From contig JAFMEZ010000013.1 of the NCBI GenBank assembly GCA_017856455.1, positions 1 to 44,386 on the forward strand: 44,386 bases of DNA, written 5' to 3'. This document shows positions 1-44,386 of this stretch, one piece after another. The position numbers were made by a program, and so were the translations under genes. The DNA comes from Parafilimonas sp. (GTDB lineage: Bacteria > Bacteroidota > Bacteroidia > Chitinophagales > Chitinophagaceae). Each line of letters starts with the position of its first letter. Positions within the stretch are counted from its first letter, which is position 1. Under the pieces are notes generated by a model. That model saw only the letters and a list, made by a program, of their open reading frames with translations, had not been told where the DNA came from and did not search any database.

Positions 1-15
1 GTAATCATCCAAGAT

Positions 16-1287
16 TTATTTTACTTGTTTATATATCACACCTTCCTTCATCACAAATTGTACATTCCTAATTGCAGAAATATTTTTACTAGGATCTCCT
101 GCTACAACAACCACATCTGAAATATATCCTGGTTTTAAAAATCCCAACCTATCATCCAAATGGAAAGCCCTGGAGTTTACACTGGTAGCAGCTTTCAATA
201 CATCAAAAGGTTGCATACCGTATTCCACCATCAATTCCATTTCAAGTACATTTTCTCCATGTGGATACACGCCCACATCACCTCCCATGCCTATGGACAC
301 GCCTGAAGCAATTGCTTCTTTAAAACTTTTTCTTTTGTTCAAGACATTAGCTGGCGGATCCATAACTCCTTTTTTCCATCCTCTGTATTGAGATATCACA
401 TCAACGGCAGCAACAGTTGGTATGTAGGTTACATTATGCTCCTTCATTAGTTTTCCCAATTCCACATCAATAAAATCTCCGTGCTCAATGGTTTCTGCAC
501 CTGCTAGTACTGCTCTTCTGATAGCCTCTTTCGATTTGGCATGACATACCATTACTCTGCCACTGCTTCTGGTAACTTCATTGATTAATTTCAATTCATC
601 CAATGTAAAAGACGGTCTATCCTCACCATTCACTCCCCATCTGTAATCAGCATATATTTTTATAAAATCTGCTCCCTTCCCAATTTGATCTCTTACTACT
701 CTTATCAAATCATTGCCATCTGCTGGCTCTGCACCTAACATGATTTCTTGATCATGGTCATATCCTTTGGGGCCATAAGATCCTGTAGAAACAATTGCCC
801 TTCCAGCAACCATCAACCTTGGTCCAATGATAATGCCTTCATTGATGGCACGTTTGATGGCAACATCAGAATAACCAGCACCCTCAGTTCCTAAATCTCT
901 TGCAGTGGTAAATCCTGCTAACAGTGTATTTTTTGCATGAACGGTTGCACGTGCAGTTCTATACGAATCCGTTTCTTTGAGTACTTGCGTGTCCCAGTCA
1001 GTTATATTGTATGGGTACAATAATAAATGCGAGTGTCCTTCAATTAAACCAGGAGTAATTGTTGCATCACCATAATTGATGACCGTTGCATTACTTGGAA
1101 TATCAATTTGATCTTTTGGTCCAACTTTTATAATTTTTGGTCCATCAGTGAGTACTCCCCATTTGCTATGCATTTCAGTGCCATCAAATAATCTGTCTGC
1201 AGTTATAAAAAATATTTTTTGTGCATTTGAAACATTAAAAACAGACATGCACAAAAGAATGCAACATATTAGTTTAAGACTTTTCAT
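16..1287 (-). CDS. Exported metal-dependent amidohydrolase (imidazolonepropionase/prolidase-like)
   Basis: Amidohydrolase-superfamily TIM-barrel hydrolase, probably acting on dipeptide-like or cyclic amide substrates in the periplasm. From the chosen start the metal ligands are visible: HSH at H85/H87 in the EGHSH motif, the candidate carboxylated lysine K210 (IKIYAD), H249 (CHAK), H269 (EHGD) and D337 (GGDVG). The N-terminus MKSLKLICCILLC...NAQ is a good signal peptide. The open frame extends upstream to 1329, but the ATG at 1287 starts this signal peptide directly and leaves about 100 bp to the divergent gene at 1388. The C-terminus (FLKPGYISDVVVVAGDP) is the usual family end, so the gene is complete. 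Class is certain; the substrate is not visible. Confidence 0.85.
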   Translation of the reverse strand: MKSLKLICCILLCMSVFNVSNAQKIFFITADRLFDGTEMHSKWGVLTDGPKIIKVGPKDQIDIPSNATVINYGDATITPGLIEGHSHLLLYPYNITDWDTQVLKETDSYRTARATVHAKNTLLAGFTTARDLGTEGAGYSDVAIKRAINEGIIIGPRLMVAGRAIVSTGSYGPKGYDHDQEIMLGAEPADGNDLIRVVRDQIGKGADFIKIYADYRWGVNGEDRPSFTLDELKLINEVTRSSGRVMVCHAKSKEAIRRAVLAGAETIEHGDFIDVELGKLMKEHNVTYIPTVAAVDVISQYRGWKKGVMDPPANVLNKRKSFKEAIASGVSIGMGGDVGVYPHGENVLEMELMVEYGMQPFDVLKAATSVNSRAFHLDDRLGFLKPGYISDVVVVAGDPSKNISAIRNVQFVMKEGVIYKQVK

Positions 1288-1387
1288 ACTTAAAGATTGA
1301 AGGTTATAAAGGTATTTCATTACACGCATGAATAGCTGATCTGTTACATTATTTTCATTAACTTACTCATTAGATAAAATCAATCAA

Positions 1388-4300
1388 ATGAATTTTTATT
1401 TTCATAGGCTTAAACTTTTAGTTGTTGCCGTATTCGTAGTTCATTTCTCCTATTCACAGGACTTTTCTGCATTGAAATTTAGATTTGTTGGTCCGGATGG
1501 AAACCGTGCCATTGCTGTTGCTGGTGAAACTGGTAACCCTATGGTCTCTTATGTGGGCGCAGCATCAGGTGGAATATTTAAAACTGAGGATGGGGGCATC
1601 AATTGGAAGCCCATTTTTGATGACATGGATAATGCTGCAATAGGGGCATTGGCGGTATCTATGTCTGACCCTAAACAAGTATGGGCAGGCACTGGCGAAA
1701 CTTTTATTATTCGTCCTGCTCACGCAAATGGAAACGGAATTTATAAATCAATGGATGGTGGCAAGACATGGAAGAATATGGGACTCAAAGAAACAGTGAG
1801 AATTTCTCGTGTATTGATTCATCCAACGAATCCAAATATCGTTTATGTTGCTGCGTTGGGCCATACAGGCGGACCCCAGCAAGAGAGAGGTGTATTCAAA
1901 ACAATTGATGGCGGTCAAACCTGGAAGCGAATTTTATTTGTGGATGAAAATACTGGATGCAGTGACCTTGTCTTGAATTTTACAAATCCCGATGAAATTT
2001 ATGCAGCCATGTGGGAAGTTGAAATGAAGACATGGAATTTAAAAAGCGGTGGACCAGGAAGTGGATTTTATAAGACGACTGATGGTGGTAAGACTTGGAA
2101 GAAAATGGAAAATGGTTTGCCTGGTGGGAATGCTCACATCATCGGTAAAACTTCAATCGATATTGCTCAAAGTAATCCCAATACAGTATACGCATTGGTT
2201 GAGGATAAATCTCCTGCATTGTATAAATCAACTGATGGCGGTGCTTCATGGAAAATGATGTTTCAAAGTCATTCACTTGCTCAACGAGGTCCTTACTATA
2301 CTCGCTTGCGTGTTTCATCTCAAGATGAAAATAAATTGTATACCATAAGTGTAACCATCATGGAATCCAAAGATGGTGGTAAAACATTTAATGGGCATGG
2401 AAACTATAACCCTGGAGGTGATAACCATGATATTTGGTTTGATCCAAAAGATGCTAATAGAATTATGGTGGCGCATGATGGTTGCATGAACATGACCTAC
2501 AATGGTGGTAAGACATGGAGAAATATCAATTTACCGATAGCACAAATGTATCATGTGGCAGTTGATAATGCAGTACCATATAATATAATGGGGAATAGAC
2601 AGGATGGCAGTTCTTATCATACTGCTGCAATCAGTATGCAAGGGGATATTCCTATTGGTCAATGGCGACAAGTGGGTGGATGTGAAAGCGGCTTTGCTCA
2701 ACCAGATCCTTTTGATAATAGTATTATATGGTCTGGATGTTATGATGGCGGACTCGATATTACTGATTTGAAAACAGGATATAGTCATGATGTTCGTGTA
2801 TGGCCTGAAACTGCATACGGATGGGCGCCAGCAGATGTGAAGTTCAGATGGCATTGGAATTTTCCAATGACATTGTCTGTCCATGAAAGAGGTGCAGTTT
2901 ATGTTGGAAGTCAGTTTGTTCATAAAACAACCAACAAAGGAATGAGCTGGAAAATCATCAGTCCTGATTTAACTACAAATGATAAATCTCACCAACAAAA
3001 TTCAGGAGGAATTAATGCAGATAATCTAATGACATTTGACGGATCAACTCTTTTTGCCATTGCTGAATCGCCGTTGAAAAAAGGATTGTTATGGACTGGC
3101 AGTAACGATGGAATGGTGTATATCACAAAAGATGATGGATTGCATTGGGAAAATATTACTCCCAAAAATGTAGGATTGGCTAAGTGGGGTACCATCAGTA
3201 ATATAGATGCTTCCAGCTTTGATCCAGGAACAGCCTATGTGAGTGTACATTTTCAGCAACTGGGGGATTTCAAACCATATATATTTAAGGTAACTGAATA
3301 TGGGAAGAGCTGGGTAAATATTGCAACAGGTATTCCTGTTTCAAATAGTTCATTTGTTCATTTTGTTAAAGAAGATCCTGCACAGAAAGGATTATTGTTT
3401 GCTGGAACAGACAATGGATTATATGTTAGTCCGAATGATGGCAAGCAATGGGTTCCAATAAAAAACAATTTACCTCCAGCTCCGATTTATCATTTGGCCA
3501 TACAAAAGAATTTTAGAGATCTAGCCATTGCAACATATGGAAGAGGCTTTTATATTTTAGATGACATTACACCTTTAAGGGAGTGGAGTAAAAATATGCT
3601 TCAGCTAACAACAGGCATTCTTCCATTGAGAAATGCATATCGGTTTAATATGCAAAATTCTTTTCATAGTGATGGAAGATCTTTTGTAACAGGGCAAAAT
3701 CCTCCTTATGGTGCTTCCATCAATTATTATTTGAGTGATACCCTTAAAGAAAAACCTTCAATTTACATCTTGTCACCAGAAGGCGATAAAATTCAAACCA
3801 TTGTTGCTACAAATAAAAAAGGTTTCAACAGAGTGTGGTGGAATTTAGCACATGATGAAATCAAATTGGCAACATTGAAAACAAGACCTCCAGGAAAAGA
3901 ATTTGTGCCATTGGATTCAACAGGTAGTAGATCCATTTATATAGTTGATTTGGATATTGGTCCTGGTTTAGAACCCCCTAGAGTTACTCCAGGTGTATAT
4001 ACTGTAGTATTGCAAGTTGGTGAAAAGACATATAAACAGCCATTGCATATTTTAAAAGATCCACTTTCAAAGTCTTCATTAGAAGATATTAAATTACAAT
4101 ATGCATTTGGTAAGAAACTCTACAAGCAGATCAAAGACTGCATGATGTTCATAGAGGCCATGGAGCTTAAGAGAGCTGCTTTATTGAAGGAGAATAGTCA
4201 AACTGCACTCGAGATTGAAAAAAGAATATTCAATCTTGAGCGCAACTTATTTGATGTGTACCAGACTGGCTCAAGATGGGATGGATTCAGAAATCCAAGT

Positions 4301-4453
4301 CAACTGCTTGAAAACTTTCTCGCATTGGCAAAGGAGAGTCAGACATATGGTGCGGATTATCCTCCAACAGCTCAACAGATTGAAGCCTATCAATCATTTT
4401 CCAAAAAATTTGAACTGGTTAAATCAGCATATCAATTATTAATTAAAAAATAA
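1388..4453 (+). CDS. Exported BNR/sortilin-type (VPS10-like) beta-propeller protein
   Basis: A 1021-aa exported protein made mostly of beta-propeller blades with Asp-box (SxDGGxTW) signatures: SMDGGKTWK, TIDGGQTWK, TTDGGKTWK, STDGGASWK, YNGGKTWRN and KDDGLHWEN, spread over residues 60-600. A signal peptide (VVHFSYSQ) is at the N-terminus. The last 300 residues are not propeller: an Ig-like stretch (PGVYTVVLQVGEKTYKQPL) and a helical tail. Databases often label such proteins 'glycosyl hydrolase' from the BNR repeats, but sialidase arginine-triad or catalytic residues are not evident and I do not claim that activity. It lies 17 bp upstream of an S9 peptidase on the same strand, so the two are probably co-transcribed and may work together on extracellular protein. 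Confidence 0.82.
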   Translation: MNFYFHRLKLLVVAVFVVHFSYSQDFSALKFRFVGPDGNRAIAVAGETGNPMVSYVGAASGGIFKTEDGGINWKPIFDDMDNAAIGALAVSMSDPKQVWAGTGETFIIRPAHANGNGIYKSMDGGKTWKNMGLKETVRISRVLIHPTNPNIVYVAALGHTGGPQQERGVFKTIDGGQTWKRILFVDENTGCSDLVLNFTNPDEIYAAMWEVEMKTWNLKSGGPGSGFYKTTDGGKTWKKMENGLPGGNAHIIGKTSIDIAQSNPNTVYALVEDKSPALYKSTDGGASWKMMFQSHSLAQRGPYYTRLRVSSQDENKLYTISVTIMESKDGGKTFNGHGNYNPGGDNHDIWFDPKDANRIMVAHDGCMNMTYNGGKTWRNINLPIAQMYHVAVDNAVPYNIMGNRQDGSSYHTAAISMQGDIPIGQWRQVGGCESGFAQPDPFDNSIIWSGCYDGGLDITDLKTGYSHDVRVWPETAYGWAPADVKFRWHWNFPMTLSVHERGAVYVGSQFVHKTTNKGMSWKIISPDLTTNDKSHQQNSGGINADNLMTFDGSTLFAIAESPLKKGLLWTGSNDGMVYITKDDGLHWENITPKNVGLAKWGTISNIDASSFDPGTAYVSVHFQQLGDFKPYIFKVTEYGKSWVNIATGIPVSNSSFVHFVKEDPAQKGLLFAGTDNGLYVSPNDGKQWVPIKNNLPPAPIYHLAIQKNFRDLAIATYGRGFYILDDITPLREWSKNMLQLTTGILPLRNAYRFNMQNSFHSDGRSFVTGQNPPYGASINYYLSDTLKEKPSIYILSPEGDKIQTIVATNKKGFNRVWWNLAHDEIKLATLKTRPPGKEFVPLDSTGSRSIYIVDLDIGPGLEPPRVTPGVYTVVLQVGEKTYKQPLHILKDPLSKSSLEDIKLQYAFGKKLYKQIKDCMMFIEAMELKRAALLKENSQTALEIEKRIFNLERNLFDVYQTGSRWDGFRNPSQLLENFLALAKESQTYGADYPPTAQQIEAYQSFSKKFELVKSAYQLLIKK

Positions 4454-4470
4454 ATCACAAACCAATAAGT

Positions 4471-6444
4471 ATGAAGAAGTTCCTCTTTTTATTGTTTGCA
4501 ATCATTCAACAAGTTGTTGCAGTTGCACAAAATAATTGGTCGCCTGATCAATTACTAAAAATTAAAAATATCAGTAGTGCGCAAATTTCACCTGATGGTA
4601 AAAAAGTTGTTTATGCTATGAGGGAGGCCTATATGACAGAAGAAAGGAGTGAATATGTGAATCAAATTTGGGTTTGTAATTCAGATGGAACTGGCCATCT
4701 TCAATTGACCAAAGGCGATAAAAATAATTCCAATCCTAAATGGAGTCCAGATAATCAACATATCGCTTTCGTATCTGCGCGTGAAGGAAAAACTAATTTA
4801 TACATTATGCCAATCAGTGGTGGTGAGGCAGAAAAAATAACAGATGCAAAAGGAGGTGTAGGAGATTTTGCATGGGCGGATGATGGGCATAAGATTGCTT
4901 TTTTAAGCATGGATGTAGCCAGTGATAAGGAGGAAAAAGATAAGAAGGGGAAAAGTGATTGGTATTATATGGATGCCAATCCAAAGCAAAATCGATTAAT
5001 GGTTTTATGGATTCATCAGAAAGACTCCACTGGCAAATATTTACAAAAACTTATTACCAAAGAAAATGTATCCATCAACTCTTTTGATTGGAATAGCAAC
5101 AGCAAAACAATTGCATATAGTTATGGTAAAACAACCAAGGCAAATGATATGAGCAATTGTGATTTATCAATTGTTGATATTACTACTGGTGAAGTAAAAT
5201 CTATTGCCAATACTACTGCAAATGAATCTAATCCAAAGTTTAGTCCTGATGGAAAACATTTAGCATATGTTGCTTCTGAGTTGGTTAATGACTGGGCAGG
5301 TCCAAAACATGTTCAAATTTTTAGTTTATCTGATGGTAAATCTTGGAGGCTAAAAGCGAGTCCGGATGAAGACGGAAGCATTGTTGGTTGGACGCCGGAC
5401 AATAAAAATGTTTTGTTGTTTGAAGCAAAAAAAACATTGACAGGGATATATCTCCTAAGTACAGATGGTAAATCAATTACTGAGTGGACTGAAAAAGAAA
5501 TGAATTATATCGCAAATGTTTCTGTTAGCAATGGTAATATTTCATTTATACTTCAAAACCCGACTCAACTTCCAGAACTTTACATGAGTGCGATCTCAAC
5601 TCATCTTCCTAAAAAAATTACATCAATTAATGATGCGTATTCAAATAAACAACTTGGAAAGACTGAATTGATTAGATGGAAAAGTTTTGATGGTAAAGAG
5701 ATAGAAGGATTGTTGACTTATCCAGTTAATTATCAGCCGGGTAAAAAGGTTCCTTTGTTGTTGAATATTCATGGAGGACCAGCAGGCGTTTTTAGTCAGT
5801 CATGTATTGCTTCAAATCAAGGTGTATACCCGCTTGCAAGTCTTAGTGAAAATGGATTCGCCGTATTGCGACCCAATCCACGTGGTTCAACGGGATATGG
5901 AACAAATTTTAGGGTTGCAAACAAGCAAGATTGGGGAATGGGAGATTATCAGGATGTAATGTTGGGTGTTGATGCAGTGATCAAAATGGGTGTAACAGAT
6001 GAAAGCATGTTGGGTGTTATGGGGTGGAGTTATGGCGGATACCTGAGCAGTTGGATTGTGGGACATACAAACAGATTTAAAGCAGCTTCAATTGGTGCAC
6101 CAGTCGTTGATCTTGCTTTTCAAAATATGACTGATGATGTTGAAAGTTTGATGCCTGTCTATTTTAATGGTGATCCGTGGAATAATTGGGATTTGTATAC
6201 CAAGCACTCTCCATTGAGATATGTACAAAATGTTAAAACTCCTGTAATGTTGCAACATGGCGAAGCAGATTTTAGAGTACCGCTTGGCAACTCAGTAATG
6301 TTTTATAATGCATTGAGAAGAAGGGGAATACCAGTTAAATTGTTGGTATTACCACGTCAACCACATGGGCCATTTGAGCCAAAGATGGTGATGGTTGCTA
6401 TGCATTCAAATTTGGATTGGTTTAAAGAACATTTAAAAAAATAA
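4471..6444 (+). CDS. S9 family prolyl oligopeptidase / acylaminoacyl-peptidase-like
   Basis: Exported serine peptidase of 657 aa. A signal peptide (to VAVAQ) is followed by a seven-bladed PD40/WD40-like propeller (about residues 30-380, repeats such as NPKWSPDNQHIAFVS and NPKFSPDGKHLAYV) and a C-terminal alpha/beta-hydrolase domain. The nucleophile is S520 in GWSYGG, the acid D600 in GEADFRVP and the base H632 in QPHGPFEP. HGGPAG supplies the oxyanion region. Family members cleave short peptides, removing dipeptides or acyl-amino acids. It probably shares an operon with the BNR propeller gene 17 bp upstream. Confidence 0.92.
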   Translation: MKKFLFLLFAIIQQVVAVAQNNWSPDQLLKIKNISSAQISPDGKKVVYAMREAYMTEERSEYVNQIWVCNSDGTGHLQLTKGDKNNSNPKWSPDNQHIAFVSAREGKTNLYIMPISGGEAEKITDAKGGVGDFAWADDGHKIAFLSMDVASDKEEKDKKGKSDWYYMDANPKQNRLMVLWIHQKDSTGKYLQKLITKENVSINSFDWNSNSKTIAYSYGKTTKANDMSNCDLSIVDITTGEVKSIANTTANESNPKFSPDGKHLAYVASELVNDWAGPKHVQIFSLSDGKSWRLKASPDEDGSIVGWTPDNKNVLLFEAKKTLTGIYLLSTDGKSITEWTEKEMNYIANVSVSNGNISFILQNPTQLPELYMSAISTHLPKKITSINDAYSNKQLGKTELIRWKSFDGKEIEGLLTYPVNYQPGKKVPLLLNIHGGPAGVFSQSCIASNQGVYPLASLSENGFAVLRPNPRGSTGYGTNFRVANKQDWGMGDYQDVMLGVDAVIKMGVTDESMLGVMGWSYGGYLSSWIVGHTNRFKAASIGAPVVDLAFQNMTDDVESLMPVYFNGDPWNNWDLYTKHSPLRYVQNVKTPVMLQHGEADFRVPLGNSVMFYNALRRRGIPVKLLVLPRQPHGPFEPKMVMVAMHSNLDWFKEHLKK

Positions 6445-6497
6445 TTGTTTTCTTAAACGGTGATTTTTGTTAAGTAGAAAATATGTTTTTTACGTTA

Positions 6498-6505
6498 TAC
6501 CTTTG
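6498..6505 (+). promoter_or_regulatory. TAnnTTTG -7 element before the multicopper oxidase
   Basis: TACCTTTG matches the Bacteroidota -7 consensus TAnnTTTG exactly. Only 4 nt separate it from the ATG at 6510, so initiation here would give an essentially leaderless mRNA. No TTG sits at the usual 18-21 bp upstream distance (the nearest is 28 bp away), so it may be weak or activator-dependent. Confidence 0.35.
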
Positions 6506-6527
6506 CGCCATGCTAAAGCATGGCGCA
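6504..6527 (+). promoter_or_regulatory. 10-bp hairpin covering the multicopper-oxidase start codon
   Basis: A perfect 10-bp stem (arms 6504-6513 and 6518-6527, core GCGCCATGC / GCATGGCGC) with a TAAA loop. The ATG at 6510 lies inside the left arm, and a T-rich stretch (ATTTGTTTTTATATTTT) follows. It could hide the start codon from ribosomes, terminate read-through from the upstream peptidase gene, or do both. Confidence 0.6.
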
Positions 6528-8717
6528 TTTGTTTTTATATTTTCCGTATTCTTTCTTTCGCTCTCACATGCACAACGAGTGGTTCGATATGAGTTGCATG
6601 TTAAAGACACATTGGTAAAATTTACTGACAAAACAAAAAGGGCAATTGCGGTAAATGGACAGATACCCATGCCTACCATTACATTTACGCAAGGAGATAC
6701 TGCAGAGATTGTTGTTTACAATGAAATGGATGAAGAAACATCATTGCATTGGCATGGTTTGATCCTACCTAATAAAGAAGATGGTGTTCCTTATCTTACT
6801 CAAATGCCTATTGCACCCCACTCTGTATATACGTATCGTTTCCCAATTGTTCAACATGGAACACATTGGTATCATAGTCATACTGGTTTGCAAGAGCAAA
6901 TCGGAATGTATGGTTCAATGATTTTGAATAAGCGAAAAGATGATCCAGGATTCAGAAAAGGTATTGATGATCTTCCAACTTTACCGGTGATCATTAGTGA
7001 ATGGACTGATTACAATCCTGCTAATATTCATCGCATGTTGCATAATGCTACAGATTGGTTTGCGATAAGAAAAGGATCAACACAGAGTTATGCAGAAGCA
7101 ATTAAAGAAGGGCATTTGGGAACGAAGATTGTAAATGAATGGAAGCGCATGTTGGCGATGGATGTAAGTGATGTTTATTATGATAAATTTTTAATCAATG
7201 GACTTCCGTCTTCTCAATACGGAAATTTCAAAGCAGGTGATAAAGTTAGATTGCGTATTTCAAATGCTGGAGCTTCAACTTATTTCTGGCTGAATTACGC
7301 AGGTGGAAAAATTACTGTGGTTGCAAATGATGGCAATGATGTTGAACCCAGAGAGATAGACAGATTGATGATTGCTGTATCAGAAACTTACGATGTGGTG
7401 GTTACTATTCCAGAGGATAATAAAGCTTTTGAGTTTACGGCTACATCTGAAGACAGAATTGGGTATGCCTCTTTGCTTTTAGGAGAGGGGGAGAAAGTGT
7501 TTGCAAATCGTTTACCACGACTCAGGTATTTTGAAGGCATGAAGATGATGAATGAAATGATGAAGATGAATGGAAGGCTCGATGATATGGGGATGAAAAT
7601 GAGTATGAACAAAATGGACATGAATGTGGTCATGTACCAAGAGATTTCTCCAACTGTTGAAAAAGGAATGCAAAAATACAGTGCAGGGTCAAGGTCAAAA
7701 ATCAAAACCTTGAATTACGCGATGCTAAAATCACCTGAAAAAACTACACTTCCAGCCAACGCACCTGTGAAAGAGTTGAGGTTTGAACTTACAGGTAATA
7801 TGAATCGCTATGTGTGGAGTATGGATAATAGAGTTGTATCAGAGACTGACAAGATCCTCATCAATAAAGGAGAAAACGTTAGGATGATCATTTATAATGG
7901 GTCTATGATGCGTCATCCAATGCATTTGCATGGCCATGATTTTAGGGCTTTAAATGGTCAGGGTGAATATGCTCCTATGAAAAATATCATTGATATCATG
8001 CCAATGGAGACGGATACGTTGGAGTTCAATGCAAACATGGAAGGTAATTGGTATTTCCATTGTCATATTTTATATCATATGATGAGTGGAATGGGTAGGA
8101 TATTTTCTTATCAAAATCAAGCACCCAATCCATTGATCAGTAATCCAAAGTATGCAAAAAGAAAATTATATGCCGATGATCGCATGTTTCATATAATGGC
8201 TGAAAATGATTTTGCAACCAATGGAAATGATGGTATGCTCATGATTCAAAATACCAGGTGGAGTATGGGAACTGAATGGCGATTAGGGTATAATGATATG
8301 CATGGGTATGAAACGGAAACACATATTGGAAGGTATATTGGAAGGATGCAGTGGTTCATGCCATTTATAGGTTTTGATTGGCGTCACCGTCATGCTGGTC
8401 CAATGAATTATATCGAGCGTAATATTTTTAAGCAGTACAATACAAAAGATAACCGTGTGCAAATGAGTTTAGGCTTTAATTATGTTTTGCCTATGCTTAC
8501 CAGTTTTCAGGCTGAAATATTTGGCACAGGATACGTAAGACTTCAATTGATGCGAGAAGATATTCCTTTGTCAAGGCGACTAAGAGGATCATTTATGATC
8601 AATTCCGATAAGGAATACATGGCAGGGATGAAGTACATCATGACAAGAAATTCTGCCATCAATGTTCACTATGATAGTGATATGGGAGCTGGTCTAGGAT
8701 TGGTTTTATCTTATTGA
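6510..8717 (+). CDS. Multicopper oxidase with CopB-like C-terminal domain
   Basis: CopA/laccase-type periplasmic multicopper oxidase. Copper ligands are all present: HWH at H80/H82, HWYHSH at H119/H122/H124, HPMHLHGH at 469-476 and the HCHILYHMMSGM block with C518, H523 and axial M528. A Met-rich insert (about residues 340-385, MMNEMMKMN... MKMSMNKMDM) is typical of copper-detoxifying oxidases. After the oxidase (about residue 545) a further 190 aa resemble the outer-membrane copper protein CopB: amphipathic strands, aromatic residues, ending GAGLGLVLSY. This suggests a CopA-CopB fusion. Start: ATG 6510 gives a clean signal peptide (MLKHGAFVFIF...SHAQ); the in-frame ATG at 6483 is the alternative. 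Likely role is Cu(I) oxidation and copper resistance. Confidence 0.9.
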   Translation: MLKHGAFVFIFSVFFLSLSHAQRVVRYELHVKDTLVKFTDKTKRAIAVNGQIPMPTITFTQGDTAEIVVYNEMDEETSLHWHGLILPNKEDGVPYLTQMPIAPHSVYTYRFPIVQHGTHWYHSHTGLQEQIGMYGSMILNKRKDDPGFRKGIDDLPTLPVIISEWTDYNPANIHRMLHNATDWFAIRKGSTQSYAEAIKEGHLGTKIVNEWKRMLAMDVSDVYYDKFLINGLPSSQYGNFKAGDKVRLRISNAGASTYFWLNYAGGKITVVANDGNDVEPREIDRLMIAVSETYDVVVTIPEDNKAFEFTATSEDRIGYASLLLGEGEKVFANRLPRLRYFEGMKMMNEMMKMNGRLDDMGMKMSMNKMDMNVVMYQEISPTVEKGMQKYSAGSRSKIKTLNYAMLKSPEKTTLPANAPVKELRFELTGNMNRYVWSMDNRVVSETDKILINKGENVRMIIYNGSMMRHPMHLHGHDFRALNGQGEYAPMKNIIDIMPMETDTLEFNANMEGNWYFHCHILYHMMSGMGRIFSYQNQAPNPLISNPKYAKRKLYADDRMFHIMAENDFATNGNDGMLMIQNTRWSMGTEWRLGYNDMHGYETETHIGRYIGRMQWFMPFIGFDWRHRHAGPMNYIERNIFKQYNTKDNRVQMSLGFNYVLPMLTSFQAEIFGTGYVRLQLMREDIPLSRRLRGSFMINSDKEYMAGMKYIMTRNSAINVHYDSDMGAGLGLVLSY

Positions 8718-9473
8718 TTTTTTCTTTTGTGTAATCAGAAAAAGCCAAAAACCACTTGCAATTGTAATCAATCCAAGAATTGAGAATGCACGCAAAAGCA
8801 GGTTACTGAAATTGTCTCGCTCCTCGTAATCCATTGTGTGCATCATCCACAGAAAGTCAAATATTCTCCATTTATTATTTCTAAATTTTTGTACTGTGCC
8901 TAATTCAGATGCAACATAAACTGTTGTTTTTGCATCATTATCAAAAGTAACGGCATAAGCGGGAAGGGGATTTTCTCTGTACTCGTGATGTGAATTTGTA
9001 CTTGTAATGTATTCGATTTTATGGATAGCAGGATTCCCATTAAAATGTTGTTGAGCAACTGCTGAAGCTTCTTCTTTGCTAAGTGGTGGACGAATGATAC
9101 CTGTTTCAGCATATGCAAGATGATTCATCATATGTTGCATGTTTGTATGATGAATAGTGTCTTCATGATTTCTTATACATCTTATTTGATAAACAGGTTT
9201 TCCAAGTATTTCAATCAATTGAATAGATACCAAAGAGTCAATCTTGTGGTAAGTCCGAATACTATCAATAATATCAGAGGGTGAGACCAATTGCTGATGA
9301 GTAGAAAAATAAGGTGTGTGTTTTTTTGTGGTATCACCATGTATTTCATCCATATTACTCCAGCTGAAATAAATTCCTCCAATCGTCCAAAGCAAGAACT
9401 GAAATCCCAGAAATACGCCGAGGTACCTATGTGATTTTCTGATATAGTATTGTTTGCTTTTTGCCATTTTCAA
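8706..9473 (-). CDS. PepSY-domain membrane protein, His-rich
   Basis: A 255-aa protein with a transmembrane helix near each end (YLGVFLGFQFLLWTIGGIYF at about 17-36; LLRAFSILGLITIASGFWLFLI at about 225-247) and a periplasmic PepSY-like region between. The middle contains many His and Met residues (HEDTIHHTNMQHMMNH), plausible as a metal site. PepSY-TM proteins are linked to metal or siderophore reduction and to peptidase inhibition. Its 3' end overlaps the multicopper oxidase by 12 bp, convergently. That neighbour suggests a metal-related role, which is inference. Confidence 0.78.
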   Translation of the reverse strand: MKMAKSKQYYIRKSHRYLGVFLGFQFLLWTIGGIYFSWSNMDEIHGDTTKKHTPYFSTHQQLVSPSDIIDSIRTYHKIDSLVSIQLIEILGKPVYQIRCIRNHEDTIHHTNMQHMMNHLAYAETGIIRPPLSKEEASAVAQQHFNGNPAIHKIEYITSTNSHHEYRENPLPAYAVTFDNDAKTTVYVASELGTVQKFRNNKWRIFDFLWMMHTMDYEERDNFSNLLLRAFSILGLITIASGFWLFLITQKKKSIR

Positions 9474-9501
9474 AATGCTTCTTTCAGAGCAAAGATTAAA
9501 C

Positions 9502-9509
9502 TAATTTTG
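9502..9509 (+). promoter_or_regulatory. TAnnTTTG -7 element before the LLM oxidoreductase
   Basis: TAATTTTG is an exact match to the Bacteroidota -7 consensus, 24 nt upstream of the ATG at 9534. No clear TTG is seen at the -33 position. Confidence 0.4.
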
Positions 9510-9533
9510 TGAATTCATTTCTCAAATACTTTT

Positions 9534-10562
9534 ATGGAAATAGGTATAGATAGTTTTGCAGCAATGTTCAGCAGTAGACCTCAGCATCCAATCAGTGATC
9601 AAGATGCAGTCCAACAACTGTTGGCAAGAATGAAATATGCTGATGAAGTTGGTGTTGACGTATTTGGTATTGGCGAACATCATCGCAAGGGATTTTTGGA
9701 TTCAGCTCCCTTTGAACTTCTTTCTGCTGCTGCTGCGATTACAAAGCAAATGCGATTAACGACAGCTGTAACGGTATTGAGTGCGGCGGATCCTGTAAGG
9801 GTATTTCAAAGTTTTGCAACATTGGATTTGATTGCTAACGGCAGAGCTGAGATGGTTGTTGGAAGAGGATCTTTTATTGATGCTTATCCACTTTTCGGAT
9901 TTCAATTAGAAGATTATGATGATCTCTTTGTAGAGAAACTGGATCTCTTGTTGAAGATTATGCAAAAAGAAGAAATTACCTGGAGTGGAAAATTCAGACC
10001 TGCTTTACGTAATCAATCCATATATCCTCGACCTGTGCAAGATCCAGCACCTGTATGGTTAGGCGTAGGTGGGACTCCTGAATCATTTGTCAGAGCTGGG
10101 TCATTAGGACTACCACTGATGGTTGCTATCATAGGGGGAGAAACACATCACTTTAAACCATTGGTTGATTTGTATAGAGAGGCAGGGAAAAGAGCTGGTT
10201 TTTCACCAGAACAATTAAAAGTAGGAATGCATTCATTGGGATATGTTGCCGATACAAAAGAACAAGCGATGGAAGAATTTTATCCTGGCTATGCAGAGGC
10301 CATGAATAAAATTGGAAGAGAAAGAGGGTGGTCTCCAATGACAAGGGGAAGATTCGAAGCGCAGATGGGTCCGCGTGGAGCACTCTTAGTTGGTGATCCT
10401 CAGGAGGTTGCAGAAAAAATTGTTCGACATTCGAACGCGTTGGGCGGGATATCTCGCTTAACATTTCAAATGGATACGGCAGAACTATCTCATGAAAAAC
10501 TCATGCATGCAATAGAGTTGATTGGCAGCAAAGTGAAATCATTGGTAAATTCAGCAGAATAA
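9534..10562 (+). CDS. LLM class flavin-dependent oxidoreductase
   Basis: Bacterial-luciferase-like (LLM) monooxygenase or reductase of 342 aa, using FMN or F420. Seen: the N-terminal MEIGIDSFAA strand, FGIGEHHRKGF (typical EHH signature), AVTVLSAADPVRVFQ, and GRAEMVVGRGSF in the barrel. The C-terminal part (GDPQEVAEKIVRHSNALGGISRLTFQMD) is the usual family ending. No signal peptide, so cytoplasmic. The molybdenum-hydroxylase genes follow at 26 bp on the same strand, suggesting a shared oxidation pathway. There is no sign of light production; 'luciferase-like' is only the fold name. Confidence 0.88.
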   Translation: MEIGIDSFAAMFSSRPQHPISDQDAVQQLLARMKYADEVGVDVFGIGEHHRKGFLDSAPFELLSAAAAITKQMRLTTAVTVLSAADPVRVFQSFATLDLIANGRAEMVVGRGSFIDAYPLFGFQLEDYDDLFVEKLDLLLKIMQKEEITWSGKFRPALRNQSIYPRPVQDPAPVWLGVGGTPESFVRAGSLGLPLMVAIIGGETHHFKPLVDLYREAGKRAGFSPEQLKVGMHSLGYVADTKEQAMEEFYPGYAEAMNKIGRERGWSPMTRGRFEAQMGPRGALLVGDPQEVAEKIVRHSNALGGISRLTFQMDTAELSHEKLMHAIELIGSKVKSLVNSAE

Positions 10563-10588
10563 TTTTAACTTAGAACAAAGCGTTTAAG

Positions 10589-11194
10589 ATGTCGTATTGT
10601 TATCAATCCAGCAGTAGGAGGGGATTTATTAAAAAGGCAATTGGAATGGCTTCAGTAGGAATTGTAACTTCCTTGATTGCCGAAGCTATGCCACTAGAAG
10701 CATTTGTTCCTGTTCCAATTCCTAAACAGAAAGTATCCTTAGAAATAAACGGTAAGAAGCTCGACTTGATGGTGGACATTCGGTCTACATTGCAAGATTT
10801 GTTGAGAGAAGAATTAGGATTGACAGGCACGAAAAAAGGATGTGCAATGGGAGACTGTGGATCGTGCATGATTCATATCAATGGTAACAGAGCCAATGCA
10901 TGTTTAAGTCTAGTTGTATACAACGATGGCAATAAGATTACTACAATCGAAGGCTTATCCAATGGAGATCAATTACACCCAGTGCAGGCTGCATTCTTAA
11001 AACATGATTCTTTTCAATGTGGGTATTGTACATCAGGACAAATTATGTCTGCTGTAACCTGTTTGAGGGAGGGTGCTGCTAAGAATAGAGAAGAAATTAA
11101 AAAATATATGCAGCGCAATATCTGCAGATGTGGCTCATATCAGAATATTGTTGATGCCATTGAAGAAGTAAAAAAATCTGGAGTAAAGGTTTAA
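10589..11194 (+). CDS. (2Fe-2S) small subunit of xanthine-dehydrogenase-family enzyme, Tat-exported
   Basis: Iron-sulfur electron-transfer subunit of a molybdenum hydroxylase (isoquinoline 1-oxidoreductase / aldehyde dehydrogenase type). Plant-type [2Fe-2S] cysteines are C85, C90, C93 and C105 (CAMGDCGSC...C). The second cluster is C144, C147, C179 and C181 (CGYC...CRC). The N-terminus carries a twin-arginine signal, SSRRGFIKKAIGM, followed by a hydrophobic stretch, so the folded subunit should reach the periplasm. The large subunit starts 10 bp downstream and has no signal of its own, which fits co-export. Confidence 0.93.
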   Translation: MSYCYQSSSRRGFIKKAIGMASVGIVTSLIAEAMPLEAFVPVPIPKQKVSLEINGKKLDLMVDIRSTLQDLLREELGLTGTKKGCAMGDCGSCMIHINGNRANACLSLVVYNDGNKITTIEGLSNGDQLHPVQAAFLKHDSFQCGYCTSGQIMSAVTCLREGAAKNREEIKKYMQRNICRCGSYQNIVDAIEEVKKSGVKV

Positions 11195-11204
11195 ACATTC
11201 AGAC

Positions 11205-13436
11205 ATGAAAAAAAATTTCAACTCAGCATATCTTCCTGACGAGCGAGTAGACGGTTTAGAAAAAGTAACAGGTAAAGCCAAGTATACTGCAGAACATCAA
11301 TTGCCAAATATGGCATATGCGGTTTTTGTTTGCAGCACCATTGCAAAAGGAAAAATTAAACATATTGATACTTCAAAGGCTTTGTCTGCACCCGGTGCAA
11401 TTGATGTAATGCATTATGAAAATTGTCCAAAGGTTCCCGGATATCAACCTGCTGCTTTCCCTGATTTAAAAAATGTTGGAGAGTGGAGAGGCCTAAAAGT
11501 TTTTGGTGATCCATTGGTAAGATTTTATGGACAGCCTGTAGCGCTTGCTTTGGCAGAATCTATTGAAAGCGCTAATGAAGTTGCAAAGCTCGTTGAAATC
11601 GAATATGAAGCAGAAGCTTTCGAAACAGATTTTGATACATTAAGAAAAGATCCTTCAAAATTAAAAGGCAGTAATAATTATGTAAGAGGAAAAATTCAGG
11701 CGTACAAAGAAGCACCTTTTTTTGTAGAGGCTGAATATAATGTTCCCATTGAAGTGCATAATCCAATGGAGATGCATGCAACTATTGCATTTTGGGAAAC
11801 TGCAGATACAGTTCTATTGCACGACAAGACGCAAGGTCCAAAGGCCACACAATCAGCTGTTGCAAGATTGTTCGGCTTGCCAGAAAAAAATGTAAGAATC
11901 ATTGCAGAAAATGTTGGAGGTGCATTTGGAAGTGCGTTAAGAAGTTGGGCCAATGTTCCTGCAGCAGTGATTGCAGCAAAAAAAATTCAACGTCCGGTTA
12001 AATTGGTATTGACAAGGCCACAGATGTTTAATCTTGTGGGTTACAGGCCTCAGGCATGGCAAAAAGTTGGAGTTGGTGCGGATGCCAATGGAAATTTATT
12101 GGGTATTACCCACCATGCCATCAGTAATACATCACGCTATGAAGATTTCAGAGAAGGTATTGTTGATGCTTCAAAATTCTTGTACAAATGTGATCATGTT
12201 GATACAGAGTATAAGATATTGCCACTTGATTTGAGTACGCCAACATGGATGCGTGGACCTGGTGAAGCGACAGGATGTTTTGCATTGGAATGTTCTTTGG
12301 ATGATCTTGCTTTTAAATTGAAAATGGATCCTATTCAATTCCGCATAAAAAATTTTACAGAGATCCAGCAAGAATCTAAACTACCATGGTCTGCTATTAA
12401 TTTAAAGGATTGTTATGCCAAGGGTGCTGAATTGATTGGTTGGAAAAACAGAAAACAATTACCCAAAACATTGAAAGAAGGTGACTGGTATGTTGGATAT
12501 GGAATGGGCGTAGGTGTTTTTGGAGCTGGTCGTGGTACATCAACTGTAAGAGCTATACTTCATGCAGATGGAAGAGTCGTTTTGGAAAGTGCAGTAAGTG
12601 ATATGGGATCTGGAACAGCAACTGCGATGGTAAAAGTTGCAGCGAATGCTTTGGGTATTCCAGAGGAGAAAATAAAATTTGTAATGGGTGATTCAGATTT
12701 ACCACCCGGACCCATGCAGGGTGGTTCAACCACAACATCTACACTTGGTTCTGGTGTACATCTGGCATGTGAAAGTTTAAAAGATCTTTTAAAAGATATG
12801 GCTATTCAAATGGTTGACTCTTTTAAATCAATGGCAAAAGATAAAATTGGAATTGAAGGGTTGAAGTTATTTTCATTAGACAATAATAATATTTCAGTTA
12901 CTGCAAGAGAGTTGATTGATAAAAAGAAAGTTTCTTTTATCGATATTGTAAAAACATCACCAGGACTCAATACCAGAGAAATTCAAAAGGCGACCAATTC
13001 TTTTTCAGTTCATTTTGTTAAGGTGCATGTTCATTCAAAGACAAATGAAATTCAGCTTAAACATGTCGTAACCACAGGTGATGCAGGAAAGATCATCAGT
13101 GAAGCAACTGCCAGGAGTCAAATGTTAGGAGGTGCAGTAGGTGGAATTGGTATGGCTTTGACAGAAGAAGTGAAGGTTGATCATTCAACTGGAAAAATTT
13201 CAAATGCAACACTAGGGTCGTATATCGTACCACGTCATACCATGATTCCACACATCGATGTATGGTTTACAAATAAGCCTGATCCCTACATTAATGCAAT
13301 AGGTGCAAAAGGATTGGGAGAGATTGCAATCATAGGGTTTGCAGCTGCAGTAAGTAATGCAATTTTTAATGCAACTGGAAAGCGTGTTCGAGATTTGCCT
13401 ATTACTAAAGAAAAATTAGCAAAAGTAAAAGCTTAA
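11205..13436 (+). CDS. Molybdopterin-binding large subunit, xanthine-dehydrogenase family
   Basis: Catalytic Mo subunit of 743 aa. It starts with the aldehyde oxidase/xanthine dehydrogenase a/b hammerhead domain (DERVDGLEKVTGKAKYTAEH) and continues with the molybdenum-cofactor domain. Motifs include NVGGAFGSALR, WMRGPGEATGCFALEC and the base glutamate E706 in GAKGLGEIAI. No FAD subunit is encoded nearby, so electrons probably leave through the 2Fe-2S subunit to a periplasmic carrier instead of FAD/NAD. Substrate could be an aldehyde or N-heterocycle. It is co-transcribed with the small subunit and ends directly against the convergent gene at 13437. Confidence 0.93.
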   Translation: MKKNFNSAYLPDERVDGLEKVTGKAKYTAEHQLPNMAYAVFVCSTIAKGKIKHIDTSKALSAPGAIDVMHYENCPKVPGYQPAAFPDLKNVGEWRGLKVFGDPLVRFYGQPVALALAESIESANEVAKLVEIEYEAEAFETDFDTLRKDPSKLKGSNNYVRGKIQAYKEAPFFVEAEYNVPIEVHNPMEMHATIAFWETADTVLLHDKTQGPKATQSAVARLFGLPEKNVRIIAENVGGAFGSALRSWANVPAAVIAAKKIQRPVKLVLTRPQMFNLVGYRPQAWQKVGVGADANGNLLGITHHAISNTSRYEDFREGIVDASKFLYKCDHVDTEYKILPLDLSTPTWMRGPGEATGCFALECSLDDLAFKLKMDPIQFRIKNFTEIQQESKLPWSAINLKDCYAKGAELIGWKNRKQLPKTLKEGDWYVGYGMGVGVFGAGRGTSTVRAILHADGRVVLESAVSDMGSGTATAMVKVAANALGIPEEKIKFVMGDSDLPPGPMQGGSTTTSTLGSGVHLACESLKDLLKDMAIQMVDSFKSMAKDKIGIEGLKLFSLDNNNISVTARELIDKKKVSFIDIVKTSPGLNTREIQKATNSFSVHFVKVHVHSKTNEIQLKHVVTTGDAGKIISEATARSQMLGGAVGGIGMALTEEVKVDHSTGKISNATLGSYIVPRHTMIPHIDVWFTNKPDPYINAIGAKGLGEIAIIGFAAAVSNAIFNATGKRVRDLPITKEKLAKVKA

Positions 13437-14315
13437 CTAACTGTGTGCTTTTAAAAAAGTTATTGCTTTTTTATAGGCATCAGCTGCCGCTTCAGCGTTA
13501 AAGCTTGGGTTGCTTGGATTGGCAAATCCATGTCCTGCTTCGTATCTAAATGCCTCTAATTTTTTACCAGCTGTCTGCATATTTTTTTCAAACTCATTCA
13601 CGACTGCTGGTGATGGAGACTGGTCTTTATTTCCAAAGAAACCAATGACATCACATTGTAGTGTTTTTAATTTTTCCAGGTTGCTCTCAGGACGACCGTA
13701 AAACATGATAGCGCCTTTAGCTTTTGATTCAGCAAGAATTGCTGTCTGTAAACTCCACATTCCACCAAAACACCATCCCACACTATAAATTTGAGCGTCT
13801 TGACCAGCATGTTCGATTGCACCTTTTATGATTGCAACCATTCGCGTCATATCAGCCCCTCTCATCAGTTTCATTGCACTATCTGGCGTTGCTGCAACTT
13901 TTCCATCATACATATCAACTGCCAATACGTTCATATTTCCAAGATCCTTATAATATTTGTCGGCCTCATTTTTAATGTTATCGTTCAATCCCCACCATTC
14001 CTGAATGACGATCAACCATTTATTAGATTTCTTTTTTGATGCAATAAAGTATGCATTCGCGTCCTTACCATCTGTGCCCTTAAATGAAATCATTTTACCC
14101 AACTGTTCTGTGTTTGCAGCATTTTTAGGTGAAATGTGAAGTGAGGCAAATGTTGTTTGAGATGCCTCCTGCTGATAAGCATTAAGAGTCTCCATATTGT
14201 AACATGCAATGATGTCTTCTTTAGATATTTTTTCTCTTATAGAGATTTTTTTATTCCAACTGATCCAAGAAAATGCAAAAACCAAGACTGCAATAATTGA
14301 AAAAACTTTTTTCAT
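13437..14315 (-). CDS. Exported dienelactone hydrolase family protein
   Basis: Alpha/beta hydrolase of 292 aa with the dienelactone hydrolase (DLH) layout. The nucleophile is cysteine C182 in VGWCFGG, the acid D231 (FFGNKDQSPSP), the base H262 (EAGHGFANP), and E106 in QEWWGLN is the residue that holds the Cys thiolate in DLH. An N-terminal hydrophobic segment (VFSIIAVLVFAFSWISW) makes it exported or anchored, unlike classical cytoplasmic ClcD. Residues 30-80 are an extra N-terminal region of unknown role. Its stop abuts the stop of the Mo-hydroxylase large subunit. True substrate unknown. Confidence 0.88.
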   Translation of the reverse strand: MKKVFSIIAVLVFAFSWISWNKKISIREKISKEDIIACYNMETLNAYQQEASQTTFASLHISPKNAANTEQLGKMISFKGTDGKDANAYFIASKKKSNKWLIVIQEWWGLNDNIKNEADKYYKDLGNMNVLAVDMYDGKVAATPDSAMKLMRGADMTRMVAIIKGAIEHAGQDAQIYSVGWCFGGMWSLQTAILAESKAKGAIMFYGRPESNLEKLKTLQCDVIGFFGNKDQSPSPAVVNEFEKNMQTAGKKLEAFRYEAGHGFANPSNPSFNAEAAADAYKKAITFLKAHS

Positions 14316-14366
14316 TGTATTTAATTGAGTACATTAAATATAATTAAAATTGGGAAACTATATTAA

Positions 14367-15119
14367 ATGAATGGAGTAATTAGCCTGTATACACAGCTTG
14401 ATTGGTTGCTTGTTATGTTAGCTGCATTTCTGATTGGAATGGGGAAGGCAGGCCTCAAGGGAGTGGATATGCTGAATGTAACATTGATGGCCATTGTGTT
14501 TGGTGGAAAATCATCTACAGGTATTGTGCTGCCCTTGCTTTGTGTTGCTGATATTGCTGCAGTAGCATATTATAATCGACATGCACAATGGAAGCATTTT
14601 TGGAAATTGGTGCCATGGATGATGATAGGAATTTTAATTGGTGTATTTACGGGCAAAGACATGAACGAGATTATTTTCAAAAAAGTGATTGCAGCTATAA
14701 TATTCATTACAATTTTCATTGTTCTACTCATGGAATACAGAAAATCCAAAGAAGTTCCTGATCGGCTTCTCTTTATTATACCAACTGGATTAGCTGCAGG
14801 TTTTACTACAATGATTGGAAATTTAGCAGGTGCATTTGCCAATCTATATTTTCTTGCCATGAGGCTTTCAAAAAATGATTTTATTGGTACCGGAGCATGG
14901 ATATTTCTCTTTATGAATCTTTTTAAATTACCCTTTCAGGTATTTTACTGGAAGAATATCAATATTCAATCTTTGCAGGTTGACATGATATTGTTGCCGG
15001 CATTAGCAATTGGATTTTGGTCGGGCTTAAAAATAGTTGATAAAATTGATGATCAGCAATTTAGAAAACTCGTAATGATCCTAACCCTAATTGGTTCAAT
15101 CCTAATGTTATTCAGATAG
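14367..15119 (+). CDS. TauE/SafE family (DUF81) membrane permease
   Basis: A 250-aa integral membrane protein with about eight hydrophobic segments in two similar halves, each opening with the family-type stretch: LLVMLAAFLIGMGKAGLKG near the start and GLAAGFTTMIGNLAGAFANLYFL near residue 150. TauE/SafE proteins export sulfite, sulfoacetate or other small organic anions. The promoter region is the 51-bp gap to the divergent DLH gene. The 3' end overlaps the convergent GNAT by 12 bp. Transported substrate cannot be told. Confidence 0.88.
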   Translation: MNGVISLYTQLDWLLVMLAAFLIGMGKAGLKGVDMLNVTLMAIVFGGKSSTGIVLPLLCVADIAAVAYYNRHAQWKHFWKLVPWMMIGILIGVFTGKDMNEIIFKKVIAAIIFITIFIVLLMEYRKSKEVPDRLLFIIPTGLAAGFTTMIGNLAGAFANLYFLAMRLSKNDFIGTGAWIFLFMNLFKLPFQVFYWKNINIQSLQVDMILLPALAIGFWSGLKIVDKIDDQQFRKLVMILTLIGSILMLFR

Positions 15120-15587
15120 AATCTTTTCCATATACACTGTATTTGTATTCGGATTAAAATAATACGCGGGGATATCAAAAAATCCAAACTTCCTGTAAAG
15201 TGAAATTGCAGGTGTCATAGAGTCGAGGGTATCTAATCTTATTTTTTTATATTTTCTAATTATAGCATTTTCGATAAGGATCTCCATCATCTTATCGGCA
15301 ATCATCATTCTTCTATAAATGGGTTTTACATACATGCGTTTGATTTCGCATATATCTTCTTCAATTTTCCTAAATGCTGCACATGCAATTGGATTTAAAT
15401 TATCATAAACGATGATTAACATGCCATGAGGTAAGCCATACATGGCTGATGCATCCTTTAATTCTTTTTCAAAATTTTGGAATGCAAGGCTGATATTAAG
15501 AGAGTTTGCATATTCCTTGAATAAGATAACGCCATCTGAAAACTCCTTTTCTTTTGATGCAACAATAAATTTTAAATCATTTTTCAC
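15108..15587 (-). CDS. GNAT family N-acetyltransferase
   Basis: A 159-aa acetyltransferase with the GNAT core: the substrate strand (MLIIVYDNLNPIACAAFRKI), motif A (IKRMYVKPIYRRMMIADKMMEILIENA) for acetyl-CoA binding, and the C-terminal SLYRKFGFFDIP element. The start codon is GTG at 15587; no ATG occurs in frame until about residue 54, inside the conserved fold. An exact TAnnTTTG lies 4 nt upstream, hinting at a leaderless mRNA. Acceptor unknown. Confidence 0.87.
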   Translation of the reverse strand: MKNDLKFIVASKEKEFSDGVILFKEYANSLNISLAFQNFEKELKDASAMYGLPHGMLIIVYDNLNPIACAAFRKIEEDICEIKRMYVKPIYRRMMIADKMMEILIENAIIRKYKKIRLDTLDSMTPAISLYRKFGFFDIPAYYFNPNTNTVYMEKILSE

Positions 15588-15591
15588 TAAA

Positions 15592-15599
15592 CAAAGCTA
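15592..15599 (-). promoter_or_regulatory. TAnnTTTG -7 element directly before the GNAT GTG start
   Basis: On the minus strand TAGCTTTG matches the consensus exactly and ends 4 nt before the GTG start at 15587. If used, the transcript would begin at or beside the start codon. Confidence 0.3.
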
Positions 15600-15662
15600 T
15601 TAAATTCATTCTACTTGATTTTGGGAAGAAGTAGAAATTATTCGGAACTTGCATCCACATTC

Positions 15663-17297
15663 ATGAAAAAGTATTTCTCTTATATCATTATAGTTATTCT
15701 TGCTTCAATTTTATTTATTCATTCAATCGGCACAAGTCCATTGTTTGATTGGGATGAAATCAATTTTGCTGAGAGTGCTAGAGAAATGATCGTATCTGGC
15801 GATTATTTAAGGGTACAAATAAATTATCAGCCTTTTTGGGAAAAACCTCCTTTGTTTTTTTGGATGCAGGTGGTATCTATGAAAATATTTGGAATCAATG
15901 AGTTTGCAGCACGTTTTCCAAACGCAATTTGTGGAATTGTAACATTACTGGTATTTTATCATTTAGGCAGTAAAATGCGTAATAGAAAATTTGCATTCTG
16001 GTGGGTTTTATTGTATGTATCAAGTTTCTTACCTCATTTATATTTTAAAAGTGGCATTATTGATCCCTGGTTCAATTTGTTTATTTTTCTTGGTATCTAT
16101 TACTTAAGTGATTTTCTAGAAAATATTCAAGTCAATCAAAAAAAATCTTCCTTAGTAGTTTCAGGAATTTTTACAGGACTTTCTATTTTAACGAAGGGTC
16201 CAGTTGGTTTATTGATTGTATTGCTGACTTATATAGTTTATATTATTCTCAATAAAGGAAAAGGGTTTGTAGCGTTGAAATATTATTTTCAATGGGTGCT
16301 AACTGTTTTAGCTATAACACTGATATGGTTTGGATTAGAAATATTTCAACACGGTTGGTGGTTTATCAATGAGTTTTTTTCCTATCAGGTTCGACTTGCT
16401 AAAACTGAGGATGCAGGACATGGTGGCTTCCCGCTCTATCATTTTGTAGTATTATTTTTTGGTTGTTTTCCGGCATCAATATTCCTCTTGAATAGGCCTA
16501 CTGAAAGCAGTACAGTTTCCAGCGGACAAGTATTTAAAAAAATGATGTGGGCATCATTGATTGTGATACTGACAGTTTTTTCTTTGGTAAAAACAAAAAT
16601 TGTACATTATTCGTCCTTTGCTTATTTCCCTCTGGTATACCTTGCTACAGAGAGCTTATTTCACATTATTGAGCATAAGTCTGATTGGAGAAAATCTAAT
16701 CGTGCTCTTTTATTTGTGATCTATTTGATATGGGCATCTATTTTTATTTTATTACCCATACTATTTATAAATGTTGATTGGTTAAAGCAATTAGCCAGTA
16801 AAGATCAATTTGCATTGGCGAACCTCAATGCAAATGTATACTGGGGCTATTTTTATCTAGTATCAGGTATTATTTTCGTAATAGGCGGTTTAACAGCTTA
16901 CTTCTTATTTAGCCGATCTATACAGAAAGGAATCTTTATGTTATTGATTACGTCGACCATTACTATTCAAAGCCTGTTAACTTTCTTTGTTCCACAAATT
17001 GAATTGTACACTCAAGATGCCGCAATTGAATTTTTTAAGAGTTTAAGAGGGAAGGATGTCTATGTCAGAGCACTAGGTTACAAAAGTTATGCTCCATATT
17101 TTTATGCACAAGTCAATCCACCCCCAACGAATGAGGCCTATGATATTCATTGGCTAATTTATGGGGAAGTTGAAAAACCCGTATACTTGGTAACCCGGCT
17201 TGACAGAAAAGCTCAAGTCATGAGAGACTATGGGGAACAGTTGAAAATATTATACGAAAAAAATGGCTTTGTTTTTCTTGAGCGAAAAACTTACTGA
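15663..17297 (+). CDS. ArnT/GT39-type membrane glycosyltransferase
   Basis: Polytopic GT-C glycosyltransferase of 544 aa that uses a polyprenyl-phosphate sugar donor to modify lipid or protein on the periplasmic side. Visible: first TM helix YIIIVILASILFIHS, then FDWDEINFAESAREM with the conserved acidic DxDE catalytic loop, the WEKPPLFFWMQ region, and ten or more further hydrophobic helices. A soluble C-terminal tail (from about residue 470) follows. ATG 15663 is preferred to the upstream in-frame start at 15615 because it gives the normal MKKYF-TM1 beginning. Its 3' end overlaps a convergent GT2 that could make the lipid-linked donor. Confidence 0.87.
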   Translation: MKKYFSYIIIVILASILFIHSIGTSPLFDWDEINFAESAREMIVSGDYLRVQINYQPFWEKPPLFFWMQVVSMKIFGINEFAARFPNAICGIVTLLVFYHLGSKMRNRKFAFWWVLLYVSSFLPHLYFKSGIIDPWFNLFIFLGIYYLSDFLENIQVNQKKSSLVVSGIFTGLSILTKGPVGLLIVLLTYIVYIILNKGKGFVALKYYFQWVLTVLAITLIWFGLEIFQHGWWFINEFFSYQVRLAKTEDAGHGGFPLYHFVVLFFGCFPASIFLLNRPTESSTVSSGQVFKKMMWASLIVILTVFSLVKTKIVHYSSFAYFPLVYLATESLFHIIEHKSDWRKSNRALLFVIYLIWASIFILLPILFINVDWLKQLASKDQFALANLNANVYWGYFYLVSGIIFVIGGLTAYFLFSRSIQKGIFMLLITSTITIQSLLTFFVPQIELYTQDAAIEFFKSLRGKDVYVRALGYKSYAPYFYAQVNPPPTNEAYDIHWLIYGEVEKPVYLVTRLDRKAQVMRDYGEQLKILYEKNGFVFLERKTY

Positions 17298-18031
17298 TAC
17301 AATTTACTTTTGATCAATTTCCATTTGGCCAGACGAAATATCAATGATACGCTAAGGCAACCCAGACCATATTTTAAGCTCCTGCTAAAGTTAATGCTAC
17401 TTGCTTCTTCAAAATATTTAGTAGGACAAGTTATTTCTGCAATTTGAAAACCTTTAAAAAATATTTGCGAAACCATTTCATTATCAAAAATGAAATCATC
17501 ATCGCATACTTCAAAATTCACAGCCATTAAAACCTCCTTGCTAAATGCTCTATACCCAGTATGATATTCAGAAAGTTTTTCCCCTAGTAATACATTTTGA
17601 AAAAAAGTCAGAAATCTGTTTGCAATAAATTTATATAGTGGCATCCCCCCTCTCAATGCACCATTCCCAAGTATTCTGCTGCCAAAAACAACAGGATAAA
17701 CCCTATTCCCGATAATGCTTGTCATGGCATGAATTAATTGGGGGGTATATTGATAATCAGGGTGCAACATAATTACAATGTCTGCATTGAGATCAAGCGC
17801 TTTTCTGTAACAGCTTTTTTGATTTCCTCCATATCCCTTATTTTTTTCATGTTTAATGATATGTTTTATATGCAGCTCCTTCGCTTTCTGAATGGTAGCA
17901 TCTGAGCTATTGTCATCTACCAGCACAATATCATCTACAATATCAAAAGGGATTTCTTGATATGTTTTTTCCAGCGTTTTCTCTGCATTATATGCTGGAA
18001 GAACAACCACAACTTTTTTATTTTTAAACAT
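17291..18031 (-). CDS. GT2 glycosyltransferase, dolichyl-phosphate-sugar-synthase-like
   Basis: GT-A enzyme of 246 aa: VVLPAYNAEKTLEKTYQEI nucleotide-binding start, IVLVDDNSSDAT, a MLHPDYQYTP metal/acceptor segment and the GYRAFSKEVL block seen in DPM1-like enzymes. Such enzymes move a sugar from a nucleotide to polyprenyl phosphate, giving donors for GT39 enzymes like the convergent neighbour (7-bp overlap of 3' ends). There is no strong C-terminal TM pair. It starts 26 bp after the TPR gene on the same strand, so the two may be co-transcribed. Confidence 0.9.
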   Translation of the reverse strand: MFKNKKVVVVLPAYNAEKTLEKTYQEIPFDIVDDIVLVDDNSSDATIQKAKELHIKHIIKHEKNKGYGGNQKSCYRKALDLNADIVIMLHPDYQYTPQLIHAMTSIIGNRVYPVVFGSRILGNGALRGGMPLYKFIANRFLTFFQNVLLGEKLSEYHTGYRAFSKEVLMAVNFEVCDDDFIFDNEMVSQIFFKGFQIAEITCPTKYFEEASSINFSRSLKYGLGCLSVSLIFRLAKWKLIKSKLYQ

Positions 18032-18057
18032 TAATAATAATTCAATATTTAAAAGGG

Positions 18058-19455
18058 TTAATCAATTCTGTCATTTAATGGTGCTGTTGAAGTCTTTCTT
18101 TCCCGAGTAATTTTATTTTTATTTATTACCATCTCAATTAATATATGTTCCAGCTTATGGTGCACAGGAATGATTAAGGCTGCAATAGCTACAGAGATAA
18201 TTAACATCAAAATCGGAGAGTGATGTGTTATATTAGAAATAAATGGATGGAGAAGTAAATTAATAAATTCAAAAACTAATAAGAGACTTAATATACCTAA
18301 TGATTTAATAATAGAGTTATTCACAATAATACTATTTGATAAAAGAAGAAATAATAACAGAAGTGAAATAATGACTATTGTGATAATTCCATATTGCAAG
18401 TTTTTACTTCTTTCATTTTCAGCTTTAAGTTTTTCTTCTTCTATTTCTCTTTGTCTTACTGTTTCTTGAAGTTCAAGTGATTGTATTTGCTTTACCTTTT
18501 CTTGCCCAAAGAGACTGTCTTTTGCTATAACAATTTCACTTAAATATTTATAGGAACTATCAATACGATTTTTACTTTTATAATATTTGGCAAGAAATTC
18601 ACTTGCATTCAAAATGTATTGAGCGTAATGTTTTTTCTTAGCTACATTGAAAGATTTATTTGCATAATATAAGCTTGAGTCTTCAATTCCATTTGAGTAA
18701 TATATTTTTGCAATTCCCATAGTCGCCTCACAATAAGATACTGCTTCTTCATTTTCAGCAACATAAGGTAAACTCATTTTATAATTAGCAAGTGCAACTT
18801 CATTTTGATTTAATTTTAAATGAATATTACCTAAATTGTTTAGGGTGAGTCCAATGCCTTCTACATCATTCAGTTTTACTGATATGTCATAAGCAAGATG
18901 AGTATAATATCTGGCTGAGTCAAGTATATTTAATTTTTCAAAAACGTCACCTAAATTCGTATAAAGTACATTTAGTGATTCATCATCTTTTACTACTGAA
19001 GTAAGGTTATACATCTTTCTTAAGTATTGAAGATATTTTTCATTCTCCGACATTGATCCGTAAATAGTTGCTATTAAATTATTCAGGTTGAATAGCATGT
19101 TATTGAAACTGCTATTTTCTGTTTTTTGAATTGTGTTTAATGCTATATCAAGCGCCTTTGCATAATTTCCTTTTATTCTATTAGATTCTCCTAAAATATA
19201 GCCGCATAAAATTTCACCTTTTAAATAACTTGATTTTATTGCTAAGTTTCTTCCAATATTCGCGTATTTAATAGCGGTATCTACATTAATTGTTCTAAAC
19301 TCTAATGCCAAATAAGCCAATAGTGTTGATTTATTCGAATCAATTTTCTCTTTTTCAATTTCTAATTTAAGGCTATCAATTATAGTCGTTTGTGAAAAAA
19401 CATCTCTACTACAGATAAGTAAAAAAACTACTATCAAACTAATATAAATTCTCAT
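18058..19455 (-). CDS. Exported TPR-repeat membrane protein
   Basis: A 465-aa protein with a signal peptide (to VFSQ) and tandem tetratricopeptide repeats over about residues 35-320 (ALDIALNTIQK, YTNLGDVFEKLNILDSARYYTHLAYD, TLNNLGNIHLKLNQNEVALANYKMSL). A charged coiled coil (RQREIEEEKLKAENERS) is followed by three hydrophobic helices (about 355-375, 383-405, 412-432) and a short basic tail. In Bacteroidota this TPR-coil-TM layout usually precedes a histidine kinase or a LuxR/LytTR output domain. Here no such domain follows, and the C-terminus is membrane helices. It may be a sensor scaffold that lacks its own output; function unknown. Confidence 0.82.
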   Translation of the reverse strand: MRIYISLIVVFLLICSRDVFSQTTIIDSLKLEIEKEKIDSNKSTLLAYLALEFRTINVDTAIKYANIGRNLAIKSSYLKGEILCGYILGESNRIKGNYAKALDIALNTIQKTENSSFNNMLFNLNNLIATIYGSMSENEKYLQYLRKMYNLTSVVKDDESLNVLYTNLGDVFEKLNILDSARYYTHLAYDISVKLNDVEGIGLTLNNLGNIHLKLNQNEVALANYKMSLPYVAENEEAVSYCEATMGIAKIYYSNGIEDSSLYYANKSFNVAKKKHYAQYILNASEFLAKYYKSKNRIDSSYKYLSEIVIAKDSLFGQEKVKQIQSLELQETVRQREIEEEKLKAENERSKNLQYGIITIVIISLLLLFLLLSNSIIVNNSIIKSLGILSLLLVFEFINLLLHPFISNITHHSPILMLIISVAIAALIIPVHHKLEHILIEMVINKNKITRERKTSTAPLNDRID

Positions 19456-19538
19456 TTCTGTAATAAATATTTATTTCTAAACTTATGATTTTAATTGACA
19501 AAGATCTAATAAAAATGATATATTATTTATCAAAAAAT

Positions 19539-19565
19539 AAAGGGGCTATTACTTTTAGCCCCTTT
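19539..19565 (-). terminator. Intrinsic terminator of the sorbosone-dehydrogenase fusion gene
   Basis: A 10-bp perfect stem (arms 19539-19548 AAAGGGGCTA and 19556-19565 TAGCCCCTTT) with a 7-nt loop. On the minus strand the run ATTTTTTG follows the stem, 24 bp past the stop of the gene ending at 19589. Confidence 0.85.
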
Positions 19566-19588
19566 GTAAATAATTATAAATGATAAAG

Positions 19589-22345
19589 TTATTTTGGGAT
19601 CATTTCCATTTCGATCGGTTGTAACAAAGTTTGTCCGGGTTTTGCTTTTGGATTTCTGAATACAAAGAACAAAGTGTGTTTGCCTGTCGCTTCAGTAACA
19701 TCAGCAATAACCTTATTTTGACCACGTTGTGTAAAATTGATGAATGGAGTTTTCCCAATGAGATTTCCATCTGCTGCATCCAATCTGATCTCAATTTCCC
19801 CGCCTGCAGAAGATCCTCGCATATTGCCATTGACTCTAATTGCAATAGAATCAATACCTGTTAGATCAATGTTATTATATGCCAAATAAGAACCATCTCC
19901 GTCCATATTGAGTGATTTCGATGGTGTAATGAATTTATTAAAGCCTTTACTGAAGTCGGCCAATTCAGGATTCAAAGATGGGTGTCTAAGCATCACAATT
20001 TCTTCACCTACAAGTGGAGACATTGCTGCAGTTCCTTTGTCGCGGTAAGCAGCTCTGAAAACATATGTACCTTTTTCTTTTTGATCAGCAGCAGCTTTAA
20101 TTGTGTATTCACCTTTGATTGGAGCCGATTTAACAGTGCTCTTTTTTTCACCTGTAGTAAGTACATACTCAACAATCGCTCTAGCATCGGCTATACTTAA
20201 GTTCGGGTGTGCACTCATTGCATGATCGCCCCAAACACCTACACCACCTTTGATGACTTTTTGTGCCAACATTTCAACTGCACCTGGCTTTCCTTTATAT
20301 CGATTGGCGATTTCAAGATAACTCGGCCCAATTGATCTTTTATTTTCAACGTGACAACTTTTACAATCACTCTTATTCATTAGCAATTGCCCAGTATTGC
20401 TGAATGCACTCATGTCAGCCCCTCTTTGTGTGCTGGCAATATCAATCTGATCATATCCCAATGGCATGTAGTCTAGACTAACTGCAATTTGTGAAGGCTG
20501 GATTTTTCCATTAGCAATAGAACCATCTTCTTTGTCTTGCACTTTAACTTGGTAGTTAAGTTTAGTACCAGGGAAATAAAATGTTTTGTTTGCATTTGCA
20601 ATATCGAATGTGACTGCTGGCGGTTCGTTACCAACTTTTAATTCGAGCGTTTTGCTTGATTTAGCACCCTGTGCATCTGTTGCCGTAAGTGTTGCCTTAT
20701 AAGAACCAGGTTTTACCAATGTAATGGTTGGATTTTCTTCTTTCAATATTTTAGTTGCACCACCTCCAACGATTTTCCATTCATATTTCAGTGCATCACC
20801 ATCCAAGTCTTTTGTACCTTTTGATGAGAGTTGTGTTTTGAGTGGTGATGAACCACTGTTTTTTGTTGCAGACGCACTCACGATAGGTGAGCGGTTTCCA
20901 TCGTTGTATTCAATCTTTGTTAGATGTGCATTTTCATTTCCTTTGAACCATGCTGAACCATATTCCAATACATACAAATCTCCATCTGGACCAAATTGCA
21001 TATCAATAGCTGAGCTAAAATTCAAATCAGGTGCAAATCTTTCCATGCTTTTGAAATTTCCATTCTCATCCATTGTTACAGACATGATCCATCCACGCAT
21101 GAATTCAACAATTAACCATTTGCCTTCATAGTAAGAAGGAAAAGGACGAACAGCATTAGTAAAATCTGATCTTCTATATACAGGTCCGCCTGTTGCACTT
21201 CTACCTGCTGCACCCAACAATGGGAATTCATCCGACATATTATATGGATACCATATCATCGCAGGCTGTGCTGGTGGTAGATCTGTTAAACCAGTATTGT
21301 TGAGAGATTTGTTAACTGGATGCAATGGATCAAATGGCTTTCCATATGAACTATCCTGATGATGAAATTCAACATAAGGAATGTTATTTCCAATAAAATA
21401 AGGCCATCCAAAAAAGCCAGGACCTTTAGCCTGATTGAATTCATCATATCCACGTGGTCCACGTGCAGATTCTGTAGAAGCATCCGGACCAACTTCTCCC
21501 CAATATATAAATCCAGTTTTGCTGTCCCATGAAACTCTCCAAGGATTACGATGCCCCATGGTATAGATCTCCGGACGTGCTTTCGGTGTTCCTTTAGGGA
21601 AAAGATTTCCTTCAGGAATGGTGTAACTGCCATCTTTTTCAGGATGGATACGTAGAATTTTTCCGCGAAGATCATTGGTGTTACCAGGTGCGCGTTGATC
21701 ATCGTTGTTTTCAAAACCAGGACGATCATCCAAATTAGAGGTACCAGACCTTGGGTTTACAGTGTTGTTTCCCACTGTCAAAAACAAATTACCGCTTTTG
21801 TCAAATGCCATTCCACCACCTGTATGACAACATTCTTCTCTTTGTGTTGGGATCTCAAGCACTACTTTTTTTGAATCTATCTTCAACTCATCACCAATCA
21901 ATTCCCATCTTGTTAAAACATGTTTGGTTTCACTTGGGTCTGCGTAGTACATGTATATCCAATGATTCTCAGAAAAATTTGGATCAGCAATTACACCCAT
22001 CAATCCTTCCTCTGCCTCTCTAACCTGACCTTGTTTATTCTTGTATTTTGTATTTACTGATATAGTACTGATCAATTTTACTGCACCTGTTTTACCGTCT
22101 ACTACTTTTACTCCTCCTTTTCTTTCAACAACAAGAATTCTATTTCCTGGGAGAAACGCCATTTCCATAGGTTCATCAAACTTACCCGGTTCAGTAAGTA
22201 CAACTTTTTTGAATCGACTTGGGTCTGGAGCGGGTCCAGGATCTGAAACAATTTTATATGCAGATAATAAATTGATTACCAGTACAGTAATTATCAATGC
22301 AATTACTCTAGAAGGTAAATGATTGTTGCGCAATACTTTTTTCAT
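19589..22345 (-). CDS. Sorbosone dehydrogenase-PKD-cytochrome c-CBM fusion
   Basis: A 918-aa exported quinoprotein-type oxidase. After an N-terminal hydrophobic segment come a six-bladed PQQ/glucose-sorbosone dehydrogenase propeller (about residues 45-480: MEMAFLPGNRILVVERKGGVKVVDG, CCHTGGGMAFDKSGNLFLTVGNN, GHRNPWRVSWD), a PKD Ig-like domain (about 495-575), a second Ig-like stretch, a c-type cytochrome domain with haem motif CKSCH (C661, C664, H665) and candidate axial M710, and a C-terminal carbohydrate-binding, jelly-roll-like domain (about 780-918, GGEIEIRLDAADGNLIG). It probably oxidises a sugar while docked on polysaccharide and passes electrons through its own haem. PQQ-synthesis genes are not in the window. 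Confidence 0.88.
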   Translation of the reverse strand: MKKVLRNNHLPSRVIALIITVLVINLLSAYKIVSDPGPAPDPSRFKKVVLTEPGKFDEPMEMAFLPGNRILVVERKGGVKVVDGKTGAVKLISTISVNTKYKNKQGQVREAEEGLMGVIADPNFSENHWIYMYYADPSETKHVLTRWELIGDELKIDSKKVVLEIPTQREECCHTGGGMAFDKSGNLFLTVGNNTVNPRSGTSNLDDRPGFENNDDQRAPGNTNDLRGKILRIHPEKDGSYTIPEGNLFPKGTPKARPEIYTMGHRNPWRVSWDSKTGFIYWGEVGPDASTESARGPRGYDEFNQAKGPGFFGWPYFIGNNIPYVEFHHQDSSYGKPFDPLHPVNKSLNNTGLTDLPPAQPAMIWYPYNMSDEFPLLGAAGRSATGGPVYRRSDFTNAVRPFPSYYEGKWLIVEFMRGWIMSVTMDENGNFKSMERFAPDLNFSSAIDMQFGPDGDLYVLEYGSAWFKGNENAHLTKIEYNDGNRSPIVSASATKNSGSSPLKTQLSSKGTKDLDGDALKYEWKIVGGGATKILKEENPTITLVKPGSYKATLTATDAQGAKSSKTLELKVGNEPPAVTFDIANANKTFYFPGTKLNYQVKVQDKEDGSIANGKIQPSQIAVSLDYMPLGYDQIDIASTQRGADMSAFSNTGQLLMNKSDCKSCHVENKRSIGPSYLEIANRYKGKPGAVEMLAQKVIKGGVGVWGDHAMSAHPNLSIADARAIVEYVLTTGEKKSTVKSAPIKGEYTIKAAADQKEKGTYVFRAAYRDKGTAAMSPLVGEEIVMLRHPSLNPELADFSKGFNKFITPSKSLNMDGDGSYLAYNNIDLTGIDSIAIRVNGNMRGSSAGGEIEIRLDAADGNLIGKTPFINFTQRGQNKVIADVTEATGKHTLFFVFRNPKAKPGQTLLQPIEMEMIPK

Positions 22346-22432
22346 TTAGCAGAATAGTTTAGGTAAATATATTGATAGATTGGATGCTTTTGGCATCCAT
22401 TTCCTTTGAACTTTTTCTAAATTTCAGGTTGT

Positions 22433-23878
22433 TTACTTTTCCGCCATCACCAGCTTATAAAAGCTGATCATTCTGCTTAAATCTGTAATTCCAATGCGTT
22501 CATCTATACCATGAAATCCTTTTGCGTTTTGCATAGGGGTGAAGTTGAGAACCGCTTCACTGAATGGTCTATAATATCTTGAATCAGTTGCTCCAATCAT
22601 TAAGTAAGGTGACACCAGAACATTGGGAACAATTTTTTGTGTGATGGATGATAACATTTTAAAGCTTGGATGATCAGATGGTGTAGATGATGAAGCCTCC
22701 ATCAAAGAAATCGTTTGTTTTTTTACAGATACTCTTTCATCGTTGATTGCTTTTCTAACAAACTCAACAACATCGTCACTTGATTGTCCGGGTAATATTC
22801 TGCTGTTAAATGTTGCGTTTGCAATGGATGGAATTACATTGTCTTTTATTCCAGCTTTTACAATCGTTGGTACCAATGTTGTGTGCACCATTGCATTGGT
22901 TTGTTTATTCTCTTCTAAATTTTTAATGATCATTCCTTTGAAAAGCCACATGTTTGAGATAACCATTTTTTTGAAGAATGATTGTTCAGTAGCGGTTAAT
23001 TCAAGAAGTGATTGAAGGGGAGGAGTGATGATAGGGGGCATTTGTTTTTCACGGACTTTCAAAATTGCATTGTTCAATACATCAATAGCAGTTTCTTTTT
23101 CAGGTTGTGATGAATGGCCGCCTGGAATTGTTACACTGATGTCAACATTAACAAAACCCTTTTCACCAGTGGCAATTACGGCAACTGGACGATTTACATC
23201 TTTGAATTTTTCAGTATCGATCATGCCACCTTCGTCCAATACAAATGCAGGTTTGATATTGTTTTCTTTAAACCATTTTGAAACGATTCTTGCTCCTCTT
23301 GTTCCAGCAATTTCTTCGTCGTGTCCGAAGCATAAATAGAATGTTCTTTCAGGGATGAAATTATTTCTAAGCAATTGTTCAGTTGCTTCCATGATTGCAA
23401 TGGCAGATGATTTGTCATCCACTGCACCTCTGCCCCAAATGGTATCTTCTTTAATTGTACCGCTAAAAGAAGGGTAGGTCCACTTACTCTCTGCAATTGC
23501 CTCAACAGGCACTACATCCATATGTGCCATTAAAACATATGGCGCTTTAGTACTGTCTTTCCCTTTCCATTTGAACACATAGCTAAATTGATTGAATGAC
23601 TGTTTTTCCAATTTTGAATGCATCAATGGATAGGTTCTTTCCATGAACGATCTGAATTTCAAAAATTCTGACGTGTCGATAGGAAGTGTGTCGCCGTATG
23701 AAACTGTTTTAATTTGGATGGCTTCACTCAGATGCAATGCAGCCGAATCATCTTTTGGTATATCAATCGTTGAAATCTTACTTTGATTTTCAGATTTTAA
23801 TTTCATTGTGTTGAAGAGAATAACACTAACAAACGCAATTGCTGCAACAGCTACTACAAGTAAAATTTTTTTCATCAA
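22433..23878 (-). CDS. M20 family metallopeptidase (PM20D1/carboxypeptidase S-like)
   Basis: A 481-aa zinc aminoacylase/carboxypeptidase anchored by an N-terminal TM helix (ILLVVAVAAIAFVSVILF). Metal and catalytic residues: H119 and D121 in MAHMDVVPV, bridging D154 in GRGAVDDKSS, and the base pair E188/E189 in GHDEEIAGTRGA. The dimerisation domain follows (VSVTIPGGHSSQPE region), then the C-terminal GATDSRYYRPFS block. Length and order match PM20D1/CPS1-type proteins, which cleave or form N-acyl amino acids or hydrolyse dipeptides. It lies 87 bp upstream of the quinoprotein gene on the same strand. Confidence 0.9.
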   Translation of the reverse strand: MMKKILLVVAVAAIAFVSVILFNTMKLKSENQSKISTIDIPKDDSAALHLSEAIQIKTVSYGDTLPIDTSEFLKFRSFMERTYPLMHSKLEKQSFNQFSYVFKWKGKDSTKAPYVLMAHMDVVPVEAIAESKWTYPSFSGTIKEDTIWGRGAVDDKSSAIAIMEATEQLLRNNFIPERTFYLCFGHDEEIAGTRGARIVSKWFKENNIKPAFVLDEGGMIDTEKFKDVNRPVAVIATGEKGFVNVDISVTIPGGHSSQPEKETAIDVLNNAILKVREKQMPPIITPPLQSLLELTATEQSFFKKMVISNMWLFKGMIIKNLEENKQTNAMVHTTLVPTIVKAGIKDNVIPSIANATFNSRILPGQSSDDVVEFVRKAINDERVSVKKQTISLMEASSSTPSDHPSFKMLSSITQKIVPNVLVSPYLMIGATDSRYYRPFSEAVLNFTPMQNAKGFHGIDERIGITDLSRMISFYKLVMAEK

Positions 23879-24112
23879 TGGTTATTTAAAATTAGACAGG
23901 AAGTATTTTGGATATAAAGTATTGTAAGATAACATATTATGAAACTCAATGTCTGAACATCATGAAAAATTTCAGAAATGCTCTTTTCTCTTCATAGAAT
24001 TTATTTTTACTCCTATTAGATTAAAAATCAGTCTCTTGTATCCCAATTACCAATTTTGTTGAATTATAGGGTATCTTCTTTTGAACAATTTTCTTAAATT
24101 CATGTTGTGTAA

Positions 24113-24142
24113 TTGACAACGATTGATTATGCGCGTGCTTTG
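24113..24142 (+). promoter_or_regulatory. Candidate rhodopsin promoter
   Basis: TTGACA with TTG at 24113-24115, a 19-bp spacer, and GTGCTTTG at 24135-24142 (TTTG of the -7 element matched, TA replaced by GT). The spacing is right for the Bacteroidota sigma factor. It predicts a leader of about 70 nt before ATG 24219. Confidence 0.4.
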
Positions 24143-24159
24143 CAATCTTTTTAAGATTG
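24143..24159 (+). promoter_or_regulatory. 17-bp palindrome in the rhodopsin leader region
   Basis: CAATCTT / AAGATTG, a perfect 7-bp inverted repeat with a TTT centre. It joins the end of direct repeat 1 to the beginning of direct repeat 2, just past the predicted -7 element: an operator-like position. Confidence 0.45.
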
Positions 24160-24218
24160 ACAGCCTTAATGATTATGTGCGAGTTGTGAAATAGATTTTT
24201 TTCACCAAAACTCCATAT

Positions 24219-24941
24219 ATGATTCATTCACTTTTGCTAGATGCCACTACGGCAATCGCGAAGAACGACTACGTTTCGTTTACGTTTTTCGTAGGCACCA
24301 TGGCCATGATGGCCGCTTCTGTTTTCTTCTTTTTTGAACTCAACAACACCAGCAAAGAGTGGCGTACTTCCGTCCTGGTATCAGGATTGATTACGTTCAT
24401 CGCTGCCGTGCATTACTACTATATGCGCGGATACTATGCTGATACGCATGAGTCGCCAACCTTTTTCCGTTATGTAGACTGGTTGTTGACTGTTCCTTTG
24501 ATGTGCGTTGAGTTTTATTTGATCACCAAAAAATCTGGTGGTACTACAAGTTTGTTATGGAAAATGATCCTTGCTTCAGTTGTTATGCTAGTAACTGGAT
24601 ACATGGGTGAAGCAGGCTTGGCTGATGCTACTGTTTGGGGTACTGTCAGTGCTATTGCTTACTTCTACATTGTATATGAAGTATGGATGGGAAGTGTTAA
24701 GAAACTTGCTACCAATGCTGGTCCAGCTGTTGCTGCTGCAAATGCTGCACTCGGATGGTTTGTATTGGTTGGTTGGGCTATCTATCCATTGGGTTACCTT
24801 ATCGGAACTGCTGATGGTCAATGGTATGAAAGCTTCAAGAACATAGGCTTAGACATGAATATCATCTATAACATTGGTGATGCTGTAAACAAAATTGGAT
24901 TTGGACTTGTGATTTATTCATTGAGTCGCAAAGCAGCATAA
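24219..24941 (+). CDS. Light-driven proton-pumping rhodopsin (proteorhodopsin/xanthorhodopsin type)
   Basis: Seven-helix retinal protein of 240 aa. Helix C (RYVDWLLTVPLMCVEFYLI) gives R84, proton acceptor D87, T91 and donor E98: the DTE set of outward proton pumps. M95 is at the spectral-tuning site, where Met or Leu means green absorption and Gln blue. H65 matches the His that pairs with the acceptor in proteorhodopsins. Helix G (GDAVNKIGF) has counter-ion D221 and retinal lysine K225. Helix E reads VWGTVSAIAYFYIVYE: G141 aligns with Gly156 of xanthorhodopsin, which leaves room for a carotenoid antenna, whereas Trp or a bulky residue there blocks it. Early codons favour C/G endings (AAG AAC GAC TAC), unlike the neighbours, consistent with high expression. 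blh follows. Confidence 0.97.
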   Translation: MIHSLLLDATTAIAKNDYVSFTFFVGTMAMMAASVFFFFELNNTSKEWRTSVLVSGLITFIAAVHYYYMRGYYADTHESPTFFRYVDWLLTVPLMCVEFYLITKKSGGTTSLLWKMILASVVMLVTGYMGEAGLADATVWGTVSAIAYFYIVYEVWMGSVKKLATNAGPAVAAANAALGWFVLVGWAIYPLGYLIGTADGQWYESFKNIGLDMNIIYNIGDAVNKIGFGLVIYSLSRKAA

Positions 24942-24959
24942 TCAGTTATTATATTGTGT

Positions 24960-24967
24960 TAATTTTG
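24960..24967 (+). promoter_or_regulatory. TAnnTTTG element between rhodopsin and blh
   Basis: TAATTTTG is an exact -7 match, 41 nt before the blh ATG. A start of transcription near 24972 would place the terminator hairpin at the 5' end of the blh mRNA. No TTG is visible at the -33 spacing. Confidence 0.3.
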
Positions 24968-24976
24968 GTTAATGGC

Positions 24977-25005
24977 GGGGCGAAGCAATTCGCCCCATTT
25001 TTTTT
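24977..25005 (+). terminator. Strong intrinsic terminator between rhodopsin and blh
   Basis: An 8-bp GC-rich stem (GGGGCGAA 24977-24984; TTCGCCCC 24989-24996) with a GNRA-type GCAA loop, then A and eight T (24998-25005). It ends 3 nt before the blh ATG and therefore occupies the ribosome-binding region of blh. Confidence 0.9.
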
Positions 25006-25008
25006 GAT

Positions 25009-25935
25009 ATGCAATTAAGATTGAGAATTATTTTATTGTTCATTGGAGCACTCCTTACGGTCTTAAGTAATTTTCTGATCGTATCTGATGCCAATCAGTT
25101 CAAATTGCTGTTGTTCAGTATGGTTTTATTGGGTGTGCCACATGGTGCACTTGATTTGTATATTGAAGGGAAAGATATTCATTCCAAATACCAAAAGAGC
25201 AATCAGTTTTTATTGAAGTATCTCTTGAATATTTTTCTTTACGCTTCACTTTGGTATCTATCACCCATCATTGCGTTGATTATTTTTATTTTTATAACTG
25301 CTTATCATTTTGGGGAAATTGACTGGATGGGGAAATCAGATACCTGGACTCAAAAGTTTGTATACAGCTTATTGGGGATGTGTTGGATTCTCTATTTTCT
25401 TTCTATAAACATATCCAGCGCACTGAAAATATTTCTCTATGTAGGTCAATCAAATGTTACAGATCAACAATGGCTGCATATAGCTTCTCTAGTTTCTCCT
25501 ATTGCATTGATCTTAATTATTGCTACTTATATAGTTTTATTGCTGAAGCGAAAATATTTCTTTTATCAGTCGAATCATTTTTATTTCTCTGTTATCCAAT
25601 TGATCATACTGCTTGTCATTTGTCACTTTAGTACACTTTGGGTAGGTTTTGGTTTCTATTTTGGTTTATGGCATTCTATTTTATCATTCGATAAAATTCG
25701 CAGCAGTTTCTCAATGCCAGATACATTAAAGAGTTGGGGGCACCTACTTAAGCAAGCCATGCCATTTTCTATCATGGCATGGATCGGCATGTTATTTATA
25801 ATGTTTATGTTCTACAGCAGTAAAAATTCCACCAGCTTAGTAACACTTTTATTCATCACACTTTCTGTGCTAACCTTACCTCATTTACAGGTTTTCACAA
25901 AACTGAAATTGAGAAGTTCCGAATCGAGTAATTAA
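25009..25935 (+). CDS. blh: Brp/Blh family beta-carotene 15,15'-dioxygenase
   Basis: Integral membrane enzyme of 308 aa that cleaves beta-carotene into two retinal molecules for the adjacent rhodopsin. The four conserved His motifs thought to bind iron are complete: H45 in GVPHGALD, H100 in AYHFGEID, H222 in FGLWHS and H292 in LPHLQ. About eight or nine hydrophobic helices. ATG 25009 is the only reasonable start: the next in-frame Met is near residue 38, inside the conserved region. Expression must come through or past the terminator just upstream, giving less Blh than opsin. The 3' end abuts the convergent DoxX gene. Confidence 0.95.
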   Translation: MQLRLRIILLFIGALLTVLSNFLIVSDANQFKLLLFSMVLLGVPHGALDLYIEGKDIHSKYQKSNQFLLKYLLNIFLYASLWYLSPIIALIIFIFITAYHFGEIDWMGKSDTWTQKFVYSLLGMCWILYFLSINISSALKIFLYVGQSNVTDQQWLHIASLVSPIALILIIATYIVLLLKRKYFFYQSNHFYFSVIQLIILLVICHFSTLWVGFGFYFGLWHSILSFDKIRSSFSMPDTLKSWGHLLKQAMPFSIMAWIGMLFIMFMFYSSKNSTSLVTLLFITLSVLTLPHLQVFTKLKLRSSESSN

Positions 25936-26313
25936 TTATTTGAGGAGTGCGAGGTATTTTTCTTTGTTATTTAAAATAATGCCTATAAGGACTACCCAAA
26001 TAACCAGTGCCATTATAACATTTGAAGTGTCTACAAAAAGATGAGTTAAAAGAACACCAACCATCACCGGGAAAACTACTAATGCACCCAATGCTCTCGT
26101 TTTTGGGAAAATAATTAGTAATCCGCCTAACAGCTCAGCACTTGCAATCAAAGGCATCAGCCAAGAAATTTCCATCATCGCAGCATTGTCTTTCATAACT
26201 GCTTCTGGTAAATTAGTTGGGGTTGGCATGTATTGAAAAAATTTTGCCAAGCCTCCGTTGATGAGTAATAATCCAAAAATGATTGATAAAATATTTAAGA
26301 TTTTGTTTTTCAT
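25936..26313 (-). CDS. DoxX family membrane protein
   Basis: A 125-aa four-helix membrane protein: ILNILSIIFGLLLINGGLAKF, ASAELLGGLLIIF, LGALVVFPVMVGVLLTHLF and VIMALVIWVVLIGIILN. The GLAKF and SAELLGG signatures are DoxX-like. Such proteins appear near redox and thiol-stress genes; the precise role is unknown. It is divergent from the DUF2141 gene and abuts blh at the stop codons. Complete for the family. Confidence 0.85.
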   Translation of the reverse strand: MKNKILNILSIIFGLLLINGGLAKFFQYMPTPTNLPEAVMKDNAAMMEISWLMPLIASAELLGGLLIIFPKTRALGALVVFPVMVGVLLTHLFVDTSNVIMALVIWVVLIGIILNNKEKYLALLK

Positions 26314-26331
26314 AACTACTTGTTTATAATT

Positions 26332-26360
26332 TAAATATAATCAATAAAAATATTATTCAA
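26332..26360 (-). promoter_or_regulatory. Candidate DoxX promoter
   Basis: On the minus strand: TTG (26360-26358), an 18-bp spacer, and TATATTTA (26339-26332), one mismatch from TAnnTTTG. Ends 18 nt before the DoxX ATG. Confidence 0.35.
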
Positions 26361-26374
26361 TCCACTTCTAGGTT

Positions 26375-26382
26375 TACATTTG
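26375..26382 (+). promoter_or_regulatory. TAnnTTTG -7 element before the DUF2141 gene
   Basis: TACATTTG is an exact match, 23 nt upstream of the ATG at 26406. The -33 box is weak (TTC instead of TTG). Confidence 0.4.
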
Positions 26383-26405
26383 TAATCGGTACTCATAGCA
26401 TTAAG

Positions 26406-26840
26406 ATGATGTCATTAAAAACTATTAGTCTTTATTTCTTATTATCAATTTCAAGTAGTCTGACATTGCATGCTCAAACTTTGAATGTTGAGATTAATAA
26501 AGTAAGGTCCAATAAAGGAAATATTTTATTATCTGTTTACAATGCTGAAAAGGGCTTCCCCTATGAATCTACCAGTTGCATCAAAATATTTACACTGAAA
26601 CCTCAAATTGGGAAAGTGGTGTTGACTACTAAAGATTTACCTAAGGGAATTTATGCCATTGCATTGTTTCATGATGCGGACGGGAATAGAAAGCTAAGTA
26701 CTAACATGCTAGGAATGCCAAAGGAGGGATATGCATTCTCAAATGATGCTTCAAATTTCCTCGGATTGCCAAGTTTCAAATCTGCATCATTTCATTTTCA
26801 GACTGATACAACTGTTTATATCAATATGAAACATTTTTAA
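26406..26840 (+). CDS. Exported DUF2141 protein
   Basis: A 144-aa secreted protein with a signal peptide (to TLHAQ) and a beta-rich DUF2141 domain. Signatures: VEINKVRSNKGNILLSVYN, LPKGIYAIALFHDADGNRKLSTNMLGMPKEGYAFSNDA in pieces typical of the family, and FKSASFHF. The function of DUF2141 is not established; in other Bacteroidota it often lies near carotenoid genes, and here it lies 0.5 kb from blh, so a link to carotenoid or retinal is possible but unproven. Either of two adjacent ATG codons could start it. Confidence 0.88.
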   Translation: MMSLKTISLYFLLSISSSLTLHAQTLNVEINKVRSNKGNILLSVYNAEKGFPYESTSCIKIFTLKPQIGKVVLTTKDLPKGIYAIALFHDADGNRKLSTNMLGMPKEGYAFSNDASNFLGLPSFKSASFHFQTDTTVYINMKHF

Positions 26841-28139
26841 TTACTTCGATTGAACCAATCGATTGATTAATAATGCTGCTCTCTTACTTAAAAATGGAAC
26901 TGTCTTCAAGTTAATGGTTTCTCCAGGTGCGTGAGCGCCTGTTCCCATAGCACCCAGTCCATCTACACAATCTAAAAATTCTGCCACGTAGGAGATATCT
27001 CCAGCACCTCTTGATCCTGGGTCACCAGCTTTTGTTTCACCCATACCCAAATCAATTGAAACCTGATTGATCAGAGCAAGCAATTTGTTATTGCCTTCAG
27101 TTGGTGCCATGGAGGGAATTCCATCATAAAAAGTAATCTTTGCTGTTGTGCCTGGTAAATTTTTTGCAACAATAGTTTTCATTACTTCTCTGGCATTATC
27201 TTTTTGACTAGCAGTCAGAAAGCGAAGATCACCATGTACAATGGCTGAGGGAGAAATGATGTTATCTTTTCCAATGACATTTGCAGCAGCTTTATTCTCA
27301 AAATAATTTACCTCTGCTCCGCCAACTATCATACCAGGATTAAAAGTCAAGTACTTCTCTGAGCTCAATGTTGTTCTGAATTCATTGATAATTCTTGATG
27401 CTTCATAAATAGCTCCATAGCCACTGTAGTCGCTAAAAATGCCAGATGAATGACCTTGTTTACTAAATACTTCAAGCAGCCAACTGCTTGCGCCTCTTCT
27501 AGCTGTTGCTACAATATTTGTACTTGATGCTCCTTCAAATCCAAGTGCTACATCGCAACGTTTTGCACGTTCAATAAAATCTGCTCTGCTTACTTCAACT
27601 GGATGACCCGCTCTTTCTTCATCACCTGTAAAATAAACTGTGATATCTGATCCTTCCAACAATCCATATTGGTTCAATGCTTGTAGGGCAAGTATTGTAA
27701 TAACATCACCGCCTTTCATATCATTTACACCTTGTCCGGTTGCAGTTGACTCATTCAACATCCTGAATGGATTTGAAGGCATATCGGGTTCAAAAACAGT
27801 GTCTAAGTGGCCAATGATGAATATCTTTTTCCCTTTGTTGCCTGTTCTTGTTGCAACTAAATGTCCTGCTCGCTTCAAAGAATCCGGTAAACTGATCCAG
27901 GTGGTTTTAAATCCAGCTTTCTCAAGCTCTTTTCCGAATAGTTCTCCAACTTTTTTTACTCCTTCTGTATTTAATGTACCGCTATTGATATTGGTTGTTT
28001 GTTTTAATAACTCTATCGCAGCAGGTAAATGCTCGTCAATATATGCGACAACTTTATTCTCTATAGAACTAAGTTGTTGAGCTCTTGAAAACAAAGGACT
28101 GATAAGAAAAATCAGGATTATAGCGTGAAAAAATTTCAT
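26841..28139 (-). CDS. Exported M20 family metallo-hydrolase (glutamate carboxypeptidase-like)
   Basis: A 432-aa zinc hydrolase with a signal peptide (PLFSRAQ). Active site: H111 and D113 (IGHLDTVFE), bridging D140 (GQGVNDMKGG), E174/E175 (TGDEERAGHP). A dimerisation domain and the C-terminal GDPGSRGAGDISYV block follow. Resembles CPG2-type glutamate carboxypeptidases, so it probably trims C-terminal residues from periplasmic peptides or folates. It starts 10 bp after the thioesterase gene on the same strand (likely operon) and abuts DUF2141 at the stops. Confidence 0.92.
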   Translation of the reverse strand: MKFFHAIILIFLISPLFSRAQQLSSIENKVVAYIDEHLPAAIELLKQTTNINSGTLNTEGVKKVGELFGKELEKAGFKTTWISLPDSLKRAGHLVATRTGNKGKKIFIIGHLDTVFEPDMPSNPFRMLNESTATGQGVNDMKGGDVITILALQALNQYGLLEGSDITVYFTGDEERAGHPVEVSRADFIERAKRCDVALGFEGASSTNIVATARRGASSWLLEVFSKQGHSSGIFSDYSGYGAIYEASRIINEFRTTLSSEKYLTFNPGMIVGGAEVNYFENKAAANVIGKDNIISPSAIVHGDLRFLTASQKDNAREVMKTIVAKNLPGTTAKITFYDGIPSMAPTEGNNKLLALINQVSIDLGMGETKAGDPGSRGAGDISYVAEFLDCVDGLGAMGTGAHAPGETINLKTVPFLSKRAALLINRLVQSK

Positions 28140-28149
28140 GATTATCTTT

Positions 28150-28590
28150 TTAATCGAGGTAAATAAAATCAGTATGCTTAGGTGATTGATCCATCATCTC
28201 CATGGCTTTTTGAGGTGGGGTGGTTAATTTTCTTCTGATCACATCAATCCAAGCCAGGTCTACATTTAACGTAGCAGCAAGTGTACCGTCTTTTTTTAGA
28301 AACTCATGTAAAGCACTAAAACGGCTACCATCCCGTTTTGCTTTTGTCAACTGAAAAGTTACATTTACAATCTCACCTCCTGCCAATTCTTTTCTGAATA
28401 TACACTCCTCCCGAAAAAGAATTGGTCCCACTTTAGCCTCTCTCAGCACTTCTATGGTTACCCCATGTTCTTTCAAAAAATTCATCCTACAGTGGGCTGC
28501 TGCTTCATAATATTTTGAGTGCATCACATGTTGATTGGCATCAACATCACTCCAACGAAATTCAAAATCAATGCTGTATGTATTATTCAT
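28150..28590 (-). CDS. Hotdog-fold acyl-CoA thioesterase (4HBT family)
   Basis: A 146-aa cytoplasmic hotdog protein. Residues 8-25 (DFEFRWSDVDANQHVMHSKY) carry the 4-hydroxybenzoyl-CoA thioesterase/YbgC active-site pattern with catalytic D17. YYEAAAHCRMNFL forms the central helix. Acts on an acyl-CoA or aroyl-CoA; chain preference unknown. Divergent from DUF1338 and 10 bp upstream of the M20 gene. Confidence 0.9.
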   Translation of the reverse strand: MNNTYSIDFEFRWSDVDANQHVMHSKYYEAAAHCRMNFLKEHGVTIEVLREAKVGPILFREECIFRKELAGGEIVNVTFQLTKAKRDGSRFSALHEFLKKDGTLAATLNVDLAWIDVIRRKLTTPPQKAMEMMDQSPKHTDFIYLD

Positions 28591-28679
28591 GATATCTAAA
28601 GTGCAGTTATTGTTTGGCTAAGTATAAAATTACTCTAATCTATCAAGATTCTAAAAATTGGATGTTGTATTTTCATGGT

Positions 28680-29585
28680 ATGGGAAATAAGCTGAATGAA
28701 CTATCTATTGTGATGGACGCACTGATGTCTAAATACGCAGAACGTGTGCCAGATGTAAGTAAAATTGTGAAAGATTTGATTGGCGAAGGAGTTGTGCAGG
28801 ATGCCAGTGAAATCAGTAATGATCATATTGCTTTCAGAACCATGGGTGTACCCCATCTGGGCATTGCATCTCTCGAAAAGATATTTCTCTATTATGGGTA
28901 TACAAAAAAAGATCACTATGTTTTTGAATCAAAAAAACTTGATGCGTATTGGTATGCACCACCAGCAGAGGAGTTTCCACGAATATTTATCAGTGAACTA
29001 AGAGTTGAAAAGCTCTCACCTGAGGCGCAAAACATTATTCAATCTTATACCAATGAAGTAACATCGGATCCGGTTGATAATATCAATCTCAATGATCCTC
29101 ATATCGTAGGGGCATTTCTTCATCAGTCATTATGGCGTATTCCAACATTGTCTGATTATCTGCAATTATTGAATGAATCGGAATATGCTGCATGGGTTAT
29201 TTACAACAGGTACTATTTGAATCACTATACAATCAGTGTGCACTATCTAAAAGACGGGTTTAATCAGCTCACCCAGTTCAATGCTTTTTTAGAGAAAAAT
29301 GGCATCAAACTAAATGATGCTGGCGGAAAGATTAAAGTTAGTCCAGACGGACTCCTGCTTCAAAGTTCAACGGTAGCGCAGGTCCTTGAAGCGAATTTTG
29401 CCAATGAAGAAAAACATCATATCGCAGGTAGCTATGTGGAATTTGCAGAGAGAAGAGTATTGCCTGAGTTTGCACATTTACCTGAGCACGAGAGAAAGAG
29501 AGAGCATTTAAGAGAAGGGTTTGAAGCAAACAATGCAGATAAGATATTTGAAAGTACGTTTACTACTCAAATCAATCGTAAATAA
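28680..29585 (+). CDS. DUF1338 protein (2-oxoadipate dioxygenase/HglS-like, short form)
   Basis: About 301 aa from the chosen ATG. DUF1338 signatures: DHIAFRTMG (metal-ligand His near 49), GYTKKDHYVFESKKLDAYWY, RIFISELRVEKLS, WRIPTLSDYLQLL, NHYTISVHYL (His near 182/188) and SYVEFAERRVLPEF (Glu near 255). The characterised HglS/YdcJ members are Fe(II) enzymes that turn 2-oxoadipate into 2-hydroxyglutarate in lysine breakdown. This is the shorter form common in Bacteroidota. The open frame runs to 28614, but residues before MGNKLNELSIVMDALM do not look like the family, and that upstream start would leave only 23 bp to the divergent gene. Confidence 0.87.
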   Translation: MGNKLNELSIVMDALMSKYAERVPDVSKIVKDLIGEGVVQDASEISNDHIAFRTMGVPHLGIASLEKIFLYYGYTKKDHYVFESKKLDAYWYAPPAEEFPRIFISELRVEKLSPEAQNIIQSYTNEVTSDPVDNINLNDPHIVGAFLHQSLWRIPTLSDYLQLLNESEYAAWVIYNRYYLNHYTISVHYLKDGFNQLTQFNAFLEKNGIKLNDAGGKIKVSPDGLLLQSSTVAQVLEANFANEEKHHIAGSYVEFAERRVLPEFAHLPEHERKREHLREGFEANNADKIFESTFTTQINRK

Positions 29586-29600
29586 AATAATATCATTCTT

Positions 29601-30218
29601 TTGAATAAAGATGTAAATTCTTATTTCACTAAAGGTTGTGGCAGATGTTCTTTATATGCTACACCTAAGTGTAAAGTTTTAAAGTGGAAGGATGAGTTGC
29701 TTATTTTTAGAGCATTGCTCAATGCAACAACACTAAAAGAAGAGTCAAAGTGGGGATCTCCATGTTATACATTTGAAGGGAAAAATGTTATCATGATTCA
29801 ATCTTTTAAATCATATTGTGCATTGATGTTTTTCAAAGGCTCTTTATTGAAGGATGAAAAACAAATACTATCAAAAGCAGGGGAGCACTCAAATATTGCA
29901 CGTCAGGCTCGATTTACAAATCTAGCTGACGTACAAAAATCTATTCCTTCATTGAAGTTGTTGATAAAAGAGGCAATTCAGGTTGAAAAGCTGGGAACAA
30001 AAGTTGAAGTTGTACAAAAGCCAATTGACATTATCCCTGAACTATTGGATGCGTTCAAGGTTAATCCAACTTTAAAAAAAGCTTTTGAATCCTTGACACC
30101 TGGTCGGCAGCGAGGATATCATATTTACTTCTCTCAGGCAAAGCAATCCCAAACACGAAAAACTAGAATTGAAAAATATGTTTCTTCAATTCTTAAAGGG
30201 AAAGGAATGCAGGATTGA
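29601..30218 (+). CDS. YdeI/OmpD-associated, DUF1801-type protein with TTG start
   Basis: A 205-aa protein. An N-terminal cysteine cluster, GCGRCSLYATPKCK (possible metal knuckle), is followed by a DUF1801 domain (EESKWGSPCYTFEGKNVIMI, YCALMFFKGSLL, ARFTNLADV) and the YdeI-type C-terminus (AFESLTPGRQRGYHIYFSQAKQSQTRKTRIEKY). The family usually begins MN-D--Y, matching TTG AAT AAA GAT GTA here; no ATG is in frame before about residue 68, so TTG at 29601 is the start. Biochemical role unknown; the Escherichia coli relative has been linked to antimicrobial-peptide resistance. Starts 15 bp after DUF1338. Confidence 0.88.
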   Translation: MNKDVNSYFTKGCGRCSLYATPKCKVLKWKDELLIFRALLNATTLKEESKWGSPCYTFEGKNVIMIQSFKSYCALMFFKGSLLKDEKQILSKAGEHSNIARQARFTNLADVQKSIPSLKLLIKEAIQVEKLGTKVEVVQKPIDIIPELLDAFKVNPTLKKAFESLTPGRQRGYHIYFSQAKQSQTRKTRIEKYVSSILKGKGMQD

Positions 30219-30222
30219 TTAC

Positions 30223-32706
30223 TTATTTTTTTCTTTCAATTTCCCTATTTAATTCTTCTATATCAACCTGACGTTCAGTATGATCGCCTAATAGGTATTT
30301 AGAGAAGTAATCTGCTGTTCTCCAGAACCAATATTCATTCATGTCGCCAAATCCATGACGTTGAGTAGGTAAAATAAGCATATCAAAGCGTTTATTCGCT
30401 TTTATCAATGCATTCACAACACGTATTGTATTTGCCGGGTGTACATTGTTATCAATTTCACCATGAATCAATAATAATTTTCCTTTTAGATTTTTAGCGA
30501 TATCAGGATTTTTATCAATCATATAGGAGAAAGTAGTATCTCCTTTTTCAGAAATATTTTCTTTCACTCCATTGTGTTTTTCACTCCACCATCTGTTGTA
30601 TACGCTGTTGTCGTGATTACCCGCATTGCTTACAGCAACTTTAAATACATCAGGATAAACTAACATTGCTGCTGTACTCATGAAACCACCACCACTGTGT
30701 CCATGTATACCAACTTTTTCTCTATCTATGTAATTGTATTTATCTGCCAATTGCTCTATTGCAACTTTTTTATCTGCCAATCCATAATCACGAAGATTCC
30801 CATAACCATAATTATGATACCATTTACTTCTTGATGGATGCCCACCTCTATTTCCCAATGTTACCACTACAAATCCCAGTTGAGCCAATCGATCGATTCT
30901 GTCCATTCCCTTACTGAAACTTTTATTAACAGATTCGGTTTGGGGTCCAGGGTAGACATATTCGATGATGGGATATTTCTTGGTTGAGTCAAAGTCATAT
31001 GGTTTATACATTACACCATAAATATCCGTGATGCCGTCGTCAGCTTTTAGTTTGAATGTTTCAGGAAATTTATAACCTGCAGCATAAAGATTTGTCAAAT
31101 CAGCTGTTTCGAGATCCATTATTTTTTTCCCATCACCACTATATAAAGATGAAACAGGTGTGCTGTTTACACGAGAGCTGTTATTTACAAAGAATGTTCT
31201 CTTATCGTTGATGCTAAAGCTATGATCAAAGTTTCCAGGATTCAGGAGTTGCAATCCACTTCCATCAAAATTTACTCTGTACAAATGGAGATAATAGGGA
31301 TCTTCCTTTGTATTCCCATTAATTTGCTCCCTTCCATTTGCAGAGAAATAAACAATCCTTTTTTCTTCGTCAATGCTAACAATATCTTCAACATGCCAAG
31401 GGCCTTGAGTAATCTGATTTTTTAGGTTACCATTTTTATCATACAGGTACAAATGAGCCCATCCATCTCTTTCACTCCATTCAATCAATTCTTCTCCATT
31501 TTTTATCAATCCTGGTTTTCTTACTTCTACATATGTATTAAGTCTTTCTTCAACAATCGCTTTTACAACTCCTGTATTGATATTTACAATACATTGATCA
31601 ATACGTTTTAAATCACGGCTCGTTCTACTCATGTATATTTCATTGTTGTTACCAAGCCAAATACTTGGACGGTAATCATCATCTCTTGTATTCACAGGAA
31701 GATTCTTATTGTAAATCGCGATATCTTGATTTTTAAATTGAGCAATATCAATTTCTTTGTATTGTTTTGAATTAATATCCAATACCATAAGATGGTCAAC
31801 TGGTGCATCTTTTTCTCCTGGCATCCAATATTTATAAGTTTCAAGTGTTGGTCTTGGGTCTGCAATACTATTAATAACCCATAGGTCTTTAACTTTCCTG
31901 TTGTCAACTTTCACTAAAGCAAATTTCTTTCCGTCCTCACTCCAATATCCAAAAACTGGCTTGCGCTTATTTTTATTTTTTTCAATGTCAACATTGGTTT
32001 CACCACCGCCTCCATAGCTGCTTTCACTGTGCCAGCTAAAATATTGAATACCATCATTCGTTAATGCATGTTCAACGATGGTAGAATCATCTTCTTTGAG
32101 CAAAGCCTTTTCGTAGTTGGCTTTATCCATGTAGAATAGGTTGTAATTTCTTCCAAATACAATGAAAGATTGATCGGGAGATACATTTGCCCAATTTGGT
32201 TTTCTTTTTGGTTTTTTAAAATTTACCAATTCATTGAGTTGTTCATTTAGAAGGTTGTATTCGAAATAGAATACTTTTTTAGTTTTTTCAGCCTTGTCAC
32301 CTTTGCTTTTTTCTTCATCCTTAATTATATCAACGGTACTTTTTACTTCAAACTGGATCCAGTTTTCGTCTTTAATAAATTTTACTGAATCAATTGGCAG
32401 GTGTTGGCCATCAAAAGGATCCCTGATGATTTTTGTGAGTTCTGCCGCCATTTTATCTCTGTTAAACATTGGCTTTTTCTCCATTTTCATTGGATCTACG
32501 ATATACCAGTTTTTCCCTTCACTTGTTTCATATGTATACCAAAAACGGTTTGATTGTTTAAGCCAGTGTGGATCTACAGAGAGTGAAAAAATCATCTTGT
32601 CAAGTTTCTTTGGAGAGAATCTTGATGCAAGCTGGTAGTTTGCCTTTTGTTGTGCCGACAATATTGCTGGTAAAACCATTAAAAGAAAAAGGAAAAATTT
32701 GCGCAT
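30223..32706 (-). CDS. S9 family prolyl oligopeptidase (DPP IV-like)
   Basis: An 827-aa exported serine peptidase. A signal peptide (AILSAQ) and a long N-terminal propeller (about 60-540, with the DPP IV-type YKYWMPGEKDAPVDHLMVLDI stretch in part) precede an alpha/beta-hydrolase domain. The nucleophile is S671 in GHSGGG, unlike the GWSYGG of the other S9 enzyme in the window; D752 (HGEIDNNVHP) and H784 (QRHGFGD) complete the triad. YVYPGPQTESVNK forms the oxyanion region. Cleaves short, probably proline-containing peptides in the periplasm. Confidence 0.93.
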   Translation of the reverse strand: MRKFFLFLLMVLPAILSAQQKANYQLASRFSPKKLDKMIFSLSVDPHWLKQSNRFWYTYETSEGKNWYIVDPMKMEKKPMFNRDKMAAELTKIIRDPFDGQHLPIDSVKFIKDENWIQFEVKSTVDIIKDEEKSKGDKAEKTKKVFYFEYNLLNEQLNELVNFKKPKRKPNWANVSPDQSFIVFGRNYNLFYMDKANYEKALLKEDDSTIVEHALTNDGIQYFSWHSESSYGGGGETNVDIEKNKNKRKPVFGYWSEDGKKFALVKVDNRKVKDLWVINSIADPRPTLETYKYWMPGEKDAPVDHLMVLDINSKQYKEIDIAQFKNQDIAIYNKNLPVNTRDDDYRPSIWLGNNNEIYMSRTSRDLKRIDQCIVNINTGVVKAIVEERLNTYVEVRKPGLIKNGEELIEWSERDGWAHLYLYDKNGNLKNQITQGPWHVEDIVSIDEEKRIVYFSANGREQINGNTKEDPYYLHLYRVNFDGSGLQLLNPGNFDHSFSINDKRTFFVNNSSRVNSTPVSSLYSGDGKKIMDLETADLTNLYAAGYKFPETFKLKADDGITDIYGVMYKPYDFDSTKKYPIIEYVYPGPQTESVNKSFSKGMDRIDRLAQLGFVVVTLGNRGGHPSRSKWYHNYGYGNLRDYGLADKKVAIEQLADKYNYIDREKVGIHGHSGGGFMSTAAMLVYPDVFKVAVSNAGNHDNSVYNRWWSEKHNGVKENISEKGDTTFSYMIDKNPDIAKNLKGKLLLIHGEIDNNVHPANTIRVVNALIKANKRFDMLILPTQRHGFGDMNEYWFWRTADYFSKYLLGDHTERQVDIEELNREIERKK

Positions 32707-32773
32707 ATCATTGATTTATCAGATCAAGGTAATAAAAAACTGCGATTTGTTCAATCGCTTATTGATATCAATT

Positions 32774-32781
32774 TATCTTTG
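32774..32781 (+). promoter_or_regulatory. TAnnTTTG -7 element before the GT2-like gene
   Basis: TATCTTTG is an exact match, 16 nt upstream of ATG 32798. The nearest TTG upstream is 24 bp away, longer than ideal. Confidence 0.4.
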
Positions 32782-32797
32782 TATCTAAGAAATTTTG

Positions 32798-33514
32798 ATG
32801 AATCAGTCTGCAGCTTTAGTGATTACTCCCGTAAAGGATTCAATTGAAACTACAATATCAACTGCCCGTTCAATCGCTATATCTGATATAAAGGTCAGCC
32901 ATGTCATTTTTGACGATTTTAGTAATGAGGATACCGTAGCTCAACTTAAAAAGTATCAGGCTGAATTAGGGTATGCATTGATTCATTTAAGGGATTTGAC
33001 GGATCATCCTTCCCCTAATTATAAATTGGTATTGGAAAAGGCACAGCAAAGAGCTTTAGATCAACAACTGCCATTGATTATCGTTGAGTCGGATGTAATT
33101 GTAAAGAAGAATACTTTTTCAGCCTTACTGAATACGCTGCATGAAAATCCCAATGCCGGATTGATTGGTGCAATCACAGTGGATCAAAATGGGGAAGTTA
33201 ATTTTCCATACCTAAAATTTAAAGGAGTGGAAGGCAGGGTGGTAAAAACCAAACGTAGTTTGAGTTTTTGTTGCACCTTAATTTCAAATCGTTTTTTACA
33301 GTCATTTGATTTTACAACATTAGATCAGAATAAAAATTGGTATGATGTTTTTATCTCACATCAGGCTATTTCCATGGGATTTGAAAATATCGTATTGATG
33401 GATACAACTGTATTTCACCAGCCTCATGGAAGTAGGCCATGGAAAGCGTTAAAATATAAAAACCCAATTAAATATTACTTCTTGAAGTTTTGGAAGGGGC
33501 TGGATAAAATTTGA
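32798..33514 (+). CDS. GT2-like glycosyltransferase
   Basis: A 238-aa GT-A protein: ALVITPVKDSIETTISTARSI, FDDFSNEDTV, then IIVESDVIVKKNTF as the metal-binding ESD (DxD-type) element, a KRSLSFCCTLISNRFLQSFDF acceptor region, and FHQPHGSRPWKALK with a late His. No membrane helix. The start is ATG 32798; an in-frame TTG sits directly before it. Probably adds a sugar in cell-surface glycan synthesis, together with the convergent GT2/FkbM pair whose end it abuts. Donor and acceptor unknown. Confidence 0.83.
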   Translation: MNQSAALVITPVKDSIETTISTARSIAISDIKVSHVIFDDFSNEDTVAQLKKYQAELGYALIHLRDLTDHPSPNYKLVLEKAQQRALDQQLPLIIVESDVIVKKNTFSALLNTLHENPNAGLIGAITVDQNGEVNFPYLKFKGVEGRVVKTKRSLSFCCTLISNRFLQSFDFTTLDQNKNWYDVFISHQAISMGFENIVLMDTTVFHQPHGSRPWKALKYKNPIKYYFLKFWKGLDKI

Positions 33515-34294
33515 TTATAACCTACCGAATATTTTTAGTGTCTTGTTATATAAAGACGACCAGCTTCTATTGATTCGCAAAGGTCCATTTATATATCTTT
33601 CGAAAAATTCAGCATGTTTATTATTCAAATATTTGATTCTTTCAATTTTCTTTTCTTTTGTACCCGTTCTTTTTCTCTTGCTATTAGGCGATAGTCTGTA
33701 GTAAAATCCAATGATTGGTAGTTGCACAACGCTACCACCATTTTTCAGCATCTTGATCCAGAACTCCCAATCTTCTCTTCCCATGGTCATGTCTTCTGAA
33801 AATCCACTAACGGCTAATGCATCCGATTTTTTAAATAGTGCTGAAACAAAAATCATGTTATCAGTAGCAAGTTTTTTTAAGCTGAATGATTTAAGCTTCC
33901 ATTTCTTTTGTCCTTTCTCATTGAATTTTACAGCCTTTGAGTAGACCACTTTTATATTGTCGTCTGAATTGAATGTTTTTACTGCCAATGCTATATAATC
34001 TTGACTGATTAAGTCGTCACCATCAAGCGGAAGAATAAATTTTCCTGAAGCAATATTTATCCCAGTATTTCTTGCTTTTGAAACTCCTCCATTTTGTTGA
34101 TCAATCACTATGATTTCTGGATATTTTTGTTTGATGGCATGAGCAACTTCAAGCGAATTATCTGTTGATCCATCATTGATAATAATGATTTCGATATTCT
34201 TGTGTGTAGAGGATAACACTGAGGCTATAGTTGCATTCAAGAAATTTCCTTGATTGTAGCAAGGAATTACTACACTTACCTTTTCAGCGCTCAT
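33515..34294 (-). CDS. GT2 family glycosyltransferase
   Basis: A 259-aa inverting GT-A enzyme with textbook motifs: VVIPCYNQGNFLNATIASVL, IIIINDGSTDNSLEVA, ISKA-type VSKARNTGINIASGKFILPLDGDDLI (DGDD is the DxD metal site), and MTMGREDWEFWIKML (catalytic base region, ED). The tail is basic, typical for membrane-associated glycan enzymes. Overlaps the upstream FkbM methyltransferase gene by 4 bp (ATGA type), so the two are translated together. Confidence 0.93.
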   Translation of the reverse strand: MSAEKVSVVIPCYNQGNFLNATIASVLSSTHKNIEIIIINDGSTDNSLEVAHAIKQKYPEIIVIDQQNGGVSKARNTGINIASGKFILPLDGDDLISQDYIALAVKTFNSDDNIKVVYSKAVKFNEKGQKKWKLKSFSLKKLATDNMIFVSALFKKSDALAVSGFSEDMTMGREDWEFWIKMLKNGGSVVQLPIIGFYYRLSPNSKRKRTGTKEKKIERIKYLNNKHAEFFERYINGPLRINRSWSSLYNKTLKIFGRL

Positions 34295-35118
34295 CGATCA
34301 AAATATTTTTGAAACTCACCGAGTGGTTTTTTTAAAGCCAAGGTATTCGGACCAAATTTTCTGGTAACGTAATCATTGCTATGTAATAATGCTAAACAAG
34401 TGTTGTAATCATCTGAAAGGAGTCCCACATTTTCAAAAACAATCGCTTTTGGTTTGGATTTTTCAATTTCGAACATTTTAATTACTTCGAGGTCAAATCC
34501 CTCGGCATCAATTTGTAAAAGATCAATTTTATTTAAGCTGTATCTTCTAATTAAGGATTCTGGAGAAATCACTTCTACTGCCTCTTCACTAATCCATTTA
34601 TTTTTATCTTCAGGTATATCTATTCTATATTGTGTGCAGTTATAAGATACTATACCATTTTCAAATGCCTGTTCAATTTTTTCTTTTGAAAACGATGCTA
34701 GTCCAGTTGCCCAACGCATGTTTGAAAATCCAATCTTATAAATAGGTTGTTTTCCATCTTGATAGCCAATGGCAGCGCAGACGCAATGTATGCCTTTGTT
34801 TTTTGCATAGATCTTCTTTAGAAATGTATTGAATACATCTGACTGCGGTTCCAGCAAAACACCATTCCATTGATCTCTCTTGATAAACTTATGAATAGGA
34901 TCATGCGTAATGCCATCATTGGCACCAATTTGAATGACCGTAAAATCACCTTTAAATTTTTTTGAATATTCATCAAGAAAAGAGCTTAATCTTCCCTTAC
35001 CCGGATTATAGAGGTATTTATAGAAGCCAATGAAGAAAATATTATTATTTGCACTTAAATTAAAACGTAATGCTTTCCATTGATTATTATACCAGTATTT
35101 GATTGATTTTAATATCAT
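34291..35118 (-). CDS. FkbM family methyltransferase
   Basis: A 275-aa SAM-dependent methyltransferase. The SAM-binding motif is VIQIGANDGITHDP; the FkbM core has VLLEPQSDVFN, and IDLLQIDAEGFDLEVIKMF is the post-motif acidic strand. Such enzymes O-methylate sugars in lipopolysaccharide or exopolysaccharide. It overlaps the GT2 gene by 4 bp and precedes it, so a methylated surface glycan is likely. Confidence 0.92.
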   Translation of the reverse strand: MILKSIKYWYNNQWKALRFNLSANNNIFFIGFYKYLYNPGKGRLSSFLDEYSKKFKGDFTVIQIGANDGITHDPIHKFIKRDQWNGVLLEPQSDVFNTFLKKIYAKNKGIHCVCAAIGYQDGKQPIYKIGFSNMRWATGLASFSKEKIEQAFENGIVSYNCTQYRIDIPEDKNKWISEEAVEVISPESLIRRYSLNKIDLLQIDAEGFDLEVIKMFEIEKSKPKAIVFENVGLLSDDYNTCLALLHSNDYVTRKFGPNTLALKKPLGEFQKYFDR

Positions 35119-35208
35119 TTCTTCTGCTTAGTGCTTGCAAATTAATTCATAAATTGGTGATAATTATATTTAATACTGGCCCTGTTGAACTAAATTAATT
35201 TCTAATAA

Positions 35209-35736
35209 ATGACAGAGGATATTTCTATAGAGCGTGTTGGGGTAAACGATATCCATCTTTTGCAAGAAATTAGTCAATCTACTTTTGTGGAAACTTTTGC
35301 AAAAGACAATTCACCAGAAAACATGAAAGACTATGTAGAAAATAAATTCTCTGCAGCACAATTGATGAATGAGTTATCAAATGCTGGTACTGAATTTTAT
35401 TTTGCAAAAAATGCTTGGGAGGTTATTGGTTATTTGAAATTAAACCAAGGTGAAGCACAGTCTGAATTAAAAGACAAAAACACTCTAGAGATAGAGAGAA
35501 TTTATGTACGTGCATCACATCAAGGCAAATACATAGGTCAACTTTTGTTTAAAAAAGCTATTAATCAATTTGAAGTTGGTCGATATGATTTTGTCTGGTT
35601 AGGAGTTTGGGAGAAAAACCATAAAGCAATTCATTTTTATTCAAAAAATGGTTTTGTCCCATTTGATCAGCATATTTTTCAACTTGGTGATGACAAACAA
35701 GTTGATATAATGATGAAATATACCGGTAAAGATTAA
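35209..35736 (+). CDS. GNAT family N-acetyltransferase
   Basis: A 175-aa acetyltransferase. ISIERVGVNDIHLLQEISQ begins the fold, LEIERIYVRASHQGKYIGQLLFKKAI is the acetyl-CoA-binding motif A (R-x-x-H-Q-G-K-Y-I-G), and WLGVWEKNHKAIHFYSKNGFVPF is motif B. It resembles PaiA/RimI-like small-molecule acetylases. The bicupin gene follows 21 bp later. Acceptor unknown. Confidence 0.9.
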   Translation: MTEDISIERVGVNDIHLLQEISQSTFVETFAKDNSPENMKDYVENKFSAAQLMNELSNAGTEFYFAKNAWEVIGYLKLNQGEAQSELKDKNTLEIERIYVRASHQGKYIGQLLFKKAINQFEVGRYDFVWLGVWEKNHKAIHFYSKNGFVPFDQHIFQLGDDKQVDIMMKYTGKD

Positions 35737-35757
35737 AAATAAATTTTAAAAAGTATT

Positions 35758-36528
35758 ATGATGAAGTATTTACTATATGTTATTTGTTTCTTGGCCTGTC
35801 TTGATATTATGGCACAAGAAACACCACTGGTATCAAATGTTCATAATTGGATATCTGCACCTGTTGTAAAATCAAATTTTGGAACAAGTATAAATTTATT
35901 TAACGGTTCTGGAAAAATTTTATCTAAACATTCATTGAATGGTATAACAATTAAACCAGGAAAGAAGATCATTTATAAAGAGAGAGGCGAGGGGGATGAA
36001 TTATTCTTTATCGTGAAAACCGGGCCAATTGAGTCTCAATTAAATGGAGTATCAAAAATACTTGATAAAGGATCAGTTGTATTTGTATTGCCAGGGGATG
36101 AGATTATATTTAAAAACCTCAGAAAGGAAGAAGTTGAATTATATGAAATGCGAATGTATGCATCACAGCCTAATCGAGAACAAGGTATAAGTGCAGGTGA
36201 CTCATTTATGATGGATTGGTATGATATGGAGTATCGTCCACATGATCGAGGTGGGGTTCGTCAGTTGTTTGATAGAAAAACTATCATGACCAATAGATTC
36301 GATATTCATATCACATCTTTGAATCCGGGTATAAGTAGTCATCCCCCTCATACTCATACCAATGAAGAGATTATTCTAATGATAGATGGTGAGGGTGAAA
36401 TGGTTTTGGGGGATAAAAGACAACGAATCATTACTGGAGACGCTGCCTGGGTTGAATCAATGATTCCCCATAATATCACCAATAAAGCGAAAAGACCTGC
36501 AGTATATTTTGCAATACAATGGAATTAA
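35758..36528 (+). CDS. Exported bicupin protein
   Basis: A 256-aa secreted protein (signal peptide to MAQ) with two cupin domains (about 40-130 and 170-255). The second has a clear metal site: H198, H200, E204 and H238 in HPPHTHTNEE...IPHNI. The first lacks the His cluster. The pattern resembles ureidoglycine aminohydrolase/allantoin-type and other bicupins, with the metal only in the C-terminal half. Substrate unknown. Either ATG of the MM start is possible. Confidence 0.85.
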   Translation: MMKYLLYVICFLACLDIMAQETPLVSNVHNWISAPVVKSNFGTSINLFNGSGKILSKHSLNGITIKPGKKIIYKERGEGDELFFIVKTGPIESQLNGVSKILDKGSVVFVLPGDEIIFKNLRKEEVELYEMRMYASQPNREQGISAGDSFMMDWYDMEYRPHDRGGVRQLFDRKTIMTNRFDIHITSLNPGISSHPPHTHTNEEIILMIDGEGEMVLGDKRQRIITGDAAWVESMIPHNITNKAKRPAVYFAIQWN

Positions 36529-36542
36529 AAATTACAATACCT

Positions 36543-37664
36543 TTAATTATCATTCAGCTCACTCATCAGTGTTTTAAAACATTCAACTGTTGAGAATTTT
36601 TCTTCTTTTTTTGTTCCATTCAGATATTGAAGAAAATTATCTGCGCTGGTCCATACTGTTTGAATAAAACCTCTATAATGTTTTTTTGCCTTACCTGAGG
36701 AAGATGCCTTAAATGCATTATAGTCGGCCACTTGTTGTTTTGCAATATCCGCTTTGCGCCATGGGCACATCATAACATCAAAACCTTTCTTCGCAAACAT
36801 TTCAGCTGTTTTTGGAGAAGATTCATAATGCCAATCATTGATCACAACATTTTTATTAATCATGTCTATTGATCTGTAAGTATCATTGGTGCTTCCTTCC
36901 CACATTCCCAGTTTTGTTTCTTGTCCATCGATCATTCTGTCTCCCCATATCCAGAGTCTGCCATCTTTTGCATTAACATGATCATTTATTTTATTTACTT
37001 CATCCGCAAATAATTTAGATCGATCTAATCCTGCACATCTGGTACAGCCATTCATGCCGATATAGAATACTTCATCCATCCCCGCATGAAAATGTTTGGT
37101 TTCACATACTTCCATGATTTCATCCACCAATTCAAAGACAATTTTATGTACTTCCGGGTGCAGCGGACAATAACTTTTACAATACAATTCGTCAGCATTT
37201 GGCCATTTATAATTCTCTGGCATTCTGACCCAGGGTGTTTCGTCAAATTGAGGATATTTTTTTAACAGTGGACTAGTAGTAGTAGCCCATGATTGATGTC
37301 CAAATAAATTTACTTGTGGTACCAGTATAATATTGTGCTTTTTGCAAGCAGCAACAATTTTTTTCATTTCGGTAAGCGATAACGCTGCGATGTTATTATT
37401 GTCACCAAGTCTTTTCTGTGTAGTTACCAGTTCTGGATGAGATGTATATTGATAGTTGTAATCTATACGAAGTATTAAAACATTTACTTTACGCGTTGCC
37501 AATTCATTATCGATGAATTGGATAAATGTTTCAACGTCATTGTACTGAGGAGCTGCAATACAAAAACCCCTAACTTCTTTAGGTAATTTCGGGAATGCAA
37601 AAATTTGCACACAAGAAAAAAGAATAAATGAAAGGAGTAGAATACTTGTTTTACGTAAATGCAT
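36543..37664 (-). CDS. GH20-like glycoside hydrolase
   Basis: A 373-aa exported TIM-barrel enzyme related to family GH20 beta-N-acetylhexosaminidases. The catalytic Asp-Glu pair is D197/E198 in HFHAGMDEVFYIG. Other seen elements: ILVPQVNLFGHQSWA (barrel strand with conserved HQ), and LGMWEGSTNDTYRSIDM. It lacks the usual N-terminal GH20b domain. Signal sequence LSFILFSCVQIF could be a lipoprotein signal (Cys18). It is divergent from a GH9 enzyme across a 69-bp gap, so both may act on one glycan. Confidence 0.85.
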   Translation of the reverse strand: MHLRKTSILLLSFILFSCVQIFAFPKLPKEVRGFCIAAPQYNDVETFIQFIDNELATRKVNVLILRIDYNYQYTSHPELVTTQKRLGDNNNIAALSLTEMKKIVAACKKHNIILVPQVNLFGHQSWATTTSPLLKKYPQFDETPWVRMPENYKWPNADELYCKSYCPLHPEVHKIVFELVDEIMEVCETKHFHAGMDEVFYIGMNGCTRCAGLDRSKLFADEVNKINDHVNAKDGRLWIWGDRMIDGQETKLGMWEGSTNDTYRSIDMINKNVVINDWHYESSPKTAEMFAKKGFDVMMCPWRKADIAKQQVADYNAFKASSSGKAKKHYRGFIQTVWTSADNFLQYLNGTKKEEKFSTVECFKTLMSELNDN

Positions 37665-37733
37665 ACAATAAAAATTTACTTTAAGGTAATTAATTCACTC
37701 GTTCTATTTATATTCAACTACCAAAATATTTTC

Positions 37734-39515
37734 ATGAGAAAGATTATTTTTCTTTTATTCTTCATTCTTGTAGAAAAGGTAAACTCACAAGATGTATTTG
37801 TTAGAGTTAACTTGATTGGATATGGTATAAATCAACCTAAAAAGGTGTTGATATTATCCAAAAAGCCATTAGATCAGCAGTTTATACTTTATAACGATAA
37901 AAATGAAATCGTAAAGCAGTTCAAATTGATTGTATTGCAAAAAGAAAATTGGCCCCCATTTCAATATTATTATGAGTGTAGATTTGATGAAGTCAATCAA
38001 AAAGGATCTTATTTTATTTCAAATACCGATAAAACTATTCAATCTTCAAAGTTTGTTATTGGTAATTATCCAGCCATTCAAGAATCTATTGTGAGCTTTA
38101 TGCAAACACAACGTTGTGGGTTCAACCCCTTTACCAATGAAGTTTGCCATGCTTTAGATGGAAGAAGTTTCTATGGAAACCGTCCGGATTCTTCTTATGT
38201 AGATGCTACTGGTGGATGGCATGATGCAGGTGATCAGTTAAAATATTTGATTACTGGAAGTAATGCAACTGCAAGAATGATGATGGCATATGAATGGAAT
38301 CCAACCGCATTTGCTGATAAAGTAAATGATCTAGGTTTGCCTCAGCCCAATGGTATTCCTGATGTTTTAGATGAAGCCAGGTGGGGTTTAGACTGGATTC
38401 ACAAATTGCATCCCACAAAAAATGAGTTGATTCATCAAGTCGCAGACGATAGAGATCACCTAGGATTTAAAATGCCTCATGAGGATCCTGCAAATTATGG
38501 CTGGGGTGTAAACAAATACCGTGCTGCTTATTTTGCCAATGGCAAGCCACAGGGACTCGGTAATTATAAAAGTGAGGCTACGGGTGTTTCAAATGTAGCT
38601 GGACGATCTGCTGCTGCAATGGCAATGGGTTACAGGATCTGGAAAACCATTCCTGGTGAAAATGCGTTCTCACAACAATGTTTGAAAGATGCCATTGAGC
38701 TTTATCAAATGGGTAAGCAATTAGAGGGATTTCAGCAGGGGAACAGTTATGGTGCTCCCTATCGTTATAATGAAAGAACATGGGCTGATGATATGGAATG
38801 GGCTGCTGCAGAACTCTATCTCGCTACAAAAAATAAACAATATCTCAATGATGCATTGCACTATGCTAATGTAATCAATACAGTTTCTTGGATGGAAATG
38901 GATTCATCCATGCATTATGAGATGTATCCTTATGTAAACGTAGGTCATTATGCGCTATGGAGAGTATCTGATCCTACGACAAAAGTTAAATTGGCAAACT
39001 ATTATAAACACAACCTTGAGAATATTTTAAAGAAGGGATCAGTTAATCCATATGGAGTCGGTCATTTATTTATTTGGTGTTCAAATAATTTGGCAGCCGC
39101 TGTTTCTACCCAAGCCATGCTTTATGAAAAAATGACTGGAGATAAAAGATTTAGTGAATTATTGCAGGATCATGTGAATTGGTTATTGGGACTCAATCCA
39201 TGGGGAACCAGTATGATTACAGGAATTCCAGAAAAAGGAGAATTTCCATTAGATGTACATATGCCATTTTGGATTTTAAATAAACAAGTTGTTCCAGGTA
39301 GCTTGGTAGATGGACCTCTTTGGTCAAGTATTCATGATAAAATGCTAGCGATCAGGTTAAATGAACCGGACGAATTTGCACACCTGCAACCTGCACATAT
39401 AAAATATTGGGATGATTTTGCCGACTATTCTACTAATGAGCCTACAATGGATGGATCTGCAGACTTGGTGATGTTATTTGCTCATTTTTTCGGAAAGAGT
39501 AATCAGAAAAAATAA
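37734..39515 (+). CDS. GH9 family glycoside hydrolase (cellulase/exo-glucosaminidase-like)
   Basis: A 593-aa exported enzyme. Signal peptide (EKVNSQ), an N-terminal CelD_N Ig-like domain (about 20-120, VFVRVNLIGYGINQPKKVLIL), then the (alpha/alpha)6 GH9 catalytic domain. Catalytic residues: D164 and D167 in GGWHDAGDQ, and proton donor E569 in STNEPTMDG. GH9 enzymes are mainly beta-1,4-glucanases, but some marine members are exo-beta-glucosaminidases; the GH20 neighbour slightly favours amino-sugar glycans. The start is ATG 37734; the upstream in-frame extension to 37659 would run into the divergent gene. Confidence 0.93.
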   Translation: MRKIIFLLFFILVEKVNSQDVFVRVNLIGYGINQPKKVLILSKKPLDQQFILYNDKNEIVKQFKLIVLQKENWPPFQYYYECRFDEVNQKGSYFISNTDKTIQSSKFVIGNYPAIQESIVSFMQTQRCGFNPFTNEVCHALDGRSFYGNRPDSSYVDATGGWHDAGDQLKYLITGSNATARMMMAYEWNPTAFADKVNDLGLPQPNGIPDVLDEARWGLDWIHKLHPTKNELIHQVADDRDHLGFKMPHEDPANYGWGVNKYRAAYFANGKPQGLGNYKSEATGVSNVAGRSAAAMAMGYRIWKTIPGENAFSQQCLKDAIELYQMGKQLEGFQQGNSYGAPYRYNERTWADDMEWAAAELYLATKNKQYLNDALHYANVINTVSWMEMDSSMHYEMYPYVNVGHYALWRVSDPTTKVKLANYYKHNLENILKKGSVNPYGVGHLFIWCSNNLAAAVSTQAMLYEKMTGDKRFSELLQDHVNWLLGLNPWGTSMITGIPEKGEFPLDVHMPFWILNKQVVPGSLVDGPLWSSIHDKMLAIRLNEPDEFAHLQPAHIKYWDDFADYSTNEPTMDGSADLVMLFAHFFGKSNQKK

Positions 39516-39530
39516 TGGTACATCCTGCTA

Positions 39531-40901
39531 TTAATTGACTCCTGCGTTTACTAATTTCTTAATGATATAGTTACCTACTTTTTTCCCTTGTTCTTGTCCA
39601 TTTTCAATACCATCTCTATAATGTATTCCGCCATACAGTCTGGAAATGGATGCTTCAATAGCAGCTTGTCGGAATGACTGGAATTTTCTTGGAGCCAACT
39701 CAAATATTACTTCAGAGTCATCTACAAATGAAATATTATCTCCGATTAAAAAAGATAAAACTTCAGCAGATGCAGTTGAAATCACTGAATGGCCTGATGT
39801 ATATTCTGGGAATGGAGGTGTTTGCAATAGTGGTTGCCATTTCAAGTCTATAAATTTATTGATGATTGTTTCTGGCCTTGCTCGATCAGTTCTGTATTTT
39901 TCATTCCAGCATACAATAAATCCATCATATAGTGTGATGGCCTCGATCGATAATGCTTGAATCATTTTTCGAAAAGAGATGTTATGAGCAAGGGAAGCAA
40001 TTGATGTTATATTCATCCAATGTCCACCTGGACTGATTTTTTTAAATCCGAGACTCATATGTCCGGATGTTGCAACAACAAATGGGTTACAGTCCCAAAA
40101 AGCTGCAATTTCTTTTTGTTCAGTGGATAGGTTTTTACCTAAATAATAAACCTCTGCGGCCAGCGCGTGGAATTTACTCCCCGAAGAAGTATCAAATGGT
40201 ATTGGTGCGGCGCATAGGAATTGATTAGATGAATCAATTATCATGGTTCTCATGGTTTTCCAATAGGGATCAACAGCATCCATATAAGCTGGTGGAGTAG
40301 GAAACCAGTAACCATCTTTTCTTTTCGGCCTGTATTTCTGAAAAGCACTGAGCTTGCTATAGCCGTCTTTTGTAGCATATTTTGTAATATCTTTTGCCAC
40401 CTGTGCGGCTAGTATGCTTGCTTCTGAAATTTCTTCATCTGAATATCCTATGGATCTTACTTTTTGTTTCACCATTTGGTATTCGCTTACAATATCTAAG
40501 CCAGATGGTAAAATTGAAATTCCTGATTCATAAATTGAAAATAGTGCTGCTAGAGATGGATCTTTTAAACTGTTCTTTCCGATGGAGTCTGATAAGTGAA
40601 CTATATATTTACTCGGGTGAATTAAATTTTTTCCATTGAAAGATAAAATTGCATTCGAGCCTAATGTACAATACATGTAATATCTGCTTGCAATTACTGG
40701 TGATACTACATCGTGCATCATTACTTTAGACAATGCAAATACAGCATCTTTTACATAGGGCTTGAGTTTTTCTTCTCTTGCTTGTGCAAAACCCTGATTT
40801 ATTGATAAGAGCAATAACAGGGGGAGAATCAAAAAAACATTAGTAACTGTATGCTTGAAGCGGTTGATCTGAGGCGCCAATGAGTAAAACTCTTTTTCCA
40901 T
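39531..40901 (-). CDS. Vanadium-dependent haloperoxidase / PAP2-type phosphatase
   Basis: Exported 456-aa protein with the complete acid-phosphatase/haloperoxidase signature: K335-x6-R342-P (KYRTDRARP), S369-G370-H371 (EYTSGHS), and S420-R421-x5-H427 (SRLYGGIHYRD). It binds vanadate or phosphate. Haloperoxidase versus phosphatase cannot be told from sequence. The ATG at 40901 overlaps the upstream CRTAC gene by 62 bp and gives a long n-region before the signal core (NVFLILPLLLLLSINQGFAQ). A TTG at 40832, just after the CRTAC stop, would give a short signal peptide. Co-transcribed with CRTAC. Confidence 0.88.
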   Translation of the reverse strand: MEKEFYSLAPQINRFKHTVTNVFLILPLLLLLSINQGFAQAREEKLKPYVKDAVFALSKVMMHDVVSPVIASRYYMYCTLGSNAILSFNGKNLIHPSKYIVHLSDSIGKNSLKDPSLAALFSIYESGISILPSGLDIVSEYQMVKQKVRSIGYSDEEISEASILAAQVAKDITKYATKDGYSKLSAFQKYRPKRKDGYWFPTPPAYMDAVDPYWKTMRTMIIDSSNQFLCAAPIPFDTSSGSKFHALAAEVYYLGKNLSTEQKEIAAFWDCNPFVVATSGHMSLGFKKISPGGHWMNITSIASLAHNISFRKMIQALSIEAITLYDGFIVCWNEKYRTDRARPETIINKFIDLKWQPLLQTPPFPEYTSGHSVISTASAEVLSFLIGDNISFVDDSEVIFELAPRKFQSFRQAAIEASISRLYGGIHYRDGIENGQEQGKKVGNYIIKKLVNAGVN

Positions 40902-43900
40902 TTACTTTCAAAGTTAAGGCAGATTTTACATCTCCCTGAATATTCAATCCACTCTTTACTTGGTCGACATACTCAAATGATTGACCAGCCCTTTGTTTTA
41001 ACAGCATTCCTTTATTTGCCTGAATTGCTCCCATCTTTAGGCGGTTAGCAGTCTGGTTTCCAAGCAAAAGAATTTCTTCATTACCATCCTTATCAAAATC
41101 ATCCGAAAGTATAACCCGATTCATTGAGAATTGTGTCTCCATTGGCAGATTTTGTTTCAAAACAAATTTTCCGTCTTTTTGAATAAGAGTAATGGTTTTT
41201 TGTTCTGTAGCAGTTAAGGTAATGGATTGTTTTAGATCGTCTTTGCTAAAAATATCATACATAGTAGCTGAGGCATATTGATTATAGTTGAGGAATTTTC
41301 TGCGCATTGCATAAATCTGGTCATTAAGTTCATCTCTGCTAACGTATGGATATGAAATACCTTGAACATAAAAATTAAAAAATGGATCAATTGAGCCATT
41401 CCCATCAAAATCAGCATAGATCAGTGTACCTGGTTCATTTTTAGAAAATTTGAAAGGTGTATTACTCCCTATATTGCCCAAGATCAAGTCAGCTTTCCCA
41501 TCATCATTTAAATCTTTTACAATCAATGACGACCATAGTCCACTTGGGGTATCAGGAATAAATTCATCTGTTGCATCTTCAAAACCATTTACAGTATTGA
41601 TATATATTTTAATGGGCATCCATTCACCAACTAATATGATATCAAGTTTTTTATCGTTATTAAGGTCTATCCATTGCGCATCAGTTACCATTCCTATCAG
41701 ATCAAATGCAGTTTTTTTTCTGGTAAAGTTTCCTTTGCCATCATTGATGAGTAAATATGATTCAGGAGTTACTGGGTATCTGCCTGGGATGATTCTTCCT
41801 CCAATAAATAAATCTTTATCACCATCACCATCAATATCAGCTGAGCGAACACATGATTTAGATGAACTTGAAAGGTTAGGTAAATTTTTTGAAGCATCGA
41901 TAAAAGATCCTTTACCATTGTTGATGTATAATTCATCTTGTAATGCTGTTGTATTGGGCATCCAAATAGAGTATCCGCCTTTTGCTACATACAAATCTGG
42001 CCATTGATCGTTATTAAAGTCCTCAAATAATGCAGCTGCTACAGCACTTTCTTCTTCATTGACAATTTGTAAGTTAGGGATGGGATTAAATCTTCCATCC
42101 GTTGATTGAATCCATATTTTTCCTGGCGACTCTGCATTACCACTAATAAATAAATCTTCTAGTCCATCTTTATTCACATCTGCTTTCGCTAAAATTGGAC
42201 CGGTATTAGAGTACATGGTAAGCATCAAAGGCTGACGCTTAAAATCATTTTCATTGAAACTTTTGTGTTGATATACAATAGGAGATGGAATTTTTGTAAA
42301 TACAGATTTATCATTTTCTCTTTTTACAATTGTCTGTAAATTTTTAATTGAGTATTCAATATTTATTCTCTGATCTATCTTTAATTGATAGTACATTGTT
42401 TGTTTATTGCCAGGCCATACAATTTTTAGTGAATCTATTGATGTATCGTCAGGCAGTCCAAAGTGTAGAATGGTACTTGCAGAAGACAGGTAGCCTCTGT
42501 TCTGGCTGAGTTCCTGTAATTGAGTATTGTTTTTGGAGTAGGCGTATACTTTAGTTCCCTGAATGGGTAAATGATCTTTGTTGCTGATTTGAATTTGAAT
42601 AAAGTGACTTGATTTATTTTTTGTTGAATTATTTTGGTAGACAAATGCTTCTTCATTGATATTGTTGATTACAATATCTAAATCACCATCTTTATCTAAA
42701 TCAGCTGCAACCGCAGCGCTAGAAATTACAGGTCGTTCAAATCCCCAATTTATTTGTTGATTAGTGAATCCAAGCTGCTTATCGTTTTTAAAAATATAAT
42801 TTGGAATTTTTGTAGATGGCATTGCTTTGATCAATTCCATTAATTGAACAGGTTCTCTGTCAATGGCTTTTTTTACTTTGTAATCGCCCCAGTATTTTAG
42901 AAAATCCTTGTTGGTATAATCTCTCAGGTATCCGTTTGTGATGAATAAATCTTTATAACCGTCATTGTCAAAGTCTGCAAATATTGGCGTCCAGCTCCAA
43001 TCCGTTTTTGAAATACCTGCCAATTGTCCAATTTCACTAAATGTACCATCTCCATTGTTGAGATGAAGCATATTGCGCATGTATTGTTTATGCAGACCCT
43101 GTTGTTGCATCAATTCAAAAATCTCATAGTTCTCTTGCAGCTGAAGTGATTTTTGTCGCTTATTATCTTCAGGCAACATATCCAATGTGATGATATCTGG
43201 TAGCCCATCATTATTAAAATCTGCAATATCAGTTCCCATTGAGAATTGCGACATATGTGTTAATGCCTGATCGGCGATATCAGTAAAACCCTTTTGCTTA
43301 TTATTGATGTATAAGTGATCTGGTTCATTGTAATCATTTGTTACATAGAGATCGGGCCAGCCGTCAAGGTTGACATCTGCAACTACTATTCCCAATCCGA
43401 ATGTTAGTGATGATCTGCTGATACCTACTTTATCAGAAACATCTTCAAATTTGTTCCCCTTGTTTTCAAACATTTTACAACCAGCATTAACATCGACTTG
43501 GTTTCTGTATTTGGCAAATTCCAGGTTGTCAACCTTTTTTGTGCTGTGGTTGAGTAAGAACATATCAAGGTCACCATCAAGATCATAATCAAAAAATGCA
43601 GCCTGTGTACTGAAGCTTGTATCATCAAGTGCATATTCTTTGGCAGATTCTTTGAATTTCATGTTACCGAGATTGATAAAGAGTTCATTTCTTCTGTTAA
43701 TTGCTTCACCTTTTCCCGAATAACATACGTATATATCTAGTAGTCCGTCTTTATTGATATCCGCCATTGTTACACCAGTACGCCAATGACCAGGTCTGCC
43801 TTCTAATTGTTTACCGGCTTGGGGTGTAACGTCTTTGAATGTAAGCTTGCCAAGATTTTTGTACAGCTTATTGGGTTTCATATTTGCTGTAAAAAATATA

Positions 43901-44127
43901 TCTTCTAATCCATCATTATCAAGATCTCCTACAGCAACACCAGCACCGTTGAAAAAATACTCATATGCCAATACATTGAGTCCTTCAGACTCACTGATTT
44001 GATTGATGAAGTTTATTCCTGTTTGTTTAGGGTCAAGCAGTGTAAATAATTTTTCTTGAGCTGATGATTGAACACAGAAACTCATTATGAAAGGAAGGAC
44101 GAAAAAATATTTAAACATATACTTCAT
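40840..44127 (-). CDS. CRTAC1-like VCBS/FG-GAP repeat protein with ASPIC/UnbV domain
   Basis: A 1095-aa secreted protein. Signal peptide (to QSSAQ), then two groups of FG-GAP/VCBS blades with Ca-binding DxDxDG loops (DLDNDGLEDIFF, DINKDGLLDIYV, DYDLDGDLDMFL; in the second half DVNKDGLEDLFI, DIDGDGDKDLFIG). An ASPIC/UnbV segment lies between (LHFGLPDDTSIDSLKIVWPG, about 550-590). Likely an extracellular adhesion or binding scaffold in outer-membrane nutrient use; no catalytic residues are visible. It starts just past the SusD terminator and has its own -7 element. Confidence 0.92.
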   Translation of the reverse strand: MKYMFKYFFVLPFIMSFCVQSSAQEKLFTLLDPKQTGINFINQISESEGLNVLAYEYFFNGAGVAVGDLDNDGLEDIFFTANMKPNKLYKNLGKLTFKDVTPQAGKQLEGRPGHWRTGVTMADINKDGLLDIYVCYSGKGEAINRRNELFINLGNMKFKESAKEYALDDTSFSTQAAFFDYDLDGDLDMFLLNHSTKKVDNLEFAKYRNQVDVNAGCKMFENKGNKFEDVSDKVGISRSSLTFGLGIVVADVNLDGWPDLYVTNDYNEPDHLYINNKQKGFTDIADQALTHMSQFSMGTDIADFNNDGLPDIITLDMLPEDNKRQKSLQLQENYEIFELMQQQGLHKQYMRNMLHLNNGDGTFSEIGQLAGISKTDWSWTPIFADFDNDGYKDLFITNGYLRDYTNKDFLKYWGDYKVKKAIDREPVQLMELIKAMPSTKIPNYIFKNDKQLGFTNQQINWGFERPVISSAAVAADLDKDGDLDIVINNINEEAFVYQNNSTKNKSSHFIQIQISNKDHLPIQGTKVYAYSKNNTQLQELSQNRGYLSSASTILHFGLPDDTSIDSLKIVWPGNKQTMYYQLKIDQRINIEYSIKNLQTIVKRENDKSVFTKIPSPIVYQHKSFNENDFKRQPLMLTMYSNTGPILAKADVNKDGLEDLFISGNAESPGKIWIQSTDGRFNPIPNLQIVNEEESAVAAALFEDFNNDQWPDLYVAKGGYSIWMPNTTALQDELYINNGKGSFIDASKNLPNLSSSSKSCVRSADIDGDGDKDLFIGGRIIPGRYPVTPESYLLINDGKGNFTRKKTAFDLIGMVTDAQWIDLNNDKKLDIILVGEWMPIKIYINTVNGFEDATDEFIPDTPSGLWSSLIVKDLNDDGKADLILGNIGSNTPFKFSKNEPGTLIYADFDGNGSIDPFFNFYVQGISYPYVSRDELNDQIYAMRRKFLNYNQYASATMYDIFSKDDLKQSITLTATEQKTITLIQKDGKFVLKQNLPMETQFSMNRVILSDDFDKDGNEEILLLGNQTANRLKMGAIQANKGMLLKQRAGQSFEYVDQVKSGLNIQGDVKSALTLKVNGKRVLLIGASDQPLQAYSY

Positions 44128-44143
44128 ATCACTTGTAAGAATA

Positions 44144-44151
44144 CAAATTTA
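44144..44151 (-). promoter_or_regulatory. TAnnTTTG -7 element before the CRTAC gene
   Basis: On the minus strand TAAATTTG matches exactly, 16 nt upstream of the CRTAC ATG at 44127. The terminator stem of the preceding SusD gene lies where the -33 box would be. Confidence 0.45.
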
Positions 44152-44157
44152 AGCAAT

Positions 44158-44186
44158 AAAAAAGGCGTCCATTGGACGCCTTTTTT
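44158..44186 (-). terminator. Bidirectional intrinsic terminator after SusD
   Basis: A 13-bp perfect stem (arms 44158-44170 and 44174-44186, core GGCGTCC / GGACGCC) flanked by A6 and T6, so it works on either strand. It is 18 bp past the SusD stop. Confidence 0.92.
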
Positions 44187-44204
44187 ATAAAGTTAGGTTG
44201 GTGA

Positions 44205-44386
44205 TTATTTACCACCGTCCCACCATACTTTAGTCATAAATAGATCTCCACCCATTCTATCAGCCGCAGCTTTATAGTTAGCAGGGTTAGAGCTGATTTC
44301 ATTTTCCCAATATTTCAAACGACGAGGAATCTCATTTGCTTCCCATCTGTTTGGATCTTTAGTAGGAGTAAGCGCAGGGTAGCCAG
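44205..44386 (-). CDS. SusD/RagB family protein, C-terminal end (partial)
   Basis: Only the last 59 residues are in the window; the gene continues past the right edge. They read GYPALTP...NRWEANEIPRRLKYWENEI...NYKAAADRMGGDLFMTKVWWDGGK. RWE--EIPRRLKYW followed by KVWWD at the very end is the usual SusD/RagB C-terminus, an outer-membrane lipoprotein that binds glycan or peptide ligands for a SusC transporter. SusC would be expected just outside the window. Confidence 0.85.
   Translation of the reverse strand, partial: GYPALTPTKDPNRWEANEIPRRLKYWENEISSNPANYKAAADRMGGDLFMTKVWWDGGK

Follow-up and report, generated by a model that had tools for sequence, protein, structure and literature searches.

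Because each opsin takes one retinal and Blh, the retinal-making enzyme, is a catalyst, one expects some means of keeping the two genes of a rhodopsin–blh operon at different levels. In a window of 44,386 nucleotides (the whole stretch of DNA analysed) from a Parafilimonas genome of the family Chitinophagaceae, gene calls and a profile search place rhodopsin and blh next to each other on the + strand. The rhodopsin gene (24219–24941, +; bacteriorhodopsin-like, PF01036, 1.2e-40) is 90–95% identical to its two nearest relatives and presumably encodes a proteorhodopsin-type proton pump, judging by the D..T..E motif spacing in RYVDWLLTVPLMCVEFYLI. The blh gene (25009–25935, +; PF15461 BCD, 1.4e-40) follows after a gap of 67 nt (24942–25008, +).

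Anatomy of the rhodopsin–blh gap

The gap contains a 20-nt hairpin at 24977–24996 (+), in which GGGGCGAA (24977–24984) and TTCGCCCC (24989–24996) form an 8-bp stem closed by a GCAA loop (24985–24988). The stem starts 35 nt after the rhodopsin stop and is separated by a single A (24997) from a tract of eight T (24998–25005, +); GAT and the blh ATG at 25009 come next, so that the stem ends 12 nt and the T tract 3 nt ahead of blh. Before the hairpin, TAATTTTG (24960–24967, +) is an exact copy of TAnnTTTG, the Bacteroidota -7 box, which we judge below to be a chance match. The initial annotation had described the gap length, the box, the GCAA hairpin and the eight T near blh, and all of these are exact.

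The terminator scan gave the hairpin a folding energy of -14.6 kcal/mol and a terminator score of 12. It has the form of an intrinsic terminator, a stable G+C-rich stem and then a U tract. When its 143-nt region was dinucleotide-shuffled 2000 times, 3 shuffles reached its score and 9 passed the threshold used throughout this work. A generic terminator scan of 22–28 kb returned 4 sites against 3.5 in shuffles, which is no excess for the class; the specific rhodopsin–blh site exceeds chance, and terminator sites as a class do not. Folded as a whole, a 122-nt stretch was only moderately better than its shuffles (z -1.47; 19/200 as good). The stem is unique at up to 1 mismatch in the 1.94-Mb assembly, which is 89% complete; with 3 mismatches allowed, other places in the assembly appeared only at 2 and 3 mismatches, and a dispersed repeat was rejected.

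Conservation across Bacteroidia and attachment to rhodopsin

We compared this junction with those of other rhodopsin genes. A Blh match over the curated cut-off was present in 37/394 genomes of the same family, Chitinophagaceae (family set; five matches below the cut-off omitted), and a rhodopsin over the cut-off in 86/395 sampled Bacteroidia genomes (class set). Omitted from the class set were the source's own match, G155 (in the family set), G718, G479, G449 (two pieces), G752, G677, G516 and four matches below the cut-off. The source stretch, 80 class-set regions and 36 family regions made up the 117 sources of the main analysis, which left 112 rhodopsin 3′ ends (no usable end in L073, L118, L128, L138 and L157). 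Genes were longest-ORF calls. Hairpins and T tracts in the 140 nt after every stop were given a score of the d'Aubenton Carafa type, and an end passed with a terminator score >0 and a stem of -8 kcal/mol or better, a threshold fixed after the family gaps were seen and before the wider Bacteroidia sample.

A hairpin with T tract passed at 93/112 rhodopsin 3′ ends across Chitinophagaceae and other Bacteroidia, among them 66/81 rhodopsins that had a co-directional neighbour no more than 250 nt away and 51/59 with blh as the next close co-directional gene, where it stands in the position of an internal terminator between co-directional genes of one pathway. In the same stretches, the controls passed at 18/226 co-directional gaps of 41–100 nt and 28/205 of 101–250 nt (46/431 over 41–250 nt), at 76/562 convergent gaps and at 4/80 blh 3′ ends; shuffled rhodopsin regions passed in 8/4480. 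The contrast was stable at five thresholds, running from 72 down to 18/81 for rhodopsin versus 54 down to 17/431 for other gaps. Without Chitinophagaceae, the wider Bacteroidia sample still passed at 65/78, and at least one passing rhodopsin end was found in 21/23 taxonomic families (12/13 for rhodopsin–blh). Outside the class Bacteroidia, 24 loci, one of them without a rhodopsin ORF, gave 23 ends, of which 19 passed, with 12 of the 23 coming from one family; the single rhodopsin there with blh next, L243, does not pass; its stem folds at -16.9 and its tail is weak. A terminator-type element between opsin and blh, as the initial annotation had put there, is thus a conserved feature.

The hairpin starts a median of 21.5 nt after the rhodopsin stop, and from stem end to blh ATG the median is 22 nt. 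This last distance is 30 nt or less in 35/51 junctions and above 30 nt, reaching 159 nt, in 16/51, which would leave space for a promoter. Eight of the 59 rhodopsin–blh junctions lie below the threshold. A terminator is absent from L044, L047 and L051; L072 has a stem without a T tail, and L132, L135, L137 and L148 have a stem with a weak tail. With a gap of only 14 nt and no stem in L047 and L051, the device must be dispensable. On a plasmid of the alphaproteobacterial Polymorphobacter sp. PAMC 29334, rhodopsin and blh are 1 nt apart, and on a Hoeflea sp. plasmid a flotillin-domain gene follows rhodopsin, and the 6.6-kb stretch examined carries no annotated blh (two of 8 plasmid records examined).

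The initial annotation had held that absence of the hairpin from close relatives would tell against it; among same-genus relatives with a Blh match it is present in 7/7, and 5/7 pass the threshold, the others being G315, with two A before seven T, and G203, in which one A precedes a short run of T. The two nearest relatives, G315 and G139, keep the identical 20-nt hairpin, with Blh identity down to 59–70%. Two further near relatives have double changes at three pairs and zero broken pairs. In the resulting alignment of five sequences, 3/8 pairs are altered on both sides, 40/40 cells are paired and every slid register is worse, which is the compensatory change looked for in a terminator stem. 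Across the 51 passing rhodopsin–blh hairpins, 49 different sequences occur. Since letters are replaced and pairing is kept, the structure of the hairpin rather than its sequence appears to be under selection.

The hairpin goes with the end of rhodopsin. In seven loci a gene of 373–389 aa, read as a putative lycopene cyclase, intervenes between rhodopsin and blh; the stem remains behind rhodopsin, passing in 5/7, and the intervening gene overlaps blh by 1–14 nt, with no passing terminator at that junction. Six of these are family loci (L122, L130, L131, L136, L141 and L147; 4/6 pass, overlaps of 1 to 4 nt), in two of which, L122 and L130, the stem has a weaker tail; in the seventh, L093 from another family, the rhodopsin hairpin passes and the overlap is 14 nt. 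Rhodopsins facing a convergent gene pass in 23/26. The proposal that the hairpin also limits translation at the blh start gains no support from this, as the same hairpin precedes other and convergent genes and its position follows the rhodopsin stop. Because rhodopsins without blh share the hairpin, much of the data would suit a hairpin that simply ends a strongly expressed gene; support for the dosage reading comes from rhodopsins with a close co-directional neighbour.

The Blh profile also matches ORFs of about 670–680 aa beside rhodopsin, apparently putative lycopene cyclase–Blh fusions (L060, L070, L071, L076, L078, L082, L083, L085, L087, L096, L099, L105, L108, L109, L145, L153 and L155).

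Probable partial termination and competing readings

Such a conserved element between the two genes points most naturally to opsin transcript in excess. We consider it probable, on the sequence evidence, that the hairpin and its T tract act as an internal, partial intrinsic terminator, holding opsin far above Blh and leaving blh to read-through. RNA polymerase starting upstream of rhodopsin would transcribe the opsin gene, and most polymerases would then be released at the hairpin with its U tract, giving abundant monocistronic opsin mRNA, and a read-through minority would yield an opsin–blh message on which blh expression would depend. With blh starting 12 nt past the stem, and 30 nt or less in most relatives, there is scant room for a promoter, which argues for this dependence. 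The outcome would be a large excess of opsin, needed at one per retinal, over the catalyst. Termination, its partial degree and dosage as the selected effect are what we infer from these features. A lower score before blh would suit a partial terminator: with stems of -8 or better and scores above -40 kept, the median was 20.7 before blh (n 55) versus 36.5 at transcript ends (n 29; p 0.0012), and the same contrast within the Bacteroidia sample (27 versus 29) gave p 0.064, so it is only a hint. Weak blh expression is reported for Dokdonia PRO95 (PMC3587595), and, depending on the orientation of blh there, it may have another cause.

Alternatively, the hairpin could be the full terminator of a monocistronic rhodopsin, with blh served by a promoter inside rhodopsin or the gap, a reading that we regard as unlikely. 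It draws on the exact TAnnTTTG at 24960–24967 and on the rhodopsins without blh that bear the same hairpin. In F. psychrophilum this box lies at -12 to -5, by which the start here would fall at 24972; mRNAs of that species have a median 5′ leader of 24 nt, with 5.5% leaderless (PMC9723704). The initial annotation had proposed such an internal start, and it gained no support. Our scan covered the close co-directional junctions with a score above -20, 72 of 81 in all. From the last 100 nt of rhodopsin to the stem, TAnnTTTG occurs in 1/72, the source genome only, versus 7.1 in shuffles, and over the whole gap in 5/72 versus 5.1, counts that speak to TAnnTTTG-type promoters only; it is absent from G315 and G139, which share the identical hairpin. 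TTG-N16-22-TAnnTTTG was found in 0/72 junctions. At 24960, the sigma-A box itself is present, and neither a TTG 16–22 nt before it, the -33 spacing, nor conservation was found. With 1/72 against 7.1 expected, we take the box to be chance, and an internal sigma-A promoter was rejected as a conserved feature. Ahead of rhodopsin, too, TAnnTTTG is found in 18/110 upstream regions against 22.5 expected. A promoter in the 3′ coding end of rhodopsin was likewise rejected, as third-position identity is not raised there among three genomes compared (28/38, 20/38 and 22/38 in the last full rhodopsin block, within the range of other blocks). A promoter wholly past the stem hardly fits in most junctions, and one upstream of the stem must still read through the terminator.

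The same excess of opsin could arise after transcription, if the opsin–blh message were cut and the stem kept exonucleases off the opsin 3′ end; opsin mRNA would then outlive blh mRNA. A stem conserved with compensatory change would suit such protection, as would the strong stems with poor T tails in L132, L137 and L072 and the poor-tailed stems behind rplL described below; protection, however, needs no T-rich tail, and such a tail passes in 51/59 rhodopsin–blh junctions, which makes this reading improbable. We give very little credence to a regulated attenuator, in which an alternative fold or a bound factor would open the terminator on retinal or light demand for Blh. A weak upstream stem is predicted beside the terminator (24945–24951 with 24970–24976), but it does not compete with it; the space from stop to stem is short (the median and source distances given above), and ahead of the stem the gap shows poor conservation past the nearest relative. 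Rfam 15 gave zero family matches in 23800–26400 at E up to 1, and a known riboswitch or leader was rejected. The initial annotation had spoken of a switch setting retinal supply, and there is no sign of any switching. Extending partial termination to one shared Bacteroidota dosage architecture, with an opsin-terminal terminator, blh on read-through, selection despite sequence replacement, and tuning (or light or retinal regulation) so that retinal follows opsin demand, seems to us doubtful.

Other elements lie upstream of rhodopsin. Its leader (24108–24218) shows 79% mean column identity among the source genome and four near relatives, with conserved stretches ACAACGATTG, TGCTTTG, ACAGCC and TTCACCAAAACTC, and has no Rfam match; in the source genome a hairpin, GAGTTGTGAA...TTCACC..AACTC, is predicted just ahead of the rhodopsin start. 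A structured leader on the rhodopsin mRNA may be a separate control point. Among 17 hand-picked Bacteroidia loci, 9 with exact AGAGTAGG, 7/17 have an Rfam match to the DUF805 (RF03081) or DUF805b (RF02914) cis-regulatory RNA about 13–22 nt upstream of the rhodopsin start (L060:10629-10698(-), L088:7408-7476(-), L072:10267-10333(-), L104:9776-9838(+), L079:10155-10224(-), L043:1123-1158(+) and L050:10337-10372(-)); L058 has a DUF805 match elsewhere, away from its rhodopsin. Outside Chitinophagaceae, TTAAACAA is found upstream of 37/76 Bacteroidia rhodopsin genes versus 3.9 in shuffles, and TGTTTAAC upstream of 14/76 of the same genes versus 0.8 (for example in L046, L068, L089 and L115), each a candidate operator or promoter element.

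Comparison with known stoichiometry-setting elements

Classic cases of a product made in excess of that of the next gene are L7/L12 (rplL) and the c subunit of ATP synthase (atpE). We took the best-scoring 30 loci each of rplL (56 genomes matched) and atpE (57 genomes matched; one locus without a match, leaving 29, and a few resembling other rotor-ring subunits). A stem of -12 kcal/mol or better, 5–45 nt past the stop, follows rplL in 30/30 of these best loci, atpE in 23/29 and rhodopsin in 73/81, against 88/431 other gaps of 41–250 nt and 68/444 of up to 40 nt, so that rhodopsin looks like another gene raised above its neighbour by a 3′-end stem. A good T tract accompanies the stem in 7/30 rplL and 18/29 atpE loci among the best-scoring; the poor-tailed rplL stems may act differently, and the rhodopsin stem looks to have a more terminator-like tail than the comparators. 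The atpE loci (L188–L217) include many 3′ hairpins that share, by eye, a loop-side CGGTTGG or CGATTGG, which exceeds the needs of a plain terminator. Together, these stems suggest that the bacteria in our sample set stoichiometry within operons by 3′-end hairpins behind rplL, atpE and rhodopsin.

For rhodopsin, the hairpin is a concrete and easily tested candidate for the dosage device of a very small phototrophic operon. If it works as proposed, opsin transcripts should greatly outnumber those of blh in rhodopsin-bearing Bacteroidota, a point to keep in mind when environmental transcript counts are read. In the literature searched, which excluded most subscription papers, we found no report of a hairpin or terminator separating rhodopsin from blh.

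Several known systems resemble the junction. In E. coli, the rplL–rpoB attenuator is a partial terminator between a multi-copy protein and the next gene; Bacteroidia rplL likewise carries a stem at all of its best loci, although there is no homology and its tails are mostly poor. In the Rhodobacter pufBA–pufLM operon, also a phototrophy operon, an intercistronic hairpin sets the excess of the upstream gene, but acts through mRNA stability and is not known to act by termination.

Another case is that of the ABC importer operons of Ruminiclostridium cellulolyticum, whose internal terminators are reported to contain less U than canonical terminators and to have longer stems (PMC9045158). There too a stem-loop lies behind the gene wanted in excess and the next genes have a lower transcript level; transcripts and termination were measured in that system, whereas rhodopsin–blh is read from sequence, with mostly good U tracts. 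In the archaeal Methanococcus maripaludis, intra-operon termination is reported similarly to lower downstream genes, at sites that were mapped by Term-seq and tested by mutation (PMC10450193). Internal terminators that set stoichiometry are thus on record (PMC9045158, PMC10450193); one behind rhodopsin is apparently new, and of unusual breadth.
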